DNA of 64,000 nt from Ignavibacteria bacterium (GTDB taxonomy: Bacteria > Bacteroidota > Ignavibacteria > UBA10030 > SZUA-254): assembly GCA_016178595.1 (NCBI GenBank), contig JACOSY010000034.1:1-64000 (forward strand), given 5' to 3'. Positions 1 to 64,000 of the stretch are shown one piece after another. Each line of letters opens with the position of its first letter. Position 1 is the stretch's first letter. The notes beneath the pieces are model-generated. The model was given only the letters and a program-made list of their open reading frames with translations, made no database searches and was not told where the DNA came from. A program made the position numbers and the translations under genes.

Positions 1-132
1 ACAAACTTCGACGCTGTCTCCAATGCTGATGTGAAACGTTTAGAACGACGCATGAACAACAGACCAAGAAAAATATTACATTATCAAACACCACGCGAAG
101 TCTTTAACCGACGTGTTGCACTTGCTCATTGA
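1..132 (+). CDS. IS30-family transposase, C-terminal fragment
   Basis: The frame is open from the first base and ends in TGA at 130-132, giving the last 43 residues of a protein that starts outside the window. It contains NNRPRKILHYQTPREVF, the strongly conserved end of the IS30-family DDE transposase (usual form NxRPRKxLxxxTPxEVF). The rest of the catalytic domain is not visible, so I cannot tell whether the element is intact. The 3' end of the gene overlaps the presumed right terminal repeat, as is usual in this family. Confidence 0.85.
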   Translation, partial: TNFDAVSNADVKRLERRMNNRPRKILHYQTPREVFNRRVALAH

Positions 133-139
133 ATCCAGC
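1..139 (+). mobile_element. Right end of an IS30-family insertion sequence
   Basis: The stretch from about 115 to 139 begins GTTGCA and contains ATTGAATC. This resembles the inner-to-outer reading of the IS30 right inverted repeat, which I know as GTTGCATTGACAGATTGAATCTACA-like. The outer boundary is approximate because the left end and the target duplication lie outside the window. The next gene's stop codon begins only a few bases beyond. Confidence 0.55.
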
Positions 140-142
140 TGT

Positions 143-1162
143 CTAATTCTTCCCGATAAGTTCCGGAATGACGCACGAGATGAATGAGATTGAATAGAGC
201 GCAAAGCCGTTCGAACGAGTCATAAGCTTCAGCTTGTGCTCGCCAAAGTCCCGGTTCTTCACGACGCTGTACAGTTTTGGCTCGCTCACGAGGAAGTAGC
301 TGCGCCCCTCTTCATCAATGTTGATGTCATCACCTTTATTCTCTTTCCTCAGATAACTTTCATCCTGTTGGACGAACACCTGGAAGTTCTTCTCGCCTTC
401 CGGCTTGATCACCATATTAATTTCCTTCGCTTCGTAGCTGACGATAAGATGTCCTTCCTCCCCTTCGGGATCGTTCAGCTTGAGAAAGCTGCGATCATTC
501 AGCCAGCTGCCATGGAGGTAAATTCGCCCGGTCACATACATGCCCGGGTCATCGTAGTGGATCGTCGATTCCGGGGCAAAACCTTCGACGTTGCCGATCG
601 TTCCCCGTTGCCAGCCGGTGAGAATTTCTGGCGTCACCCGGTAGCAAATGGCGCCCGGGTTATCACTCTCCCGAACAGGCTCCATCACAAGTGGAAGCTC
701 GTTGTGATATCCCGCATCCGTAAGAAGTGATTGAATTGCGTGCTCGTAGTTCTGATACGATCCTTCGCCCTGATGGATGTAGCGAATGAAACCATGTTTG
801 TCGATGAGATACTTCGTCGGCCAGACCATGGCACGAAAGGCATTCCAGATGCTGTAGTTGTTATCCATGACAACCGGATATTTAACGTCCAGTTTCTCGA
901 TTGCCTTCAAGACGTTGATGGGATCGTTCTCGAACGGGAATTGCGGCGTGTGAACACCAATCGTCACCAGTCCGTTGTCGGCATAGCGCTTGTTCCATTC
1001 CTGCATGTACGGCAATGTCTGCAGACACCGCTGACACGCATAATCCCAGAAGTCAATCAGCAAAACGTACCCGCGCATTGCATTCAAGGGGATGGGTTCT
1101 GAATTGAACCAGAAGTCCCCGTATATTTCAGGAACACGAAATTGTTGTGGAAATATTTCCAT
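143..1162 (-). CDS. DipZ-like soluble thioredoxin/redoxin protein
   Basis: 339 residues, ATG start, no signal peptide or membrane segment. The N-terminal third is a thioredoxin fold with the sequence FWDYACQRCLQTLPYM: a CxxC redox pair (C-Q-R-C) in the setting typical of the periplasmic domain of DipZ (FWTYSCINC.RTLPY). The C-terminal half, from about residue 170, is beta-rich and looks like the carbohydrate-binding-like domain that follows thioredoxin in DipZ. The CcdA-type membrane domain of full DipZ is absent. Probable role: thiol-disulfide exchange or peroxide reduction. The gene is convergent with the IS30 end, so it may sit at the edge of an insertion. Fairly sure of the fold, unsure of the substrate. 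Confidence 0.8.
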   Translation of the reverse strand: MEIFPQQFRVPEIYGDFWFNSEPIPLNAMRGYVLLIDFWDYACQRCLQTLPYMQEWNKRYADNGLVTIGVHTPQFPFENDPINVLKAIEKLDVKYPVVMDNNYSIWNAFRAMVWPTKYLIDKHGFIRYIHQGEGSYQNYEHAIQSLLTDAGYHNELPLVMEPVRESDNPGAICYRVTPEILTGWQRGTIGNVEGFAPESTIHYDDPGMYVTGRIYLHGSWLNDRSFLKLNDPEGEEGHLIVSYEAKEINMVIKPEGEKNFQVFVQQDESYLRKENKGDDINIDEEGRSYFLVSEPKLYSVVKNRDFGEHKLKLMTRSNGFALYSISFISCVIPELIGKN

Positions 1163-1260
1163 CGCTCAACCTGCGTTAGACGACATCTACATTCAGCTTT
1201 CAAAGAAAATATAGGCAAAAGGGAAGGTATATGCAAGAACGCGGTGATTGAGCATGATAG

Positions 1261-1292
1261 AAAAAGAAAAGCCGACCCGGTGCAGGGTCGGC
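1261..1292 (-). terminator. Intrinsic terminator after the secreted protease gene
   Basis: Perfect 8-bp stem GCCGACCC/GGGTCGGC with a 6-nt loop, followed on the minus strand by TTTTCTTTTT. It lies 22 bp downstream of the stop codon of the protease gene. Confidence 0.85.
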
Positions 1293-1314
1293 CATCTTAC
1301 GGAACCCTATTTTG

Positions 1315-4044
1315 TTATTTCACGAGCATCATTTTCTTCGTGTCGGTGAATTTTCCGACATGCAGTTGGTAGAAGTACATGCCGCTGGCTAAGCTACTCG
1401 CATCGAAGCCGACCGACTTGTATCCCGCCATCTCAAATCGATTGACAACCGTTGCCACTTCTTCTCCAAGCATGTTGTAGATTCTGAGACTGACCTCGCC
1501 AGCCGCCGGGAGCGCGTAATTGAAGCTCGTCGTGGGATTAAACGGGTTGGGATAGTTCTGTTCCAAGCTAAGCTGCTGTGGGATATGCGATAGGGGATGT
1601 GCGTTGTTCGCTGCGTCGGGCGGCGCAGGCGGAGTATCGGCCAAAAGAGCTTGGATGACAGCACTCGTTTTGGCTAAACCTCCGGAGCCGCCAAGGATCA
1701 GTTCACCCTCTTGCGTCACCTCGATCCAGTATCCACTGCCAGGTGTGAGCGTGTCAACAGACTTGTATGCGCCGCTGTAGCCAAAGAGATGCGATGTGAT
1801 CATCCCCGGTGGTATGCTCGTGATGCTGCCAGCAGGAACGGGGGTGGAAATCGAACCGATTAGATTCCATCCAGTACTCACCGTTATAGTCTCTGCAGTA
1901 ATCTCTGAACCCGGAATGTAAATGACTTGCGCTGTACCGAACTTCACCCAATAGCCTATTCCTAAAGACATGTTTGATCCCGCAGCGACCGGCTTATATG
2001 TGTTGCCGTCAAAGTAAAACACAGCACCACTGTGACCTGGATAGAGAATATCCGGCGACAAGAGAGAGACATCGGCGGGAACGCTCGACATATTCCAACC
2101 CAAAGCAACTTGTGACTGCCCAGAGAAAACTCCGTGGAGATCAAACGCGGCCTTGATCTTGTCGTCATATTGCTGATCGTAGTAAAGAGTATTTGCGTCA
2201 TAAATGTCTGCCAGGAAGTACGGAAATGTGAAAGGATGAATTGGAAGCGTTTGGAGAGCTTTCAAAACGAGCACATCTGCTCTTCGAAAGCCTACATCAT
2301 TCGCGTTATTAAGCACAGCCCCCAAGTTGGCGCGCAAATTCCAACATGCCCCTCCAATAATTTGCCCATCATGGTGGGCTAAATCTTGATAATCGGTCGG
2401 ATACTTAAGAAGATTTGACATCGTGCGTGCTTGCGCACCTGTCAACAAGTCCGTCGCTTGCCCAGGCTCACCGCTGAAGGTACAGGAAAAATAATCGGCG
2501 AGTCCCTCATCCATCGCACAGGACTGGTCAGTGGCACATGCATCAATATGTGGAGTGCTTTTCCTCTGGCCAATAAATTGTCCACCAAATATTTCATAAA
2601 CCACATTGTGAGTGGATTCGTGCGTGATGACATCTTCAGAACGCGCCCAAGCCTTGTTGGCGTTGCTTCCGAAATAGAGAATCGAACCATCTGCCGCGCC
2701 GTTTACACAAGTACCTTCATTGACATAGACCGCATAGGGTGTTTCCCATCCTTGATATCCGATAGACTGACTTTGAAAGAAATTCCGCATCCTCGTACCG
2801 TGATAGAGAATATTTGTTGCATCAGCTGCGTTTGCATCGGCCAACGTAGTCCAGTCGAAATTTAGAAGACCACTTGGAGGAGTATAGATGATGTTCTTTG
2901 AGAGGTGAAAGAAATCTATATTCGAATGCGGATCAGCCGCGACGTTATACGTGCTGCAATCTCCTGGAACGTACGGACTAAAGTTCTTCTCGACGAACAT
3001 AGCTTCGGTGGACGTGTATACAGCGACGGTAAAAGTGTCAGCGGGAAGAGGGTTGGGAGGATTATCTCCATCCATGGTGATTTCATAATCGCCAAAGAGA
3101 TCCGAACTGACCGGATCAGGATCGCTGATTGTATCAGGGGTAGTCGCCTCGATGGCGTCCGAAGGAATGCCGATCACTAAACCATTCACACTTGGATCGT
3201 TGTAGTGTCGTGGCCAATAAGTCCCGACAATCTGTCCATAGATTCCCGCTTGAAGAACGCCTGTCGGGACAATATCCCCTTTTCTCGCGAAGCGGGATCC
3301 AGGAGGTCTCGCACGTACTAGCTTCTTCTTACTCTGGCCATGTAGGAATCCTTCCTCAAGCCGGTGGTTAATCGCTTCAAGAATTCGTCCATCGGTGGCG
3401 CTCACGTAATAGAGCATAGTCGTCGTGCCATTCAAAAGAATCTTCCAGGCGAGGTGATACCTAAAGTTCGCGCCTTGCGGCTCAGGAAAAATGACCAGAT
3501 CGGTGCTGAGTGGATGACTCCCCCGCCCAAGAAGATCCCTCTTCGCGATCTCAATCGCCTGCTCGGAAGATATTGCTGGGGTTGTGGGAGCCTTCACATT
3601 GGCGTACCGAAGTGCACCGAGACTAACAAAATCACCGTTTCGCCTTAGGATCATGAATCCCACGCTGGAACCCTCAACCGGTATTCCCTCATAGACCTGG
3701 GAGTACCACGCATACCAAGTATCTCTGTCGGCATAAATTCGCTTGGCAGCCAGATCCTTCGAAGAGATCCCGAACATCCGGCTATACGTATCAAAAAGCT
3801 TTCTTCCCACAATGTCTACCTTTTCTTTCGTAAGTTCTTTCCCGTCGAATCCGTAATCCCTGACGTTTTCTGAGAACCCGTGGACTTGTCTCACGCCACC
3901 GGTTTTCTTGTCGATCTCAAGGTACAAGCGCTTACCGTGTTTATCGCGGAACACGGTAGTATCCTGTGAATAAGTGACGTTACCCAATATAACGAGTGCG
4001 AAAAACACGAATGTCACAGGTCGATTGAATGATAGCAGTTTCAT
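1315..4044 (-). CDS. Secreted M4/M36-like zinc metalloprotease with T9SS sorting domain
   Basis: 909 residues from the ATG at 4044, chosen because it follows AAGGGAG at good spacing and begins a clean signal peptide (MKLLSFN...NVTYSQ). Residues about 30-230 look like FTP/PepSY propeptide modules. The catalytic zinc site is HESTH at 475-479, with a candidate third ligand Glu in MDEGLADY at 513. The spacing of 33 residues between them is longer than in thermolysin, because a Cys-bearing insert (IDACATDQSCA) lies between. Two repeated domains of unknown type follow. The last 80 residues are a type IX secretion signal beginning [13 protein letters not shown] and ending KKMMLVK. Known for the family: the enzyme is made as a zymogen, crosses the outer membrane by T9SS and matures outside. 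Substrate unknown. Confidence 0.87.
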   Translation of the reverse strand: MKLLSFNRPVTFVFFALVILGNVTYSQDTTVFRDKHGKRLYLEIDKKTGGVRQVHGFSENVRDYGFDGKELTKEKVDIVGRKLFDTYSRMFGISSKDLAAKRIYADRDTWYAWYSQVYEGIPVEGSSVGFMILRRNGDFVSLGALRYANVKAPTTPAISSEQAIEIAKRDLLGRGSHPLSTDLVIFPEPQGANFRYHLAWKILLNGTTTMLYYVSATDGRILEAINHRLEEGFLHGQSKKKLVRARPPGSRFARKGDIVPTGVLQAGIYGQIVGTYWPRHYNDPSVNGLVIGIPSDAIEATTPDTISDPDPVSSDLFGDYEITMDGDNPPNPLPADTFTVAVYTSTEAMFVEKNFSPYVPGDCSTYNVAADPHSNIDFFHLSKNIIYTPPSGLLNFDWTTLADANAADATNILYHGTRMRNFFQSQSIGYQGWETPYAVYVNEGTCVNGAADGSILYFGSNANKAWARSEDVITHESTHNVVYEIFGGQFIGQRKSTPHIDACATDQSCAMDEGLADYFSCTFSGEPGQATDLLTGAQARTMSNLLKYPTDYQDLAHHDGQIIGGACWNLRANLGAVLNNANDVGFRRADVLVLKALQTLPIHPFTFPYFLADIYDANTLYYDQQYDDKIKAAFDLHGVFSGQSQVALGWNMSSVPADVSLLSPDILYPGHSGAVFYFDGNTYKPVAAGSNMSLGIGYWVKFGTAQVIYIPGSEITAETITVSTGWNLIGSISTPVPAGSITSIPPGMITSHLFGYSGAYKSVDTLTPGSGYWIEVTQEGELILGGSGGLAKTSAVIQALLADTPPAPPDAANNAHPLSHIPQQLSLEQNYPNPFNPTTSFNYALPAAGEVSLRIYNMLGEEVATVVNRFEMAGYKSVGFDASSLASGMYFYQLHVGKFTDTKKMMLVK

Positions 4045-4144
4045 GATTTGCTCCCTTCCCAAAAAGTTACGGGTTGATTGAGGTGAATTATGTACGGCTT
4101 TGGTTCAATCACAGATAAGGTCTTTTCGTCTCAGCCTCTCGGCC

Positions 4145-5176
4145 TCACCTCCTTCGCCAGCCTGCTGCTTCTGAATAGACGCTGTCTCCTTTGAATGGAG
4201 TTATATCACTGACTTCCCCCGAATGAAGATCAAGTATCAATATAGTACCGTATAACCCGCCCCAGCCGTACGCGGGTCCGGAAGCATTATAGAGCAGCTT
4301 CGTATCGTCGGGAGAAAATGAAACAGGCTCGTTATCCGTATGTGGTTGCCGGGAAACAAGCGTATCACCCGATCCATCCACGTTCATAACATAAACTCCC
4401 TGGTAGATGCCGTTCGCTCCTCCCGGCTTACTCGAAATGAACGCAATTTTTCTACCTGAGGTAGAATAAATCGGTTCGTAGATTGTCTCCCTGATCTCTC
4501 CCCACTTCCGGAAAGGATGACCTTGAAGATCAAACCACACAATCTTATCATACGGATAAGCAAGCTGCGTCGAATCAATTACTGCCGATCCGAACTCCCA
4601 GCCAAGCAGCGACGATCCATCCCGTGACCAGTCGGTGACGAACGCTGATGAATCAGGGGTATGAGTAAGACAACGCTCGTTGGAACCATCGACATCAATG
4701 GTGAATATTGCCCATGCTCCAAAGAACTCGGGCAGGAACATGCGCGTGTAGGCGAGATGCTTCGAGTCTGGCGACCATACCGCACCGTACGCTTCAGTAA
4801 AAGAAAAATCAGCGTTTTGAAAACCAGGTTTTGCACATAAGTATTTTCCTGTCCCATCTGCATTCGTAATGTAGACGCCTGCGGAACTTGAAAGTGCAAT
4901 TTTGTTGCCGTCTGGAGACCACTGTGCAACATAGACTGGAAAAGTCGAGTCGCCTGCGAGTTGTCTCACGTTTGAGCCATCTTCGTTCATGGTGTAAAGC
5001 CGCCGTGTACCCCATCGTCCATTACCGATCCTCTGAGAGGTGAAAAGTATCGGACCGATTAATTTCCGAGGGGGGCGCGGGGAAAGAGGAGGCTCATAAA
5101 AATTACTAGTATACGGGTTCTCGCACGATGCGAGGGGCAAGAGGAGGAAAACACAAATGAAAAGTAGTTTCTTCAC
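4145..5176 (-). CDS. TolB-like WD40 beta-propeller lipoprotein
   Basis: 343 residues. The start is a GTG at 5176, preceded by AAAGGG, giving MKKLLFICVFLLLPLASC with a lipobox (LASC), so the mature protein is anchored by Cys18. The body is built of TolB/PD40-type repeats: several blades of the form WSPDGNKIALSS..., WSPDSKHLAYTR, FSPDDTKLLYN, alternating with IYVMNVDGSG-like strands. This fold usually binds partner proteins or sugars in the envelope. No Tol-Pal genes are nearby, so it is not TolB proper. It lies between rsmI and the protease gene, with gaps of about 100-126 bp, and may be cotranscribed with either. Confidence 0.85.
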   Translation of the reverse strand: MKKLLFICVFLLLPLASCENPYTSNFYEPPLSPRPPRKLIGPILFTSQRIGNGRWGTRRLYTMNEDGSNVRQLAGDSTFPVYVAQWSPDGNKIALSSSAGVYITNADGTGKYLCAKPGFQNADFSFTEAYGAVWSPDSKHLAYTRMFLPEFFGAWAIFTIDVDGSNERCLTHTPDSSAFVTDWSRDGSSLLGWEFGSAVIDSTQLAYPYDKIVWFDLQGHPFRKWGEIRETIYEPIYSTSGRKIAFISSKPGGANGIYQGVYVMNVDGSGDTLVSRQPHTDNEPVSFSPDDTKLLYNASGPAYGWGGLYGTILILDLHSGEVSDITPFKGDSVYSEAAGWRRR

Positions 5177-5302
5177 TAGATGCCAACCCTTTGTCTACTT
5201 GAGATTATTACTTCCCGATCAATTCCAAGTTGAAAGGTACATGATACCTCGCGGAAAGTCAAGTTGTTTGGTTGACTGTGGAGTATTCTTTGTAAGAAAA
5301 CC

Positions 5303-5992
5303 TCAGCGTCTCGTGCCTGTACCTTCCACAATAACCACGAACTCACCCTTCAGGCCTTTCTTTTCAAAATACCGGAAAAGTTCCGCCGCCGTACCGCGGA
5401 AGATTTGCTCGTCGCGCATGGTAAGATTAAACGCAATGCAAACCCGCCGTTCATTTCCGAATACTTCGGCAAGATCCCGCAGCAGCGGAACCAGTCTATA
5501 CGGTGCATCCATGAAGATGATGGTTCGCCGCTCGTTACGTAACTGGCGAAGCTCGGCAATCCGGCGATTTGCCTTTGGCGAGGGAAAACCGTAGTAGAGA
5601 AACTGCTCGATCGAGAAACCGCTGACGGTGAGCGCAGGCATAAGCGAAGAGGCGCCGGGGATCGGAACGACCTTGACGTTACTTTCAACGGCCTTCCGCA
5701 CAAGGACTTGGCCGGGGTCGGAGAAGACAGGAGTCCCCGCGTCCGAAATGAGGGCGACGCTCTTTCCCTGCTTTAAGTGCTCGATGATGTGAAAGCTCGC
5801 GGCAGCTTCATTGTGCTCGTTCAAACTTTCGACGAGCTTCTCCGGTATCCCGTAATGCGAAAGGAGTCTTTGACCTTCCTTCCTTTCTTCATACACGACA
5901 ACATCGACAGACTTTAAGACGTTGAGCGCACGAAATGTAATATCATCATAGTTTCCAATAGGCGTTGCAACGAGGTAGAGTGTGCCGCTCAT
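5303..5992 (-). CDS. rsmI: 16S rRNA (cytidine1402-2'-O)-methyltransferase RsmI
   Basis: 229 residues. The ATG at 5992 follows AAGGTG and starts MSGTLYLVATPIGNYDDIT, the normal N terminus of RsmI. An upstream in-frame extension exists but only overlaps dut. The fold is the tetrapyrrole-methylase type: SAM-binding GNYDDITFRAL, then ISDAGTPVFSDPG and VPIPGASSLMPAL, both family signatures. The enzyme methylates the ribose of C1402 in 16S rRNA together with RsmH. dut ends 7 bp upstream, so the two genes are very likely one transcript. Length is a little shorter than the E. coli protein, lacking its C-terminal extension. Confidence 0.95.
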   Translation of the reverse strand: MSGTLYLVATPIGNYDDITFRALNVLKSVDVVVYEERKEGQRLLSHYGIPEKLVESLNEHNEAAASFHIIEHLKQGKSVALISDAGTPVFSDPGQVLVRKAVESNVKVVPIPGASSLMPALTVSGFSIEQFLYYGFPSPKANRRIAELRQLRNERRTIIFMDAPYRLVPLLRDLAEVFGNERRVCIAFNLTMRDEQIFRGTAAELFRYFEKKGLKGEFVVIVEGTGTRR

Positions 5993-5999
5993 GTGGCAT

Positions 6000-6461
6000 T
6001 CACCTTCCCGTATGTCCGAAGCCGCCTGCTCCACGAGAAGTTTCTTCGACAATGTTCACCTCTTCCCACTCTGCACGCACAACGGGGCAAATGACAAGCT
6101 GCGCAATGCGGTCGCCGCGGCGGATCGTGAACTCCTCTTTGCCGAAATTCTTCAGTATGATTTTTACTTCACCACGATAATCGGAATCGATGGTGCCGGG
6201 AGAATTCAATACGCCGACGCCGTGCTTCAGTGCAAGACCACTTCGCGGCCGAATCTGTGCCTCGTAGCCCGAAGGAATTTCCATTTGGAAACCCGTGGGA
6301 ATAAGAACCGTTTCTCCCGGTTTCACAACGCGATCTTCCTGGACGGAGGCATAGATATCCATCCCGGAGGAGCCGGTTGTGGAATACGATGGGAGTGGGA
6401 TATCGATCTCATGATGGTGGATGCGAGCGATGCGAATTTTTATTTGACGTTGAGATGGCAT
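6000..6461 (-). CDS. dut: dUTP diphosphatase (dUTPase)
   Basis: 153 residues from the ATG at 6461; a TTG nine bases upstream is an alternative start. The five motifs of the trimeric dUTPase are present in order: STTGSSGMDIYA, PRSGLALKHGV, GTIDSDYRGE, RRGDRIAQLV and RGAGGFGHTGR. The last motif normally reads GGFGSTG; His replaces Ser here, a change tolerated elsewhere in the family. The enzyme hydrolyses dUTP to dUMP, keeping uracil out of DNA and supplying thymidylate synthesis. It is the first gene of a dut-rsmI pair. Confidence 0.95.
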   Translation of the reverse strand: MPSQRQIKIRIARIHHHEIDIPLPSYSTTGSSGMDIYASVQEDRVVKPGETVLIPTGFQMEIPSGYEAQIRPRSGLALKHGVGVLNSPGTIDSDYRGEVKIILKNFGKEEFTIRRGDRIAQLVICPVVRAEWEEVNIVEETSRGAGGFGHTGR

Positions 6462-6583
6462 ACGAACCAAATGTTGAGTAGGTCTGTGAGGGATGGCATA
6501 ATATAAAGATTTCCATCAAGAAAGCAACGCTTGGCAGACTCCGATAAATTTATCGCTCCGCCAACACTTTTGAAAATTGGAAC

Positions 6584-6612
6584 TTGACATGGTTAGAATA
6601 ATTTGGTAAATT
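6584..6612 (+). promoter_or_regulatory. Sigma-70-like promoter of the Tat-exported aminotransferase
   Basis: TTGACA at 6584-6589, 17-bp spacer, TAAATT at 6607-6612, with the gene start 60 bp downstream. It lies in the divergent region between dut and the aminotransferase gene. Confidence 0.6.
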
Positions 6613-6671
6613 TCACGCGACTTATCCGTCCATCGGGACTACGACATCACCACTACTCAATCGAGGTTCTC

Positions 6672-8006
6672 ATGAACTCCGCACCGTTTCGAAGCGGCAA
6701 CGACATCGGCCGGCGCCAGTTTTTGGCGACCGTCGGCAAAGGGGTAGGCTTAGCTACTCTTTGCACGGCGTCGTTGTCATCACTCCTCAACGATCTTCAT
6801 GCGGCAACAAGGCGTGTTGAACATCTCCCGCCCGATCAGATCGCAACCGATGAAGATTTCTGGTTCGAGATTCAACAAGCCTTCACGGTTACACGAGGCA
6901 TCACCAATCTCAATAATGGAGGCGTCTCCCCTTCTCCCCGGATCGTCACGGAAGCGCTCGTTCGATACATTTGGGAACAGGAAGATGCAACTGCGTATAC
7001 GATGTGGCAAATCCTCGAGCCGCAATCGGAGACGATTCGAATGGGATTGGCGAACGTCTTCGGATGCAATGCAGAAGAAATTGCCATCACCCGCAACGCA
7101 TCGGAGTCGCTTGAGATTCTCCTGACGGGGATGGATCTGAAATCGGGCGACGAGATTCTCACAACCACGCAAGATTATCCCCGGATGCTCACGACACTTC
7201 GGCAGCGCGAGCAACGAGAAGGTCTCGTCCTCAAGCTCATCAAAGTCCCGATAGCGCCGAAGAACCTCGATGCAATTGTTGAGTCGTTCGAGAAAGGCAT
7301 GACCCCGAAGACCCGTGTTATCCTAATTTCTCACGTCATCAACATCACGGGTCAGATTACCCCGGTAAAAGCTGTCTGCGATCTTGCACTATCGAAAGGA
7401 ATCGAAGTCATTGTTGATGGAGCACACTCATTCGGACACTTCGCTTTCACACAGCAGGATCTCGGCTGCGATTATTATGGAACAAGCCTGCATAAATGGC
7501 TCTACGCACCGAAGGGAACGGGACTTCTTTTCGTCAAGCGAGACAAGATCGAAAAAATCTGGCCGCTCATGGCTGCCGACAAAAAGCAGGCGACTGACAT
7601 CAGGAAGTTTGAAGAGATCGGGACTCATTCGGCAGCACCGAAGCTGGCAATCGGCGAAGCGATCCTCTTCCATAACGGTATCGGGGCAAAACGGAAAGAA
7701 GCGCGCCTCCGCTACCTCTCACGATACTGGATGAACAGGCTCAAGGACTTGCCGAACGTGCAGTTTCACACGTCGTTCGATGACAACCAATCGTGCGCTA
7801 TCGGTAATGTCGAGATTGTTGGAATCGATCCCGGTGCGCTTACAACATATCTTATGGACAAGCACAAGATTTTTGTCGTCCCGATCATTCATGATGAATT
7901 CAAGGGATTACGCATTACACCGAACGTGTACACGACGCTGAAAGAGCTTGACCGCTTCTGTGAAGTCATGGAGACCGTGGCAAAGAAGGGATTGCCGACA
8001 GGATAG
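6672..8006 (+). CDS. Tat-exported class V aminotransferase (isopenicillin-N epimerase-like)
   Basis: 444 residues from the ATG at 6672, chosen because it gives a compact Tat signal: DIGRRQFLATVGKGVGLATL. The body is a fold-type I PLP enzyme: ITNLNNGGVSPSP (substrate loop), DGAHSFGH with Asp249 for the pyridine nitrogen, and TSLHKWLYAPKG with Lys275 for the Schiff base. The closest group is the isopenicillin-N epimerase/cysteine desulfurase-like aminotransferases, several of which carry Tat signals. Export of a PLP enzyme by Tat fits folding with cofactor before export. The substrate is unknown; neighbours give no hint. Confidence 0.85.
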   Translation: MNSAPFRSGNDIGRRQFLATVGKGVGLATLCTASLSSLLNDLHAATRRVEHLPPDQIATDEDFWFEIQQAFTVTRGITNLNNGGVSPSPRIVTEALVRYIWEQEDATAYTMWQILEPQSETIRMGLANVFGCNAEEIAITRNASESLEILLTGMDLKSGDEILTTTQDYPRMLTTLRQREQREGLVLKLIKVPIAPKNLDAIVESFEKGMTPKTRVILISHVINITGQITPVKAVCDLALSKGIEVIVDGAHSFGHFAFTQQDLGCDYYGTSLHKWLYAPKGTGLLFVKRDKIEKIWPLMAADKKQATDIRKFEEIGTHSAAPKLAIGEAILFHNGIGAKRKEARLRYLSRYWMNRLKDLPNVQFHTSFDDNQSCAIGNVEIVGIDPGALTTYLMDKHKIFVVPIIHDEFKGLRITPNVYTTLKELDRFCEVMETVAKKGLPTG

Positions 8007-8045
8007 TATTCTCGCAAACGGCATCTCCACAACATGTTCGAATGA

Positions 8046-8501
8046 TTGGCACAGGACAAGAAAAATCCGATGGCATCACGCGTATCGCGACAGACAATCC
8101 AACGTGCCCAACGTGCCCAACGTGCAAAGCCACGAATCCCATTTCAGTTCGTGCTCGATGAGTTGGAATCCGAACAGCCGACCGTGCGGCCGATGTTTGG
8201 ATGTTACGCAATTTACATCCGAGGAAAAATTACACTCATCCTCCGTAACAAAAGCAGTTCACCAAAAGACAATGGCGTCTGGATTGCAACGACGAAGGAT
8301 CACCACGAAAGCTTGAAAAAAGTCTTCCCGTCCATGCGCTCGATTGCCCTGCTGGGGAAAAATGTTACAGGTTGGCAAGTGCTCCCGGCTTCTGCCGATG
8401 ATTTCGAATCTTCGGCATTGAAAGCATGCAATCTCGTCAGGCGAGGCGATCCGCGAATCGGTAAGATTCCCGCTTCGAAGAAACGAACGAAGCGAACATA
8501 A
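8046..8501 (+). CDS. TfoX N-terminal-domain-like protein
   Basis: 151 residues from a TTG at 8046; an ATG at 8070 in the same frame is an equally good start. The stretch LDELESEQPTVRPMFGCYAIYIRGKI... resembles the small TfoX/Sxy N-terminal domain (conserved R.MFGxxxxY), known from competence regulators and many stand-alone proteins of unknown role. The rest is basic, ending KKRTKRT. Near the N terminus a 9-bp unit is repeated three times in frame, giving QRAQRAQRA. It follows the aminotransferase gene by 39 bp on the same strand. Function not assigned. Confidence 0.7.
   Translation: MAQDKKNPMASRVSRQTIQRAQRAQRAKPRIPFQFVLDELESEQPTVRPMFGCYAIYIRGKITLILRNKSSSPKDNGVWIATTKDHHESLKKVFPSMRSIALLGKNVTGWQVLPASADDFESSALKACNLVRRGDPRIGKIPASKKRTKRT
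8099..8125 (+). repeat. Three tandem copies of a 9-bp unit inside a gene
   Basis: CCAACGTGC is repeated exactly three times without spacers. Because the unit is nine bases long, changes in copy number keep the reading frame of the TfoX-like gene. Confidence 0.9.
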
Positions 8502-8554
8502 CGGTAAAGGTCACGTCCACCGATTTCCCCCCATTGCAAACCGCAGAAAAAGTT

Positions 8555-9706
8555 CTAACGTTCGGTTGAAACTGTGGAATGTTCTTTCATCAATGCGATG
8601 AACTGGCGGAAGAGGTAGTCGCTGTCGTGCGGACCTGGCGAGGCTTCCGGGTGATATTGCACGCAAAAGACCGGAAGCTCGCGATGGCGGAATCCTTCGT
8701 TCGTTCCATCATTCAAGTTGACGTGAGTGAGTTCAATCTCGGATGCCCTTAGCGAGCCGGGATCGACGGCGAAGCCATGATTTTGCGAGGTGATCTCGAT
8801 TGCCTTCGTGAGCAGATTCTTCACAGGATGGTTCGCGCCTCGATGACCGAACTTCAACTTAAACGTCTTCCCTCCCAATGCAAGAGCCAATAATTGATGA
8901 CCGAGACAAATACCGAAAATCGGTTTCTTGTCGATGAGTTTTCGGATGTTCTCAATCGCATAGTGCACCGCCTCCGGATCGCCGGGCCCGTTCGAAAGAA
9001 AAATTCCGTCGGGATTCATCGCCAGAACATCTTCTGCGGCAAAATCAGACGGCACCACGGTAAGTCTACAGCCGTAGCTTATCAGGCGTCGGAGAATATT
9101 TCGCTTAACGCCGTAGTCGTAAACGACAACGGTGAAACGATGACCGTTCACGAGCTTGTGATCGATGTGTGGCGGAAGAGCAAACGGCGTCGTGTCAATG
9201 TGACCCCACTCGTACGGCTTCAAGCACGTTACCTTTCGAGTAAGATCGAGTCCAGCCATTTGTGGCGAGCGACGAACTTTATCAAGCAGACTCTTATCGT
9301 CGAGATCAATCGTTGAGAGAATTGCCCGCATGGCGCCGGCATCGCGAATAATCTTCGTGAGCATTCGCGTGTCGATGTCCTGTATTGCCATGATATGATG
9401 CTTTTTAAGGTAGGAACCAAGGCTCTCTTTCGAACGAAAATTGCTTGGATACTCACTATACTCACGAACGACAAACCCCGATACTTGTGGAGAGGAGCTT
9501 TCCACATCGTCGAGATTGACGCCATAATTGCCAATGAGCGGATACGTCATCGTGACAATCTGGCCGCAATACGACGGATCGGTGAGAATTTCCTGGTAGC
9601 CGGTCATGCTGGTGTTGAACACAACTTCGCCGGTTACTTCACCATCAGCGCCGAAAGATTCACCACTGAGAATAATTCCGTTTTCGAGGGCGAGCTTCGC
9701 GATCAT
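8555..9706 (-). CDS. carA: Carbamoyl-phosphate synthase small (glutaminase) subunit
   Basis: 383 residues, ATG start. The N-terminal domain has the family start ([35 protein letters not shown] in part) and the C-terminal domain is a class I glutamine amidotransferase: [12 protein letters not shown] with the nucleophilic Cys and [11 protein letters not shown] with His and Glu of the triad. It releases ammonia from glutamine for the large subunit CarB, feeding arginine and pyrimidine synthesis. carB is not next to it here. It has its own promoter upstream. Confidence 0.97.
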
Positions 9707-9716
9707 ACGTTTGCAA

Positions 9717-9745
9717 AATATAAATTATTTTTGTCGGAGTTACAA
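9717..9745 (-). promoter_or_regulatory. Promoter of carA
   Basis: On the minus strand TTGTAA (9740-9745), 17-bp spacer, TATATT (9717-9722). The -10 box ends only 10 bp before the carA ATG, so the transcript would be nearly leaderless from this promoter. Confidence 0.5.
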
Positions 9746-9775
9746 GCATTTTGCTCTTGCGTTTCCCATAGACAA

Positions 9776-9800
9776 CGAAGCCGACCAACGGTCGGCTTCG
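9776..9800 (-). terminator. Hairpin terminator after the B12 operon
   Basis: Perfect 11-bp stem CGAAGCCGACC/GGTCGGCTTCG with a 3-nt loop, 10 bp after the stop of the DUF6580 gene. The following T-run is weak (TTGTCT), so efficiency is uncertain. Confidence 0.65.
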
Positions 9801-9809
9801 CAAGAACTC

Positions 9810-10334
9810 TTATGCTTTGAGTGACTTCGGGTGAGGACTCAATCGAGGTATGAATTTCACCGCCAATTCATACAGTCCAAACATCGCAGTGACATAGAGG
9901 GCATCGCCAAGCACTGTATTTCGGAAGAAGGGAATAGCAGCGACATAGCATTCAACCAGACCTGCAAAATTATGTGGATAGCTTACTTGTGAAGAAATCC
10001 ACACCCCAAAGTTCGTGACAACAAAAAATAGAACTGACCCGGCGAGCGTAGCACCGACCGTCTGTACAACACCGCGATGATTCCGAAGCCACAAACCGAT
10101 AAAGCCGATTGCAGTAAAGCTGGCATACACCCACATCATGCCGGTATAGAAGCCGATGAAGTAATCGCTGATGAGCATTGCAGCAATCGGCACGATGAAC
10201 GTGTGCTTTCGATCCAGGTACACGCCCCCGAAAAGTGCGAGCGCAGTGATAGGGGCGAAGTTCGGTGGATGCGGAAGGAGCCGCGATAATGCCGCGAGGA
10301 GAATCAAGATAAACGTGAAGCCGTATCGAGCCAT
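9810..10334 (-). CDS. DUF6580-family membrane protein, possible B12-related transporter component
   Basis: 174 residues with several hydrophobic segments spanning nearly the whole length. The N terminus (FILILLAALSRLLPHPPNFAPITALALFGGVYLDRK) matches what I know as the DUF6580 family, whose size and topology resemble substrate-binding S components of ECF transporters. It starts 12 bp after the BtuF-like gene and is the last gene of a transcript led by a cobalamin riboswitch. From the context I infer a part in uptake of cobalamin, its precursors or cobalt across the inner membrane; no ECF ATPase or T component is nearby. The assignment to transport is inference. Confidence 0.7.
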   Translation of the reverse strand: MARYGFTFILILLAALSRLLPHPPNFAPITALALFGGVYLDRKHTFIVPIAAMLISDYFIGFYTGMMWVYASFTAIGFIGLWLRNHRGVVQTVGATLAGSVLFFVVTNFGVWISSQVSYPHNFAGLVECYVAAIPFFRNTVLGDALYVTAMFGLYELAVKFIPRLSPHPKSLKA

Positions 10335-10346
10335 GGCATCTCCTTT

Positions 10347-11297
10347 TTAGTCTTGTGAGAGAATCGGTACTTCGAACGTCACCTGTCGGACAACGTTCGC
10401 GGGATAATCAATTGGGAAAAGCTCCGGGTGCACTATGGTTGCCAAAATCTCAAGACTATCGACGATTCGTGGTCCAGGTCGGCTGAAGTATGACGAACCA
10501 TCAACGACGTACACATTTCCCTCTTGAACTGATCCGAGTGTATCGCGCTGTCGGAGGATTACAATCTCCTGTAAAGCTCGTTCAATGGAAAAACCGCAGC
10601 ACATGACGACGAGAACCTCAGGATTATACGAAAGTATTCGCTCCCAAGCAACTTGTCGCGATGGCCGGTGCTTTTCTCCAAGCTCGTCCGATCCCCCAGC
10701 AAGCTCAACCAGTTCCGGGATCCAGTGCCCGGCACAAAATGGCGGCTCCAGCCATTCCAGACACAAGACTTTCTTCTTTTCACACCTGCTTGTCATATGT
10801 TGGATTCGTCTCACCCTTCCTCGTAAGTGCTTGATGAGATCACGCGCTTGATCCCGAACACCGGTCAATACGCCAACAGTCTCGATGGTTTGATAAATTC
10901 CTTCGAGCGATGTTGGTTCAAGGTTAATCACTTGAGGTTTGCTGCTGAGACTATGCGCGATCCGTGCGACGTTCTCGTACGATACCGCACAGACGGCACA
11001 GAGCCGTTGCGTCAGAATAATATCCGGCTTCAGCGACTCGAGTAAATCGACATCGAGATGATACAGCGTCCCGGCATCACTCAATTGCCGGCGCACCCGA
11101 AAATCTATCTCGGCGCTTGAAAGAGCTGGAGAAATACTTGAACGCGTGATGCATGGTTTATGAGAAGCCTCGACCGGGTAATCACACTCATGTGTCACTG
11201 CGACAAGACTCTCTTCCAGTCCCAGGGCATAAACGATCTCCGTTGCGCTTGGCAGCAGCGAGCAAATCTTTATGTTATTTTCCACTTTAGAACTCAT
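10347..11297 (-). CDS. btuF: BtuF-like cobalamin-binding protein
   Basis: 316 residues. The two-lobed periplasmic-binding fold of the BtuF/FepB family is recognisable: ICSLLPSATEIVYALG at the start, LLESLKPDIILTQ, then a long helix, and SYNPEVLVVMCCGF and WLEPPFCAGHWIPELVELAGG in the second lobe. No signal peptide or lipobox is visible, so the protein may stay in the cytoplasm, as in many stand-alone members of this group, or the real start is elsewhere. In the B12 transcript it would bind cobalamin or corrinoids delivered by BtuB. No BtuCD genes are in the window. Symbol given by family and context. Confidence 0.82.
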   Translation of the reverse strand: MSSKVENNIKICSLLPSATEIVYALGLEESLVAVTHECDYPVEASHKPCITRSSISPALSSAEIDFRVRRQLSDAGTLYHLDVDLLESLKPDIILTQRLCAVCAVSYENVARIAHSLSSKPQVINLEPTSLEGIYQTIETVGVLTGVRDQARDLIKHLRGRVRRIQHMTSRCEKKKVLCLEWLEPPFCAGHWIPELVELAGGSDELGEKHRPSRQVAWERILSYNPEVLVVMCCGFSIERALQEIVILRQRDTLGSVQEGNVYVVDGSSYFSRPGPRIVDSLEILATIVHPELFPIDYPANVVRQVTFEVPILSQD

Positions 11298-11357
11298 GGA
11301 GTAATATATTCTACCGTCAACAAAATAATCATTCTTTGAAAGAGATTCAATTTGCCG

Positions 11358-12023
11358 TTATGCAGGCATCAGGTCACAAAAATGAAAGTTGTCTCGCGCA
11401 ACTATTTCGCCAATATTGTAGTGGATTCTCTGTTTGAAGAGGGGTCCATCAAACACAAACGAATGAAACTCACCATTCTCGCCGCAGGGATCAACAGATG
11501 AAGGCAGGTCCCTCAAAAATTCTTCATTAATTGTTCTCCCAGTAAAGCTCGCATCAAGGGCCCGAGGATCAGTACAGACAACGATAGCTTTGAATCCATG
11601 CCGGATGAAGTCGCGAACAATATTCGTTGTGTTCCTCATCCAGATCGGAAAGATTGCTTTCATATCTATCTCCGATAGAAGCTCTTCACGATAGCGTTTG
11701 ATGTCTTGCAGGAAAAGATCTCCAAACACTACCGATGAGATTCCTTTCTCCTGAAATTCCAAAAATCCTGCATGCATTTTCGCTTTATACTCATCATTCG
11801 TGGCTCCTTTCGATATCCAAATCTTCTTCAAGGGTACGTTGAGCGCTTCCGCCTGACGCTCAAGGAGTTCTTTGCGAACGCCGTGCATGCTGATTCTATC
11901 ATAGCCCTCGGTCACCGTCGTGATCAAGCCTGCAGCTTCGTACTCGGTTGATCTGATGATTTCATAGAGCGCCATGGTACTGTCTTTGCCGCCGCTCCAT
12001 GAAACCAGGACTCGTTCTTTCAA
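11358..12023 (-). CDS. Dph6-family PP-loop ATPase in the B12 operon
   Basis: 221 residues. The N-terminal PP-loop SWSGGKDSTMAL binds ATP with AMP-forming chemistry, and DPCGENGEFHSFVFDGP near the C terminus is the second family signature of diphthine-ammonia ligase relatives. Bacteria have no diphthamide, so the substrate must differ. The gene starts 10 bp after btuB under the cobalamin riboswitch, so a job in corrinoid salvage, for example an amidation or adenylation step, is a reasonable inference but unproven. High confidence in fold, low in function. Confidence 0.85.
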   Translation of the reverse strand: MKERVLVSWSGGKDSTMALYEIIRSTEYEAAGLITTVTEGYDRISMHGVRKELLERQAEALNVPLKKIWISKGATNDEYKAKMHAGFLEFQEKGISSVVFGDLFLQDIKRYREELLSEIDMKAIFPIWMRNTTNIVRDFIRHGFKAIVVCTDPRALDASFTGRTINEEFLRDLPSSVDPCGENGEFHSFVFDGPLFKQRIHYNIGEIVARDNFHFCDLMPA

Positions 12024-12033
12024 CCGTGATTCC

Positions 12034-14214
12034 TCACAAAGAATATCTTGTATTCAAATAAAACCCTCTTCCCCTCGTTGTAAAACCGTTGATCTCAGCA
12101 TATTTCGTATCAAAAATATTATCTATTCGCGCACCAATCGAAATATGTTCATCAACATCGAACTTCTGAGAAAAATCGACAAGTGTGTAGTCAGCAACGG
12201 GTACAGTTCCGAGTGCGCCGTATGGTCCGAGACGTGAATCATAAAAAATATCGCTCCTCGATCCCACATGTCGGAGATCAACTCTTAGAGCGAGTCGTTC
12301 AATGGGCTTGTAGGTCAAACTCAGGTTCACAGTATTCGGTCTTCGCACTAAACCGAGCGTCTCCACTTCTTTACGGATAAAGGCGCCGTTACTGTAAATC
12401 TGAACATGGTGTCCTTGCGTCTGCGCCGAATCAATATCAGACGGTTTGTAGTTTAATTTTCCACTGACCAAGCTGAAATTCCCTGAAAAATAAAACTGTT
12501 CACTTATCTTTGAACTTACACTGAATTCAATTCCCTGGCTCGTTTGGCTGCCCAAGTTGAGATAGGTATCTCCTCTGAAATCATTACGAGTGTAATCATT
12601 ACCCAGCGTGTCGATTCCAATATTTTTATCCCAAAGGTAAACATACTCGATGGCATCATCTACGATGGTGCGAAAATAGTTTGCGGAGAAACTCAAATTG
12701 CTGCTCACCGTTTGCTTGATGCCGAACTCAAATGACGAAGAAGTTTCGGGCTTGAGATTCTTATTCCCACGGGTGATGTCCGAGACAAAATCTCTCTCCG
12801 GTGAGTACAGCTGAAAGAGAGAGGGTGCATTGAATCCTGTTGAGTAAGACAGGTACATTAAAGCGTTCTCGTTGATCTTCAACGAAGGATTGATCTCATA
12901 CGTCAGTTTACTTCCAAAGATGCTGTGGTCATACCATCGAGCACCTACTGCGATTGAAACCCGGTCGAAAGTTTCATCGATTAGGCTACTGTTTAAATCA
13001 ACATGAGCAAAAATATTCTTGGTGGAAGTATTCGGATCGAGGCTGTCAAGATCTGTTTTCAACTCATATACGCCAAAACTGCTTCGAGAATAATAGTACG
13101 TCTTGAAACCCATGGCTTCGTGGTAGAACCCTCCGCCCAGAACTCCATCAAAGCCTCTGAGTTTCAAGTTTGATTGGATCTCGTTTGTGGAAGTACTCCC
13201 TCTCCACGTACCATCCGAATATGTATGGTCAGTTTCTCCAGAGGCGCTGACAACACTTGAATCGTCGACAGCAATTCGTGTCATGTCCGAATATCCGCCA
13301 ATATATTTCAGCTTCAAATTTTCAGTGACATGATACGATGCGCCGTATGTAAATAAGTTTCTTCTGAAATCGATAGTGTAGTTGTCATCATCTATATACG
13401 CAGCCTTGTCAATGTCTGTATTCTGGTTTGTTCGTTTGTAGGAAGCATACACATCAAACCTATCATCTATGAAACCTATCTTCCCGACAAAATCTGTATG
13501 GTCATATCCATCCTTGTCTCGATGCTTATAGACATTCAGATCAGTGATTGTATCGACCGTGGCATCTAAACCCTTAACGTTACTATTGTTGATTTCTCCG
13601 TTAACATACAATCCATGGTCTACAGTGTAATTGACAAACACATTCTCTGAAAATTCGGAAGTTCCTTCACCAAACGTTCCCGTTTTCAGTTCAGCATTGG
13701 CATTCCATCCGGGCTTTTCGCTCTTTTTTGTAATAAGATTTATCACTCCACCAATAGCAGACGAACCATACAACGTGCTGTGTGTTCCTCTCACAATCTC
13801 AAGTTTATCGAGATTTGTCAATGATAATTCAGACAAATCGAGTGCATTATTCACGGCTGACGGATCCGTGATGCGAACATCGTCAATCATAATCGTCGTG
13901 TGATTGTTATTGGCTCCTCTCATAAACACACTTTGCAGCATTCCAGGATTCTGTCCCGTACCTACAATGTACACGCCTTCCTGCTGCGAAAGCACTTCTG
14001 AAAGATTGTTATAAATGGAGCTCTCAAGTTGTTTACCGGTAACGAGCGTAACGCTCCTGCCGATGTCGGAAAGATTCTTCTCGCTGCGTGTTGCTGTGAC
14101 TACCACCTCGCCCAAATGATATGTTTTCAGTGAATCAATCACTGCTTCTTGACTCAAGACACAGACAGAGAGTGTCAGAGTCAGACACAACAAAAAAATA
14201 AATTTCATACGCAT
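12034..14214 (-). CDS. btuB: TonB-dependent vitamin B12 receptor BtuB
   Basis: 726 residues with a signal peptide (MRMKFIFLLCLTLTLSVCVLSQ). A TonB box (EVVVTATR) is followed by the plug domain (about residues 45-160, with VFMRGANNNHTTIMIDDVRI) and a long beta-barrel ending in an aromatic-rich strand (GFYLNTRYSL). Unlike the two large receptors elsewhere in the window it has no carboxypeptidase-regulatory domain. Substrate assignment rests on the cobalamin riboswitch directly upstream and on the BtuF-like gene downstream. The outer membrane receptor would import cobalamin using TonB energy. Confidence 0.9.
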   Translation of the reverse strand: MRMKFIFLLCLTLTLSVCVLSQEAVIDSLKTYHLGEVVVTATRSEKNLSDIGRSVTLVTGKQLESSIYNNLSEVLSQQEGVYIVGTGQNPGMLQSVFMRGANNNHTTIMIDDVRITDPSAVNNALDLSELSLTNLDKLEIVRGTHSTLYGSSAIGGVINLITKKSEKPGWNANAELKTGTFGEGTSEFSENVFVNYTVDHGLYVNGEINNSNVKGLDATVDTITDLNVYKHRDKDGYDHTDFVGKIGFIDDRFDVYASYKRTNQNTDIDKAAYIDDDNYTIDFRRNLFTYGASYHVTENLKLKYIGGYSDMTRIAVDDSSVVSASGETDHTYSDGTWRGSTSTNEIQSNLKLRGFDGVLGGGFYHEAMGFKTYYYSRSSFGVYELKTDLDSLDPNTSTKNIFAHVDLNSSLIDETFDRVSIAVGARWYDHSIFGSKLTYEINPSLKINENALMYLSYSTGFNAPSLFQLYSPERDFVSDITRGNKNLKPETSSSFEFGIKQTVSSNLSFSANYFRTIVDDAIEYVYLWDKNIGIDTLGNDYTRNDFRGDTYLNLGSQTSQGIEFSVSSKISEQFYFSGNFSLVSGKLNYKPSDIDSAQTQGHHVQIYSNGAFIRKEVETLGLVRRPNTVNLSLTYKPIERLALRVDLRHVGSRSDIFYDSRLGPYGALGTVPVADYTLVDFSQKFDVDEHISIGARIDNIFDTKYAEINGFTTRGRGFYLNTRYSL

Positions 14215-14241
14215 AGTTTTACCCTCGTAAAAAGTGTGAAA

Positions 14242-14276
14242 TAAAAAACCCCAACCTTCTCGATCGAAAGTTGGGG
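14242..14276 (-). terminator. Riboswitch-controlled intrinsic terminator before btuB
   Basis: 10-bp stem (ten pairs including one G-U) CCCCAACTTT/AAGGTTGGGG with an 8-nt loop, followed at once by six T residues. It lies between the cobalamin aptamer and the btuB start, 28 bp before the ATG, as expected for the off-state terminator of a transcription-attenuating riboswitch. Confidence 0.88.
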
Positions 14277-14341
14277 ATGGAAGAAAAAAAACTATTCATA
14301 ACGATCCCACCCTTCCCGCGAAGGTGCTCACATGGTCACGA

Positions 14342-14540
14342 TGCTGGTCGGTCTCCTGGCTTACCCGACATACTGACGTCTTCCCGTCCCGCTTGATGCG
14401 GGACAGTGACTCGTGTTGTCAGCAGTACAATCTCAGCTGGCTCATCTGGCCGAGATCGGGTTCACAGTTGCGGGGCAGCTTCCGATTTACACGGAATTCC
14501 CTCATCCCGATTTCATCGGGACTACCACCATCGGTTATGG
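14342..14540 (-). promoter_or_regulatory. Cobalamin riboswitch (B12 element)
   Basis: On the minus strand the conserved aptamer parts occur in order: GAGGGAATTCCGTGTAAATC, then CTGCCCCGCAACTGT, then the B12 box AAGCCAGGAGACCGACC. A variable hairpin GTCCCGC/GCGGGAC lies between the last two parts. These match the class I adenosylcobalamin aptamer. Boundaries are approximate. With the downstream terminator it should switch off the btuB operon when cobalamin is plentiful. Confidence 0.95.
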
Positions 14541-14561
14541 AAAAGAACGAAACGCGCATCT

Positions 14562-14590
14562 AATATACAAGATGCTGGTTCAGAAGTCAA
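14562..14590 (-). promoter_or_regulatory. Promoter of the B12 operon
   Basis: TTGACT (14585-14590), 17-bp spacer, TATATT (14562-14567) on the minus strand. The transcript would start near 14555, just ahead of the aptamer, giving a leader of about 340 nt before btuB. Confidence 0.75.
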
Positions 14591-14727
14591 GTATAATCGC
14601 GGAAGCGCAAGCACAAGCACAATGCCTGGATTAACAATCATCCTCGTGGCTTCATATCCGCGGGATCATTCTGAATGAAATCCTCCCCGGTGTACTCTAC
14701 AGTAAACCATTCCGCGCAAGGAACTAA

Positions 14728-15150
14728 TTAAAACGGCAGATCTTCCTTCTCTGCAGCAGCACCGGATTCTTCGGCCACTGGCGATCCACTGCCGGCATCC
14801 GTCGGAGCTCCCTTGGCGTCGAGCATGATAAGGTCATCTGCAATGACTTCGGTTGCATACCGCTTGGCGCCCGTGTTTTTATCATCCCAAGAGCGTGTCT
14901 GGATCTTGCCTTCGAGATATACCTTGCTTCCCTTTTTCAGATACTGGCCACAAATCTCAGCAAGCTTGCGCCACGCGATGATGTTGTGCCATTCGGTGCG
15001 CTCCTGAACATTGCCTTCCGCATCTTTCCATCGCTCGTTAGTTGCGATTGAAAACTTTGCGACCGCAATACCGGATGCGGTATAACTCAGTTCAGGATCT
15101 TTTCCGAGATTGCCAATCAAGAGAACTTTGTTTAGACTTTTGCCCGCCAT
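14728..15150 (-). CDS. ssb: Single-stranded DNA-binding protein
   Basis: 140 residues, ATG start behind AAAGGAGG. OB-fold of the bacterial SSB family: [29 protein letters not shown] and [12 protein letters not shown]. The C terminus ends in the acidic tip EKEDLPF that docks repair and replication proteins. Length is at the short end of the family, with a brief linker. Monocistronic by context, with its own promoter. Confidence 0.97.
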
Positions 15151-15173
15151 ATCATTCCTCCTTTTCTGTAGCT

Positions 15174-15202
15174 ATTATACGGCTTTCTGTTGAATAAAGC
15201 AA
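15174..15202 (-). promoter_or_regulatory. Promoter of ssb
   Basis: TTGCTT (15197-15202), 17-bp spacer and a perfect TATAAT (15174-15179) on the minus strand, 24 bp before the ssb ATG. Confidence 0.65.
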
Positions 15203-15226
15203 GAGGTGAGCTGGATACAGAGTTTT

Positions 15227-16147
15227 TTACCTGGCATCTTCCGGCTTCAGCAACTGTCGGATGATCGTGTGCGGTGTCAGGAAGTAGAACGTCTGACCCG
15301 AAACCGCTATGTCGACAAGATCACATGGTTCCATCGGATGCAGAGAATGGGCCAAATCGAATTTCTGCTGGATCGAATTCTCCTTGGTGAAGGTGTACAC
15401 GCGACAGCTATCGACGATGTACACAGTTTGCCGATCTACAGCAAGCGATCGCACATGGGTAAAAACGCCAAGGCCAAACCTCCTGATATAATTACCAAAA
15501 ATGTCGAAAACAACAACCGTGTTTCCATCGACGACATAGACGCGGTCATCGGCTGAGACTTTGATTTTTCCGGGCGACGACAGTTTTCCAGCACCCGATC
15601 CGATATTAGCGAACGCTCTCTCCACCGTTCCTCCCGGTGTCAGCTTGAGTATTCGTTTATTCTCACCATCAACAATAAACAGTGATCCAAAACGTGAGAG
15701 CGCCAGGCTTTGTGGATACCCGAACTTGAGCGGTTGCTCCTCATCCTTCAGCGTTGAGTAGCTGGAAACAAAGTTCAGATTTCGGTCAAATCGTTGAACG
15801 CGATTATTCCCAAAATCGGCGACATAAACATCCAAGCCGTTCGGAGCGATGAGATCGGCAGGACGATCAAATGTGCCTTGTTCCCAGCCATACCCGCCGG
15901 TTGTCGCAAGCAGTTTGCCATCCGCGCCATACTTCAGCATCTCGGTCGTTCCTCCATCGATGACATACATATTACCGGACGGGTCAACGGAGAGCGCGAC
16001 AGCGTTCTTGAATGAACCAACGCGTCCCGTGCTATCGATTGATTGCGAGCAGATAAAATGAATATCGCCGCCTATGACAAGCGCGGCGATGATGCTAAAA
16101 CGAACAAGGAGACGTTGACGCTTTACGTCCTGCTGGCAATTGAAAAT
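15227..16147 (-). CDS. NHL-repeat beta-propeller protein, cluster A
   Basis: A six-bladed NHL propeller is visible: blades such as DLIAPNGLDVYVADFGNNRV, QSLALSRFGSLFIVDGENKRI and KIKVSADDRVYVVDGNTVVV. The first ATG of this frame, at 15970, falls inside the first blade. Upstream the frame stays open up to the porV stop and encodes a basic stretch, a hydrophobic run (LLVRFSIIAALVIGG) and more of the first blade, looking like a signal peptide. No ATG, GTG or TTG is found there; the only near-start is ATT at 16147. Either a rare start is used or a base is lost. It is the last gene of cluster A, in the place held by a Ycf48-like propeller in cluster B. Role: probably a secreted or periplasmic scaffold. 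Confidence 0.75.
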   Translation of the reverse strand: MFNCQQDVKRQRLLVRFSIIAALVIGGDIHFICSQSIDSTGRVGSFKNAVALSVDPSGNMYVIDGGTTEMLKYGADGKLLATTGGYGWEQGTFDRPADLIAPNGLDVYVADFGNNRVQRFDRNLNFVSSYSTLKDEEQPLKFGYPQSLALSRFGSLFIVDGENKRILKLTPGGTVERAFANIGSGAGKLSSPGKIKVSADDRVYVVDGNTVVVFDIFGNYIRRFGLGVFTHVRSLAVDRQTVYIVDSCRVYTFTKENSIQQKFDLAHSLHPMEPCDLVDIAVSGQTFYFLTPHTIIRQLLKPEDAR

Positions 16148-16148
16148 C

Positions 16149-17213
16149 TTAGAATCCCAGTTTTATGGATATGATATGATTACCATCGAGAAACTTCACA
16201 CCACGGTAGGCATAATCGAGTGTAATATCGAGATCGCCTACGTTTTGGCGCACACCAACGCCGGCTGTTCCGCCGAATAAATACGTTGTCTTATCAACGC
16301 CACTTGTGGTGGTGAGATTGTCGTCGGTCGTACTTTCGGCGAAGTTCCAACCGCCCCGAACAAAGAACATGTTGCGGAATGAATACTCGCCGCCAATCTT
16401 ATATTCATCAACTTTGAAGTTGTTATTTTCAAAGAGAGATACGAGCGTAATAGCATTGTCATCGGACAAAGATCGGGTGTACGACACGCCAATCTCGATA
16501 GTCGATGGTAACTCAAATGAGCCGGCTTGAATTTTATAGTATCCCTGCCGTGCTTCACCAACTTCACCCTGTCGGAGCAAACCTGTGCCATCAAACTGCA
16601 TCTGTGGACCGATGTTTTTGACTGCAACACCAATGTTGAGACCGTTGAAGTTACCAAGGTTTGCATATTGTACACCTGCGTTGAAGGCGATACCCGTAGC
16701 ATTGACGCGATCAATACGCTCGGTAATAAGATTTGTTGTGATCCCGATACCGATATTGTCAGCAAGCTGTCGAGAATACGTCACGCCGAGCGTCACGTAT
16801 GTCGGCGAGATGATCTCGCCTGTTCCGTCCGGGTGATCCTCCGTCGTGACAAGAATATCTCCGATACCGAGTGACTTCAGACTGAATCCTAACGTTCCGA
16901 AGCCAGAGAATGTTGTGGATACAGCGAAGTAATTTACCGGTATATCTGCGACATAGGACATGTGTGAAAACATAGCTGATGTACTGAACTGTGCCCGGGC
17001 AAGCCCGGCCGGATTCCAGTAAATTGCGTCAATGCCCGATGTTGTAGCAATCGATGCCCCGCCCATGGCAATGTCGCGCGCACCGACGGGAATCAACAGC
17101 TCCGGTGCGGCGTTCGTTCCGGTCTTATTCGAACTGCCCGCAAATATGAACGACGTGCTCAGGAGAAAGATGACGGCAGCGATTGTGAATATCCGATTAT
17201 GCAATCTCAACAT
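16149..17213 (-). CDS. PorV/PorQ-family outer membrane protein, cluster A
   Basis: 354 residues from the ATG at 17213, which follows AAAGGAG and begins a signal peptide (MLRLHNR...FIFAG). The mature N terminus carries LIPVGARDIAMGGASIAT and AIYWNPAGLA, the hallmark of PorV-type barrels (FadL-like fold); the rest is beta-strand repeats. Known for PorV: it is a shuttle of type IX secretion that receives cargo after translocation. Whether this copy serves T9SS in general or only its neighbours cannot be told. The gene follows the large secreted protein gene by 52 bp and abuts the NHL gene. Confidence 0.88.
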   Translation of the reverse strand: MLRLHNRIFTIAAVIFLLSTSFIFAGSSNKTGTNAAPELLIPVGARDIAMGGASIATTSGIDAIYWNPAGLARAQFSTSAMFSHMSYVADIPVNYFAVSTTFSGFGTLGFSLKSLGIGDILVTTEDHPDGTGEIISPTYVTLGVTYSRQLADNIGIGITTNLITERIDRVNATGIAFNAGVQYANLGNFNGLNIGVAVKNIGPQMQFDGTGLLRQGEVGEARQGYYKIQAGSFELPSTIEIGVSYTRSLSDDNAITLVSLFENNNFKVDEYKIGGEYSFRNMFFVRGGWNFAESTTDDNLTTTSGVDKTTYLFGGTAGVGVRQNVGDLDITLDYAYRGVKFLDGNHIISIKLGF

Positions 17214-17265
17214 GATAGTCTCCTTTCGATTCACATTGATGGATGTATCGTTCATAGAGTCACCA

Positions 17266-20200
17266 TCAATAATAATCGAGAACTTGTTGTTCCTGGATGA
17301 TAACAACCTTCAATGTCTTTGTAACACCGAGTGAAGGCATCTCAACGTAAGCAATATAAATTCCACTTGCGACGGGGAGTCCGTTTTGGTTGTTGAGATC
17401 CCACGTTGCAAACTGCGACGCCGAACTCTGCTGTGCGGAATTAGGATCGATGTACCGAACGAGTAATCCGTCGAGCGCGATGATACGAATCCGCCAGTCA
17501 CCCGGTGGCAAGTGATTGAACGTCACAAATCGTGCAAAGCGGCTCGTCTCCGCCCTGTTGTAACCGTAGTACGGATTAGGATAGATATTAATTTTATTGA
17601 CATCCACCTTTGCGAGAGCCTGACTTGCGGTAACTGCAGGGGCAGTGAAGGTGAAGATATCCGATGTTGAATTCACGTGGTTGGCGAGAATAAGGAATTG
17701 ATCGCCGGCGTGGAAGTTCGCACCGCCTCTGCGGTTTACCGTTCCCCACCACATTACGGGAAGAGGATTGCTTACGATGTCCTTTTCCAAGTTTATATCC
17801 GGTGTTGCATCTGTATATGGCTCATCGAAGATAAAGAACCACTCGCGCGGTCCATCACTCTCGGTGTTGTTATAATCCCAACCATTGGGTGGCGGCCAGT
17901 AACGTCCATCTACTAACCCGCCCGGGCGATTGTTCTCCAAGTGGCCCACGGCAAGTCGTCGCGGAGGATCTGCTTCAACATCCCATGCTGAGAATGGAAC
18001 GCTCTTCTTGTATTCCTGGTATGCGTATCCTGGACCAGGATTGATGATGTACGGTGCAAACTCCGGTTTTGCCGCCGGTTGATTTGCCCGACGGAGATAG
18101 CGGTACGCGTACGAAAAATTCGAGTCTGCAACAGTGTTACGATCCCAAGTGCCATCTGCTTCCGCAAGCTTGACGAGAACATTTTTCAAATGTTCTGCGG
18201 GGACGGCACGAGGCGTGCCGTTAAAGAAATGCGACGGATCGTCCCAGCCGATGGCACCGAAAAAGCCTTCGAAACCATTCCCATCAGCATCGGCAAAAGT
18301 CCACCTCCGTGCACCTGACGGTATTGCCCAATCTTTCATTCCCGGCGGCGGCCCTGCGACCTTCACGTGTATTCCATCAACAATCAAGTAGTTGTCATCG
18401 CCACTTTGATTCGTCTGGTGAGTGAGTATGGTGGTATGAGTCGTAGTATCTGTCAGTGCCCATACGGTCGATCCGTCCGTTGTATCAATTGAAAACGTTA
18501 TGCTGTACGTATGGCCGGTTACTTTTGATGGCTCGACAACAATTGGAGTGATGATCCCGTCACTTCCGCCGGAATGTTGCACCTGCACCGTATCACCCAC
18601 AGAGGAGGTGTAGCGAATACCCGGATCTGCTGAGTGCGGGATTACACGCAATATCTGTGGCTGACTTTCGAGTGAATGGACCGGTACATTCGGGTCGCTA
18701 TTGTTGTTGTATGCAGTCACTGCGAAGAAATATGTCTGACCATTGACCAGGGGTTTCTCGCGAACTCGATCGGTAATAATTTTGAGGTAACGCTTGACCC
18801 CCGAATTGGTTCCAATCTGAACAGGACGTTGAAGGACTTGTCCCGATGCAGGGTCGAATGTATCGTCAAGGATCGTAGTGACTTCATTCACGAGATCATA
18901 CGTCGCTATTTTAATGTACTCATCTTTCTTCGCCGATTGCGTCGGCAACTGGTACACATTATAGCCTTCAAACGCGTACCCTTTGTTGACGGTATATTCC
19001 GTCGCATCGATAGCCTCATCGTCAAACCCCCAGTTCAACACAACCGATTTATCGAGTTCGCTGACGCGAATCTTCGGTGCGGGCGGAGCTTTCGGAAGAT
19101 CAAAGAGGTTATTGTAGGCAAACTGTGCGCTGAGGTCGTTGTACTTTAAGACGGAAATGCCCGACTTCACATCCGAACCGATCCCGGCTACCATTGCCAC
19201 TACGATATCCTGTGTATCACCGAGCGCCATTGTGAACGGCCCGCTGCTCAACATCATGCGGCGGTCACCCGGCGCATCGATAGTACCATCGAGGTAACCG
19301 GTACCCTTCACGGGATCTCCGCTCAGCCAGAACTTGGTAACTCCACCGCCGGGATATGAGAATGGTGCGCCGTTAATCGGCGTGAGTCCGCGCAGAAGAT
19401 TATACCACTGCACTGCTCCAACATAACTGAACGGTGGATCTGAAAATGTACCGCCGGCGGCAAAGTAGATCCATGATGTCATAGGAAGATTCTTAAACCC
19501 ATAGCGTCGCTTCAAATCGAACACGGCAGAATCACCCGTAGATGGGACAATCGGTCCGGCAAAGAAATCATATCCAACCGAAGGTGGTGCAAGACCAAAC
19601 GTGCGATAATTTGCATCGATCGTTGTCGAATTGTAGACGAAACCGAGACTAAGACTCGTATCGCATCCTTCGTAATCGTCTGAGAAATCGCCCAAATCCG
19701 GGTCTGCCCACTGACCGATTAACATGCTGTCGACCCGAGCATTTGCCGGAGTGGAAGCGGTTCCCTTGTAAATAAATTTGAATTTCTTGAAGATGACGTT
19801 GCCAAGTTGATCCGTGCGTGCATATCCCCAAAGCGTCGTCTGGACTTCCAACCCGATCGGGTCCGAGCCAAGGAATGATTGACTTTGCGCGGAATTCAAA
19901 TCGTTCATCACAAACCAGACAACCTGGTCAGCATCTGCGACACCGGGCTCATCCTTCGTTGGATCATACGTAACCTTACCGGTATTGGGATTAATCGCCG
20001 GAGTATAGGTGTTGTCTCCATCACGATCATAATATGGTGCGCCTTTTTGCCATGGCCATTCTGCCCAATCCGTTTCGTACTGCGCGCGAACTTGTGCAAT
20101 GTCGCCGTCAGTCACATCCTTCAAAGGCTTGTCGAGTAATTCGGCAGCGTCCTGACGTAAGTCGGCCGTTGCCCAATCTCGCCGGATGCGAAAGATGCGA

Positions 20201-20595
20201 ACGCTCTGATCACCCGGATTTTCTGCGACTCCTTTTGAGACGATAGCTCCGCCGACCATACCAGACTGATATGTTTGGCCGTTCGTGCGAAGCACTTGCG
20301 TGCCTCCGTCGTGAACCAGTCCGCCCCAGATCAGTCCGTCCGCGAAGATGGCTGTGCCGCTCCCGCGCGGGTACGTGACACCGGCGTTACCCGTACTCGG
20401 GTTTCGAGCAGACTGGCCGTCGTAGGAAATCCACATCGATATGTTGTTGATGTTGACGAGCGTCGAGAACGGGCCGGTCCCCGTTACCTTTTGCAGGGGC
20501 TTACCCGATGACTTACGTCCTTCCGCTCCGTATGAAAGTGAAGCGTTCATCATGAGAGTAATGGCCAGGAGAAAGAAAATTTTTGTTGTTCTCAT
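17266..20595 (-). CDS. Large secreted protein with T9SS-like C-terminal domain, cluster A
   Basis: 1109 residues from the ATG at 20595 (AGGTG upstream, signal peptide MRTTKIFFLLAITLMMNASLSYG). No enzyme motif recognised. A DRDGDNTYTP stretch may bind calcium. Fibronectin-like strands occur in the middle (SELDKSVVLNWGFDDEAIDA). The C terminus has INIYPNPYYGYN followed by GDWRIRIIALDG and LPVASGIYIAYV, a variant of the FlgD-like T9SS sorting domain with PNPY in place of PNPF. Organisation resembles the 809-residue protein at 51997-54426, which lies in the same position of cluster B. Probably displayed on or released from the cell surface. Confidence 0.8.
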   Translation of the reverse strand: MRTTKIFFLLAITLMMNASLSYGAEGRKSSGKPLQKVTGTGPFSTLVNINNISMWISYDGQSARNPSTGNAGVTYPRGSGTAIFADGLIWGGLVHDGGTQVLRTNGQTYQSGMVGGAIVSKGVAENPGDQSVRIFRIRRDWATADLRQDAAELLDKPLKDVTDGDIAQVRAQYETDWAEWPWQKGAPYYDRDGDNTYTPAINPNTGKVTYDPTKDEPGVADADQVVWFVMNDLNSAQSQSFLGSDPIGLEVQTTLWGYARTDQLGNVIFKKFKFIYKGTASTPANARVDSMLIGQWADPDLGDFSDDYEGCDTSLSLGFVYNSTTIDANYRTFGLAPPSVGYDFFAGPIVPSTGDSAVFDLKRRYGFKNLPMTSWIYFAAGGTFSDPPFSYVGAVQWYNLLRGLTPINGAPFSYPGGGVTKFWLSGDPVKGTGYLDGTIDAPGDRRMMLSSGPFTMALGDTQDIVVAMVAGIGSDVKSGISVLKYNDLSAQFAYNNLFDLPKAPPAPKIRVSELDKSVVLNWGFDDEAIDATEYTVNKGYAFEGYNVYQLPTQSAKKDEYIKIATYDLVNEVTTILDDTFDPASGQVLQRPVQIGTNSGVKRYLKIITDRVREKPLVNGQTYFFAVTAYNNNSDPNVPVHSLESQPQILRVIPHSADPGIRYTSSVGDTVQVQHSGGSDGIITPIVVEPSKVTGHTYSITFSIDTTDGSTVWALTDTTTHTTILTHQTNQSGDDNYLIVDGIHVKVAGPPPGMKDWAIPSGARRWTFADADGNGFEGFFGAIGWDDPSHFFNGTPRAVPAEHLKNVLVKLAEADGTWDRNTVADSNFSYAYRYLRRANQPAAKPEFAPYIINPGPGYAYQEYKKSVPFSAWDVEADPPRRLAVGHLENNRPGGLVDGRYWPPPNGWDYNNTESDGPREWFFIFDEPYTDATPDINLEKDIVSNPLPVMWWGTVNRRGGANFHAGDQFLILANHVNSTSDIFTFTAPAVTASQALAKVDVNKINIYPNPYYGYNRAETSRFARFVTFNHLPPGDWRIRIIALDGLLVRYIDPNSAQQSSASQFATWDLNNQNGLPVASGIYIAYVEMPSLGVTKTLKVVIIQEQQVLDYY

Positions 20596-20643
20596 AGTTG
20601 TTTCACCTATGGTTAGTAGATGGGTCTTCACACAATCAATTCA

Positions 20644-23600
20644 TTAATATTCCAGACGAACGCCAAAGCGAATCTGTCTTGGGACCCCGAAGAGGTCGCC
20701 GCCCTGGTTCCTCCAGTAATGCTGGCGTAACCCAAGATTGGCTGCCTGATACATTGCCACGTATGCATCGCCGCGCCCTGCTCCGTTCACAATTTGATCG
20801 CTAAGATCGGGATTCGAAAGGAAGCCATCATCTTCTGCATTGCCAGTTCGTCCGTATACGTTGATAACATTCTTCGTATCGAAGAGGTTCTGAACATAGA
20901 TGTAGGCGTTGACTTCAAACAGGTCCGGAATCGTAAACGTCTTATCGATGCGTAAGTCGATATTGAAGTTCCAGGGAGTCGTCGATGCATTGATCGCTTC
21001 GAGGGGACGACGGTTCCGGGGATCACCGTCGTAGAGGATACCGCCATCTTCCGGTCCTGTCTGACCAAGGCCACCGGCTACCTTGGTGTAGTTGTGACCG
21101 CTATTGAAGGTGAACAGTATATTTGCACCAAGGCGCTCGAGAATCGGTCCTCCGTCATCTTGTGCAAAGTGATAATCGACGTTAATCGATCCGCGGTGCG
21201 TTTGGTTGAAGCTCAGGGGAGAGATAACAGTTGGAATTTGCGAAGCATTTTCCACCGATGAAATGCCGGACGTAGTATTCGATCCCGTACCTTGCGCATC
21301 AGAGAGCGTATAATTGATTTTTGCCTGAACGCGGTTTGTACGACGAAGTGTAAGCGTAAATTCCAATCCTTTGGTTGTGGCAAAATCGCCGTTCTGGAGT
21401 ATGTCGTATGAACGGGCCAGAGCACCGCTCTGAGTCGTAATCTTGCTGACTTGAATCTGACCTTTGATATCCTTATAGAATCCGGTAATGTCAAACGATG
21501 AGAAGTTGGTGATCTGCTGGGTGAAGCCAACCTCGTATTGGGTCGTCCGCTCAGGGTCAAGACCAAGACCAACCGGTGTGGGGATAAAGTTTCGTCCCGA
21601 CACATACAACGAGAGTTGTGGAGAACCGAGGTAGATATCGTTCAACTCCGGAGACTGAATGAACTTTCCGTATTGCATGTGGAACACCGTCCGATCTGAC
21701 ACCGGGAATGAAAGACCAAGACGCGGGCTCACGGCACTGAAGGCGTCCTTTTGTCTGAGTGTGCTAGGATCGAGGTTGAAAATATCACCGTTGACAAACC
21801 CGGGGTTCGTTGCATCGATGAATTCACGATCGTCCGTGTCGAAGTAGTCGTACCGAACACCTGCGTTGATAATGAGATCGTTCAACTCGACTTTGTCCTG
21901 CAAGTATAAAGCTCCGAACTTCGGGTTTTTGGGACCGTCGAAGCCCCCATCGGTCTCATTACCGAAAACATCGTATCCATAGTTATTCGGGATCGCGGCA
22001 GACCGCATTGTTCGGACCCGTGCATCGGGATCGCGAGCAGAATCGGGTTTGGTGATGAATGTTGAAAACACGTTCTCCAGTCGACCGACGGAGTAGAATC
22101 GAACAGTGTACCGATTGTACGATCCGCCCACTTTGATTTCGTGCTGATTAGCTTGAGTTGTGAAGTCCAATGATCCGCCCACGTACGATTGCTTGAGCTT
22201 GAAGTAATTGGTTCCAACACCGAGGCCCGTGATTGAAGAACCACCGACAATCAACTCGCCGGGACGAGCGAATGGAAATCCATAAAAGCGATATTCATTC
22301 GGTGAAAGCTGTCCATTCATATAATTGAAGTAGGTGTATCCGAGCTTTGCATTCTCAACACTATCGCCATAGGCCATGATATTATCCTGAAAATCCGGAT
22401 CGTATCGTTTATCGCGAAAATTGAAATAGTTCAGGTTAATCTCATAGAACGTCTTTGGCGTAACAAGATGTGTAAACTTAAGATTGTACAGACCTGAGCT
22501 ATTCTCCCTAATCGGTAGACGTGACTGATCGAGGATATTCTGGACCGGCAGACTGTTGTCCCCTCGACGCTGCCAAGTGAGCGCTACACCAAACCGAACG
22601 ATATATGGATTATTATCCAAGATCACCGTACCGTTCGCGGTATAACGATTAATGAAGTTCGACGGGATCAGGCCATTCGGAATCTTCACTGTCCCGTATC
22701 GTGGATCGATCGACGATGCCGGGACGCCGCTTCCTGCAAAGAGCGTATCACCTTCCCGACCACCGCCCGGACCATCGATCAACGGAGATGGAAATTGAGC
22801 ATTCGGAAATTCGAATCCATTCCAGAGGGAGGGTGTACGATCGCGTTGGAACTGATTCTCACCGGCAAAGAAGAATTTTAGATGATCGCCAACCACAGGT
22901 CCACTGAGCGTAAGAACGTGATTCCAATAGCCGTATGAATACGTGTTCAACGACCTGTTGCTTTCCGAGGTGAACTTGTCGCTTTCAACAGAGTACGAGG
23001 CTTTGTATTTGCTCGTGCCCGAACGGAGTTGCTGACGGATAATGCCTGCATTCGCTCCACCGTATTCGGCATTGTATCCACCCGCCTGTATCTGGAACTC
23101 TTCAACGGCTTCCGGGATTATCGTTACAGCATTCCCGCCGTTCAGGATATTACGGCTACTGGCACCCTCGACGTAGAATCCGACTTCATCAGATCGCCCG
23201 CCGCGGATGTACACATTGTTATCTTGGAGAACGACGCCGGGTTGAAGTGCGAACACACTCGTGAGACCGCGTACCGGCAAGCCTTGCAGATCCTCCCTTC
23301 CAAGCACGCGAACGGCATTCGTCGCAGACTTGTTCACCAGCGGACGCTCTGCAACAATTTGCACTGCGGGAAGCTCGACATCTTGCGGCACGAGCTCAAA
23401 GTTCAACTCAGTCGTGAGATCGGCTGTCACCTTCAGATTTATCACCGGCGGTGCATGATAACCGACAAAGCTCGCCTTCACCGTATAACTTCCGGCAGGA
23501 ATGTTCAGGATGAGGTAATTCCCATCTGCGTCGGTGCTCGCACCATATGTTGTGCCGTCGACAAGTACATTTGCACCCACCGCAGGCTCATGCGTATCCT

Positions 23601-23700
23601 TGAGCGTTAGTTTTCCTCTGATCTTTCCCGCCGTTCCGGCGAAAAGTATCCCGGGAACAAGCAGCAAACAGAGTATATAAACTTTTAATCCTGTGTTCAT
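20644..23700 (-). CDS. TonB-dependent receptor with carboxypeptidase-regulatory domain, cluster A
   Basis: 1018 residues from the ATG at 23700, directly behind GGAGGAG and starting a signal peptide (MNTGLKVYILCLLLVPGILF). Residues about 25-110 form a CarboxypepD_reg-like domain (KIRGKLTLKDTHEPAVGANV, DADGNYLILNIPAGSYTV). A plug with LPVRGLTSVFALQPGVV and NNVYIRGGRSDEVGFYVEG follows, then a long barrel ending in IRFGVRLEY. This is SusC-like in layout, but no SusD gene is nearby; PorV and a secreted protein take that place. Substrate unknown. Homologous in architecture to the receptor at 54459-57341. Confidence 0.9.
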   Translation of the reverse strand: MNTGLKVYILCLLLVPGILFAGTAGKIRGKLTLKDTHEPAVGANVLVDGTTYGASTDADGNYLILNIPAGSYTVKASFVGYHAPPVINLKVTADLTTELNFELVPQDVELPAVQIVAERPLVNKSATNAVRVLGREDLQGLPVRGLTSVFALQPGVVLQDNNVYIRGGRSDEVGFYVEGASSRNILNGGNAVTIIPEAVEEFQIQAGGYNAEYGGANAGIIRQQLRSGTSKYKASYSVESDKFTSESNRSLNTYSYGYWNHVLTLSGPVVGDHLKFFFAGENQFQRDRTPSLWNGFEFPNAQFPSPLIDGPGGGREGDTLFAGSGVPASSIDPRYGTVKIPNGLIPSNFINRYTANGTVILDNNPYIVRFGVALTWQRRGDNSLPVQNILDQSRLPIRENSSGLYNLKFTHLVTPKTFYEINLNYFNFRDKRYDPDFQDNIMAYGDSVENAKLGYTYFNYMNGQLSPNEYRFYGFPFARPGELIVGGSSITGLGVGTNYFKLKQSYVGGSLDFTTQANQHEIKVGGSYNRYTVRFYSVGRLENVFSTFITKPDSARDPDARVRTMRSAAIPNNYGYDVFGNETDGGFDGPKNPKFGALYLQDKVELNDLIINAGVRYDYFDTDDREFIDATNPGFVNGDIFNLDPSTLRQKDAFSAVSPRLGLSFPVSDRTVFHMQYGKFIQSPELNDIYLGSPQLSLYVSGRNFIPTPVGLGLDPERTTQYEVGFTQQITNFSSFDITGFYKDIKGQIQVSKITTQSGALARSYDILQNGDFATTKGLEFTLTLRRTNRVQAKINYTLSDAQGTGSNTTSGISSVENASQIPTVISPLSFNQTHRGSINVDYHFAQDDGGPILERLGANILFTFNSGHNYTKVAGGLGQTGPEDGGILYDGDPRNRRPLEAINASTTPWNFNIDLRIDKTFTIPDLFEVNAYIYVQNLFDTKNVINVYGRTGNAEDDGFLSNPDLSDQIVNGAGRGDAYVAMYQAANLGLRQHYWRNQGGDLFGVPRQIRFGVRLEY

Positions 23701-23763
23701 AACTCCTCCAATCTTATCCGAGAGGAATAAACTGCGGTTATTGTAAATTCTCATCGTCATAGA

Positions 23764-25254
23764 TTACTCTCTTACTCGCGGGGTGGATGTGACCGTCTGT
23801 ATCTGTTTGGAAAGCCCAAATTGTCTGTCCGAGAACTGGTGAAGACCGAGAGTCTTCGCTACACCAGTAGCAATAATCGTATACATTCTTCCCTCAAGGA
23901 AGTCCGCCGCCGGCATGGACGCAATACCGTAATCTCCTTTTGCGGGATCAACGACTAACTGACCCCGGACTCGACCACCGGGATTCGTCTGATCGTGAAA
24001 GTTGACATACACATGACCGGCAACGACGCTATCAATGGCGCTGTCGGGAATCGCCCATGTGCCTGAGAAAGTGTTCGTGCTCAACGAATCAGGTATGAGC
24101 TGTGCTCGAATTGCGCCAGATCCGTGACCCGGAGTAAGGAAATTTACGTAAATTCTTCCCGTCAACAATTGTGTAACGAGAGCAGGAGTCAGTGGCTCAG
24201 AATCACTCGGCTTCCAGGTTCCAATGATCGTCGTGTCACCAAAAAACGGTGACCCAGTAGCAATTGTTCGGACAACGGGACCGATTGTTCCCGCTGAAGC
24301 GTTATGGAAGTGGGCTGCGATAAACCGATCATCCAATCCGGCACCCTTCGTGACAGTGATCGAATACTCCAATCCATCCTGCGTAAAAGTAAACGAACCG
24401 GTTCCAGATGCCGTTACGGTTGTGTCAGGTGGAACTTCATACTCACCGGAAATTTCCGCTTCCGGGAAAGTAATCTTCTGACTGCTTACATCAATTGGCT
24501 TGGCGACGGGGCCACCCACACCTGCTGCACCAAAGTGAAAATGAGCCGCAGTATACAAGCTATCGCGGACATCCGACTGGAGAGTGATTGAATAGCTTAA
24601 CATCCCACCGGCGGCAATATCAAACGTTCCTGTTCCAGTCGTGCGCGTGTTTACTGTTGGAACTGATTGGCTGCCATTGATTGTTGCCTCATAACCGCCA
24701 TCCGATGTTACGTACACCGCATGTGTACCTGCACTGACATTTGTGTATCCTTGACCTGTCGCAAATGGAACAGCACCTTTTAGCACCGTACCGGTCGCCG
24801 AGCTATCTTTGAATGATACGGCAGGTGCCGATCCCTTGGCCACATGCATGAATCGTATTTGTGCGATGCCCGCTTGGCCATTACTGTTGTTCGTGAAGCT
24901 ATACCCTTCATCCATTGATAGGAACCGATCCGTGCCCGTAAGCGGATAAATCAAAATCGTATTTTGGCTATTGGAGCGCAATGGCACTGTCTTCGTAGCC
25001 GAAGCAAACCCAAACTCCCTACCGCCAGCCGGAAGATCGAGGTAGCCAGTCGCTTCACCAAAAGAAAGAGTCCCGACGGCATTACCATCAACGGTCACTT
25101 GACCACTCGCAGCATCCGTTGCAACATGGACAAAACGAGTAAGCGCACGGTAGTCGGGCGGGAGCTGACCTTGCGATGGAGTATCAACGCAACTCCAAAA
25201 GATCAACGACACTCCACCAACGGCAAGCAAACAAATTGTATGAAGTATTCGCAT
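23764..25254 (-). CDS. Lipoprotein with DUF4397 and CHRD domains, cluster A
   Basis: 496 residues from the ATG at 25254 (GGAGG at good spacing). The N terminus MRILHTICLLAVGGVSLIFW leads to SCVD, a plausible lipobox. Residues about 35-200 match DUF4397 (TRFVHVATDAASGQVTVDG, IRFMHVAKGSAPAVSF). CHRD-type segments follow (GTGSFTFTQDGLEYSITV, AHFHNASAGTIGPVV, GHVYVNFHDQTNPGGRVRGQL). Such domains occur in surface-anchored proteins of unknown binding role. First gene of cluster A, behind a good promoter and a leader of about 205 nt. Confidence 0.87.
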   Translation of the reverse strand: MRILHTICLLAVGGVSLIFWSCVDTPSQGQLPPDYRALTRFVHVATDAASGQVTVDGNAVGTLSFGEATGYLDLPAGGREFGFASATKTVPLRSNSQNTILIYPLTGTDRFLSMDEGYSFTNNSNGQAGIAQIRFMHVAKGSAPAVSFKDSSATGTVLKGAVPFATGQGYTNVSAGTHAVYVTSDGGYEATINGSQSVPTVNTRTTGTGTFDIAAGGMLSYSITLQSDVRDSLYTAAHFHFGAAGVGGPVAKPIDVSSQKITFPEAEISGEYEVPPDTTVTASGTGSFTFTQDGLEYSITVTKGAGLDDRFIAAHFHNASAGTIGPVVRTIATGSPFFGDTTIIGTWKPSDSEPLTPALVTQLLTGRIYVNFLTPGHGSGAIRAQLIPDSLSTNTFSGTWAIPDSAIDSVVAGHVYVNFHDQTNPGGRVRGQLVVDPAKGDYGIASMPAADFLEGRMYTIIATGVAKTLGLHQFSDRQFGLSKQIQTVTSTPRVRE

Positions 25255-25467
25255 GAGATAGACCTCCAAGGCTTTTTGGACTTAGGTCAATAAATTAAAA
25301 CAACTGATGACTTGGAAAATTTTTGTGGGATCACTTCCCACGTGAAGAGACGGAATATGGAATGTTCCGGAGGAAGGCGACAGCCAGACATTGCGTTGAT
25401 CGTTCACTTTCTTTATACCAGTGAGGTCGAACAATGATTCACCGTCTCAGATTCTTATTCTTGGGAG
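25255..25467 (-). other. 5' leader of cluster A
   Basis: About 205 nt between the likely transcription start and the first gene. On the minus strand GACCT in the last 40 nt can pair with AGGTC, which overlaps the ribosome binding site GGAGG, and a GTGGGA/TCCCAC hairpin lies upstream. No known riboswitch was recognised. Confidence 0.35.
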
Positions 25468-25496
25468 AATATAATCAATCAAATCACACTTGTCAA
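25468..25496 (-). promoter_or_regulatory. Promoter of outer-membrane cluster A
   Basis: TTGACA (25491-25496), 17-bp spacer, TATATT (25468-25473) on the minus strand. The first base of the -35 box is the last base of the 8-bp target duplication of the transposon, so everything farther upstream was replaced by the insertion. Confidence 0.75.
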
Positions 25497-25503
25497 GTTT
25501 TTC
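25496..25503. repeat. Target site duplication, left copy
   Basis: AGTTTTTC, identical to 28879-28886 on the other side of the transposon. Confidence 0.92.
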
Positions 25504-25522
25504 GGTAGTGTTACAGTTTGAT
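25504..25522 (+). repeat. Left terminal inverted repeat of the transposon
   Basis: GGTAGTGTTACAGTTTGAT; the exact reverse complement is at 28860-28878. Confidence 0.93.
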
Positions 25523-25525
25523 ATC

Positions 25526-25601
25526 CTCGGTTTGTCACCGAGCACATAGGTCAGACCGCGCCTCCCTACTCAATGCAGACGGCTACTCAGTTCGAGTAGC
25601 C
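25526..25601. other. Two subterminal hairpins at the left transposon end
   Basis: CTCGGT/ACCGAG with a 5-nt loop (25526-25542) and GGCTACTC/GAGTAGCC with a 5-nt loop (25581-25601), both perfect. Neither has a T-run. Role unknown; could be transposase contacts or RNA structures. Confidence 0.6.
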
Positions 25602-25653
25602 ATCCTGCTTTTCAGTGTAGAGATCACGACTACAAATCTCATCTTTATCTAAC

Positions 25654-25687
25654 AAAAAGGACGAACAGGGCAAGCCCATCCGTCCTT
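25654..25687 (-). terminator. Terminator-like hairpin facing out of the transposon
   Basis: AAGGACG/CGTCCTT enclosing GGGC/GCCC, followed on the minus strand by five T residues. It would stop minus-strand transcripts leaving the element toward cluster A, although no minus-strand gene lies immediately upstream. Confidence 0.65.
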
Positions 25688-25911
25688 AGCAAACCACGCC
25701 ACACTTGAGATGTGAACTATGATTCTTACTAATATAATGTAACGGGGTGATTATATTCAAATTGAAAACAAAACAATCTTTTCCGGTTTTGAACTTTAAT
25801 TATACGGACAAGGATGAAAAAATGAAATTTTTATGTAATTGATAAAACGTTGATTCTATTGTATTTATACAAAATAAAACTGGATAGTTTTCATTTTCCC
25901 GAAGTTTGCTA

Positions 25912-25940
25912 TTGACAAAGCCGGAATTCTTTCGTACATT
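25912..25940 (+). promoter_or_regulatory. Promoter of the 280-residue passenger gene
   Basis: TTGACA (25912-25917), 17-bp spacer, TACATT (25935-25940), 45 bp before the ATG, which has AGAGGTG as ribosome binding site. Confidence 0.6.
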
Positions 25941-25984
25941 ATATACAAGCAAACCGACATACTTTAATCTCAAAGAGGTGAACT

Positions 25985-26827
25985 ATGAATACCACGAATA
26001 CTCCAGCCGATCCGCAGGAAGCTCCTTCCAAACAAAGAAGCAAATACGGTACAAAAACACCGTATATTTCCTTTGAAGAATGCGTCAGAATTACAAAAGA
26101 TGTTTGCAAGCTCGCGGGGTTTGACGGGACTATTGATGCTCTCGTGAAGATCACGGGTAATTCGCCCAGTAGTAGCTCATTCACCGACAAGAGGAGTGCT
26201 GTCAAAGGCTTTGGCTTGATGACCACTCAGGGGCAAACCTATTCTCTGACTGATATTGGTAAACGTGTTGCTCAACCAGAGTCAGCAGAAAACGAAGCAG
26301 AAGCAATCTTTGAAGCATTTTGCAAGAATGATACTCTTAAAAACGTGTGGGAGAACTACAAAGGAAAAATCCTTCCTCAAGCTGAATATATCGCAAACTA
26401 TTTTGAAACGAATCTTGAAATTCCCACCGAGCGAAAGGATGATTGGGCTTCATATTTCATCGAAGCCGCCAAGTATGCTGGCTTATTGCACGAAAGGGAA
26501 TCAGGTTCATATCAAGTTCTTCTCGGGCCGAGTGTTAGTAAAAAGACCGATGTAGAGCCACCGACCAATGGTAAAGGAGAAGCTAAACTACCTCTCAAGA
26601 AACCCGAATCACAAATCGAAGCCCTTACGAAAAATCCTGCACTTCCAACTATCGAAGTCACTGAAAGTGAGCACTGGGGAATCCTGAGTCAACGAAGGAT
26701 TTCCGGAAACAGAAAAGCAGTCATTGCTATTCCAGACGAATTGTTGCAAGAAGACATTGATATGTTGAAGACAATCCTGAAAGGAATCGACGTGCAACTT
26801 GATGGTCTGAAAAAATACAATGCTTGA
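25985..26827 (+). CDS. Unknown passenger protein of the transposon, winged-helix-like
   Basis: 280 residues. No confident family. The N-terminal 30 residues are polar and disordered-looking. Residues about 30-180 read like two winged-helix-type units: SFTDKRSAVKGFGLMTTQGQ followed by YSLTDIGKRVAQPES, a pattern seen in proteins that sense or bind DNA, then a helical segment ending YFIEAAKYAGLLHER. A low-complexity linker (PTNGKGEAKLPLKKPE) leads to a C-terminal segment with AVIAIPDELLQEDIDMLKTI. The gene ends exactly where the strong ribosome binding site of the next small ORF begins. A regulatory or DNA-binding role is only a guess. Confidence 0.75.
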   Translation: MNTTNTPADPQEAPSKQRSKYGTKTPYISFEECVRITKDVCKLAGFDGTIDALVKITGNSPSSSSFTDKRSAVKGFGLMTTQGQTYSLTDIGKRVAQPESAENEAEAIFEAFCKNDTLKNVWENYKGKILPQAEYIANYFETNLEIPTERKDDWASYFIEAAKYAGLLHERESGSYQVLLGPSVSKKTDVEPPTNGKGEAKLPLKKPESQIEALTKNPALPTIEVTESEHWGILSQRRISGNRKAVIAIPDELLQEDIDMLKTILKGIDVQLDGLKKYNA

Positions 26828-26844
26828 GAAAGGAGGTGATCGCA

Positions 26845-26889
26845 ATGTGGAATAGACTCCATATAAGACAAAAACGCCTAACACGGTAA
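26845..26889 (+). CDS. 14-codon ORF with exceptionally strong ribosome binding site
   Basis: ATG at 26845, product MWNRLHIRQKRLTR, stop TAA. The 15 bases at 26827-26841 (AGAAAGGAGGTGATC) are complementary to the usual 3' end of bacterial 16S rRNA over their whole length, 3 bases before the ATG, and overlap the stop codon of the preceding gene. The ORF runs into the left arm of the first of several hairpins, so it may act as a leader peptide whose translation alters RNA folding ahead of the transposase gene. Could also be coincidence; the peptide itself is unrecognised. Confidence 0.4.
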   Translation: MWNRLHIRQKRLTR

Positions 26890-27058
26890 TAACGAGATCG
26901 TGATAGGCGCTCTACAGTAACGTCACGAGTCGTGGCGGCTGAATCTTTAACCGGATGAAGCCGCTACACTCTTCAAATAACGGGTTTGCAAGTGCTATTA
27001 ACACCTACAAACCCTGTTCAATCACACGCTGTTTAGGAGCGCATGACCGACCAGTCAT
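26875..27058 (+). other. Structured intergenic region before the transposase gene
   Basis: Five possible hairpins: CGCCTA.CACG/CGTG.TAGGCG (26875-26909), CACGA/TCGTG (26924-26934), GTGGCGGCT/AGCCGCTAC (26932-26967, exclusive with the preceding one), GGGTTTG/CAAACCC with an inner GTG/CAC (26982-27014), and ATGAC/GTCAT (27043-27058). No T-run follows any of them. It may be a regulatory leader of the transposase or a separate small RNA. Confidence 0.5.
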
Positions 27059-27096
27059 AAGATACGCTTCTTGGCAGCCAAAATCAAGGAGCGTAT

Positions 27097-27933
27097 ATGA
27101 ACATCCTCCCAATCGAGAAAAAATCCCTCATCCTTTCTCTTCTCACTGAGGGTCAATCAGTCCGCGCGACTTCCCGTATTGCTGACGTTTCTCCGGTTAC
27201 GGTTCTCAAGCTCTTGCTTGAGGCGGGACAGAAAGCCCGCGACATCCACGACTCATTCATGGTCAATATCCGAGCGAACTACATTCAGTGCGATGAGCAG
27301 TGGCAATACGTTTTTTGCAAACAGAAGCGCATTCGATCTGAGGAAGAAGAAAAGGAACGGGGAGACTTCTACACATTCGTTGCAATGGATTCAGACAGTA
27401 AACTTGCAATCTGTTACCGTGTCGGTAAACGGAACGCGAGGCTCACAGCATCGTTTATGATGGAGCTTTCTGTCAGGGTAGCGACACGCTTTCAGCTTAG
27501 TACGGACTCATTCATTCCTTACCGAGAGGCAGTTGATCGCGTGTTCGGTAATGACATTGCATACGCGCAAATTCATAAAGAGTACCGACAAGACCCAATG
27601 AATGAGAAGCGGTACAGTCCGGGTAAAATAATACGTGTCACAAAGAATCCAATCACGGGAAATCCTAATCCGAAACGCATCTCGACAAGTCATATCGAAA
27701 GGCTCAACCTCACGGCACGGATGAACTGCCGTCGCTTCACGAGACTTAGCAATGCGTTCTCAAAGAGTTTGACGCATCACGAGGCGGCAGTAGCATTGCA
27801 TTTCTTTCACTATAACTTCGTTAGGACGCATCAAACTCTACGGGTTACTCCAGCAGTCGAGGCGAAGGTTACAAACAGGCTTTGGAATTGGGAAGACTTG
27901 TTGAATTGGGGAAGAGAAGCGAAGGCGGCTTGA
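27097..27933 (+). CDS. IS1-family-like DDE transposase
   Basis: 278 residues, ATG behind AAGGAG. Residues 1-45 form a helix-turn-helix (SVRATSRIADVSPVTVLKLL). The catalytic core shows CDEQWQYVF (Asp66), LSTDSFIPYREAV (Asp137) and HIERLNLTARM (Glu201), with the family ending FFHYNFVRTHQTLRVTPAVEA. These match single-frame relatives of the IS1 transposase; classical IS1 needs a frameshift to join its two parts, here they are one ORF. It ends 6 bp from the stop of the convergent 299-residue gene. All catalytic residues are present, so the element may be active. Confidence 0.88.
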   Translation: MNILPIEKKSLILSLLTEGQSVRATSRIADVSPVTVLKLLLEAGQKARDIHDSFMVNIRANYIQCDEQWQYVFCKQKRIRSEEEEKERGDFYTFVAMDSDSKLAICYRVGKRNARLTASFMMELSVRVATRFQLSTDSFIPYREAVDRVFGNDIAYAQIHKEYRQDPMNEKRYSPGKIIRVTKNPITGNPNPKRISTSHIERLNLTARMNCRRFTRLSNAFSKSLTHHEAAVALHFFHYNFVRTHQTLRVTPAVEAKVTNRLWNWEDLLNWGREAKAA

Positions 27934-27939
27934 TGATTA

Positions 27940-28839
27940 CTATTTGTTTTCCGTCAACAAAGGTAATTGATCGAGAGGATTAAGCGGGATAATCTCTTTG
28001 ACCTTAGTAATGTCATGATGAATGCCAACAACCTCTTTGTCATAACCGTATTTCACGTTGATGTTGACCATAACTCTAAGAGAGTCACCTGGACGCACAT
28101 CATATTTTCTCGATTGGAAATTCTTCAACCATTCGGCATCAAGAAATTTTGCATATATCGGATGCGTACCATGCCTAAATTCCCACTGAGATTCACCAAG
28201 ATAATCAGGCTTTTTTACCTTCAAAACCATTTCTGAGGGCGTCGTAATTGTTTCTTGGGTCATAAGCTCTTCGATATTCTCTGGCACAAAATGAAATCTT
28301 GCATTCATTTCTACATCTTTATCGGTGGTAATGTATGTTGCTTTGTCGTTCTCATTAAGATTCGAAAGAGCTACGGTCAATTTTTCAATGTTGCTAAGCA
28401 ATCTTTGACGTTGCACCGGCGCGTATGCAGGAAAATGCGTTACGTCGGTTTCCTCGGCAGACTTCAAAAGATCACGTTCCAATCCCTCTACTTCTGTTCT
28501 ATTTACAATCTCCGTTTTATCTTTCAGGAAATTCACGACAATGTATTTGGCTCTTACCAAATATTTTCCTACTGCGGGTTTCCAGTCAATATGTTTCAAT
28601 GCTTCATCATCAACCGCTTTCAGCACAGTGCTTAACCATGCTTTCAATGATCCAGCCTCAATGTCTTCGATTATTGCAACAGGCTCGATCTTAGCATCAA
28701 TGGATTCTATGAGAGTCTTGTCAATTTCTTGGAATGTTTCAATCAAGTCCGTCATTGCACGGAAGACCCGTGACGGAGACTCGCTTCCCCTCTGAAAATC
28801 GATTTCAATGCAGAAATCAGCTTTCATGTTCTTAGCCAT
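27940..28839 (-). CDS. Unknown 299-residue passenger protein of the transposon
   Basis: No confident family. It starts MAKNMKADFCIEIDFQRGSE and has a helical middle. The C-terminal 80 residues (YLGESQWEFRHGTHPIYAKF, SRKYDVRPGDSLRVMVNINV) read like a compact beta-domain that I have the impression of seeing in other hypothetical proteins. No signal peptide, so cytoplasmic. A TATATT box at 28846-28851 lies only 6 bp before the first ATG; either the mRNA is leaderless or translation starts at the second Met (28827). Only 20 bp separate the gene from the right inverted repeat. Function unknown. Confidence 0.72.
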   Translation of the reverse strand: MAKNMKADFCIEIDFQRGSESPSRVFRAMTDLIETFQEIDKTLIESIDAKIEPVAIIEDIEAGSLKAWLSTVLKAVDDEALKHIDWKPAVGKYLVRAKYIVVNFLKDKTEIVNRTEVEGLERDLLKSAEETDVTHFPAYAPVQRQRLLSNIEKLTVALSNLNENDKATYITTDKDVEMNARFHFVPENIEELMTQETITTPSEMVLKVKKPDYLGESQWEFRHGTHPIYAKFLDAEWLKNFQSRKYDVRPGDSLRVMVNINVKYGYDKEVVGIHHDITKVKEIIPLNPLDQLPLLTENK

Positions 28840-28859
28840 AAGGGGAATATAAGAAAAAA

Positions 28860-28878
28860 ATCAAACTGTAACACTACC
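28860..28878 (-). repeat. Right terminal inverted repeat of the transposon
   Basis: ATCAAACTGTAACACTACC, exact reverse complement of 25504-25522. Confidence 0.93.
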
Positions 28879-28886
28879 AGTTTTTC
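28879..28886. repeat. Target site duplication, right copy
   Basis: AGTTTTTC, identical to 25496-25503. Confidence 0.92.
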
Positions 28887-29100
28887 AGGCAACAACTTTT
28901 CAGCAAGATCAAGACATTCCAGCTTTATTCAATGAGAAACCTTCGATGAGGCGTTGTAAACTTCTATCACTTAAGATCGTTCGGTACCGTTCGTCGAACA
29001 ATGAGACATGACAAAGCCTTCGGAATTGTCTAATACTTATCCAAAATGAGGAAAAATTGCCGGATGAGGAGAGCTGCCCGAAGACAAGCAGATGGAAAGC

Positions 29101-30690
29101 TTACAGCGTAATCAGCTTGATGCCTGAAACACCCTGAAGCGCTGCAATTTCTTTGAGGATGGAATGTGGCACAATACTATCGGTAGAAATGATCGTCAGG
29201 GCCTTGCTGCCGACACCGTAGCGTCCCAACGAGAGTCCGGCAATATTGATATTGGCACGGGCCAAGATTCCGCTGACGTTCGCGAGCATTCCCGGTTTAT
29301 CAATGTTCGAGTATAAAAGGAGATGCCCCTCAGGTTTGACTTCGAAGTGGAAGCCATCGACGTTGATAATGCGAAGATCTTTGTTTCCAAAAACTGTTCC
29401 GGCAATAACCCGACGTTCTTTCTCCATCTGGTATTCCACAGAGAGAACGTGTGTGTAGAGACCGTCATCCATCGCCTGATGAAGATGAATCGCAATACCA
29501 CGCTCTCGGGCAAGGAACGGCGCATTGAGATAATTGACAGGCTCATCCATCGCTTTCTCGAAAAGCCCTTTCATGATCGCCGCACCCAATGCCGATGCCG
29601 CTTCCTGCAATGATTCACCCGTCACTGAAACGGAAACCGAGCGAATAACACCCTCCTTAACCTGTGCAATCATTCGGCCGATTCGCTCAGCCAGATCAAG
29701 GTACGGCTGGAGCTCCTTCTTCATCGCTACCTGAATGATATCGGCATTGACGGAGCCGACCATCCCGCGTCCTTTGAGTGCGTCAGACACCTGGAGTGCT
29801 ATTTGCATCGCCACTTTCTCCTGCGCCTCTTCTGTCGATGCACCGAGATGCGGCGTCATAATGACTTTGGGATGCTGAATGAGTGGTGAATCTTTCGGTG
29901 GTTCTTGTTCGAATACATCGAGCGCCGCACCGGCAACATGTCCATCATTCAGGCTCCTGAGAAGGGCAGCTTCGTCAACGATGCCACCACGCGCGCAGTT
30001 GATAATCCGGACGCCCTTCTTGCAGATGCTGAGTGCTCGCTCGCCAATGAGTCCCTTCGTCTCGGGAATCAGCGGCGAGTGGACCGTGACTATATCGGAT
30101 TCACGCAGGAGGCGATCCAACTCAACGAGTTCCGCACCGGCCTTCGACGCCGTTTCCGGTGATTGGACGGGATCGTACGCCAGAATCTTCATACCGAATG
30201 CAACACAACGGCGTGCCACTTCTATACCGACTTTGCCGAGTCCAACGATACCGAGGATCTTGCCCTGAAGCTCCATCCCGACGAACGACTTTCGATCCCA
30301 CTTGCCCGACTTTACACTCTGATGCGCTTGCGGAATGTTTCGCGCCAACGCAAGCATCATCGAGATCGTATGCTCTGCAGTTGAAATCGTGTTCCCGCCG
30401 GGCGTATTCATGACGATGACTCCGCGGCGTGTTGCTGCATTCACGTCAATGTTATCAACCCCGGCACCTGCCCGACCGACAACCTTCAGCACTTTGCCGG
30501 CTTCGAGAATCTCCGACGTCACCTGTGTCTGACTGCGAACGATCAAAACATGAGCGTTCCCGATCAACTTTTTCACTTCATCGGGGGAAATACCCGGAGA
30601 GTAGACCACGTCGAATCCCTCCGACTTGAAAATATCCACACAGCGAGGATCGACAGGATCGGTGATGAGCACATTCATCGGCTGGTTCAT
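29101..30690 (-). CDS. serA: D-3-phosphoglycerate dehydrogenase
   Basis: 529 residues, the long three-domain form. Substrate and nucleotide domains: VVGRAGAGVDNIDVNAATRRG, GKILGIVGLGKVGIEVARRC (NAD site), NCARGGIVDEAALL and HLGASTEEAQEKVAMQI with the catalytic His. An allosteric substrate-binding domain covers about 320-450 and an ACT domain the last 75 residues (LLLYSNIDKPGMLANVSGIL), pointing to serine feedback. It catalyses the first step of serine synthesis. It starts 9 bp after the class V aminotransferase gene, so the two form an operon. Confidence 0.97.
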   Translation of the reverse strand: MNQPMNVLITDPVDPRCVDIFKSEGFDVVYSPGISPDEVKKLIGNAHVLIVRSQTQVTSEILEAGKVLKVVGRAGAGVDNIDVNAATRRGVIVMNTPGGNTISTAEHTISMMLALARNIPQAHQSVKSGKWDRKSFVGMELQGKILGIVGLGKVGIEVARRCVAFGMKILAYDPVQSPETASKAGAELVELDRLLRESDIVTVHSPLIPETKGLIGERALSICKKGVRIINCARGGIVDEAALLRSLNDGHVAGAALDVFEQEPPKDSPLIQHPKVIMTPHLGASTEEAQEKVAMQIALQVSDALKGRGMVGSVNADIIQVAMKKELQPYLDLAERIGRMIAQVKEGVIRSVSVSVTGESLQEAASALGAAIMKGLFEKAMDEPVNYLNAPFLARERGIAIHLHQAMDDGLYTHVLSVEYQMEKERRVIAGTVFGNKDLRIINVDGFHFEVKPEGHLLLYSNIDKPGMLANVSGILARANINIAGLSLGRYGVGSKALTIISTDSIVPHSILKEIAALQGVSGIKLITL

Positions 30691-30699
30691 CGGTCGGTG

Positions 30700-31842
30700 T
30701 TATTTTCCTCCGGTGAAATATTCCTGAACAGCTCTAACGCCGGCGCCGATATCGAATTTCCACCCACAGTCAAACAGCGTCCGCTCGATAGCCGCAACGG
30801 CAGTGACAATATCGAGCTCGTCGTAGTAACCAAGGTGGGAAATTCGAAAAATCTTCCCGCTATAATCATCCTGTCCGCCTGCAACAGTAATGCCGTACGT
30901 ATTCTTGAGGATCTTGTTGAATTGTTTCCACTCAACGTTATCCGGCACCCAGACCGGCGTGACGGCATAGGAAGGGGAATCGGAGAAGATCTTCAAACCC
31001 ATTGCGGCCGCTCCGGCACGAACTGCATGCGCCATCCGCTCGTGTCTCCGCCAGATATTTTCAATTCCTTCCGTTCGAATCATTTGAAGAGCAGCATCAA
31101 CAGCAATGATAAGCGACACTGCCGGAGTCCACGGCGTGTCATTTTTCTTGTATGACTTCAGTGCTTTTCGAAGATCGAAATAGAATTTCGGAAGCTTCGA
31201 TGTCTCCATCGCTGCGATTGCCCGCTGACTGAGCGCCACGAACGCAAGTCCGGGCGGAATCATCAATCCCTTCTGAGAACCCGTCACGCACACGTCGATC
31301 CCCCACTCATCGAACCGCAGTTCATGCGCACCGATTGCGGTAATGCCATCCACGCAAACAAGTGCAGTGGAATTATTTCTGATGATCTTGGCAAGAGACT
31401 TCACATCTGTGGCAGTTCCAGTCGAGGTTTCGCTGTGTGTGAGGTAGATTGCCTTCGCTGTCGGATTCTCGCGCAGCGCTTTTTCGATCTGTTCACGCGT
31501 CGGTGCTTTTCCCCACTCAACTTTGATCTCGATAACGTTCAGGCCGAGCGTACGCGGCATCTTCACCCATCGCTCTCCGAACTTTCCGCCGTTCACTGCA
31601 ATGATCGTATCCTCCGGCGAGAATAAACTCACAAACGTTGACTCGACACCGCCTGTGCCTGAGCTGGTCAGTGTGAGAACCGGCTGTGCGGTCTGGAAAA
31701 GGTACTTGAGATTCTCGTTGACCCGCGTGAGAATCTCATTGAATTCCGGACTGCGATGATGGATAATAGGCTCAGCCATCTTCAGCATCACGTGTTCCGG
31801 AATAGGCGTTGGGCCTGGAGTGAAAAGTCGACGTTTATACAT
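30700..31842 (-). CDS. Class V aminotransferase of the alanine-glyoxylate/serine type
   Basis: 380 residues. Fold-type I PLP enzyme of the small AGT/SPT group: RRLFTPGPTPIPEHVMLKMA at the start, LTLTSSGTGGVESTFVSLF, VDGITAIGAHELRFDEWGID, and CVTGSQKGLMIPPGLAF with the Schiff-base Lys. Family members act as serine-glyoxylate or alanine-glyoxylate transaminases, and some replace SerC as phosphoserine transaminase. Because it is the partner of serA and no serC is in the window, I infer the phosphoserine role; photorespiratory-type activity remains possible. Confidence 0.9.
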   Translation of the reverse strand: MYKRRLFTPGPTPIPEHVMLKMAEPIIHHRSPEFNEILTRVNENLKYLFQTAQPVLTLTSSGTGGVESTFVSLFSPEDTIIAVNGGKFGERWVKMPRTLGLNVIEIKVEWGKAPTREQIEKALRENPTAKAIYLTHSETSTGTATDVKSLAKIIRNNSTALVCVDGITAIGAHELRFDEWGIDVCVTGSQKGLMIPPGLAFVALSQRAIAAMETSKLPKFYFDLRKALKSYKKNDTPWTPAVSLIIAVDAALQMIRTEGIENIWRRHERMAHAVRAGAAAMGLKIFSDSPSYAVTPVWVPDNVEWKQFNKILKNTYGITVAGGQDDYSGKIFRISHLGYYDELDIVTAVAAIERTLFDCGWKFDIGAGVRAVQEYFTGGK

Positions 31843-31864
31843 GTTGAGATTTCGGATTGAAAAA

Positions 31865-33556
31865 CTATTGCGCCGGCGCTGCGCCGGCTTTCTGATATAC
31901 TACTTTTCCGCCAACGATAGTCGTCACGACATCGGTAGAGAGTATGTCTGCCGAAGGAATTGTCATAATATCCTTCGAAAGAATCGTCAGGTCGGCAAGT
32001 TTACCCGGTTCGAGTGTTCCCTTTTGACCTTCTTCAAAGGCACCGTACGCAGCCCATTGTGTGAAGCATCGGGCAGCTTCGTCCCTCGACATCTTCTCTT
32101 CGCGATACCATCCGTCTTGCGGATAGCCAGTGCGGTCACTCCGTGTAATCGCCGAGTAGAAATTCCAGAGTGGATTCATGCCGTCGTTCGGAAAATCCGT
32201 TCCTCCTACGATGATCGACCCGTTCTGGAGGAGTGAGTGCCAGGCATACGCGCCCTTGATGCGCTTGGGGCCGAGCCGTGCTTCAGCCCAATACATATCG
32301 GAAGTTGCATGAATCGGCTGCATGCTTGGCAAGACACCAAGCTGACTGAAACGTGGGATATCTTCCAGAAGAAGCACTTGTGCGTGTTCGATCCGCGGGC
32401 GGTAGTTGCCTTTTGGCACCGACATCAAAATTTTTTCGTACGCGTTCAACACAATATGATTTCCACGATCGCCGATAGCATGAACACACGGCTGGTAACC
32501 GTGCTCGATCGCTTTGCGAATGTTTGGCTCCAGCGTAGTTTCATTCATCGTGAGACCCCGGTTACCGGGATCGTCACTGTATGATTCAACGAGCGCCGCA
32601 CCGCGAGAGCCGAGCGCACCATCGACATACATCTTCATCGCACGGAGAGTGAACATGCCATTCCCGTATCCAATGAGCGGCTTCTGTGTGCTCCATTCGT
32701 CCCACGTCGTACTCGGCGCACCGATGGCTGCATAGATTCGAATGGGCAGTCGACCCTCATCCACCAATTTCTTATAGATGGCGATGCGGACGGAATCGAT
32801 GCCCATATCGTGAACTTCCGTAATGCCGACCTTTGTACATTCCGCCGCCGCCCGGAGAATACATAGTTCGATTTCTTCTGCAGACGGCGGAGGAACAGAA
32901 TTCTCCACGAGGTCACGCGCGTCGTCGATGAACACACCCGCCGGTTCGCCATCGGAAGACCGAAGAATTCTTCCACCCGCCGGATCTTTTGTCTCTTTCG
33001 TGACGCGTGCGATTTTCATCGCTTTACTGTTTACCCAGATCGCGTGTCCATCCACACGGATCAGAACAACGGGATGATTCGGAGATACTGCATCGAGCAT
33101 CGCGGCAACAGGAAATTCTTTCGACGGCCATAAGTTCTGATCCCATCCACGACCGTAAATCCATTGGCCTAATGGTGTTTGATCGACACGTTCTTTCACG
33201 CGCTGTACTACTTCCTCCGGTGTCTTCACTCCTACCAGAATCACCGATTGCAGCAGCTGCCCCAGGCCGTACATGTGCGCATGCCCGTCGATGAGGCCCG
33301 GCATAACAGTTTGTCCTTGAAGATCGATAACCGTATCCGAGATAAAACGATTTTTTAAATCGTCAGATGTGCCCACTGCAACAATTCGGCTGCCGTGAAT
33401 TGCCAGTGCCTGTCCGACGGTGTTGTTGCGATCGAGCGTATAGACCGTGCCATTAACGAAGAGCATGGTTGCTTCTCGCGATGATGAATTCACAAAATAT
33501 AAAAACGCTACGATCGTTACGACACATAAAATAACGCCGGTGACTGATTGCTTCAT
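31865..33556 (-). CDS. Amidohydrolase of the YtcJ type, membrane-anchored or exported
   Basis: 563 residues. The N terminus has an uncleaved-looking hydrophobic segment (TGVILCVVTIVAFLYFV). The body is an Amidohydro_3 metal-dependent hydrolase: VMPGLIDGHAHMYGLG with the HxH metal pair, CVHAIGDRGNHIVLNAYE, PRIEHAQVLLLEDI and VGGTDFPNDGMNPLW with the terminal Asp. Family members hydrolyse N-acyl or cyclic amide bonds; the natural substrates are mostly unknown. It lies 22 bp upstream of the aminotransferase gene on the same strand, so it could be the first gene of that transcript. Confidence 0.88.
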   Translation of the reverse strand: MKQSVTGVILCVVTIVAFLYFVNSSSREATMLFVNGTVYTLDRNNTVGQALAIHGSRIVAVGTSDDLKNRFISDTVIDLQGQTVMPGLIDGHAHMYGLGQLLQSVILVGVKTPEEVVQRVKERVDQTPLGQWIYGRGWDQNLWPSKEFPVAAMLDAVSPNHPVVLIRVDGHAIWVNSKAMKIARVTKETKDPAGGRILRSSDGEPAGVFIDDARDLVENSVPPPSAEEIELCILRAAAECTKVGITEVHDMGIDSVRIAIYKKLVDEGRLPIRIYAAIGAPSTTWDEWSTQKPLIGYGNGMFTLRAMKMYVDGALGSRGAALVESYSDDPGNRGLTMNETTLEPNIRKAIEHGYQPCVHAIGDRGNHIVLNAYEKILMSVPKGNYRPRIEHAQVLLLEDIPRFSQLGVLPSMQPIHATSDMYWAEARLGPKRIKGAYAWHSLLQNGSIIVGGTDFPNDGMNPLWNFYSAITRSDRTGYPQDGWYREEKMSRDEAARCFTQWAAYGAFEEGQKGTLEPGKLADLTILSKDIMTIPSADILSTDVVTTIVGGKVVYQKAGAAPAQ

Positions 33557-33655
33557 GGAGTTTTCCGGTTCGATTGTGGAACGACGTGGGTATCACGATG
33601 CGTGTCAATATATGAATTTCCCTTGCGAATTCCAACGATAGTATCCCATATTTGC

Positions 33656-33684
33656 TTGCTTCTGACGACGAACTTCTCTATGTT
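33656..33684 (+). promoter_or_regulatory. Possible promoter of mazG
   Basis: TTGCTT (33656-33661), 17-bp spacer, TATGTT (33679-33684), 29 bp before the GTG start. Confidence 0.45.
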
Positions 33685-33713
33685 TTCACATCATATTGAA
33701 AGGAGTTCCATTC

Positions 33714-34475
33714 GTGTCAAACTCTACGTTTAATCATTTCGTCGATATCACCAAACGACTTCGCAAGGAGTGCCCCTGGGACCGGGAGCAAACACATGCT
33801 TCCATCCGCCACAGCTTGATCGAGGAAGCGTACGAAGTCGTAGAAGCCATCGACAATAACCGTCTCGACGATCTGCGAAAAGAGTTAGGAGATATACTGC
33901 TACAAGTAGTATTTCATTCCAACATCGCGGAGGAAGAGCAAGCGTTTACGCTTGACGACGTCATCAAGTCGATCACCGACAAACTCATTTTCCGGCATCC
34001 ACACATCTTTGGTGACACGAAAGTTGAAAACGCCGAGCACGTAAAACAGAATTGGGAAAAGCTGAAGATGAAGGAAGGACGAACATCATTGATGGAAGGT
34101 GTCCCGAAAGAACTTCCCGCTTTGCTTCGCGCCCATCGACTGCAAGAGAAAGCCTCGAAGGTCGGCTTCGATTGGGAGAAAAAAGAAGATACGTGGAAAA
34201 AGGTCAACGAAGAAATGCGCGAGCTTCATCAAGCCATCGACGAAGGGAATCAGGAACAGGTTGAGGGGGAATTCGGTGATCTCCTCTTTGCGCTTGTCAA
34301 CTACGCACGCTTCATCGACGTGAATCCGGAAAATGCGCTTCGCCGAACGGTGGACAAGTTCATCACGCGCTTCCAGTACATCGAGCGACGGCTGAAGGAA
34401 TTAGGAAAAGATATTCATTCATCGTCACTGGAGGAGATGGATGGATTGTGGGATGAGGCGAAGAAGGGAACGTAG
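33714..34475 (+). CDS. mazG: Nucleoside triphosphate pyrophosphohydrolase MazG
   Basis: 253 residues from the GTG at 33714, chosen because AAAGGAG lies 8 bases upstream. Two tandem MazG domains: the first with ECPWDREQTHASIRHSLIEEAYEVVEAID and LRKELGDILLQVVFH (EExxE and ExxD metal ligands), the second with KVNEEMRELHQAID and EGEFGDLLFALVNYAR. The enzyme removes non-canonical or excess (d)NTPs and is also linked to lowering ppGpp. Full family length. It stands alone on the plus strand between minus-strand genes. Confidence 0.96.
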   Translation: MSNSTFNHFVDITKRLRKECPWDREQTHASIRHSLIEEAYEVVEAIDNNRLDDLRKELGDILLQVVFHSNIAEEEQAFTLDDVIKSITDKLIFRHPHIFGDTKVENAEHVKQNWEKLKMKEGRTSLMEGVPKELPALLRAHRLQEKASKVGFDWEKKEDTWKKVNEEMRELHQAIDEGNQEQVEGEFGDLLFALVNYARFIDVNPENALRRTVDKFITRFQYIERRLKELGKDIHSSSLEEMDGLWDEAKKGT

Positions 34476-34530
34476 ATTCCAGTACTAAGCTCTTAGTAGA
34501 TTCGTTCGAAGAAATCGAAAGTGAAGCAAA

Positions 34531-35916
34531 TTATTTTACAAGCAACATCCTTTTCACGTCGGTCAACAACTTGTTTTCCGATTGTGCGACGATAGAATAG
34601 AAATACACGCCACTCGGAAGATCGGTTGCATCAAACACGATCTGCTGGTATCCTGCGCTCTCAGTCTCATCATCAATGAGTGTGGCAACAACCTGACCGA
34701 GCGTGTTGTACACTTTCAGCGTGACATCCGCGTCAACCGGGAGCGAGTACTCGATGGCAGTCGTTGGGTTGAATGGATTGGGATAGTTCTGTTCAAGGGT
34801 GAACGTGGTTGGAGGGGCATTATTCGCTTCGGCCAGTGCAGGCACTACTTCACTATACTGAACGGTTGAAATAAAGAAGGGATCGGAGACTTCGCTCCTG
34901 TACGTCTGCCGTACGTCGGGCGAAGAATCGAGCCGCATGTTGGAGATCGTGCCGTCGTCGTTCCGGAACTTCGAATGCCAGTAGCTCACTCCTTTGATGC
35001 GCGGATACCTGCCTGCCCTGATTGAATCCAGTCCCTCTTTGATCCATGATGCCTTGTGCCCCGGAATGCCGTCATCAATAACGCCGTACTCGAAGATGGC
35101 CAGCGGCTTAGCAGTTGAAATCTGGCTCAACTCCTGATAGGAGCGATCAAGAACATCGGTGAGGAGTTCCCATGCGTCGCCGTGCATCTGTGCACCGTAT
35201 GCACTCTCGCCTATCCAATCGATGTAGTCATCGCCCGGGTAGTACGCGGCCATGTGGTTCCAGGAGGCGATTGGACTGCTGCCTGAATTCAGATGGAAAA
35301 CCCATGTGATGTTATCCGCTCCTTGCCCGCGAAAGACATCGATGATATGCCTGTAGGCATCCCGGTATCTTTCCGGACCATCGGCAAGTGAAGCATCGCC
35401 GTATCCGGTCGTCTCGCCTCCGCCATTCTGAGATCCACTCCACGGGAACCAATCACCGTTCGGTTCACCGGCAAACTCGACCATGATGGGAATTCCAACA
35501 CGCTTGGCATCGAGCGCCCACCGGGCGAAATCGGGATCGAATTGTCCATCGATGATCTTCTGAAGAGCGAACACGGTATCCGGAAGGTCGAATCCGCTAC
35601 GCGGCATCAGCCGAACGAAAGGAACAGCACCCGTTCTGTGAATTGCCCGTACGGCAGCCGCTGAAAATTTTATTCCGCGAAACCAGTTGTTCGAAAAGTA
35701 CGCCCACGCGATCGGCTTCCCCACAAGTACCTTGAAACGAGTGACCGTGGAGATTGAGACGCGATCTTCCAACGGACCGAAATAGGGGAATGCCGCGTGG
35801 TAAACGCCGGATGCCGGAGGAATAACTTTTGATCCGGCAAAGCTAAAGTTTGCCGACAGGAGAATAACGATGAGTACAGAGATTCGGCAGAACAGGTACT
35901 TGGAACAAATCCTCAT
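34531..35916 (-). CDS. Secreted GH26-like glycoside hydrolase with T9SS sorting domain
   Basis: 461 residues from the ATG at 35916, which begins a signal peptide ([19 protein letters not shown]). The catalytic domain resembles GH26 beta-mannanases: acid/base candidate Glu151 in [13 protein letters not shown] and nucleophile candidate Glu276 in AIFEYGVID, with WIGESAYG between. The last 85 residues are a T9SS signal ([20 protein letters not shown] ... KRMLLVK). Likely an extracellular mannan- or related glucan-degrading enzyme. The GH26 assignment is by motif spacing; another clan A family is possible. Confidence 0.8.
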
Positions 35917-36040
35917 TGCAACTTTCTTTGCAGGTACGATGATCAACGTGAAAAAACCTTGACAGTAAGCTAAGGAAAATTGCCCGATTATCAAACCACG
36001 AGTGCACCGTTTTTCTCACTTTTCCTGCGTACCTAAATTT

Positions 36041-36094
36041 CTCCGTCCGTCTGAGCGCAGTGAGTCCCGCTCGAGACGAGCGGGACGAACGGAG
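36041..36094. repeat. Intergenic palindromic sequence, REP-like
   Basis: Perfect GTCCCGCTC/GAGCGGGAC hairpin with a 5-nt loop (36064-36086) inside an outer CTCCGT/ACGGAG pairing. Sequences of this kind (GAACGGAGTCGAAG) are commonly repeated between genes, but only one full copy is in the window. Confidence 0.5.
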
Positions 36095-36193
36095 TCGAAG
36101 ACAGTTTTATGGCCAGTGGTGCTTCCGCATGACGTGTTTCAACCTCATCCCGCCGTGAGAGAGTGGGAACGAGGGAACTTCGCTCTCCCGGAT

Positions 36194-37630
36194 TTATTCG
36201 ATCCGCTTCAACCAACTTCTAATCTTCTTCGCAACTTGTTCAGCAGAAGGAGGAGTGTAGTTCGAAAGCACGATCGTCGTAAAGCCGCTCTTTACTTCAT
36301 GTTCGAATGCGGCGTTGATGCCGGGTGCGCCGCCTGCAATGCCGATGCCGCCTGATCTGTCAATCTTGCCCACAGATTCATTGGGAAGATTACCTGTCAA
36401 CATCCATGTCGAGTACCGCGGTGAAAAAAGTTTTCCCTCTTGAAGCGCAACGGCAAACTTCAACAAATCCTCCGCTGTCGAATACCCGCCGCCGGCAGAA
36501 CTGCCTCGTTGCGGCGCCGTATAGATATTGCTGATCCACGTGCTCTCGTTTCCTTCGACGCGCTCATATCCCGTTGCAATGTTGGGCACTACGGCATTCA
36601 TCTCGTACCAATCGGTATTCTTCATGCCGGCAGGTGTAAAGATATGGTCCTTCACATACGAGTAATAATTCTCTCCGGAAGTTTTCTCCACGATCAGTCC
36701 GAGCACGATGTAGCCCGCGTTCGAGTAGCGGCGCTGAGTGCCCGGTTCAAACAGCAGCGAATCGTTCACAAAGAACTGCAGATAATCGTTGAGCGTGCGA
36801 ATCTTATCTTTCGGTGTATTCTCAAATCGTTCACCGAAGAAATCGCCGAGTCCCGACGACATCTCGAGTAGCTGTTGGACGGTTATCTTCTCTGCTACAG
36901 CGCGATTCGGATAATCGGGAAGAAGTTTGATGAGCGTATCGTCAAAAGAGAGTTTCCCCTGCTCGGCAAGCTGACCGATGGCAAGCCGCGTGAAATATTT
37001 ATTGATGGAACCAAGATTGAACTTTGTATCGATACGGTTCGGAACGTGGTGACGTTTCTCGGCGTAACCGTAAGCTTGTTTGAAGAAAGGCTTGCCGTTG
37101 CGAGCCGCAAGCACGACGCCGGAGAATTGGTCTGCTTTCACCTGCTCATCAAGAAATTTTTTGACAGCGCTTATGGCCGCATTTTGCGTCATCGGCGGAC
37201 CCGACTCCCCGGGTTCCTGTTCACCCATCTCTATCCTGATGCCTGCCAGCTTATCCGACTGCTTAGAATCGAACTCGAAGTTGAATGTCAGCCGGTCGCC
37301 GTTCTTCGTCCGGGCAACGATTGTGACTGCTTGTTCGCTTGCGGCAATGACTTTCTGTAACTCAAGCGATCCCATCTCGCCGTGCATCTGCCGGTACCGC
37401 TGGAGCCGGCCTTCAACAGGACGTTGTTGCAATGCTTCCTTCGGGACATTCGTGAGGAAAAACTCACGCATCGCGTTTTCGTCGCCGCTATTGAAGGCGC
37501 TCATGTATGCCGCGACGATTTTTCCCTGCGGCGTTTCCGGCAGCGATTTCTCCTGCGCGTCAACAATACTAAGCGCACTGAATGTCATGAGCAGAGCCAA
37601 TCGAGCGACAAGCATCATTCGTTTTACCAT
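36194..37630 (-). CDS. Exported serine hydrolase of the beta-lactamase (class C-like) family
   Basis: 478 residues from the ATG at 37630, beginning a signal peptide (LALLMTFSALSIVDAQ). Residues about 30-140 form a small DUF4440-like or similar cone domain. The hydrolase domain has the nucleophile motif SINK (Ser208, Lys211), YSN in QRRYSNAGYIVLG and a GGAPG stretch near the end in place of the HxG/KTG motif. Family members include esterases and D-aminopeptidases; resistance function should not be assumed. Probably periplasmic. Monocistronic by context. Confidence 0.88.
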   Translation of the reverse strand: MVKRMMLVARLALLMTFSALSIVDAQEKSLPETPQGKIVAAYMSAFNSGDENAMREFFLTNVPKEALQQRPVEGRLQRYRQMHGEMGSLELQKVIAASEQAVTIVARTKNGDRLTFNFEFDSKQSDKLAGIRIEMGEQEPGESGPPMTQNAAISAVKKFLDEQVKADQFSGVVLAARNGKPFFKQAYGYAEKRHHVPNRIDTKFNLGSINKYFTRLAIGQLAEQGKLSFDDTLIKLLPDYPNRAVAEKITVQQLLEMSSGLGDFFGERFENTPKDKIRTLNDYLQFFVNDSLLFEPGTQRRYSNAGYIVLGLIVEKTSGENYYSYVKDHIFTPAGMKNTDWYEMNAVVPNIATGYERVEGNESTWISNIYTAPQRGSSAGGGYSTAEDLLKFAVALQEGKLFSPRYSTWMLTGNLPNESVGKIDRSGGIGIAGGAPGINAAFEHEVKSGFTTIVLSNYTPPSAEQVAKKIRSWLKRIE

Positions 37631-37787
37631 AAATGGGATTCCTTGCACACTGATGTGATGAATTCTATGAACATGTACGGCTTTGACGGGAAGAATGTTG
37701 CGGGCGAGTGCAGTGACGATCCTTCGAACGACGTTCTGAGCTTATCACTTTGCACAACCATCATTGGCTGCGCACTTCAACCATGCA

Positions 37788-39377
37788 TCATTCATTCTCA
37801 TCTGCTATTTGAAACTCCGGATCCTTCGGACGAATCTCATCATATAATGTTCGGAGCGCATTATGTGCCGCTCTACTTCCTCGAGCGGCTGCCTTCCTGT
37901 AATACGATAGAGCTTGAGACTCGCTTGCAGGAACACCGACTCCATTTTTATAGCAGTAGCCAAGCATCGCCTGTGCAAGCACGGAGCCGCGTGATGCGGC
38001 TCGTTGGAACGTCGTCACCATGCTATCCTTATCGACGCTGTTGCTATCGACAATGGCAAGCATCGCCAGACGCACGTTGGCTTCATCATTTCCCCTCTCC
38101 GCAGCTTCCTTGAAAAGACGCTTCGCTGCGGCACGATCCTTCTCCATCCAATGGCCATCATAGTAACACATGCCGAGTTCAACGAGCGCCGGAGGATATT
38201 TTTGCGAGGCTGCGTCCTTGAAAAATTGCAGCGCCTGTTCTTGCGTGATCTGATGATCGAAATTATATGCAGCCAATCCCGCCCACACAAATTCCGCAGC
38301 GAGATCGCCGGCAGCCACACGGGATTTCAGCCGCTCAAAATACTTTTCCTTCATTATCAATTTCTCCAACAGGAGCGGCGCCCAGGGCGATTCCTGGCGA
38401 AGCGCGCGGATGTAGTACACCGATGCCGTCATTTCATCTGCTGTTCCGAACTTTCCCTGCTCATACCATGAGCCGAGAAGTATCAACGCTTCCGGACTTC
38501 CCGCTTCCGCGGCGGCATGAAGAGATTGGAGGGAAAGCGAATCTCGTTTTTCGATCTCTTGAGACTCGCGTGACGTGTTTGTTGACGTTATTTTTAATTG
38601 ATCTCGAGCATCCCGCTCCAGCAAATCGTTATCGACCACCGGAAGCGTGGTGTCTCCCGCCGCACGATGATCGACAGAAGATGTTGCCGCCTGATGCTTT
38701 GCAGAATGCCCCGCATGACCGCTCTTTCGTTGTGCTGTTGAATCGGCATGAGCGTCGACATCTTCCGGCACAAGCCTTCGTCGATGGAATTCTGCAATGA
38801 CCTCCTTTGCAGGTTCATACCCGGCACTTTCCGCTTTCTCCAACCACCGATATGCTTCGCGATAGTTTCGCGGAACAACTAAGTTATCGGTGAGAAGGAG
38901 TCCGAACACGTACTCTGCCTCCTTCATATCGTTCAATGCCGCATAATGAAATTGCCGGTACGCCTCGAATGGATTCCATGCAATGCCCCAGCCGTTATTG
39001 AGCAATACCCCGTAGTTGTACGTTGCAGGGACGAGCTTCTGTAACGCAGCTTTCTGAATCCACGACGCAGCCTTGACGGTATCGATCGGGAGCTCTTTGC
39101 CCAGCAAGTAACGAAGTCCTAATTCGTGCTGGGCGACGGCGTCCCCGGCATTTGCTCTTCGGATACAATTGAACGCATCCCACAGCTGCGATGCCTCGCG
39201 ATCATACCCGGGCATGACGATTTCTTCCGTGGGCGGCGGGTCTTTGAAGACAAGGCTTCGCGCTTTCGTGCTATCCGGATGTTTCGCCGGATCTTTCGTT
39301 TGAGAACTGACGGCAGCAATTGCCAATAGACTGGCACAGATAATTATTAGGGAAGGAAAACCTCTTCGAATGCTCAT
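37788..39377 (-). CDS. Exported Sel1-repeat protein
   Basis: 529 residues from an ATG at 39377 that begins a signal peptide (RRGFPSLIIICASLLAIAAV). Two blocks of Sel1-like repeats, each with the AxxxLGxxYxxG pattern: AVAQHELGLRYLLGKELPID and PATYNYGVLLNNGWG in the first half, PALVELGMCYYDGHWMEKD, EANVRLAMLAI and VLAQAMLGYCYKNGVGVPAS in the second. A Lys/His/Ser-rich linker separates them. Such solenoids are scaffolds for protein assembly in the envelope. The partner is unknown. A second ATG six bases upstream is also possible. Confidence 0.85.
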   Translation of the reverse strand: MSIRRGFPSLIIICASLLAIAAVSSQTKDPAKHPDSTKARSLVFKDPPPTEEIVMPGYDREASQLWDAFNCIRRANAGDAVAQHELGLRYLLGKELPIDTVKAASWIQKAALQKLVPATYNYGVLLNNGWGIAWNPFEAYRQFHYAALNDMKEAEYVFGLLLTDNLVVPRNYREAYRWLEKAESAGYEPAKEVIAEFHRRRLVPEDVDAHADSTAQRKSGHAGHSAKHQAATSSVDHRAAGDTTLPVVDNDLLERDARDQLKITSTNTSRESQEIEKRDSLSLQSLHAAAEAGSPEALILLGSWYEQGKFGTADEMTASVYYIRALRQESPWAPLLLEKLIMKEKYFERLKSRVAAGDLAAEFVWAGLAAYNFDHQITQEQALQFFKDAASQKYPPALVELGMCYYDGHWMEKDRAAAKRLFKEAAERGNDEANVRLAMLAIVDSNSVDKDSMVTTFQRAASRGSVLAQAMLGYCYKNGVGVPASESQALSYYRKAAARGSRAAHNALRTLYDEIRPKDPEFQIADENE

Positions 39378-39532
39378 CACCATGTATTGTTTGTCTGTTG
39401 CGCTAATATAACATAGCAATTACTCTCCTCCTTCGCAACGGACAGGTACGGTTGGTGACGGCTCAGGAGCGATTCACAACGGATAAAGGGATTAAGCGGG
39501 CATCCCTTTCATCCATTAATCTGCTGTGAATC

Positions 39533-39622
39533 CTACTTCAACAGCACCATCTTCTTCATATCGGTAAATCGCTTCGAAGCATCTGACGTGCTGGTCGCTT
39601 CGATGCGGAACTTGTCCTGAAC
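39533..39622 (-). pseudogene. Remnant of a T9SS cargo gene, C-terminal end only
   Basis: A stretch of 29 codons ends FTDMKKMVLLK followed by TAG, the exact style of a T9SS sorting-domain terminus. Reading upstream, the frame is stopped by TGA at 39623-39625 and no cargo domain is recognisable. I infer a decayed or deleted secreted-protein gene. Confidence 0.6.
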
Positions 39623-40089
39623 TCAGGCGAAATCTTCCTTCGCCTTTGGTTTCGTTCGTTCATTCTTGTGCGATCGGGCGGGCGCATTCTCACTGTGCGA
39701 AAGTTGAACTGTCGCACGACAGAAGGCCTATGAGAACGATAGTAACTCTTCACTAGCCTTCTTGAGATGCATACAGTCCGTCTTACCTTCAGTAAAGACT
39801 ATGACAACATCACCATCAGTCGCTGAAGCTTTTCTCGTTGATCGCTTCATAGGTCACTAGCAATTTCTGTTTTCAGCATAGCAATTCTTTTCCAAAAAAA
39901 GGAAGTGCGGGCTTGTGTCCATACCGGAATCGATAGAGAGGTCTTAATCTAAGATTTGGTGAGCTTATCTTGGTGCCGACGAGCGCCAGATTAGAATCGT
40001 GCATCTTGACTTGCGTTCCAAAAACTCCCGTGCCATCATTCCTCACCCTCTTCGTATCAATAAGCGAATTAGCCTTTCACTTTACAATC
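39623..40089. other. Noncoding stretch, nothing recognised
   Basis: No convincing gene, RNA or repeat seen here. It may hold further decayed remains of the gene whose end is at 39533-39622. Confidence 0.5.
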
Positions 40090-40117
40090 GAAGGCGACGT
40101 CCCGCGACGTCGCCTTC
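40090..40117 (-). terminator. Strong hairpin directly after phoH
   Basis: Perfect 12-bp stem GAAGGCGACGTC/GACGTCGCCTTC with a 4-nt loop, 4 bp after the phoH stop. No T-run follows on the minus strand, so it may stabilise the mRNA end rather than terminate by itself. Confidence 0.6.
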
Positions 40118-40121
40118 AGGG

Positions 40122-41132
40122 TCACTTCCCCTCGCTCTGTTCCACCTTCCCGTTCGTCCCATTCGTATGGAACTGCTCGTACGCTGCGATGATGTCTTTC
40201 ACGAGCTTGTGGCGAACGACGTCGTTCTTATCGAAGTAGACGAACTGGATTCCTTCCACCGTCTGCAGCACATCCTGAATTTGTACAAGGCCTGAGACGG
40301 TCTTCACCGGCAAGTCGATCTGTGTGATGTCGCCGGTGATGATTGCCTTGGAATTTGCTCCGAGGCGTGTGAGAAACATTTTCATCTGCATTGCCCCCGC
40401 ATTCTGTGCCTCGTCGAGGATGACGTACGCGTTGTTCAGCGTTCGTCCTCGCATGTAGGCAAGCGGTACGACTTCGATCACTCGTCGTTCAACGTACGTC
40501 TTGAGTTTGTCGGGCGGGATCATGTCGTCCAGTGCATCGTAGAGCGGGCGGAGATACGGATCCACTTTCTCTTTGAGATCGCCGGGAAGGAAGCCGAGAC
40601 TCTCACCCGCTTCTACTGCCGGTCGCGCGAGAATGATCTTCACGATCTCACGGTTCTTCAACGCAGCAACTGCCATCGCAACGGCGAGATACGTTTTTCC
40701 CGTCCCAGCCGGACCGATCGCAAAGACGATATCGTTTTTCCGAATCTGCCGTATGTATTCTCGCTGACCCGGAGTTTTCCCGCGGATGATGCCGTTGCGC
40801 GTGTAGAGCACAACGGTGTCGAGCTCGTCCGAGCTGATCTGGGAAGCTACGCTCTTGGGGAGAGCGCCCTCGCCGTTGACTTTGACAAGATCGACGATCG
40901 TATCGACGTCGCTGACGGAGATTTCCCCGTTCTTATTGAGGATGTAGATGAGTTCTTTGAAAATTTTTTCGAGCTGGTCGACCTGGGTTTGGTCGCCCCG
41001 GAAGGTGATGTCATTACCGCGGACGGTAATGTTTGCATCGAATTTATCTTCGAGGATTTGAAGGTTGGCGTCGTTCAGTCCGAGGAGCCTGAGCATGTCC
41101 ACACCTTCCGCCTTTAACTTTCGTTCAGCCAA
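40122..41132 (-). CDS. phoH: PhoH-family ATPase
   Basis: 336 residues from a TTG at 41132; AAAGGAG lies 12 bases upstream. An N-terminal KH-like segment (DANLQILEDKFDANITVRGN) precedes the ATPase: Walker A AIGPAGTGKTYLA and Walker B AYVILDEAQNA, with EVVPLAYMRGRTL and ITGDITQIDLP as further PhoH signatures. Known relatives are RNA-binding ATPases linked to RNA processing and ribosome-associated YbeY; ybeY is not next to it here. Normal family length. Confidence 0.94.
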   Translation of the reverse strand: MAERKLKAEGVDMLRLLGLNDANLQILEDKFDANITVRGNDITFRGDQTQVDQLEKIFKELIYILNKNGEISVSDVDTIVDLVKVNGEGALPKSVASQISSDELDTVVLYTRNGIIRGKTPGQREYIRQIRKNDIVFAIGPAGTGKTYLAVAMAVAALKNREIVKIILARPAVEAGESLGFLPGDLKEKVDPYLRPLYDALDDMIPPDKLKTYVERRVIEVVPLAYMRGRTLNNAYVILDEAQNAGAMQMKMFLTRLGANSKAIITGDITQIDLPVKTVSGLVQIQDVLQTVEGIQFVYFDKNDVVRHKLVKDIIAAYEQFHTNGTNGKVEQSEGK

Positions 41133-41227
41133 TGAAGTTGCAATCTCCTTTCTCCGAAGGAGTTCCTTCGGGGCAATTACTAACTGCTGTTACGCGAAAG
41201 TGGGGTTGAGAATGAAATCGCTTATCC

Positions 41228-41327
41228 GAACTCACCCTGTGGTCCCTCTCTAAAAGTTTAGAGAGGGACGTTGCTCTCCAAAGGCTCCCCTTCTCTTGTT
41301 TAAGAGAAGGGGCTTGGGGATGAGTTC
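41228..41327. repeat. Intergenic three-stem palindromic element
   Basis: Outer arms GAACTCA/TGAGTTC enclose two perfect hairpins: GTCCCTCTCTAAA-type, 13 bp (41242-41269), and CCCCTTCTCTT/AAGAGAAGGGG (41287-41312). The layout is that of REP or MITE-like elements found in many copies between genes in other bacteria. Only one copy seen in the window. Confidence 0.65.
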
Positions 41328-41395
41328 CGACAATCGCATCATAAGAGTTTTTTTTCTCTTCCATGCGTAACATCAATTGTGGATTTCTAAAATAC

Positions 41396-41432
41396 AGAAA
41401 GCCCTCATCGCACGCGTTGCGATCGAGGGCTT
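41396..41432 (-). terminator. Terminator of the LysM gene pair
   Basis: GAAGCCCTC.ATCGC-type stem with right arm GCGAT.GAGGGCTTTC on the minus strand, followed by a broken T-rich run (TGTATTTT). It lies 70 bp beyond the stop of the LysM gene. Confidence 0.65.
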
Positions 41433-41503
41433 CCAAAATATCGTACAAGAAATTACCAATGTCACTCAAGTACGAGCCTTCTATTCTCCTTGCGCTTGGT
41501 GTG

Positions 41504-42247
41504 TCATTGACCTCCGGGAGAAGACGCTTTCTTCCGGTAGTAACGGTTTGCTGCCGACTTCTCTTCCTTCGACATCTCGTTACCTTCGGGGATCTTCAAT
41601 ACCCACTTCGGCTTGATGCGATCAGGATCCTTGATCTTATCACGATTGCCCTGCCAGATCTTGGGCCACATCCACGCGTTCGCGTAGATGTCTTTTTTCT
41701 TGGCAATGTTCCAGAGACAATCCCGGTCTCGCGACCACGTACCCACCGTGTAACTCTTTTCTTTGGTGATGCTCTTGAGCAATGCTGTCACGCGATCTTG
41801 CAATGCTGTCACACGATTCTTATAACGAGGAATCATTGCCATCTTGTGGCCAGCTAATTCCTTCAATCGTGCGTCCATCCGCTCGATCTCGTCGCGGTGT
41901 GTTGCCAACTCCGCGTCGGACATCTTCTGCAGGTCGTCAACTCGTTTCTCCATGTCGGACAATTCTTTGTCGAACGCTTCGGCGTCTGCTCGTGTGATTC
42001 CAAGCATCGCATACAATGCATCTTCACACGCGCGGAGATCCGCATCGAGTTTCGACGATTGTGTTTGCAACGACGCCTTGTCGCTATCGAGCCGGGCAAG
42101 CTGACCTTGTAACTGCGCCACACGAGTCTTGGCGGTCGTCATCTGCGCCTGCCATTCATCCTTCGACATCTTGTCCTGAGCGGCTAAAGGATTGACGAGG
42201 AGGAGCAGGATGGTGAACAGAGCAATAAGGGTAAGTGCCGTTTTCAT
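41504..42247 (-). CDS. Exported coiled-coil protein with C-terminal LysM-like domain
   Basis: 247 residues from the ATG at 42247, which follows GGGAGGTGG and begins a signal peptide (LTLIALFTILLLLVNPLAAQ). Residues about 25-160 are a long coiled coil rich in heptads (QLQGQLARLDSDKASLQTQ). The C-terminal segment SYTVGTWSRDRDCLWNIAKK ... WPKIWQGNRDKIKDPDRIKP is a LysM-like peptidoglycan-binding domain. Its ATG overlaps the stop of the lipoprotein gene before it (ATGA), so the two are translationally coupled. Likely a periplasmic link between wall and outer membrane. Confidence 0.85.
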   Translation of the reverse strand: MKTALTLIALFTILLLLVNPLAAQDKMSKDEWQAQMTTAKTRVAQLQGQLARLDSDKASLQTQSSKLDADLRACEDALYAMLGITRADAEAFDKELSDMEKRVDDLQKMSDAELATHRDEIERMDARLKELAGHKMAMIPRYKNRVTALQDRVTALLKSITKEKSYTVGTWSRDRDCLWNIAKKKDIYANAWMWPKIWQGNRDKIKDPDRIKPKWVLKIPEGNEMSKEEKSAANRYYRKKASSPGGQ

Positions 42248-42510
42248 TTTCCACCTCCCATCGCTTGCTTCACTCCATCCTGATCGGCCTGGCATTGCTG
42301 CACTTTGCCGTTCTTCTCTGCGTTCTGTTTCTCGAGTGTAGCGTTTTCACGTGTCTTTGCTGCAACTTGATCTTCAAGTTGCCGCACCTGAGCTTGCAAA
42401 TCGTTCAACTTCCGCAACTCCTCATCTGAAGGAGTGCTGGAACAACTGGTCAGTAGAACACCTCCCGTTACAGAGAGAGCAACCACTAAGAGTCTTATGA
42501 ATTTATTCAT
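42244..42510 (-). CDS. Small coiled-coil outer-membrane lipoprotein
   Basis: 88 residues from the ATG at 42510. Lipoprotein signal with lipobox LTSC (Cys23), then a single helix (LRKLNDLQAQVRQLEDQVAAKTRENATLEK in part), ending in MGGGK. The size and layout recall Lpp-type or Pal-less coiled-coil lipoproteins. Its stop overlaps the start of the LysM-like gene; a joint role in anchoring outer membrane to peptidoglycan is inferred. Confidence 0.85.
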   Translation of the reverse strand: MNKFIRLLVVALSVTGGVLLTSCSSTPSDEELRKLNDLQAQVRQLEDQVAAKTRENATLEKQNAEKNGKVQQCQADQDGVKQAMGGGK

Positions 42511-42630
42511 AGGTGCGCCCCTAAGTTTGTCCGATATTTGCTTAATGCAAATCATAGAGCCTGTGACTGCTCAATAATAACAAAATACTCTTACTTTGTC
42601 AAGGAATTTCCGACTCATTCAGTTGCCTGC

Positions 42631-43353
42631 TCACGAAAGCAGGCCGCGTTCGGCAAAACTGGTGAATTTCTCCAATGCAATGATAAGATGATCGTGAATC
42701 GGGATTCCCACAACTTTGCTTGCTTCAACAAGTTGCCGTGTGATCTGAATGTCCTCCGAACTTGGATCGGGATTGCCGCTTGGATGATTGTGCAACAGGA
42801 TAATGCTTGCTGCCGGCTCCAAGATAGCAGCCCGGAAAACTTCTCGCGGATGAACAAGCGAGCTGTTGAGAAGGCCGGTCGTTATCGTCACGTCGCGCAA
42901 CAAATGATTGGCGCTGTCTAACAAGAGCACCTTGAAAACTTCCTGCTGCAAATCCCGGAGAAGCGGCTGGTACACCCTGACAACGTCTTCCGGTGAATTA
43001 ATCTGCATCTTTTCCGATCCTCGTGCGGAGGCCGCGCGGCGCCCAAGCTCGAAGGCGGCAATGAGAGAAATAGCTTTCACTTCGCCCAGGCCTTTGTACT
43101 GGCGAAAATCCTGCACAGCGCGTGTGGCCAAATGCTCGACTGACCGGAAATCTTTCAGGAGTGTCTTGGCAAGATCGACTGCCGTAATCCGGCCGGTTCC
43201 CGCCCGGATGAGAATTGCAAGCAGCTCGGCATCGGAGAGTGCAGCCGCACCGCGATGCATCAGCTTCTCTCGCGGGCGTTCGTCGAGGGGCCAGTCCGTA
43301 ATCTTGGAGTGATAGAGTGAAGGCTCGCCTACCTTCTTCGTGGGTCGTGTCAT
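42631..43353 (-). CDS. radC: RadC-family JAB-domain protein
   Basis: 240 residues from the ATG at 43353, preceded by GGGAGG. The N-terminal helix-hairpin-helix part (LSDAELLAILIRAGTG, QYKGLGEVKAISLIAAFELG) is followed by a JAB1/MPN metalloprotease-like domain with LLHNHPSGNPDPSSEDIQIT, the full zinc motif. The old name DNA repair protein RadC is not well supported for function. Its start lies 20 bp after the stop of the LpoA-like gene. Confidence 0.95.
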   Translation of the reverse strand: MTRPTKKVGEPSLYHSKITDWPLDERPREKLMHRGAAALSDAELLAILIRAGTGRITAVDLAKTLLKDFRSVEHLATRAVQDFRQYKGLGEVKAISLIAAFELGRRAASARGSEKMQINSPEDVVRVYQPLLRDLQQEVFKVLLLDSANHLLRDVTITTGLLNSSLVHPREVFRAAILEPAASIILLHNHPSGNPDPSSEDIQITRQLVEASKVVGIPIHDHLIIALEKFTSFAERGLLS

Positions 43354-43372
43354 GCCTGCCTCCCGGAAATGG

Positions 43373-45346
43373 TTAATCGTTGCGCGTGCTTTCTCCAATC
43401 TTCCTGACTTCGCCGTTGGAGTACTTCATCATATGCATGGTCGAATTGACTCTGCCGCCGGAGAGCGTTATCGAAGAATGAAGACCTTTGAATTCCCGAA
43501 TCTTCGAGAGCGCATCTGTCATAACTTCTCGGCTTGATTGTCCTCCTCCCGCTTGCGAGAGAATGAGCTTCAACACATCGTAGCCGATGAGTGTGTATTT
43601 TGTCGGCTGCTTCCCGCCTGTACTTCGAAATGATTGAACAAACGATAGGTAGTGCGGGTCATGTTCATCGATATACGTGTCGGAAGCAAAGACGACGCCA
43701 TTGACATATTGCTTCTGGGCATCGAGCTGCGTGGGATCGTACCATTCGTTGTTCCCCAGAAATTGTGCTTTGATGTTGAAGTAATTGAGTTGTGAACCAA
43801 TCACACCAATTTCTTCCGCGTCATCAATAGCGACGAAGATTGCATCGATGGACGTAACGGGCACGTTGAGATTTTCCGATTCCGTCGCCGGCGATGAAAG
43901 TTTGATGCGAAGAGAATCGGCAATCCGCACCCCCTGCGGGCCGAGGAGCTTCGTTGCGGGGATACTTCCACCAACTGCAACGAGCGAATCGATTCGCCGG
44001 CGATTGACGCCGGCTTTCAGAAGTTTATCGAAGTCAGTCCGTGAAAGCTTCGCGAACGAGATCGTCGGATACGCGTCAAGGGCAGAGCGGCGGATGGACA
44101 TGCACTGCTCGCGAATGTCGTTTGCATTCCGGGGAAACGTTTCCATCGCGATCACTCGTGCGCCAAGCCGTTGTGCTTCCCCGGAAAAACTCTCTGCGAC
44201 AGAAGCGCCTATCGGTTCCGTTGACGAAAGGATTGCGAGTGTACGATAGCCCATCTCACGAATTGCATAACGCGCCATTATTGTTCCGCGTGTTGCAAAG
44301 TCCGGGTGCATTTGAAAGACATATCTGCCGGATGCCGCAAGTCCGTTCGTTGTTGCCGTCGGAGAGATCAGCGGCACATGTTCTCGATTGACAATCGAGG
44401 CGCAAGCAGAAACCAAATTGCTGAAGAGCGGTCCGACGATACAGACAACATCCTTCGAAGCACTCAGCTCTTGAACTGCACGAACTGCCAGGACGGAATC
44501 ACGTTCTGTATCTCGTACATCAAGCGTTACGCGCGCAGCAGCGTGTGCTGCCGATGCGTATTCGCCGGCTGCAAAGTTCATTCCATCCAGCATCTCTTTT
44601 GCCAGTGCTGCCACACCATTCCCGGATGACCGCGTCATCAATGGCAGCACCACACCGATCTTGAATCCAGCCGGTTCATTCTCTTTCGAGAGCAGTGCAG
44701 CCAGGAACTTTCCGTACGTACTATGATGGGGCAGTTTCAAGCGCTCGTCGATAAGAGCGCGAGCATGGGCAGTATGACCGTCCCGGAGATCTTTTTCCGC
44801 CGTTTTGAGCGTGAGCAAGTCTCCGACATCCTCGTGCGTTGCCTGAAGTCTCAGTTGATTCAAAAAGACGGCATCTAAACGCTGATCTGCAAGAAGGATG
44901 AACGATTTCTGTATGTGGCGATCAAGTATCGAATCGTTCGTCGCTTCCATCGCTTTGATGAACGATCGTGACGCATTCTGGTAACGCTGCAGCATCGTGT
45001 AATTTTCGCCGAGCGTGTAGTGGATGTCGCCGGCATAGGATGTGTACGGATAAGTCTCGAGGAGCGAGTCGAGCAACGCGACAGAACGATTATATTGTTT
45101 GAGTTGAAACAGCGACTTCGCTTCCATCAGTTGCGCCGCAGTTGTTCGTTGATGAATCGGTTTCTGATGTGAAAGAGAGTCAAAGAGTTGCACGGCTTCA
45201 TTATATTTTTCCTCCTCAAACATCGACACAGCATGTGCGAATTGCTGCTCAGCCACTTCACTATAGTGGAATGCGTCTTGCGCCAATACTATTCCTCCTG
45301 CACCCAAGAGAAGTGCAAGAAAGATATGCCGAAGAGACCGCGCCAT
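43373..45346 (-). CDS. TPR plus periplasmic-binding-like protein (LpoA-type architecture)
   Basis: 657 residues with a signal peptide (HIFLALLLGAGGIVLAQ). Residues about 25-230 are TPR-like helices (FAHAVSMFEEEKYNEAVQLFDSL, AGDIHYTLGENYTMLQRYQ). Residues 235-650 form a type 1 periplasmic-binding fold of the Leu/Ile/Val group: FKIGVVLPLMTRSSGNGVAA, VVCIVGPLFSNLVSACA and YAIREMGYRTLAIL. No ABC amino-acid permease genes are beside it. The combination matches LpoA, the outer-membrane activator of penicillin-binding protein 1A, but there is no lipobox. An envelope-assembly role is therefore inferred over solute transport. Confidence 0.8.
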   Translation of the reverse strand: MARSLRHIFLALLLGAGGIVLAQDAFHYSEVAEQQFAHAVSMFEEEKYNEAVQLFDSLSHQKPIHQRTTAAQLMEAKSLFQLKQYNRSVALLDSLLETYPYTSYAGDIHYTLGENYTMLQRYQNASRSFIKAMEATNDSILDRHIQKSFILLADQRLDAVFLNQLRLQATHEDVGDLLTLKTAEKDLRDGHTAHARALIDERLKLPHHSTYGKFLAALLSKENEPAGFKIGVVLPLMTRSSGNGVAALAKEMLDGMNFAAGEYASAAHAAARVTLDVRDTERDSVLAVRAVQELSASKDVVCIVGPLFSNLVSACASIVNREHVPLISPTATTNGLAASGRYVFQMHPDFATRGTIMARYAIREMGYRTLAILSSTEPIGASVAESFSGEAQRLGARVIAMETFPRNANDIREQCMSIRRSALDAYPTISFAKLSRTDFDKLLKAGVNRRRIDSLVAVGGSIPATKLLGPQGVRIADSLRIKLSSPATESENLNVPVTSIDAIFVAIDDAEEIGVIGSQLNYFNIKAQFLGNNEWYDPTQLDAQKQYVNGVVFASDTYIDEHDPHYLSFVQSFRSTGGKQPTKYTLIGYDVLKLILSQAGGGQSSREVMTDALSKIREFKGLHSSITLSGGRVNSTMHMMKYSNGEVRKIGESTRND

Positions 45347-45373
45347 CAGTCGGAAAAGAGGTTTGTGAGAAAC

Positions 45374-46264
45374 TTAGTGTGAGTGTTGTTTGGATTTCTG
45401 CTGGAGCTTCCACCGCAGGTCCTTAGCCCGCGCATTCTGAGAATCAAGTGTGAGCGCTTTCTTGAGGAATTCGCCGGCGCCGGTCGGATCTCCCAGAGCA
45501 ACGAGTACGTGGCCGAGCGTGACACAGGTATCGGCAGAATTCGGATCCAGCTCGAGCGATTTTCTCAGGTACTGCTCTGCCTCCTGATGACGTTTCAGAT
45601 GATGCAGCGCATCGCCGCACATCTGCCAGTTGATGGCCTCCGCAGGATCCATATCGACCGCAAGGATAAATTCCCTGGATGCACTCTTCCAATCATCAAG
45701 CCGGCCGTACGCAACGCCCAGCAAATGATGATTGACGGCGCTGTAGGGATCGGCGGCAATTCCTCGCTTTAAGAAATCGATTGCTTCAGTGTACGCCTCC
45801 CGCTTGATGAGAAGCTCTCCCAGCGATTCATTGATCTTCGGAAATGCCGGATCGAACTTCATGGTAAGCCGGAACTGCTCCTCGGCATTTTTGATATTAT
45901 TCTTGTAGAAATACGCGACACCCATGTTGAAATGTACTTGCGGAAGCTTCTTTTCCGCCAACTGTTTAAAACGCGAGAGCGCCGCATCGTACTCCTCCAT
46001 GCGCAAGTGATAACTGCCGAGGAGAAAAATCAACTCGCCGTTCCCGGGCGCATATTCAAGAGCGCGCTTGAGTAACCTGATGATCGCAGGGAACTGTCCA
46101 AGCTCGGCGTAGAGCGATGTAAGCCCGACGTATGCGGGAAGGAACGCCGGCTCTTCTCGCAGCAATCGATGATACACCTGCATGGCGTGAAGATGTTTGT
46201 CCTCCTCGACGAGCGATCGCGCGTTATCGAGGATCCGCGCAAGCTGTATTTCATTCAGCTTCAT
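45374..46264 (-). CDS. TPR-repeat protein
   Basis: 296 residues, with tandem tetratricopeptide repeats over almost the full length (AYVGLTSLYAELGQFPAIIRL, VHFNMGVAYFYKNNIKNAEEQ, INWQMCGDALHHLKRHQEAEQ, CVTLGHVLVALGDPTGAGEF). No signal peptide, so cytoplasmic. It lies 27 bp upstream of the LpoA-like gene on the same strand and is probably cotranscribed with it. Partner unknown. Confidence 0.9.
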   Translation of the reverse strand: MKLNEIQLARILDNARSLVEEDKHLHAMQVYHRLLREEPAFLPAYVGLTSLYAELGQFPAIIRLLKRALEYAPGNGELIFLLGSYHLRMEEYDAALSRFKQLAEKKLPQVHFNMGVAYFYKNNIKNAEEQFRLTMKFDPAFPKINESLGELLIKREAYTEAIDFLKRGIAADPYSAVNHHLLGVAYGRLDDWKSASREFILAVDMDPAEAINWQMCGDALHHLKRHQEAEQYLRKSLELDPNSADTCVTLGHVLVALGDPTGAGEFLKKALTLDSQNARAKDLRWKLQQKSKQHSH

Positions 46265-46306
46265 ATTTCACGTAACATACAGAAAGCAATGACGATTTTC
46301 AACCCG

Positions 46307-47992
46307 CTAATAATCTCTCCGCAACGCACGATAGCCAAGGACGAGCGATACGGCTCCGACAATGAGCGACATCGCGGCAATTGTGATCACAGCAGACCAG
46401 AACGTTTCCATCCTGAATGAAGCACCCCGAAGCATATAGCCGAAGTAGCCATTGAGCGGGAGGTAAAAAACTCCGACTAACACAACTACGTACACGATGC
46501 AGAGCAAGAACGTGAGTGTGGCGCTCTGCGATGACGCGATGCGGATCGGATTTCTCTCTCGAAAGTTTGCGAAGAAGCTGCCGGCGCCAAGGTTGAGGCT
46601 TACCAGGGCAAATGACGAGCAGAGCATCATCACCCCGGCGGCTTCAATAACCGCACTATACTTGCCGAGTGAGCGATGCGAAAAAATCACCAGCAACTCA
46701 CTGAGGAGAAGAATTGGCAGAAAGACAAGAAAGAATTTTATCCAGAACACTCTCCCCCGGCTCACCGGAGCACTCAAGATCGACCAGAAATTCGCCCCCT
46801 CGACACTGATGCATGGAAAAACGAATCGAAGTGCAATTGATGCGATCAAAAAGATGCTGAATATCAGAAGTACGAGGTATGAAATCGTTTGAAATGATGG
46901 AAGCGATTGCTTGAAGTCGATCCCCGCCACGCTCACCAAGAATGTCACGATCAGAATAGCAAGAATGCCAAGGTGAATCCACTGGCTGGGTTCGCGAAGA
47001 AACTGCCAGATTTCTTTTTTCACGAGCACGCTGGTTTGAGGATTGAGTCGCGATGGGTTTGTCAGGTCGAGAATGTGAAGACGCGAGGACTGCACCTCGC
47101 GAGCCATGAGCAAGTCAAGCGACGAAAGCCAGCTCTTGTAGAAGAGCCGCTTGCCGATGAACACCATCGAAGTAAAAGTAATTCCTGTTGTGCCAAGCAG
47201 CAACCACGTGTACGAAAGTGCGTGCGACTCATCGCCGCGCATCGTCCAATAGAGAGACTCGGCAATCCAATGGTTCGGAAGGAATTGCGCTATCGCCGGA
47301 TCGAGATATCCGAAGTACTGATCGACGTGCGGGAAATGCTGAACGACCGATGATACAAGAGACATGGGGTTCGTAACGTGAAAGTAACCGAAGAGAACCC
47401 CGAGGTACAGCACAACCAAGAACATGATGATTTTTCGAATTCCTATTCGATGTGCGTAGCGCATCAGTACGAGTAGAAGCATTACCGCAATACAACCGGA
47501 GAGCAGCATGAAAGGAAAAAGCATCAGCATCAGCGTTCGGGCATAAAAGTCCCATGGCAAGTGAAAGTGTGAGCCGTAACCTATCAGTACGGACAACGCG
47601 ATCAGAAAGAAAGCGGCTGAGCTGTAAAAGAAATTATCGAAGAACTTCACGAGGAAGAGACTCGTGTGAGAAATCGGCGTAGTAAGGTAGTAAGCGGTCT
47701 CCGGCGATCGATACAGCGTCGCATACGAGACAATGATATTGCCGACATTCACAGACAGGAAGAAAACAAAGAGCGCCATGGAGATGAACCGGTGAAGCAG
47801 GAACAAGCCGAGCTTTGCAGTATCCAGAAGGTAGTCGGTCGCTACCCTTGCACCAAGGTATGCCCCAAGAATGAATCCGCCAAAAACAAATACCGAAGCA
47901 GCCTGTTGGACGATGTTGTGCTTCTGCCACTCGGTCGAAAGCGTGAGAAATGTCCGAAACTTGAATCGCACTATGTGGAGAATATCGCGCAT
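46307..47992 (-). CDS. ABC transporter permease (ABC-2-like, large form)
   Basis: 561 residues with many hydrophobic segments spread over the protein (LFLLHRFISMALFVFFLSV, ALVSLNLGAGSFFANFRERN between segments). It reads as a fused, double-size ABC-2-type exporter permease. The ATPase gene precedes it by 5 bp, which supports pairing. Substrate unknown; the family often moves lipids, polysaccharides or drugs outward. The N terminus IVRFKFRTFLTLS is basic and cytoplasmic. Confidence 0.85.
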   Translation of the reverse strand: MRDILHIVRFKFRTFLTLSTEWQKHNIVQQAASVFVFGGFILGAYLGARVATDYLLDTAKLGLFLLHRFISMALFVFFLSVNVGNIIVSYATLYRSPETAYYLTTPISHTSLFLVKFFDNFFYSSAAFFLIALSVLIGYGSHFHLPWDFYARTLMLMLFPFMLLSGCIAVMLLLVLMRYAHRIGIRKIIMFLVVLYLGVLFGYFHVTNPMSLVSSVVQHFPHVDQYFGYLDPAIAQFLPNHWIAESLYWTMRGDESHALSYTWLLLGTTGITFTSMVFIGKRLFYKSWLSSLDLLMAREVQSSRLHILDLTNPSRLNPQTSVLVKKEIWQFLREPSQWIHLGILAILIVTFLVSVAGIDFKQSLPSFQTISYLVLLIFSIFLIASIALRFVFPCISVEGANFWSILSAPVSRGRVFWIKFFLVFLPILLLSELLVIFSHRSLGKYSAVIEAAGVMMLCSSFALVSLNLGAGSFFANFRERNPIRIASSQSATLTFLLCIVYVVVLVGVFYLPLNGYFGYMLRGASFRMETFWSAVITIAAMSLIVGAVSLVLGYRALRRDY

Positions 47993-47997
47993 GTCTC

Positions 47998-48717
47998 TCA
48001 GCGCGTCAATTCCAAGAACAATGTTTCAAAACTCCCATTGTATTTATCCCGAAAGATCTCGAACGAACCCGCGGTATCTTCGAAAACCAATATACCTTCC
48101 TTGATGATGCCTACCCGATCGCACAGTTCTTCCACGACAGGTAAACTGTGTGTAGACATAAAGATCGAAACCCCCGCTTTCGATCGTTCCTTCAACACTT
48201 GCTTCACAAGGTATGCGCTCCTCGGGTCCAAGCCGACCATCGGCTCATCAACGATGAGAACCGTAGGATCGTGGAGTAATGCGGCAGTAATTGCGATGCG
48301 TTGCCGCATCCCCTGCGAGTACGATTCCGTCCGGCGGTCAATCCAAGCGCCGATCTCGAAGGCTTCCGTCAATTTTCGTATCCGTTCTGCTATGTCTGCG
48401 TGATGAACGTTGTACAATCCCGCACTGAAATACAGGAATTCTCTCCCTGTGAGTTTTTCATAAAGGAACGGCTGATCGGGAATGTAGCCGATGTTCCTCT
48501 TCGCTCTCTCTGGCTCTGCCTGGATGTCTATTCCATTAATCCGAACTTGTCCTGAAGCTGGCGTGAAGAGTCCTGTCATCATTTTGATCGTCGTGGTTTT
48601 TCCTGCGCCGTTCGGGCCAAGAAAGCCAAAGAACTCCCCCGGATTGATAGTAAGCGTCAGATCATGAACAGCCGTAAAGCTTCCAAATGTTTTCGTGAGA
48701 TGGATGAGTTCAATCAT
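47998..48717 (-). CDS. ABC transporter ATP-binding protein
   Basis: 239 residues. Walker A FLGPNGAGKTTTIKMMTGLF, signature YSQGMRQRIAITAALL, Walker B TVLIVDEPMVGLDP and the His switch STHSLPVVEELCD are all intact. The type is the CcmA/DrrA group that pairs with ABC-2 permeases, here the gene 5 bp downstream. Provides ATP hydrolysis for export. Confidence 0.95.
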   Translation of the reverse strand: MIELIHLTKTFGSFTAVHDLTLTINPGEFFGFLGPNGAGKTTTIKMMTGLFTPASGQVRINGIDIQAEPERAKRNIGYIPDQPFLYEKLTGREFLYFSAGLYNVHHADIAERIRKLTEAFEIGAWIDRRTESYSQGMRQRIAITAALLHDPTVLIVDEPMVGLDPRSAYLVKQVLKERSKAGVSIFMSTHSLPVVEELCDRVGIIKEGILVFEDTAGSFEIFRDKYNGSFETLFLELTR

Positions 48718-48811
48718 CGAAGCCTTTCATTTCGTCAAGAAACTATTTTAAAAGTGACGTTTAATGTTCCAAAAAAATCGACAAGAAGCAAGTGTACCCA
48801 TGTGCCATATA

Positions 48812-48840
48812 TTGGAATAGTACGGCAGGTTTTGTATATT
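48812..48840 (+). promoter_or_regulatory. Promoter of tRNA-Leu
   Basis: TTGGAA (48812-48817), 17-bp spacer, TATATT (48835-48840). A perfect AGGTGTG/CACACCT hairpin (48851-48870) lies between it and the tRNA. Confidence 0.5.
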
Positions 48841-48911
48841 GGATTCCAGAAGGTGTGACTGCACACACCTATTTCATATCCCTTTTGATTTTCCCGATGG
48901 TGTGTTGACCT

Positions 48912-48997
48912 GCTGAAGTGGCGGAACTGGCAGACGCGCTGGACTCAAAATCCAGTCCGGCTTACCCCGGGTGTGGGTTCAACTCCCACCTTCAGCA
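48912..48997 (+). tRNA. tRNA-Leu (anticodon CAA)
   Basis: Acceptor arms GCTGAAG/CTTCAGC with discriminator A, anticodon stem CTGGA/TCCAG with loop CTCAAAA (anticodon CAA, reads UUG), a long variable arm typical of leucine tRNAs, and T-loop GGTTCAACTCC. CCA is not encoded. 86 nt. Confidence 0.95.
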
Positions 48998-49165
48998 CTG
49001 ATGATGCCGACATCATGTTCACCCTCACCGACTCCTCACCGATAAAACTTTTACTCATTATTCTGCTATGTCGTCGAGAGAAAGTATCCCCTAGGCTTGA
49101 CATTCGTAAAGAGTGTGTATCACTAGGAAAGCAGCTGACTTCCTCCACGCTTGTGACACAATAAC

Positions 49166-49197
49166 AAAAAGCCGAGAGATCGTTCTCCCGGCTTTTT
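49166..49197. terminator. Bidirectional terminator between tRNA-Leu and cluster B
   Basis: AAAAAGCC/GGCTTTTT arms with an inner GAGA/TCTC pairing; both strands end in a run of T. It can serve the tRNA on one side and cluster B on the other, whose last stop is 20 bp away. Confidence 0.85.
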
Positions 49198-49217
49198 CCC
49201 AAAACAAAGACTGTGGT

Positions 49218-50987
49218 CTATTTCGGCTTACGCTCCTGACTGTACCATCCGGGGATAGGATCGCGAGCCATGAAGAACGAATTCTTGGTGTTAAGCTTCT
49301 GCGGATCGTCACCGAAATCGTCGCTGTACCGGGCCAGCGACCAGAATTCAGGAATAAATCCGGCCGGCTCATTATTCGGGTAATCATCCGGCGTCGGCCT
49401 GTATCCTCCAAACCTGACGACATCAACAACCCTTGAATTAAAGTCTGAAACGTTTTGATTGACAATCCGCGCGGAAATTTTAAGAAGCCGTATCTCACTT
49501 GAGGGGAGCAGCGCCCACTTGAGTAAATTGAATTGACCGTTGACTGCGGAGAAATCGACGGCAAGAGAAAAGTTGAGTACTTCCGTTGAACCCGGCCCAA
49601 GCTTCGTATGGTCCTGGAACTTGACGCTGTCGTTAGAGACAATAACAAATTTCCCCGGACCCTGCACAACATTTTGATTAAACGCAGGCGTATAAAGAAG
49701 GAGGCCTGTATCGACCCTTGTAATGAAATCGGTGTTCAGCGTTCCAGTTTGTGGATCGAAGAAGACATAGTTCCTCTGGCCGTACATCTGGAGAACATAG
49801 AAATTCTGGACAACAATGTTGAGCGGGAGGATCGCACCACCTTTCAAGTTCTTCGTTGTGTTGCTTCGCTGCTGGTTCCACGACAATCCACCGTCTGTCG
49901 TGGCAAGGATCAAGCCCTGATCGCCGAAGATCCACCCTCGCGAGCTATCGGCAAATGTAACTCTATTTAACCTTGTCTGCGTGCCGCTGTTAACTGTGGT
50001 CCACGTGGCGCCGTTGTTTTCAGTTTTCAGAATCGTTCCACTGTCGCCGACGGCCCATCCGAACCTCTGGCGAAATTCAGTTTCATAGGGGGCAACAAAA
50101 ACACCGCGGAGCGTTACCGCTACATTCGAGGTTTCGGGGATCCAAATCACACCGGCGTTGCTTGCGAGAGCGACGGCAGAAAGGATCGCTCCATTCTCAC
50201 CGACTGCCCAGCCAGTATCCCCTGTGAAGACAACACCATAGAAGTTCGTTGTCCGGTACGGTTCGGGTACGATACGCTGTGTCCACCCTGTTCCTGCATT
50301 TGTTGATTCGTAGAATGCACCAGAGTCGCCGGCGAGGAAAATCCGTGGGAACTGAACATAAATTCCCTCCATATTTTTCGTTGTCCCTAAAGAAGTACGT
50401 GGTAACGTCCACGTGAAACCGCGGTCAACGGTTCGGAGCACTGTTCCCTTATCTCCAGCAATATATGCGATGCGGTTCTGCACGTCTGCCGCCACGCCAA
50501 GCGCATTAAAATTGATCGTCGGATCCGGAACAACCGCCTTTGCTTGCGGGCTTAAATCGTCGACCACACCGTTCCTGTGAATCTTGAGAACTGTTCGTTT
50601 ATCACCCACGGCAAATCCGGTATCAGCATTGGGAAAGGCAACGGAGTTCAAGGTATTCGACTGCGCAGCTGACAGAGAATCGTTCCACGTTGCGCCGTCA
50701 TCGAGCGTCCGGAGGATTGTACCGTCTGTTCCAACCGCGAATCCATATGCAGGTTTTGTCTCGTCGTTCCACCGAATCGTTCTGTTCGTCGGATTATAAA
50801 TCTCAATCCATGAATAAGCGTAATATTTATCCGGAGAAATTGTGAAGACTTCCGTGATGACGAGGTCCCGGGCATCTGACTTGGAGCCATCTCCACTTGG
50901 AGACTGATCTTTCGTCAGATCGCAACCGGACATAAAAAGTGATAGCACCGCAACGGAGGTAAAAAAAGCTCTCAACAACAGTTTCAT
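49218..50987 (-). CDS. Lipoprotein with lamin-tail and Ycf48-like propeller, cluster B
   Basis: 589 residues from the ATG at 50987 (GGAG upstream). Lipoprotein signal with LFMSGC (Cys22). Next comes a lamin-tail-like stretch (DLVITEVFTIS ... YSWIEIYNPT). The middle is a Ycf48/BNR-type beta-propeller with repeating AVGxxGTILRTxDxGxTW units (GWAVGDSGTILKTENNGATW, YIAGDKGTVLRTVDRGFTW). The lamin-tail fold then continues near the C terminus. Such propellers bind proteins during assembly. Last gene of cluster B, matching the NHL propeller in cluster A. Confidence 0.85.
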   Translation of the reverse strand: MKLLLRAFFTSVAVLSLFMSGCDLTKDQSPSGDGSKSDARDLVITEVFTISPDKYYAYSWIEIYNPTNRTIRWNDETKPAYGFAVGTDGTILRTLDDGATWNDSLSAAQSNTLNSVAFPNADTGFAVGDKRTVLKIHRNGVVDDLSPQAKAVVPDPTINFNALGVAADVQNRIAYIAGDKGTVLRTVDRGFTWTLPRTSLGTTKNMEGIYVQFPRIFLAGDSGAFYESTNAGTGWTQRIVPEPYRTTNFYGVVFTGDTGWAVGENGAILSAVALASNAGVIWIPETSNVAVTLRGVFVAPYETEFRQRFGWAVGDSGTILKTENNGATWTTVNSGTQTRLNRVTFADSSRGWIFGDQGLILATTDGGLSWNQQRSNTTKNLKGGAILPLNIVVQNFYVLQMYGQRNYVFFDPQTGTLNTDFITRVDTGLLLYTPAFNQNVVQGPGKFVIVSNDSVKFQDHTKLGPGSTEVLNFSLAVDFSAVNGQFNLLKWALLPSSEIRLLKISARIVNQNVSDFNSRVVDVVRFGGYRPTPDDYPNNEPAGFIPEFWSLARYSDDFGDDPQKLNTKNSFFMARDPIPGWYSQERKPK

Positions 50988-51034
50988 TACATTCTCCATG
51001 ATTGTACAATCGTGAACAGATGGGTCACAACTCA

Positions 51035-51973
51035 TCAGAACTGTAATTCCAGCGTGAATGAGTGAGTTCCCGGGAGGTATTTGAAGTTGTTAAAGCCATA
51101 GTCCAACATGCCGTTCAGTCCGACAGAATTGAGTCGAAGACCAAACCCAGCGGTAACGTCTTCCTGGTCATAGGAGAACTTCCATCCCATTCGAAGTGCT
51201 ACTATCGAGCTGAATGTATACTCTCCACCAACGTTGTATTGCTCGTCAGCGTCATTGAGGCGCGTGACCTGAAAAGTGGAAACGAACTGATTCGACGGAT
51301 CGCGAAGTACGTCAACCAAAACGCCGAACCGGAGTGCCGTTGGGAGCGAATATGCTTCGTTGATAAATTGGACATCTTTGCCAATGTTCGTGAGCGACAC
51401 GCCGATGTGGCTCCGAAGAATCGGGATGTCGTAGAGTGTGCCGATGTCGAAGGCAAAGGTGGACGTTCCGAGTTCTTTATTGAAAAGATATGACTTAATG
51501 ACTTTCCCGTTGATTCCCACCCGGAATTGCTCGGTAACCTGCCGTGCGTATGCAAGGCTGAAAGCGAAGTCGGAAGCGCGGAAGGTTCTCCCCGTTCCCT
51601 CTGGAAACGCAACCGTATTCTCCTCAATATCGTCCGTCGTCAACAAAATCACGCTCGCACCAATGCTTCCGACGCCTGGAATGGTCTTGACGACTCCTGC
51701 GTATGAGTGTTGAATACCGGCAAGCCATGCGGTGTAGGTGGCGGCAAATCCATAATTGTTAACACTCAAAATACCGGCAGGATTGTACCCCATGGATTGT
51801 ACTCCGTCAGCAACGGCAACTTGTGCACCTCCCATTCCGATGGCACGTGCACTCAGACCAATCTTGAGAAACTGGCCGGAAACAGTTCCCGACCGGTTAC
51901 CGGCACGTGCATCGTGCTGCAACGTGAAGAAAAGAACTGCCACGTATGTTATAACGAATAGTGTTTTTTTCAT
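51035..51973 (-). CDS. PorV/PorQ-family outer membrane protein, cluster B
   Basis: 312 residues with a signal peptide (MKKTLFVITYVAVLFFTLQH). The mature N terminus has QFLKIGLSARAIGMGGAQVA and MGYNPAGILSV, as in PorV. The rest is a beta-barrel ending in FTLELQF. It lies 23 bp after the 809-residue secreted protein gene, in the same place as the PorV copy of cluster A. Somewhat shorter than that copy. Confidence 0.88.
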   Translation of the reverse strand: MKKTLFVITYVAVLFFTLQHDARAGNRSGTVSGQFLKIGLSARAIGMGGAQVAVADGVQSMGYNPAGILSVNNYGFAATYTAWLAGIQHSYAGVVKTIPGVGSIGASVILLTTDDIEENTVAFPEGTGRTFRASDFAFSLAYARQVTEQFRVGINGKVIKSYLFNKELGTSTFAFDIGTLYDIPILRSHIGVSLTNIGKDVQFINEAYSLPTALRFGVLVDVLRDPSNQFVSTFQVTRLNDADEQYNVGGEYTFSSIVALRMGWKFSYDQEDVTAGFGLRLNSVGLNGMLDYGFNNFKYLPGTHSFTLELQF

Positions 51974-51996
51974 GCGTAAGGTCTCCTTCCAATCAA

Positions 51997-54426
51997 TCAG
52001 CGTATCAATGCGAATTTGCCGATTTGCTTACCGTAGTTTGATTCGACAGTGAAGATGTAGATGCCACTGGCAAGTGCACGACCACTTTCGCTGAGAATGT
52101 TCCATTCTAATTCCCCGCGTTCAGGATCGTCATGCAAAAGTGTTGTGACGAGATCGCCTGCTAGACTGAAGATTCTGATCGTACATTTATTCGGGAGATG
52201 GATGAATTTGACAAGACGTTTCCCTTCATCCCAGCTTGCGGACTCCTTTTCCCATCCTCCATTTTCATACGTGTAATCCTGATCAACGCGGTACGGATTC
52301 GGCACAACTCGTACCTCGCCGATTTTCTCTGACACTGAGAATGGAATATCGACGCTCTTTCTATTCTCACTGAGCGGCGATTCGACGTTTCGCGCGAACA
52401 GAGTATCGAAGTGTAAATTCCCCTGTGCATCTTTTATGGGAATGACGGCAATATCTGGGATACCAAAGGAGGTCACAGAGTACCAGTACCTCTTCCCGCG
52501 CACAAGATTGGTATCATAAAAAACAGTGTCAATGCCGGTGTTGAACTCAAATCCATCACCTGCCATGTCGTACTGCCGAACAAGTGTCCAACTCTTGTCA
52601 CGAGGGTTATCCTTCGGATCCTCACTACGGTACAGGCGATAGCCTTCAAAGATACGGCCTCCGGTCAGATGTGGATGTCCAGCGCTGTCGTATGAACAAA
52701 GATGTCCACCTTCGCATCCCAACACACCCTGACTGCAAGGGGGATTCGCTGTTCTCCATCCAGTGTCAGCCTGGGCTAACTTGTTTGAATCATCCCAAAT
52801 CGATACTGGGTTGAATAATGGATCGAGGTGACCGCCCCACTCCAACTTGACTCCATACGGTTTCTCGAGCAGGTTCGTGACCTGCAGGGGTGGGGATGGC
52901 AAATTGATTGGTGGCCGGTAACCTCGTAGATACAGCTTGAGAGCTTTCTCTGCGTTATCATGGAGGTTATTTGGTCCGTCTTCCACACCTTCACCGCTCA
53001 CGAGCGCAACGGAGATTTTCAACGTGTCACCGGGTCTGAATCCCGAGTGATTGAGTCCATCGAACGGTCCGAACGCAAAGAAGAATCGTGTATCGGTGGG
53101 CGAGTCCGGCGTCTGGCATGTCTTGATAAGTTGATTTGGGAATGCTTGGCCGCTCATCCAGGCATAGATCACTGAATCGTCGGTACCGGGGTTATTGAAG
53201 CCGTGCCACTGGAAAACATATTTTAGCGAGTCAAGCGGGCGCGGCGTTCCGAGCACGGTTATTCCTGCCGGTGTTGCACCGCGGTCTTGAGCATTGTGGA
53301 TATACGCTGTTCGCAGATCCGCGAAGTAACATGCATAATCGTGTGTGTAATAGATGGGCACGTTCACCGGTCCAACGTCCATGTCAGCAAAGAAGCCAAC
53401 ATAGGCATCATGAATTACATTTCTGCCAACATTCACGAAAAAATAATCCATCGGAAGAACGCCTTCCGCAAAATCTCCTGCCCACGCATAGGACTTCTGG
53501 AAAAGTTTGACGCCCATCGGGAAGTGGCTTCCGATCGTGAAGCTTCTGAATGTGTCGGTTGCCGCCATATACAGGTCGTTGTCGGAGAGTGCCGCGTAAT
53601 CTTCATCGACATGTGGTTCGCCATGATCAGGTTTACCGTTATTCTGTGTGTACTTATCTTTATCGCGCTTGCGGATATAATTGCCGTTTTGGTCAAGATG
53701 GCACTTATCGAATTGTCCCGGGTCGTAGTTATCGTACGCAGGATCGGGATTCGTGGCAGCATTGTACGTTTTCCCATCGCAACTCACTTCAAGACTGTCC
53801 GGTAATCCATCTGCACCGATATCATCGGTCAGGGGATTCCAATCGCCATCATTATCCTGACCATCGAGATCGTCCTCGTCGACTTTCCCGTCACCGTCAT
53901 CGTCACAGCCTCTGCGATTCACCTGGATATTATTCCTCCAATAGTACCCACTATAACCGTCGTTGTTCGGATGAAACTCTTCTGTACCTGCATGCGTGCG
54001 CCAGATTTTATCGCGGGCTGTATCTTGTCTTTCCGGTAAGAACTCCATTCGTGCATCATCACCGTTGTAGCCTTCGCTGACATGTATTGCGCCATTGATT
54101 TTACCGCCGATAAAAGGCGCAGCACCATAAAGGTGTTCGATACACGCACCGACGGGGTATTCCATGCCGATACCCGGGCTACCACAATCACCGTCCGGAA
54201 CGTTAAACGGATCCCACGCTTCGATACCCATCGCCATTTGGTTACTCAGCCAGACACGCATATTGTAACCTTGCAAAACCCTTTTCGCCCACGCAACCCC
54301 TACAGCGGTCTTTCCGAGAGAACGCCCTCCGGCCCTCGCAAAGTCGAATGCACTCTTATCAGCCGCGTTCGCCGTTAATACGACGATGATCAGCAGCAGA
54401 GGAAAAATGAAGCAGCGTCGTTTCAT
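51997..54426 (-). CDS. Large secreted protein with T9SS-like C-terminal domain, cluster B
   Basis: 809 residues with a signal peptide (RRCFIFPLLLIIVVLTANA). No enzyme motif seen. A dockerin- or thrombospondin-type calcium stretch occurs at about residue 165 (DDDGDGKVDEDDLDGQDNDG). A repeated theme of Cys pairs follows. The C terminus has VRVVPNPYRVDQ, then CTIRIFSLAGDLVTTLLHDD and SGRALASGIYIFTVES, the same PNPY variant of the T9SS domain as the cluster A protein at 17266-20595. Probably homologous to it and surface-exposed. Confidence 0.8.
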   Translation of the reverse strand: MKRRCFIFPLLLIIVVLTANAADKSAFDFARAGGRSLGKTAVGVAWAKRVLQGYNMRVWLSNQMAMGIEAWDPFNVPDGDCGSPGIGMEYPVGACIEHLYGAAPFIGGKINGAIHVSEGYNGDDARMEFLPERQDTARDKIWRTHAGTEEFHPNNDGYSGYYWRNNIQVNRRGCDDDGDGKVDEDDLDGQDNDGDWNPLTDDIGADGLPDSLEVSCDGKTYNAATNPDPAYDNYDPGQFDKCHLDQNGNYIRKRDKDKYTQNNGKPDHGEPHVDEDYAALSDNDLYMAATDTFRSFTIGSHFPMGVKLFQKSYAWAGDFAEGVLPMDYFFVNVGRNVIHDAYVGFFADMDVGPVNVPIYYTHDYACYFADLRTAYIHNAQDRGATPAGITVLGTPRPLDSLKYVFQWHGFNNPGTDDSVIYAWMSGQAFPNQLIKTCQTPDSPTDTRFFFAFGPFDGLNHSGFRPGDTLKISVALVSGEGVEDGPNNLHDNAEKALKLYLRGYRPPINLPSPPLQVTNLLEKPYGVKLEWGGHLDPLFNPVSIWDDSNKLAQADTGWRTANPPCSQGVLGCEGGHLCSYDSAGHPHLTGGRIFEGYRLYRSEDPKDNPRDKSWTLVRQYDMAGDGFEFNTGIDTVFYDTNLVRGKRYWYSVTSFGIPDIAVIPIKDAQGNLHFDTLFARNVESPLSENRKSVDIPFSVSEKIGEVRVVPNPYRVDQDYTYENGGWEKESASWDEGKRLVKFIHLPNKCTIRIFSLAGDLVTTLLHDDPERGELEWNILSESGRALASGIYIFTVESNYGKQIGKFALIR

Positions 54427-54458
54427 AGTCGATCATCCTTCTCGCATTAAACTCGTGA

Positions 54459-57341
54459 TTAGTCCCAATTGAGTTTGAGGCCGAAAATAATCTGGCGCAG
54501 ATCCCCAAAGTTAGCGGGATTCAGGCGTGAATCTGTTTGGTACCATGGATAAATCTCGCCCGTACCCGGGTCGTAATCACCGTATTTCGCCGGGTCTCCG
54601 TTGGGGAGACTTGGATTGCTTGCATCATTCACATTATTAACGTTTCTGCGATTAAACAGATTTGTCACATCCAGCGTGAACAGCATATTCAGTCGATCCA
54701 TCAAAATGAATCCTTTGTAAAGCGACAGATTGACTGTCGACGTATAAGGCTTCGATTCGCCGTTGTGGAAGTACACCGTGCGCGCGGTCTCGCGGCCATG
54801 GGTTGGAGTAAATGGCAAGCCGCTGCCAAAACTCCATGTGAAAGAGATGCCGTAATTGTTCACGAACGGCAATCCGAAGAATGTTCCAGGCTCCTTCGGG
54901 CTGACACGATAGGTGACGAAGATATTCCCCGTGTGGTTCTGATCCCAATCGAGTCTGCTCTCACGTGGCAACTCGAATTGGGGTTGGAAGAGATTTGCCA
55001 GCGGATTAGACGACCGTCCTTTCGCAATTTGGTATGTGTAGCTCAGGCTCGCGGAGAAATTCCCGGCGAATGCCTGATTGAATGTCAGCTCGAATCCGCG
55101 TCCGCTACCGTAGTCGAAATTGCGATAGAAATTGTTTCCTGCACGCTTGAACACGTCTGCGTAATCGAAGATATCTTTGTAGAAAGCGTGAATGGCAAAC
55201 GCCATATCATCGCTGAACTGGTCTTCGAAACCCGCTTCGTACGACACAGTCCGTTGCGGCTTGAGATCAGGATTCCCTATAGTATTATTCGTGGCACCAA
55301 GGATCGTCGGATCACGGAAGTAACGATCACGGTCGGGGAACTGAAGGAAGTGGCCGTAATTGAAATAGAATACAATACGGTCCGTCACCGGATAACCAAT
55401 CGACAAACGAGGACTCATATATCCATGCAGCACGTAGTACTTAAATGTGCTGCCGCCGCTGATGTGAGACGGCCATTCAGGCTTCAGCTTCAAACTGTCA
55501 GGCGTACTTGGATCGTTGAGTGCATCAGTCCAGTTATCGATGTAATCTTGGTAGTAGGTTTGTTTTCCAATATCAAGATAATCGTACCGGAGACCGATGT
55601 GAAGGTTGAGTCCGGAAAACTCGATGTTATCCTGAATGTACGCGGCGCCGCGATTCGGATAATTATTCAGGTTCCAGCGAAATTGTCCATAGCCCGGATA
55701 GTCTCCACGATTTCGACCGAGCTCAGGCGGATACGGAGGATAGGCATCCGCACCGTTGAACGAAAGCGGAACAGTCGGTCGAACAATTTCCGTAGAATTG
55801 ATCTCTTCATAGTTGAATTCCAAACCTGTCTTTATAAGGTGCAAGGGATGCACTTGACTGTTAAAGTCAAAACGGGCAGTCCACACATTGGTATTCGCCT
55901 TGTACCACTTCTGATCGGTTCCAAGCTCGTTGAAGCCATCATCATTCGGATCTCTTTTCTGATATGCGGATGAGTAATCGGATGGCTTAATACCGGCAAC
56001 GTCGTTGCCATCTTGCTGCTCAACCCTTGCGAGGTGTATGCGCATGAAGGAATTCTGCGTGAAAAAGTGAGTCCACGAGAACACGTGTTGGATTGAGAGC
56101 TTTGCTGTCAGCAAGGAGGAATCCGCGCGGAATTTCCAGGCATTGTTGTAATCATGTGAAGAGGAAAGACTTGCGCGGTATCCGTAAGAGAATTGGTCGG
56201 AACCGCTCATATCGTATTTGAGCTTCGAGTTGAACGTAAAATTATTTTTCTGGTCATCGTGATAACGAAATCCAAGACCATTGAGTACTCCACCAAGGAA
56301 GCCGTTCAATTCCACCCGCCGCTCGATTGGATGGTAGAACTCGTTCTGGACGAAGTTGTACGGACCATCGGCTCGATCAGCGTCGGCATTGAAGAAAAAC
56401 GTCAGCGTTCCCGGGATGTTCAATCCAAGACTCGGGAAAAGGTACTTGGTCAGTGGTTCCGGGCCGCCAAGGGAGAACGAGCTGTAATTTTCATTCTGGT
56501 TGGATGGGGAAACCCTGTCGGTACGAAACTGCGCCGATGCTGAATAGTGATCTCCGCCGGACTTAGTGACAATATTGACAACGCCGGACTGTGCATTCCC
56601 CAGATCGGCATCGAACCCACTGGTCTGAACGCTTACCGACTGGATTGCGTTCGCAGAAACCGATAATCCCGTTGCACCGCCGCCGACCGTGCCCGACTGA
56701 ACACCCGCGTACACTTTTTGCAGTTCATCGTTCGCACCCGCAGTCGTCAGCGACCCCGTGTTGGGCAAAATACTGTTTGTCGGAATGCCGTCAACTAGGT
56801 ACTGTACCTCGTCGGCGCGTCCACCTCGGAGGAAGAGGTTATTGCCCTGCTTGACAACACCAGCCTGGAGACGAAGGACGTCTTCGACGCTCTTGACGTT
56901 CGGGATGCTTTCAATTGCTTTTGCATTAACCGTTTGTGTCGATCCTGTCGCTAACGAATTCACGAGCTGTGCATCCGCAGAAACAGTGACTCCCGTAATC
57001 TCAACGGCACTGGCGAGCAACTGGAAATTCAACTGCGTTGTTTCGTCTGCACCGATCTTCACATCGGTAATGTCCATCTGCTGGTAACCGACCTGACTTG
57101 CACGCAAGGTATATGTGCCAATGGGAATACCAATGATCGTGTATCGGCCATCGACATCTGTTACGGCACCACGAGTTGTACCGACAACGAGGATGTTGAC
57201 CGATACCAATCCTTCACCGGACTGCTTATCGGTCACTCGACCAATAACTTTTCCTGTATTGCCTGCAACCGCCAGGGAAACTGTAAGGAAAAGGAACAGG
57301 CAGAAAGCTACAAAAAATCGTAGAGTTGAATTCATAATCAA
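54459..57341 (-). CDS. TonB-dependent receptor with carboxypeptidase-regulatory domain, cluster B
   Basis: 960 residues. Signal peptide (TLRFFVAFCLFLFLTVSLAVA), then a CarboxypepD_reg domain (KVIGRVTDKQSGEGLVSVNI, DVDGRYTIIGIPIGTYTL), a plug (IPNVKSVEDVLRLQAGVV, NNLFLRGGRADEVQYLVDGI) and a long barrel ending in IIFGLKLNWD. Same architecture as the cluster A receptor; no SusD gene nearby. It starts 16 bp after the 618-residue lipoprotein gene. Substrate unknown. Confidence 0.9.
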   Translation of the reverse strand: MIMNSTLRFFVAFCLFLFLTVSLAVAGNTGKVIGRVTDKQSGEGLVSVNILVVGTTRGAVTDVDGRYTIIGIPIGTYTLRASQVGYQQMDITDVKIGADETTQLNFQLLASAVEITGVTVSADAQLVNSLATGSTQTVNAKAIESIPNVKSVEDVLRLQAGVVKQGNNLFLRGGRADEVQYLVDGIPTNSILPNTGSLTTAGANDELQKVYAGVQSGTVGGGATGLSVSANAIQSVSVQTSGFDADLGNAQSGVVNIVTKSGGDHYSASAQFRTDRVSPSNQNENYSSFSLGGPEPLTKYLFPSLGLNIPGTLTFFFNADADRADGPYNFVQNEFYHPIERRVELNGFLGGVLNGLGFRYHDDQKNNFTFNSKLKYDMSGSDQFSYGYRASLSSSHDYNNAWKFRADSSLLTAKLSIQHVFSWTHFFTQNSFMRIHLARVEQQDGNDVAGIKPSDYSSAYQKRDPNDDGFNELGTDQKWYKANTNVWTARFDFNSQVHPLHLIKTGLEFNYEEINSTEIVRPTVPLSFNGADAYPPYPPELGRNRGDYPGYGQFRWNLNNYPNRGAAYIQDNIEFSGLNLHIGLRYDYLDIGKQTYYQDYIDNWTDALNDPSTPDSLKLKPEWPSHISGGSTFKYYVLHGYMSPRLSIGYPVTDRIVFYFNYGHFLQFPDRDRYFRDPTILGATNNTIGNPDLKPQRTVSYEAGFEDQFSDDMAFAIHAFYKDIFDYADVFKRAGNNFYRNFDYGSGRGFELTFNQAFAGNFSASLSYTYQIAKGRSSNPLANLFQPQFELPRESRLDWDQNHTGNIFVTYRVSPKEPGTFFGLPFVNNYGISFTWSFGSGLPFTPTHGRETARTVYFHNGESKPYTSTVNLSLYKGFILMDRLNMLFTLDVTNLFNRRNVNNVNDASNPSLPNGDPAKYGDYDPGTGEIYPWYQTDSRLNPANFGDLRQIIFGLKLNWD

Positions 57342-57357
57342 TATCCTTTCCCTATAA

Positions 57358-59214
57358 TCATCGATTTAATTCGTTGATATCGGAGAGTGCCTGTCGCAGA
57401 GCATCGGTCGAACCTTGTTGTTCCATATAATACAGGGGAAACCCGAAGTAGATTGCATCAAAGGTGACGCCAAGGTACCGTACTCCAATAGTTCTGTCTT
57501 CGAATTGATCGTCCTTCGCCGTATCATACCGATAGAGAATCTCTCCAAACCCAAACGGCCGTCCTGGAATCAAGTAATGTAAACTACCGCGCCAGTCGGG
57601 TTCGAGTTTTGTCGAGTCGACCCGAATATATGCGGGGTATCCTTTTTCACCTCGGGCCCCGATGAAAGTGGTGTGCAAGGTGTCGGTATCTATCTGTCTA
57701 GGGTTATCGACATTCTGGATATGGCAGATATTCGTCGTGAGCGCTCCTATTCCTGCATTCAAGATCCATGGAAGATTCCATGCGCTAATAATCATCTTCC
57801 CGCCGATGTAGCAATAATCAAGTAAAATCTTTTCCCGCGTGGTCCATTGGTAGTTATGATGCCAGCTATAGTCACTTAAATTTGGTCTGAGGTCAATCGC
57901 ATCTCCGACCAAAATAACGGTGCTGTAGTTGCTCAGTATCCCGCGACCAGGAAAGAAATGCTCTCCCGTATTATTATTATCAATGACGTTAAGCACATCA
58001 ACGTTCGAAGATTTCCCGATACTTCCGAGCAACGACAAATAATACTGATCGATCCTCGACTGCGAGGGGTGAGAAGGTGTATCGTCAAAATAACTATAAG
58101 AAATATTCAACAAAAGAATCCGCTGTTGGTATGCAGGCCGCCGGAATGGTGGATAGATCGTGATAAAATTTTTCTGCGCCTTGACCGTGTCCCTGATCGG
58201 ATGGCCGAGCGAATCCAAAAGCGGGGTGTTATTACTATCGAACCTCTGGCGGAGGAAGAATCCGACCGTATCGATCGAGCCGAACTCGTTGCGTGCCCGG
58301 ACGTAGATCGTATGATTCGTCGCGTACGGATCCGGGAAGTCGTTGGCAGTTATATACACTACGGTATTCTGGCTGAAGGGAGACCACGGGATACTCTCCT
58401 TAGGCCACTGATCCCTGTCGACAACCCAGGAGTAATCAATGGTACGACTGTTCGGATCGAAGCCACGGAACTCAAACTTGATCCCGGAGAATGTCTCGCT
58501 CTGTTGATCGATCACCATTACGGTATCGTCCGGGTAGCCAATGACTTCCGCACGCGGTGGGATGACACGTGGTGTTCCGAAGGATACTCTTGCGGGGTCA
58601 CCCTCGGCGGCATTATTGTCGACCGAAAGTACTTCAAACGTATGGGGATTCAAGCTATCCTGCGAATCGAATATAAATGTCCCGCTCGTCGGCTTTGTAT
58701 GAACCGGAAAACGATTAGCCCGAGGATTCGAGGCCCAGACGTGTGCACCGGCAATGTTGAGACTTTCACCGCGAACAAGCACCGAGGCACTGTCGTCGTT
58801 CAGTCCATTAAGCAGAATAGCAAAATAGTGGTAAACATTGGGAAGATTTCCGACATCAGCATCAGTCATGAGGGCAAAGTTGTCTTTTCCCTCCGTTCCT
58901 CCGCCGACAATGTTCCAGAGGCTTAGGACGGTTGTCCACGGCTTATACTCAAACGGACTGGCTGCGTTCAAGCGGTAACTCCATCGATAGCGGAACGCGA
59001 TAACGTAGCCATCGGGATCATCACCAATCCACGAAAGTGTAAGTCGAGGATTATCGGAGACGATGAAGCTATCAGGCGGCGGTACATTCGCCAGCCGCGT
59101 AATAGGTTTGGTGTTCGGAATGGGAGGCCCACCCCCCTCGCAGCTCCATGCAATCAAAACAACAACAGTGAGCGAAATGACCGATAGGATAGAAACAATT
59201 GTTTGCTTCGACAT
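57358..59214 (-). CDS. Large lipoprotein with fibronectin-like and GATase-like domains, cluster B
   Basis: 618 residues. Lipoprotein signal with LIAWSC (Cys25). Two immunoglobulin/fibronectin-like segments (NPRLTLSWIGDDPDGYVIAF and FSGIKFEFRGFDPNSRTIDY) lead to a C-terminal alpha/beta domain of about 230 residues (QQRILLLNISYSY, YSTVILVGDAIDL, YIGGKMIISAWNLP, AIYFGFPLYYME) that reads like the GATase-like fold seen in surface proteins of this phylum. No catalytic residues can be assigned. No counterpart in cluster A. It lies 3 bp after the preceding lipoprotein gene. Confidence 0.75.
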   Translation of the reverse strand: MSKQTIVSILSVISLTVVVLIAWSCEGGGPPIPNTKPITRLANVPPPDSFIVSDNPRLTLSWIGDDPDGYVIAFRYRWSYRLNAASPFEYKPWTTVLSLWNIVGGGTEGKDNFALMTDADVGNLPNVYHYFAILLNGLNDDSASVLVRGESLNIAGAHVWASNPRANRFPVHTKPTSGTFIFDSQDSLNPHTFEVLSVDNNAAEGDPARVSFGTPRVIPPRAEVIGYPDDTVMVIDQQSETFSGIKFEFRGFDPNSRTIDYSWVVDRDQWPKESIPWSPFSQNTVVYITANDFPDPYATNHTIYVRARNEFGSIDTVGFFLRQRFDSNNTPLLDSLGHPIRDTVKAQKNFITIYPPFRRPAYQQRILLLNISYSYFDDTPSHPSQSRIDQYYLSLLGSIGKSSNVDVLNVIDNNNTGEHFFPGRGILSNYSTVILVGDAIDLRPNLSDYSWHHNYQWTTREKILLDYCYIGGKMIISAWNLPWILNAGIGALTTNICHIQNVDNPRQIDTDTLHTTFIGARGEKGYPAYIRVDSTKLEPDWRGSLHYLIPGRPFGFGEILYRYDTAKDDQFEDRTIGVRYLGVTFDAIYFGFPLYYMEQQGSTDALRQALSDINELNR

Positions 59215-59217
59215 AGA

Positions 59218-59814
59218 CTACTCGTATTGAATCGATGAAATATAGTATAGTGGATTGAACAAGTAGGTATCGACCTGTGGAAGCAATGACTTCGAGAGAT
59301 CGATCGTAAGCACAATTCGAGTCGTCCGTTGCTCGGAGACATGAAATGGCTGGCGGAATTTCAATGCGGTATCAAATCTCGGCGGCGTAGTAACTCTGAT
59401 GCTTCGATAACCATCGAGCACAACAAAATCTCCGGGCTGAACGATCATCAGAATTCCCAGATAATCTCCCGGCGGCAGGAATCCTTGGCCAATTACTAAC
59501 GAGGAATCCCTCGCACGATAGTCAAGAGTATTGTAGACTCCAGTCGTCCGATTGAGAGCTTTCAGGTCAGCATAAATCTTCGCATAGGCGAGGTCTGACC
59601 GAACGGCCACAACTTCTACGACCTTGAGCACAAAATTGTTCAGCGGACTGAAAGGAATTTTTGACGTATCGGTGATCGTACGAAGACGGACATCAACCAA
59701 TCCAGGAATGGGAGAGCTATAATCGTACTGCGAACAGCTCAAATTCAACAGTCCAACCACGGTAACAATGAGGAGTAATGAAACTACCGGGACGATATTT
59801 CGTTTACCGTTCAT
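59218..59814 (-). CDS. Small lipoprotein, first gene of cluster B
   Basis: 198 residues from the ATG at 59814. Lipoprotein signal with lipobox LNLSC. The rest is beta-rich (VDVRLRTITDTSKIPFSPLN, FVLKVVEVVAVRSDLAYAKI) and resembles DUF4382-type or similar beta-sandwich domains, without certainty. Driven by a strong promoter and followed at 3 bp by the 618-residue lipoprotein. Confidence 0.75.
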   Translation of the reverse strand: MNGKRNIVPVVSLLLIVTVVGLLNLSCSQYDYSSPIPGLVDVRLRTITDTSKIPFSPLNNFVLKVVEVVAVRSDLAYAKIYADLKALNRTTGVYNTLDYRARDSSLVIGQGFLPPGDYLGILMIVQPGDFVVLDGYRSIRVTTPPRFDTALKFRQPFHVSEQRTTRIVLTIDLSKSLLPQVDTYLFNPLYYISSIQYE

Positions 59815-59885
59815 AGACGTTACCAAAGATGCGATGAGAGATTAAAGGAGTTTGCTGATTGAAAATAAGGCTAAACACGAGCACG

Positions 59886-59914
59886 AGTATAACAAAAATT
59901 TATGTGACAGTCAA
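59886..59914 (-). promoter_or_regulatory. Promoter of outer-membrane cluster B
   Basis: TTGACT (59909-59914), 17-bp spacer, TATACT (59886-59891) on the minus strand, about 70 bp before the first ATG of cluster B. Confidence 0.7.
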
Positions 59915-60189
59915 GGAGAAAATGTGCCTTGAAGGCAGTTTCGGCAAAGAAGCCTTGATTTTTTTGTGTACTGCAAGATTCCATACTTCCTCTTCTAACA
60001 TTCTCTCTTGTGCTTCACAAGTGCCGGTTGTAAATCTTTATTTCTTCACAAGATGAATCTTAGACTGGCAACTATTGCTGTTCCAGAGTTCAATGGAACG
60101 GAACTTGTAGTTGCTTGCGGAGTTATTATCTTACATACTTGTCACCTAATCACTATTGCATTCTACTAACGAAAAACTGAATTGTTCCC
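59915..60189. other. Divergent intergenic region
   Basis: Separates cluster B from the plus-strand propeller gene. A weak promoter-like pair TTGTCA-17-TCTACT (60139-60167) could serve the propeller gene. Nothing else recognised. Confidence 0.4.
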
Positions 60190-61305
60190 ATGGATCGCAA
60201 GAGATTGTATAGTCAAATACTAAGCACGACCCCTCTCCTTGTTGTCATTTGCATGTTAGGTCTTTCCGGCTGCAAGAATGAACCTCCTTCCCAACCACCT
60301 CCCGATGAGAAATGGCATACTTTCACGACCGCCAACAGCCCCATTTCGGATGACCACATTTACAACATTTCTGTGGGTCTTGACGGTAAAGTATGGTTTG
60401 CAACACGGAATGGCGCCCTGTACTATGACAGAACCTATTGGGGAGCTATCCACGATTCTCTTCGCACGATCAACTACACAACCTTTGGAGCCGATACAAG
60501 TTACATTGTGTATTCAATAGCCCATGCAAAAGACCGTGCAATTTGGTTTGCTCTTGCAGGTGGAGGTATCGTCCGATACGCACCCTCTTCCGACAGAAGT
60601 GTGTGGAAACGCTTCACATCCTCTAACGGGGCATTTGATTATCCACTCTCGTTGGCAGCCGATCGGTCTGCGGAGTCTCAATATGGAGAGATTTGGGTGA
60701 CTGCTGCTTCAGGCGTAAACCAGTTCGTCCAATCCACCAATGAGGGAGGAGTATGGCACCAGTATCGCAAAGGTGACGATATCTCAACATTACCGACCAA
60801 TCAGGTTTGGGTGGTAGCAATCAAACCGGACGACAATACTGTCTGGTTTGGCACCCAAACTGGCGGTCCCGCCATGACAGAGTATTCCGTTGGCGGCTCG
60901 CTCAATTGGAATGCTTACCCCTTTCCGACATCGCTCGATTCCAAGATCAATTCCATCGCCTTCGATCTCTCTAACACGATCTGGCTCGGCAAGGACAATG
61001 GCGCAGCCACCTACAACCGAACGGATGGCTCGTGGAAAGAGTATTCTCACCAATCAACAGATGGGAATCTCCCGGGAGGAAGAGTGAATGCGGTCTTGAC
61101 GAATTACCTGAAACTCCGTTGGTTTGGGACAGACTCGGGCCTGGTTCGCTTAAGCGATACCGTTTGGACCCGCTTTACGAAAGCCGCCCCCGCAAACCTT
61201 CCAAGCGATACTGTCACTGCTCTTCAATACGATACGCGAAACAATTTATGGATCGGCACTCCGAATGGCATCACAGTCTACAATGAGGATGGCATAAGGT
61301 TTTAA
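60190..61305 (+). CDS. Lipoprotein with two-component-regulator-type propeller repeats
   Basis: 371 residues. Lipoprotein signal with lipobox LSGC (Cys28). The body is a beta-propeller of Reg_prop-type blades: DGKVWFATRNGALYYD, IWFALAGGGIVRYAP, VWFGTQTGGPAMTEYS, IWLGKDNGAATYNR, LRWFGTDSGLVRLSD and LWIGTPNGITVYNEDG. In hybrid sensor kinases this propeller senses sugars, but no kinase domain is attached here. Probably a surface or periplasmic binding protein. Adjacent to cluster B but divergent from it. Confidence 0.87.
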   Translation: MDRKRLYSQILSTTPLLVVICMLGLSGCKNEPPSQPPPDEKWHTFTTANSPISDDHIYNISVGLDGKVWFATRNGALYYDRTYWGAIHDSLRTINYTTFGADTSYIVYSIAHAKDRAIWFALAGGGIVRYAPSSDRSVWKRFTSSNGAFDYPLSLAADRSAESQYGEIWVTAASGVNQFVQSTNEGGVWHQYRKGDDISTLPTNQVWVVAIKPDDNTVWFGTQTGGPAMTEYSVGGSLNWNAYPFPTSLDSKINSIAFDLSNTIWLGKDNGAATYNRTDGSWKEYSHQSTDGNLPGGRVNAVLTNYLKLRWFGTDSGLVRLSDTVWTRFTKAAPANLPSDTVTALQYDTRNNLWIGTPNGITVYNEDGIRF

Positions 61306-61352
61306 GGTGTAACCCTCTCCCCTGCCCCGACAACTCGGGACATCCCCACACC

Positions 61353-61832
61353 TCACATCATTCTTTTCATAAGCTGTACCTGTCCCGCGTGATACACGTC
61401 GTGCATGGCGATGCCGGCGATGATGGCACGGTTATCGACTTTGCTGCCGCGAGGGATGACTTTCAAGTCGGATGCTTTCAGATCGGAGATCGCATCGACC
61501 ATCGCCCGGTGCATTTCTTCCAATAGTCTAATGTCTTGTCTCCAATCATCCTCATTCGGCTTGCCATCCGGTCGTGTGAACCAGTTGCTTCCTCTCAGTG
61601 GAAACGAGCCGCGCTTCTCACCGAGCAATCTTCTTCTCGCCGCATACTTCCAGTACGCGCAGTGCACAACGATCTCCCAGATGTTGTGGCGATCCTTGCC
61701 AGGTCTCCATGCAGATTCCTTTGCGGTGAGTCCACGAATCGAGCCGCGGAGGTTGGGGCCATGCCAGGCTTTTTTCGAGTAACCTTCGTCGATGGATTGA
61801 AGGAGGAGAGTAATCTCAGAAGATGGTTTCAT
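61353..61832 (-). CDS. DinB-family protein
   Basis: 159 residues. Four-helix DinB/YfiT fold: the metal-binding His residues are seen in NIWEIVVHCAYWKYAARR and IAMHDVYHAGQVQLMKRM. Family members are metal-dependent thiol transferases or of unknown role, some induced by DNA damage. Convergent with the propeller gene. Confidence 0.9.
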   Translation of the reverse strand: MKPSSEITLLLQSIDEGYSKKAWHGPNLRGSIRGLTAKESAWRPGKDRHNIWEIVVHCAYWKYAARRRLLGEKRGSFPLRGSNWFTRPDGKPNEDDWRQDIRLLEEMHRAMVDAISDLKASDLKVIPRGSKVDNRAIIAGIAMHDVYHAGQVQLMKRMM

Positions 61833-61888
61833 GGGGCAAACGGTTTGAAGCTGAGATACATTGTTTCAGGTTTCAACGTGTATTTCTA

Positions 61889-62305
61889 TCATTGCTTTCG
61901 ATCTTTTTTTCGGAAGACAAACTTCAAGCCGGACCAAACCTCATCCACTGCGCAAATTTTTACATCCACCAATCCATTCTTCAGCCCAATCTCGCGGACA
62001 ATGTTCTCGTTGAGATCGGTCGGCACCTGCGATGATTTCTTGGGCCAGGAAATCCAGAGCGCGCCATCGTGTACCAGAGATTTCTTGAGGTTCGGGAACA
62101 TGTCGGAAAGCTCGCTCGTTTCTTTCGTGAAGTAGTGAATCAAATCCACCGAGCGTTCTAACTTTCGATATCGAACCACGAGTGGAGGGAGCTTTCCAAG
62201 AACATGATGGTAACCTGAAGGTGGATTCACAATTGCGATCGTCAGACCTTCCTTGATCCCCAGCTTTTGGACAAGCGTCTTGTTTGAATATCCTGCTGTT
62301 GACAT
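61889..62305 (-). CDS. DUF3052-family protein
   Basis: 138 residues: AGYSNKTLVQKLGIKEGLTI, then ALWISWPKKSSQVPTDLNEN and VDVKICAVDEVWSGLKFVFR. This is the DUF3052 pattern, a small alpha/beta protein of unknown function found in many phyla. No operon partner evident; the DinB gene is 56 bp downstream on the same strand. Confidence 0.88.
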   Translation of the reverse strand: MSTAGYSNKTLVQKLGIKEGLTIAIVNPPSGYHHVLGKLPPLVVRYRKLERSVDLIHYFTKETSELSDMFPNLKKSLVHDGALWISWPKKSSQVPTDLNENIVREIGLKNGLVDVKICAVDEVWSGLKFVFRKKDRKQ

Positions 62306-62548
62306 TTTTTAAGCCCCTGCTCAATTGTACTTTCTTACATCATCATAAACAACTTTTTATAGGGAGAGGCAGATTACGAACGCCTGATCATCGGCTCAAC
62401 GGAAGGATTTCACAAAGGTGTAAAAGATGTTGGCAAGCTGCCTGGATACATCAACGCGTCATGCGCATGTGAAATCAAATTCCGTACGGTGGGTTGCCCT
62501 CGCCATCGATTCGTTTAGGATTGGGTTTCAGCGAAGTTCGAACATCGA

Positions 62549-64000
62549 TCACTTAGCGAAGTTAATCCATGTGGCTTCCCACGATGTCGCTGCAGCATCA
62601 ACAAATACCTCGGGACCATTCTTATAGAACTTCGCACCGGTAAGTTTATCGAATTGCATATTCACGGGGAGTCTGCGCGGCAAGATAACCTGCTTCAGCG
62701 CAGGCATGAACCTTGTCTCGAGTGCTTCGCGCTTGAATCGCGTGACCCACCGATTGTTCTCCGCCGGCTCGTGTGTCATCGAGACGCGGCCCCATTTTGT
62801 CGGCGAAGAGACGACAGCAATCTGTTTTTTTGCCTCGAGCTCCGGCTGACCGATGCCCTGGAGAAGACGGAGATCCTCGCTATCCTCCAATATCATCATG
62901 TGCCTGAGGTAGCGAATGCATTCAGCACTTGCCCAGTTGTGCGGCATATCGCCAATGTATTTCTCGAACGGTGCATCCTGAAGCGATTGCTCTTCGCGCC
63001 AGGCGTACAGCGGTGAAGCGTGATTGAGGAATCCAATGAACGTCTTTCGAGCAAGATCGGGAAGGCCTGCCCAGAGATACATTTGCGCAACGACGGCAGC
63101 ATTGTACGTCGAAACGCAACGATCATTCAGCCAGCCGGTTTCGATTGGGATGTCTTCCTTCGTCACAGCCTTCATCAACTCGATATGGCCCGTCGTTACT
63201 CTATGATCTTTCGGGAACGCTAATCCAGGATAGATCGCTTGCGATAAATAGATTTGTGCGACTTGCGGTCGTGGCTGCTTTCGTTCATCATTCTCCGGCC
63301 ATTGCGGATCATCACTGAGCAGCATCGGAAGATAGTTGAAACCGTTCGGGTGCCGGCGCATCAGCTCGGAGTTGAATGCAACGGCGCTTACTTTCAGATC
63401 CCGTAAGAAGTCGCGGAGATCCGATCGCTTCGAAAGGAAGAAACGATCGGCTATATCAAGCAATGCGCTCGTTGCAACAATCGTCCACAGAGTATTTGTC
63501 AGCTCGGATCGTATGCCGCTAAGGCCACTGTCGCCAAAACCAGGGGGAAGAAATCCATATTTACCATTCATCGTTCCATCACCCAGTCCCTTCGTACGCA
63601 AGTCCCTCAGGTACATGATAGCCTTATAAGCATCCGGGTACAACTCGTTAAAGTAATCCCAGTTCTGCGTCAGGTCTGCGTGCCGACAAAGGGCATACAC
63701 GGCTGCAGCAGTATCTTTCCAGTGTTTTTCACCGGCACCGCCAACGAATGAGCCATCGTCTCGTTGCTGGTCCCACATATATTCAAGTCCTTGCTTGGCA
63801 GCAGCGTCGTGCCCAAGATAGCGCGCAGCTTCAAGAAGGGAAACTCCATCGATGTACCACAAACCGCGAGAGATTGTTGACCCAACTTGAAATACCGGTT
63901 TTCCATTTTTGACTTCGCGCGCTTCAAGGATATTGCGCGTTGAAGCAACGAGGAAATTTTGATACTCATCGCGGACTTTCCAGTCCACAGTCCCCTGGAA
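62549..64000 (-). CDS. (alpha/alpha)6-barrel glycosidase-like protein, partial (5' end outside window)
   Basis: The frame is open to the window edge, so at least 483 residues and an unknown N terminus are missing; a GTG at 63988 is internal. The visible part alternates helices with loops in the way of six-hairpin glycosidases: ISRGLWYIDGVSLLEAARYL, DDGSFVGGAGEKHWKDTAAA, ELTNTLWTIVATSALLDIAD and a small beta-domain at the end. Acidic residues in DDGSF or WIDG-like loops may be catalytic, but I cannot assign a GH family. Probably acts on oligosaccharides. Confidence 0.7.
   Translation of the reverse strand, partial: FQGTVDWKVRDEYQNFLVASTRNILEAREVKNGKPVFQVGSTISRGLWYIDGVSLLEAARYLGHDAAAKQGLEYMWDQQRDDGSFVGGAGEKHWKDTAAAVYALCRHADLTQNWDYFNELYPDAYKAIMYLRDLRTKGLGDGTMNGKYGFLPPGFGDSGLSGIRSELTNTLWTIVATSALLDIADRFFLSKRSDLRDFLRDLKVSAVAFNSELMRRHPNGFNYLPMLLSDDPQWPENDERKQPRPQVAQIYLSQAIYPGLAFPKDHRVTTGHIELMKAVTKEDIPIETGWLNDRCVSTYNAAVVAQMYLWAGLPDLARKTFIGFLNHASPLYAWREEQSLQDAPFEKYIGDMPHNWASAECIRYLRHMMILEDSEDLRLLQGIGQPELEAKKQIAVVSSPTKWGRVSMTHEPAENNRWVTRFKREALETRFMPALKQVILPRRLPVNMQFDKLTGAKFYKNGPEVFVDAAATSWEATWINFAK

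Follow-up and report, generated by a model that had tools for sequence, protein, structure and literature searches.

A complete IS1-type transporter insertion sequence from a clade of cargo-bearing elements, with a predicted structured RNA leader ahead of its transposase gene

Results

Anatomy of the element

We analyzed a 64,000-nt stretch of DNA from an Ignavibacteria bacterium (contig JACOSY010000034.1), hereafter the window, in which a 3,375-bp element at positions 25504-28878 combines an IS1-family transposase gene (tnp) with two further genes, P1 and P2 (Table 1). All three ORFs are open, and P2 is convergent with tnp, their stop codons lying 7 bp apart. The termini carry GGTAGTGTTACAGTTTGAT in opposite orientation, identical at 19/19 bp and differing at base 20, and are bordered on both sides by an exact 8-bp target duplication, AGTTTTTC. 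With up to three mismatches allowed, GGTAGTGTTACAGTTTGAT matched only these two termini in the window, and 100 shuffles yielded no match; a third match in the whole genome, with two mismatches, lies on another contig and adjoins a degraded partial copy of this transposase. These features bear out the initial annotation of an intact IS1-family-type element with perfect inverted ends, a perfect target duplication, an apparently complete DDE transposase and two passenger genes. Inspection of relatives for the empty site, which it had proposed, was also fruitful: two sister genera keep the same neighbor genes with no element between them, which supports insertion in the source lineage. A single DDE transposase, acting on the 19-bp ends, would have inserted the element between two genes and duplicated 8 bp of the target.

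Table 1. Features of the element and its borders (window coordinates)
Feature	Position	Strand	Basis
Left target duplication, 8 bp (AGTTTTTC)	25496..25503	.	exact match to right copy
Left terminal inverted repeat, 19 bp	25504..25522	+	IR comparison
Gene 1 (P1), 280 aa; two winged-helix domains and a C-terminal helix; family recurs beside the transposase clade	25985..26827	+	ORF, homology, model
Possible leader ORF, 14 aa (MWNRLHIRQKRLTR), putative	26845..26889	+	read from sequence
Structured RNA leader: hairpin A, hairpin B, probable pseudoknot	26982..27090	+	conservation, covariation; no Rfam match
Transposase (tnp), 278 aa, IS1-family DDE type (D66, D137, E201)	27097..27933	+	ORF, profiles, conservation
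Gene 2 (P2), 299 aa, LAPAL family NF053583	27940..28839	-	ORF, profile
Right terminal inverted repeat, 19 bp	28860..28878	-	IR comparison
Right target duplication, 8 bp (AGTTTTTC)	28879..28886	.	exact match to left copy

The transposase scored 53 bits (E 3.5e-14) against NF033558, short of the curated cut-off of 100 bits, and 23.9 bits (E 5.6e-5) against DDE_Tnp_IS1, just under the curated cut-off of 24.1; since both scores fall below their cut-offs, we consider it a divergent IS1 member. Its three catalytic residues are nonetheless kept, with at least 97% conservation among 104 relatives, and the ends and duplication also conform to the IS1 pattern of ~15-25-bp inverted repeats starting with GG and 8-9 bp of duplicated target. 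Typical IS1 elements comprise ~0.7-1.2 kb with transposition genes alone, whereas this one measures 3,375 bp and includes P1 and P2 besides, and it was therefore filed as an IS1-related transporter variant. Indeed, passenger genes and transposase are enclosed by IS ends, and the anatomy identifies a complete transporter-type insertion sequence (tIS) of the IS1 family.

A clade of cargo-bearing elements

Related elements were delimited by an unbiased search for ends plus target duplication (IR+TSD finder) around transposase copies. GG-ended pairs were recovered at 74/105 real copies, and in 3/912 control pairings of left and right halves from different loci. The 74 elements come from many phyla, measure 2,035-6,694 bp and each hold 1,210 bp or more besides tnp. 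An independent set of viral contigs, which yielded no match when scanned with a single transposase protein and 137 matches with the transposase alignment, provided 47 further delimited elements, two of which contain nothing beyond tnp and a small accessory gene. Passengers thus occur in 119 of the 121 elements, and this comparison shows that passenger DNA, 1-5 kb long, is almost always present in this IS1-type clade. The initial annotation, which had described passengers in IS1 elements as uncommon, understates the situation here: with all but two elements loaded, cargo is the rule. The element itself lies on a long branch of the tree; no copy above ~60% transposase identity was found, and the comparison gave no sign that this cargo set has spread, which the initial annotation had expected. 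It is a single copy and its P1/P2 combination was seen once, as could be anticipated if an IS1 copy had trapped flanking genes on one occasion with no family behind it. Such a chance assembly is barely credible beside the 120 other clade elements with like ends and duplications, nearly all of them carrying passengers, and we regard it as refuted by this comparative set.

The search for paired ends and comparison of cargo advised in the initial annotation further uncovered a marked bias in content. Among 150 passengers we scored Peptidase_M78 (12), N6_N4 methylase (5), SocA_Panacea (4) and Fic (2) families, along with RmrA (up to 10) and PD-Lambda-2_B (9). None of these families was among those matched at least twice in 149 flanking ORFs used as control, whose PADLOC matches scattered over 19 families. 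By this comparison, the cargo of the clade is strongly biased to toxin-antitoxin (TA) and anti-phage-type families, unlike the flanking genes, although 'defence' is here a family label only, because mobile elements of every kind commonly carry helix-turn-helix and M78 proteins.

A structured leader upstream of tnp

Directly upstream of tnp lies a conserved structured RNA of ~110 nt, a feature absent from the initial annotation. Its two hairpins show compensatory changes at 16/19 pairs; in the alignment, 89% of cells are paired, compared with 72% when shuffled and 27-45% when slid, and double-change cells number 62 versus 18.7. All 14 full-length matches in 98 genomes map just upstream of this transposase clade. 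The probable pseudoknot was significant in a bulged duplex test (0/5,000 shuffles, which ignore relatedness) and not in a simple contiguous test (p 0.24). Rfam 15 left the leader unmatched at the gathering threshold, and its three weak matches at E up to 1 do not overlap it. Together, these alignments show conservation of the predicted folded structure. Further upstream, a very strong ribosome-binding site (26829-26841) precedes the possible 14-aa ORF. The tnp mRNA would begin with folded RNA, and the leader most likely governs how this message is translated or degraded, which would hold transposition low.

The same hairpins might instead act as DNA, either as palindromic protein-binding sites or as cruciforms, as their mostly Watson-Crick pairs and the ability of inverted repeats to bind dimeric regulators, for example winged-helix proteins, would allow. 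We judge this unlikely, given that G-U is tolerated at several pairs (57/96, with 7 GU of 14 paired, 53/99, 54/98 and 59/94), that conserved single-stranded letters occupy the loops and that the pseudoknot has support. Besides, the arms of hairpin A are replaced wholesale among elements with pairing kept, unlike a binding site, and the motif occurs in a single orientation, just ahead of the tnp ribosome-binding site. The leader's strict association with the transposase and its pseudoknotted fold also recall trans-acting guides such as the IS110 bridge RNA or the IS605 omega RNA. That the leader is such a guide seems highly improbable: target duplications share no common sequence across elements, and a sister clade manages without the leader, carrying a gene for a small basic protein at the left end in its place. 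Nor did the complementarity of each RNA to its own target site (p 0.91) or its own ends (p 0.58) exceed that of swapped pairs, and the guide reading was rejected. The mRNA leader remains our preferred reading of this region.

The two accompanying genes

The P1 family adjoins tnp in ~10 elements whose other cargo differs, its partners including Panacea proteins, an M78-like peptidase and others, and within delimited elements it always lies beside tnp. The predicted P1 structure has a mean pLDDT of 66.6, with values of 90+ across the winged-helix part, and a fold search retrieved generic winged-helix regulators only (best E 5e-3). From this recurrence and fold, P1 is most likely a DNA-binding transposon accessory, either a tnp regulator or a transposition co-factor, rather than free cargo; hence, of the two genes first described as unlinked to transposition, the statement probably fails for P1. 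A less favored, still quite conceivable alternative is that P1 and P2 are both plain passengers with no role of P1 in transposition, for instance halves of one defence or TA system split around tnp. P1 relatives do reside away from this transposase, at three loci near restriction-like or other genes, P1 sometimes faces away from tnp in other elements, and winged-helix proteins typically serve as antitoxins and regulators. However, P1 recurs beside tnp with varied partners, while P2 was found in one delimited element only and the P1-P2 pair nowhere else in the comparison set, which speaks against that alternative.

P2 scored 104.3 bits against NF053583 (LAPAL), above the curated cut-off of 60, and is accordingly a family member, although it bears SPSRVFRAMTDL instead of the literal LAPAL motif and is transposon-borne. 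It also gave a weak candidate match to PADLOC PDC-S42 (27.5 bits, E 5.1e-7). Its best relatives, at 35-45% identity, are on (pro)phage contigs; a peptide-pattern search of genome contigs returned no close relatives, and none was found on plasmids. An AlphaFold model built from three sequences was of low confidence (mean pLDDT 56) and was not used for fold search. The LAPAL family is a candidate for both phage moron and defence functions, and family and context point to P2 as the genuine cargo gene, most likely with a phage-related role in defence or exclusion.

Discussion

We hold with good confidence the account as a whole, namely that this is a complete IS1-type tIS from a clade with TA/defence-biased cargo, in which a predicted RNA leader precedes tnp, P1 serves as accessory and P2 as passenger. 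TA and defence cargo probably aids element persistence via addiction or host protection.

Insertion sequences are commonly regarded as cargo-free. It is a reasonable, if tentative, proposal that this IS1-type branch constitutes a compact, dedicated shuttle (2-6.7 kb) for TA/defence genes across phyla, and that in the sub-branch of the window a new class of pseudoknotted RNA governs tnp, possibly sensing a ligand or the cell state, together with a two-winged-helix accessory dedicated to the element, whereas the sister branch would rely on the small basic protein together with a standard promoter. If true, this widespread clade would serve as a vehicle that is simple to search and as a discovery route for new TA and anti-phage genes, since the limits of the cargo are set by the ends with base-pair precision. 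The leader, for which a covariance model exists, would represent a new structured RNA motif through which a DDE transposase is controlled, and transposase restraint in small cargo-bearing transposons would become a directly testable question.

The closest known system is the single-ORF branch of the IS1 family, which the element resembles in its IS1 profile matches, ends starting GGnnnTG and 8-bp target duplication; it differs from the family in its length of 3.4 kb, against ~0.8-1.2 kb, its passengers and its structured leader. Classic IS1 has two reading frames, joined by frameshifting, and the ISMhu11 subgroup of IS1 in ISfinder includes longer members; no open-access paper naming ISMhu11 was found. 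Neither this transposase clade nor the leader RNA was found described in the open-access literature. The IS110 bridge RNA and the IS605/IscB omega RNA are structured RNAs physically linked to a transposase, whereas here the enzyme is of the DDE IS1 type, guide-like complementarity is lacking and the position suggests an mRNA leader.

In its bias toward defence and TA genes, the cargo is reminiscent of that of Tn7-like transposons (PMC8649781), and of the TA passengers of Tn3-family transposons (PMC9330008). Unlike both, the present clade shows no target-selection or resolution module, is much smaller (2-6.7 kb) and carries one IS1-type transposase. The element shares with tIS, defined as IS ends and one transposase with passenger genes (PMC9330008, PMC7986276), precisely this organization; yet the tIS in those sources are individual derivatives (one IS6 member, one passenger), whereas here a large multi-phylum clade carries passengers almost universally.

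An intact transporter-type relative of IS1

The element is a real, intact relative of IS1 of the transporter type, with passenger genes inside the IS ends alongside the transposase gene (tnp). The facts on which the initial annotation called it so, namely its ends, target duplication, tnp and two further genes (P1, 280 aa; P2, 299 aa), all proved right. The ends are perfect 19-bp inverted repeats, the sole matches in the window at up to three mismatches (0 in 100 shuffles), and an exact 8-bp duplication, AGTTTTTC, flanks them on the outside. tnp and P2 are convergent, their stop codons separated by 7 bp. The transposase matched the IS1 family models NF033558 (E 3.5e-14) and DDE_Tnp_IS1 (E 5.6e-5), both under the curated cut-offs; across 104 relatives, the residues D66, D137 and E201 each reach a conservation of 97% or more, and the window protein deviates at just two positions of at least 95% conservation, S218 and V254, both mildly. 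A perfect short hairpin, GGCTACTCAGTTCGAGTAGCC, lies near the left end.

Coordinates of the element, its neighbours and related features
Feature	Position	Strand	Remark
Whole element	25504-28878		3,375 bp
Left interior, before P1			about 460 bp, no likely gene
Hairpin near left end	25581-25601		
P1	25985-26827	+	
tnp leader, between P1 and tnp			269 bp
Structured RNA	26982-27090		
tnp	27097-27933	+	
P2	27940-28839	-	
Left neighbour gene	23764-25269		
Right neighbour gene	29101-30690		SerA-like protein
Cobalamin riboswitch	14329-14544	-	elsewhere in window
Decayed second copy	L006:2031-3430		contig C60, same genome
Adjacent clade elements	L043:2428-11588		opposite orientation
GGxKGG protein	L065:4805-5038, L104:2459-2698		examples
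Coiled-coil + HARE-HTH-like protein	L038:5369-5755, L103:5256-5801, L095:4703-5158		examples
Shedu gene	L175:455-1633		Methylocapsa plasmid

A search for the empty site was successful in two genomes from other genera of the window's family (G007 and G009): homologues of the two neighbour genes adjoin there with ~350-360 bp between them, and P1, tnp and P2 are all absent from the locus; the corresponding gap in the window is 3.8 kb. Insertion in the window's lineage is therefore the simplest reading. Perfect ends had also been taken to suggest recent movement and a likely spread of the cargo. Recent movement is plausible, judging from those ends, but spread of this cargo is conjectural: no near-identical copy was found among the best 80 of at least 555 GTDB matches and 100 related genomes, the closest transposase relative being ~60% identical. 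Another contig of the window's genome holds a decayed copy with a single end (2 mismatches) and a stop-containing transposase tail, which encloses ORFs resembling by eye a HicA/HicB pair (HicB without an NCBIfam match).

A structured RNA leader precedes tnp

The initial annotation had overlooked a structured RNA linked to tnp. The leader (26828-27099) folds with an energy of -94.4 kcal/mol (z -6.1 vs shuffles), and its final ~110 nt are common to other elements. A covariance model built from 16 sequences recovered members outside the training set, strongly at L059 and L061 and more weakly at L137, L071 and L074, and matched one locus of an independent viral set (L193) immediately before tnp (E 1.2e-9); no Rfam family matches the leader. 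Across 18 aligned sequences, 89.2% of cells are paired, as against 71.8% when shuffled and 27-45% when slid; 16 of the 19 pairs changed on both sides, and 62 cells carry double-sided changes vs 18.7 expected. A segment 5' of hairpin B is able to pair with the loop of this hairpin, the summed duplex energy being -59.1 vs -36.9 +/- 5.2 for swapped partners (0/5,000 as low), a difference that relatedness may inflate. All 14 full-length matches in 98 genomes of the order, and the additional ones in 297 genomes of the phylum (G231 and G344), lie just upstream of an element-type transposase gene. The gene preceding the RNA differs between elements, and the RNA therefore travels with tnp. Since it stops just short of the tnp ribosome-binding region, we read it as an mRNA leader that would govern transposase output.

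Tiny conserved ORFs with strong ribosome-binding sites, either 23 aa (MxxxWG...ARAII) or 9 aa (MSKVLKLIQ), occur just before the RNA at L045, L168, L042, L038, L060 and L044, and may possibly encode leader peptides.

The two further genes

In the AlphaFold model of P1, made with eight family members, two winged-helix domains are predicted with confidence (roughly residues 24-180, pLDDT near 90), followed by a linker without order and a helix at the C-terminus; a fold search returned generic winged-helix regulators only. Family members turned up in 9 of the 78 delimited elements and at L168, always beside tnp and with otherwise unrelated cargo. A blind P1-only search of 396 genomes matched four others, two of them with P1 directly upstream of an element-type transposase gene (one being the L060 element again); the family also occurs away from such genes (L169-L171). 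The initial annotation had seen no link of either gene to transposition; for P1, its recurrence beside tnp tips the balance slightly towards an accessory role rather than free cargo.

P2 belongs to the LAPAL family (NF053583, 104 bits vs a cut-off of 60) and weakly matches a PADLOC defence candidate. LAPAL genes are sporadic (14/346 genomes of the phylum), and the nearest P2 relatives reside in phage or viral contigs, at a phage genome end or behind a portal-like gene. At L164 in a sister genus (G008), a LAPAL gene and a decayed fragment of an element-type transposase gene converge tail to tail, as tnp and P2 do in the window. Our best guess is a phage-borne defence or exclusion gene; the P2 structure model was too poor for use.

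A clade of cargo-carrying elements

Transposase relatives with 46-60% full-length identity are encoded by 20 of the 100 related genomes searched and at no fewer than 555 GTDB loci; the 80 top matches among the latter were retained. An end finder with no assumed end sequence (inverted 16-mers, up to four mismatches, beside an exact 8-bp duplication) delimited 76 of 105 transposase copies. Removal of two non-GG pairs left 74 elements, the window's included; they measure 2,035-6,694 bp, with a median of 3,245 bp, and none has less than 1,210 bp outside tnp. Control pairing of left and right halves from different loci yielded GG ends in 3/912. An independent viral-contig set provided 47 further elements, two of which are minimal, with tnp and a single small gene in 1,323 and 1,365 bp; a bare state thus exists but is rare. 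Such elements occur in Ignavibacteria, Chlorobiota, Bacteroidota, Proteobacteria, Acidobacteria and Verrucomicrobia, among others, with some of them on plasmids and in viral contigs. At L043, two different adjacent elements have one AAAATTTT target duplication common between them.

On a tree of 105 transposases, the RNA leader is nearly confined to the window's branch (22/24 rows there), with 3 changes vs 20.2 when shuffled. The remainder of the tree is devoid of it and features, in 53 elements, a small basic GGxKGG-motif protein, whose gene usually stands first from the left end and which is also encoded in 44 of the 47 viral-set elements; no element with both was found. This protein has no Pfam or NCBIfam family and weakly matches the N-terminus of phrog_2384.

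Pfam and PADLOC searches of 150 passengers of delimited elements retrieved HTH_3 (14), Peptidase_M78 (12), N6_N4 methylases (5), SDH proteases (5), SocA_Panacea (4), P63C (3), Fic (2) and a Tsp45I restriction enzyme (1), together with RmrA (up to 10) and PD-Lambda-2_B (9); further cargo included proteins of the DUF1828 and DUF3800 families and a restriction enzyme of the MvaI/BcnI type. These names are family labels for putative functions. The 149 control ORFs flanking the same elements represent housekeeping families, with no listed cargo family among the Pfam families matched at least twice and PADLOC matches to 19 families of at most two members each. A coiled-coil and HARE-HTH-like protein recurs in 10/78 elements, often encoded on the left-end side of tnp. 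On the Methylocapsa plasmid, 2-3 kb separate the Shedu immune nuclease gene from a gene for a transposase relative; element ends were looked for nearby and none was found.

IS1 elements with passengers had been regarded as uncommon. The passengers are real, but in the clade of the window element, with 2 minimal members among the 74 and 47 elements, passenger cargo is the rule.
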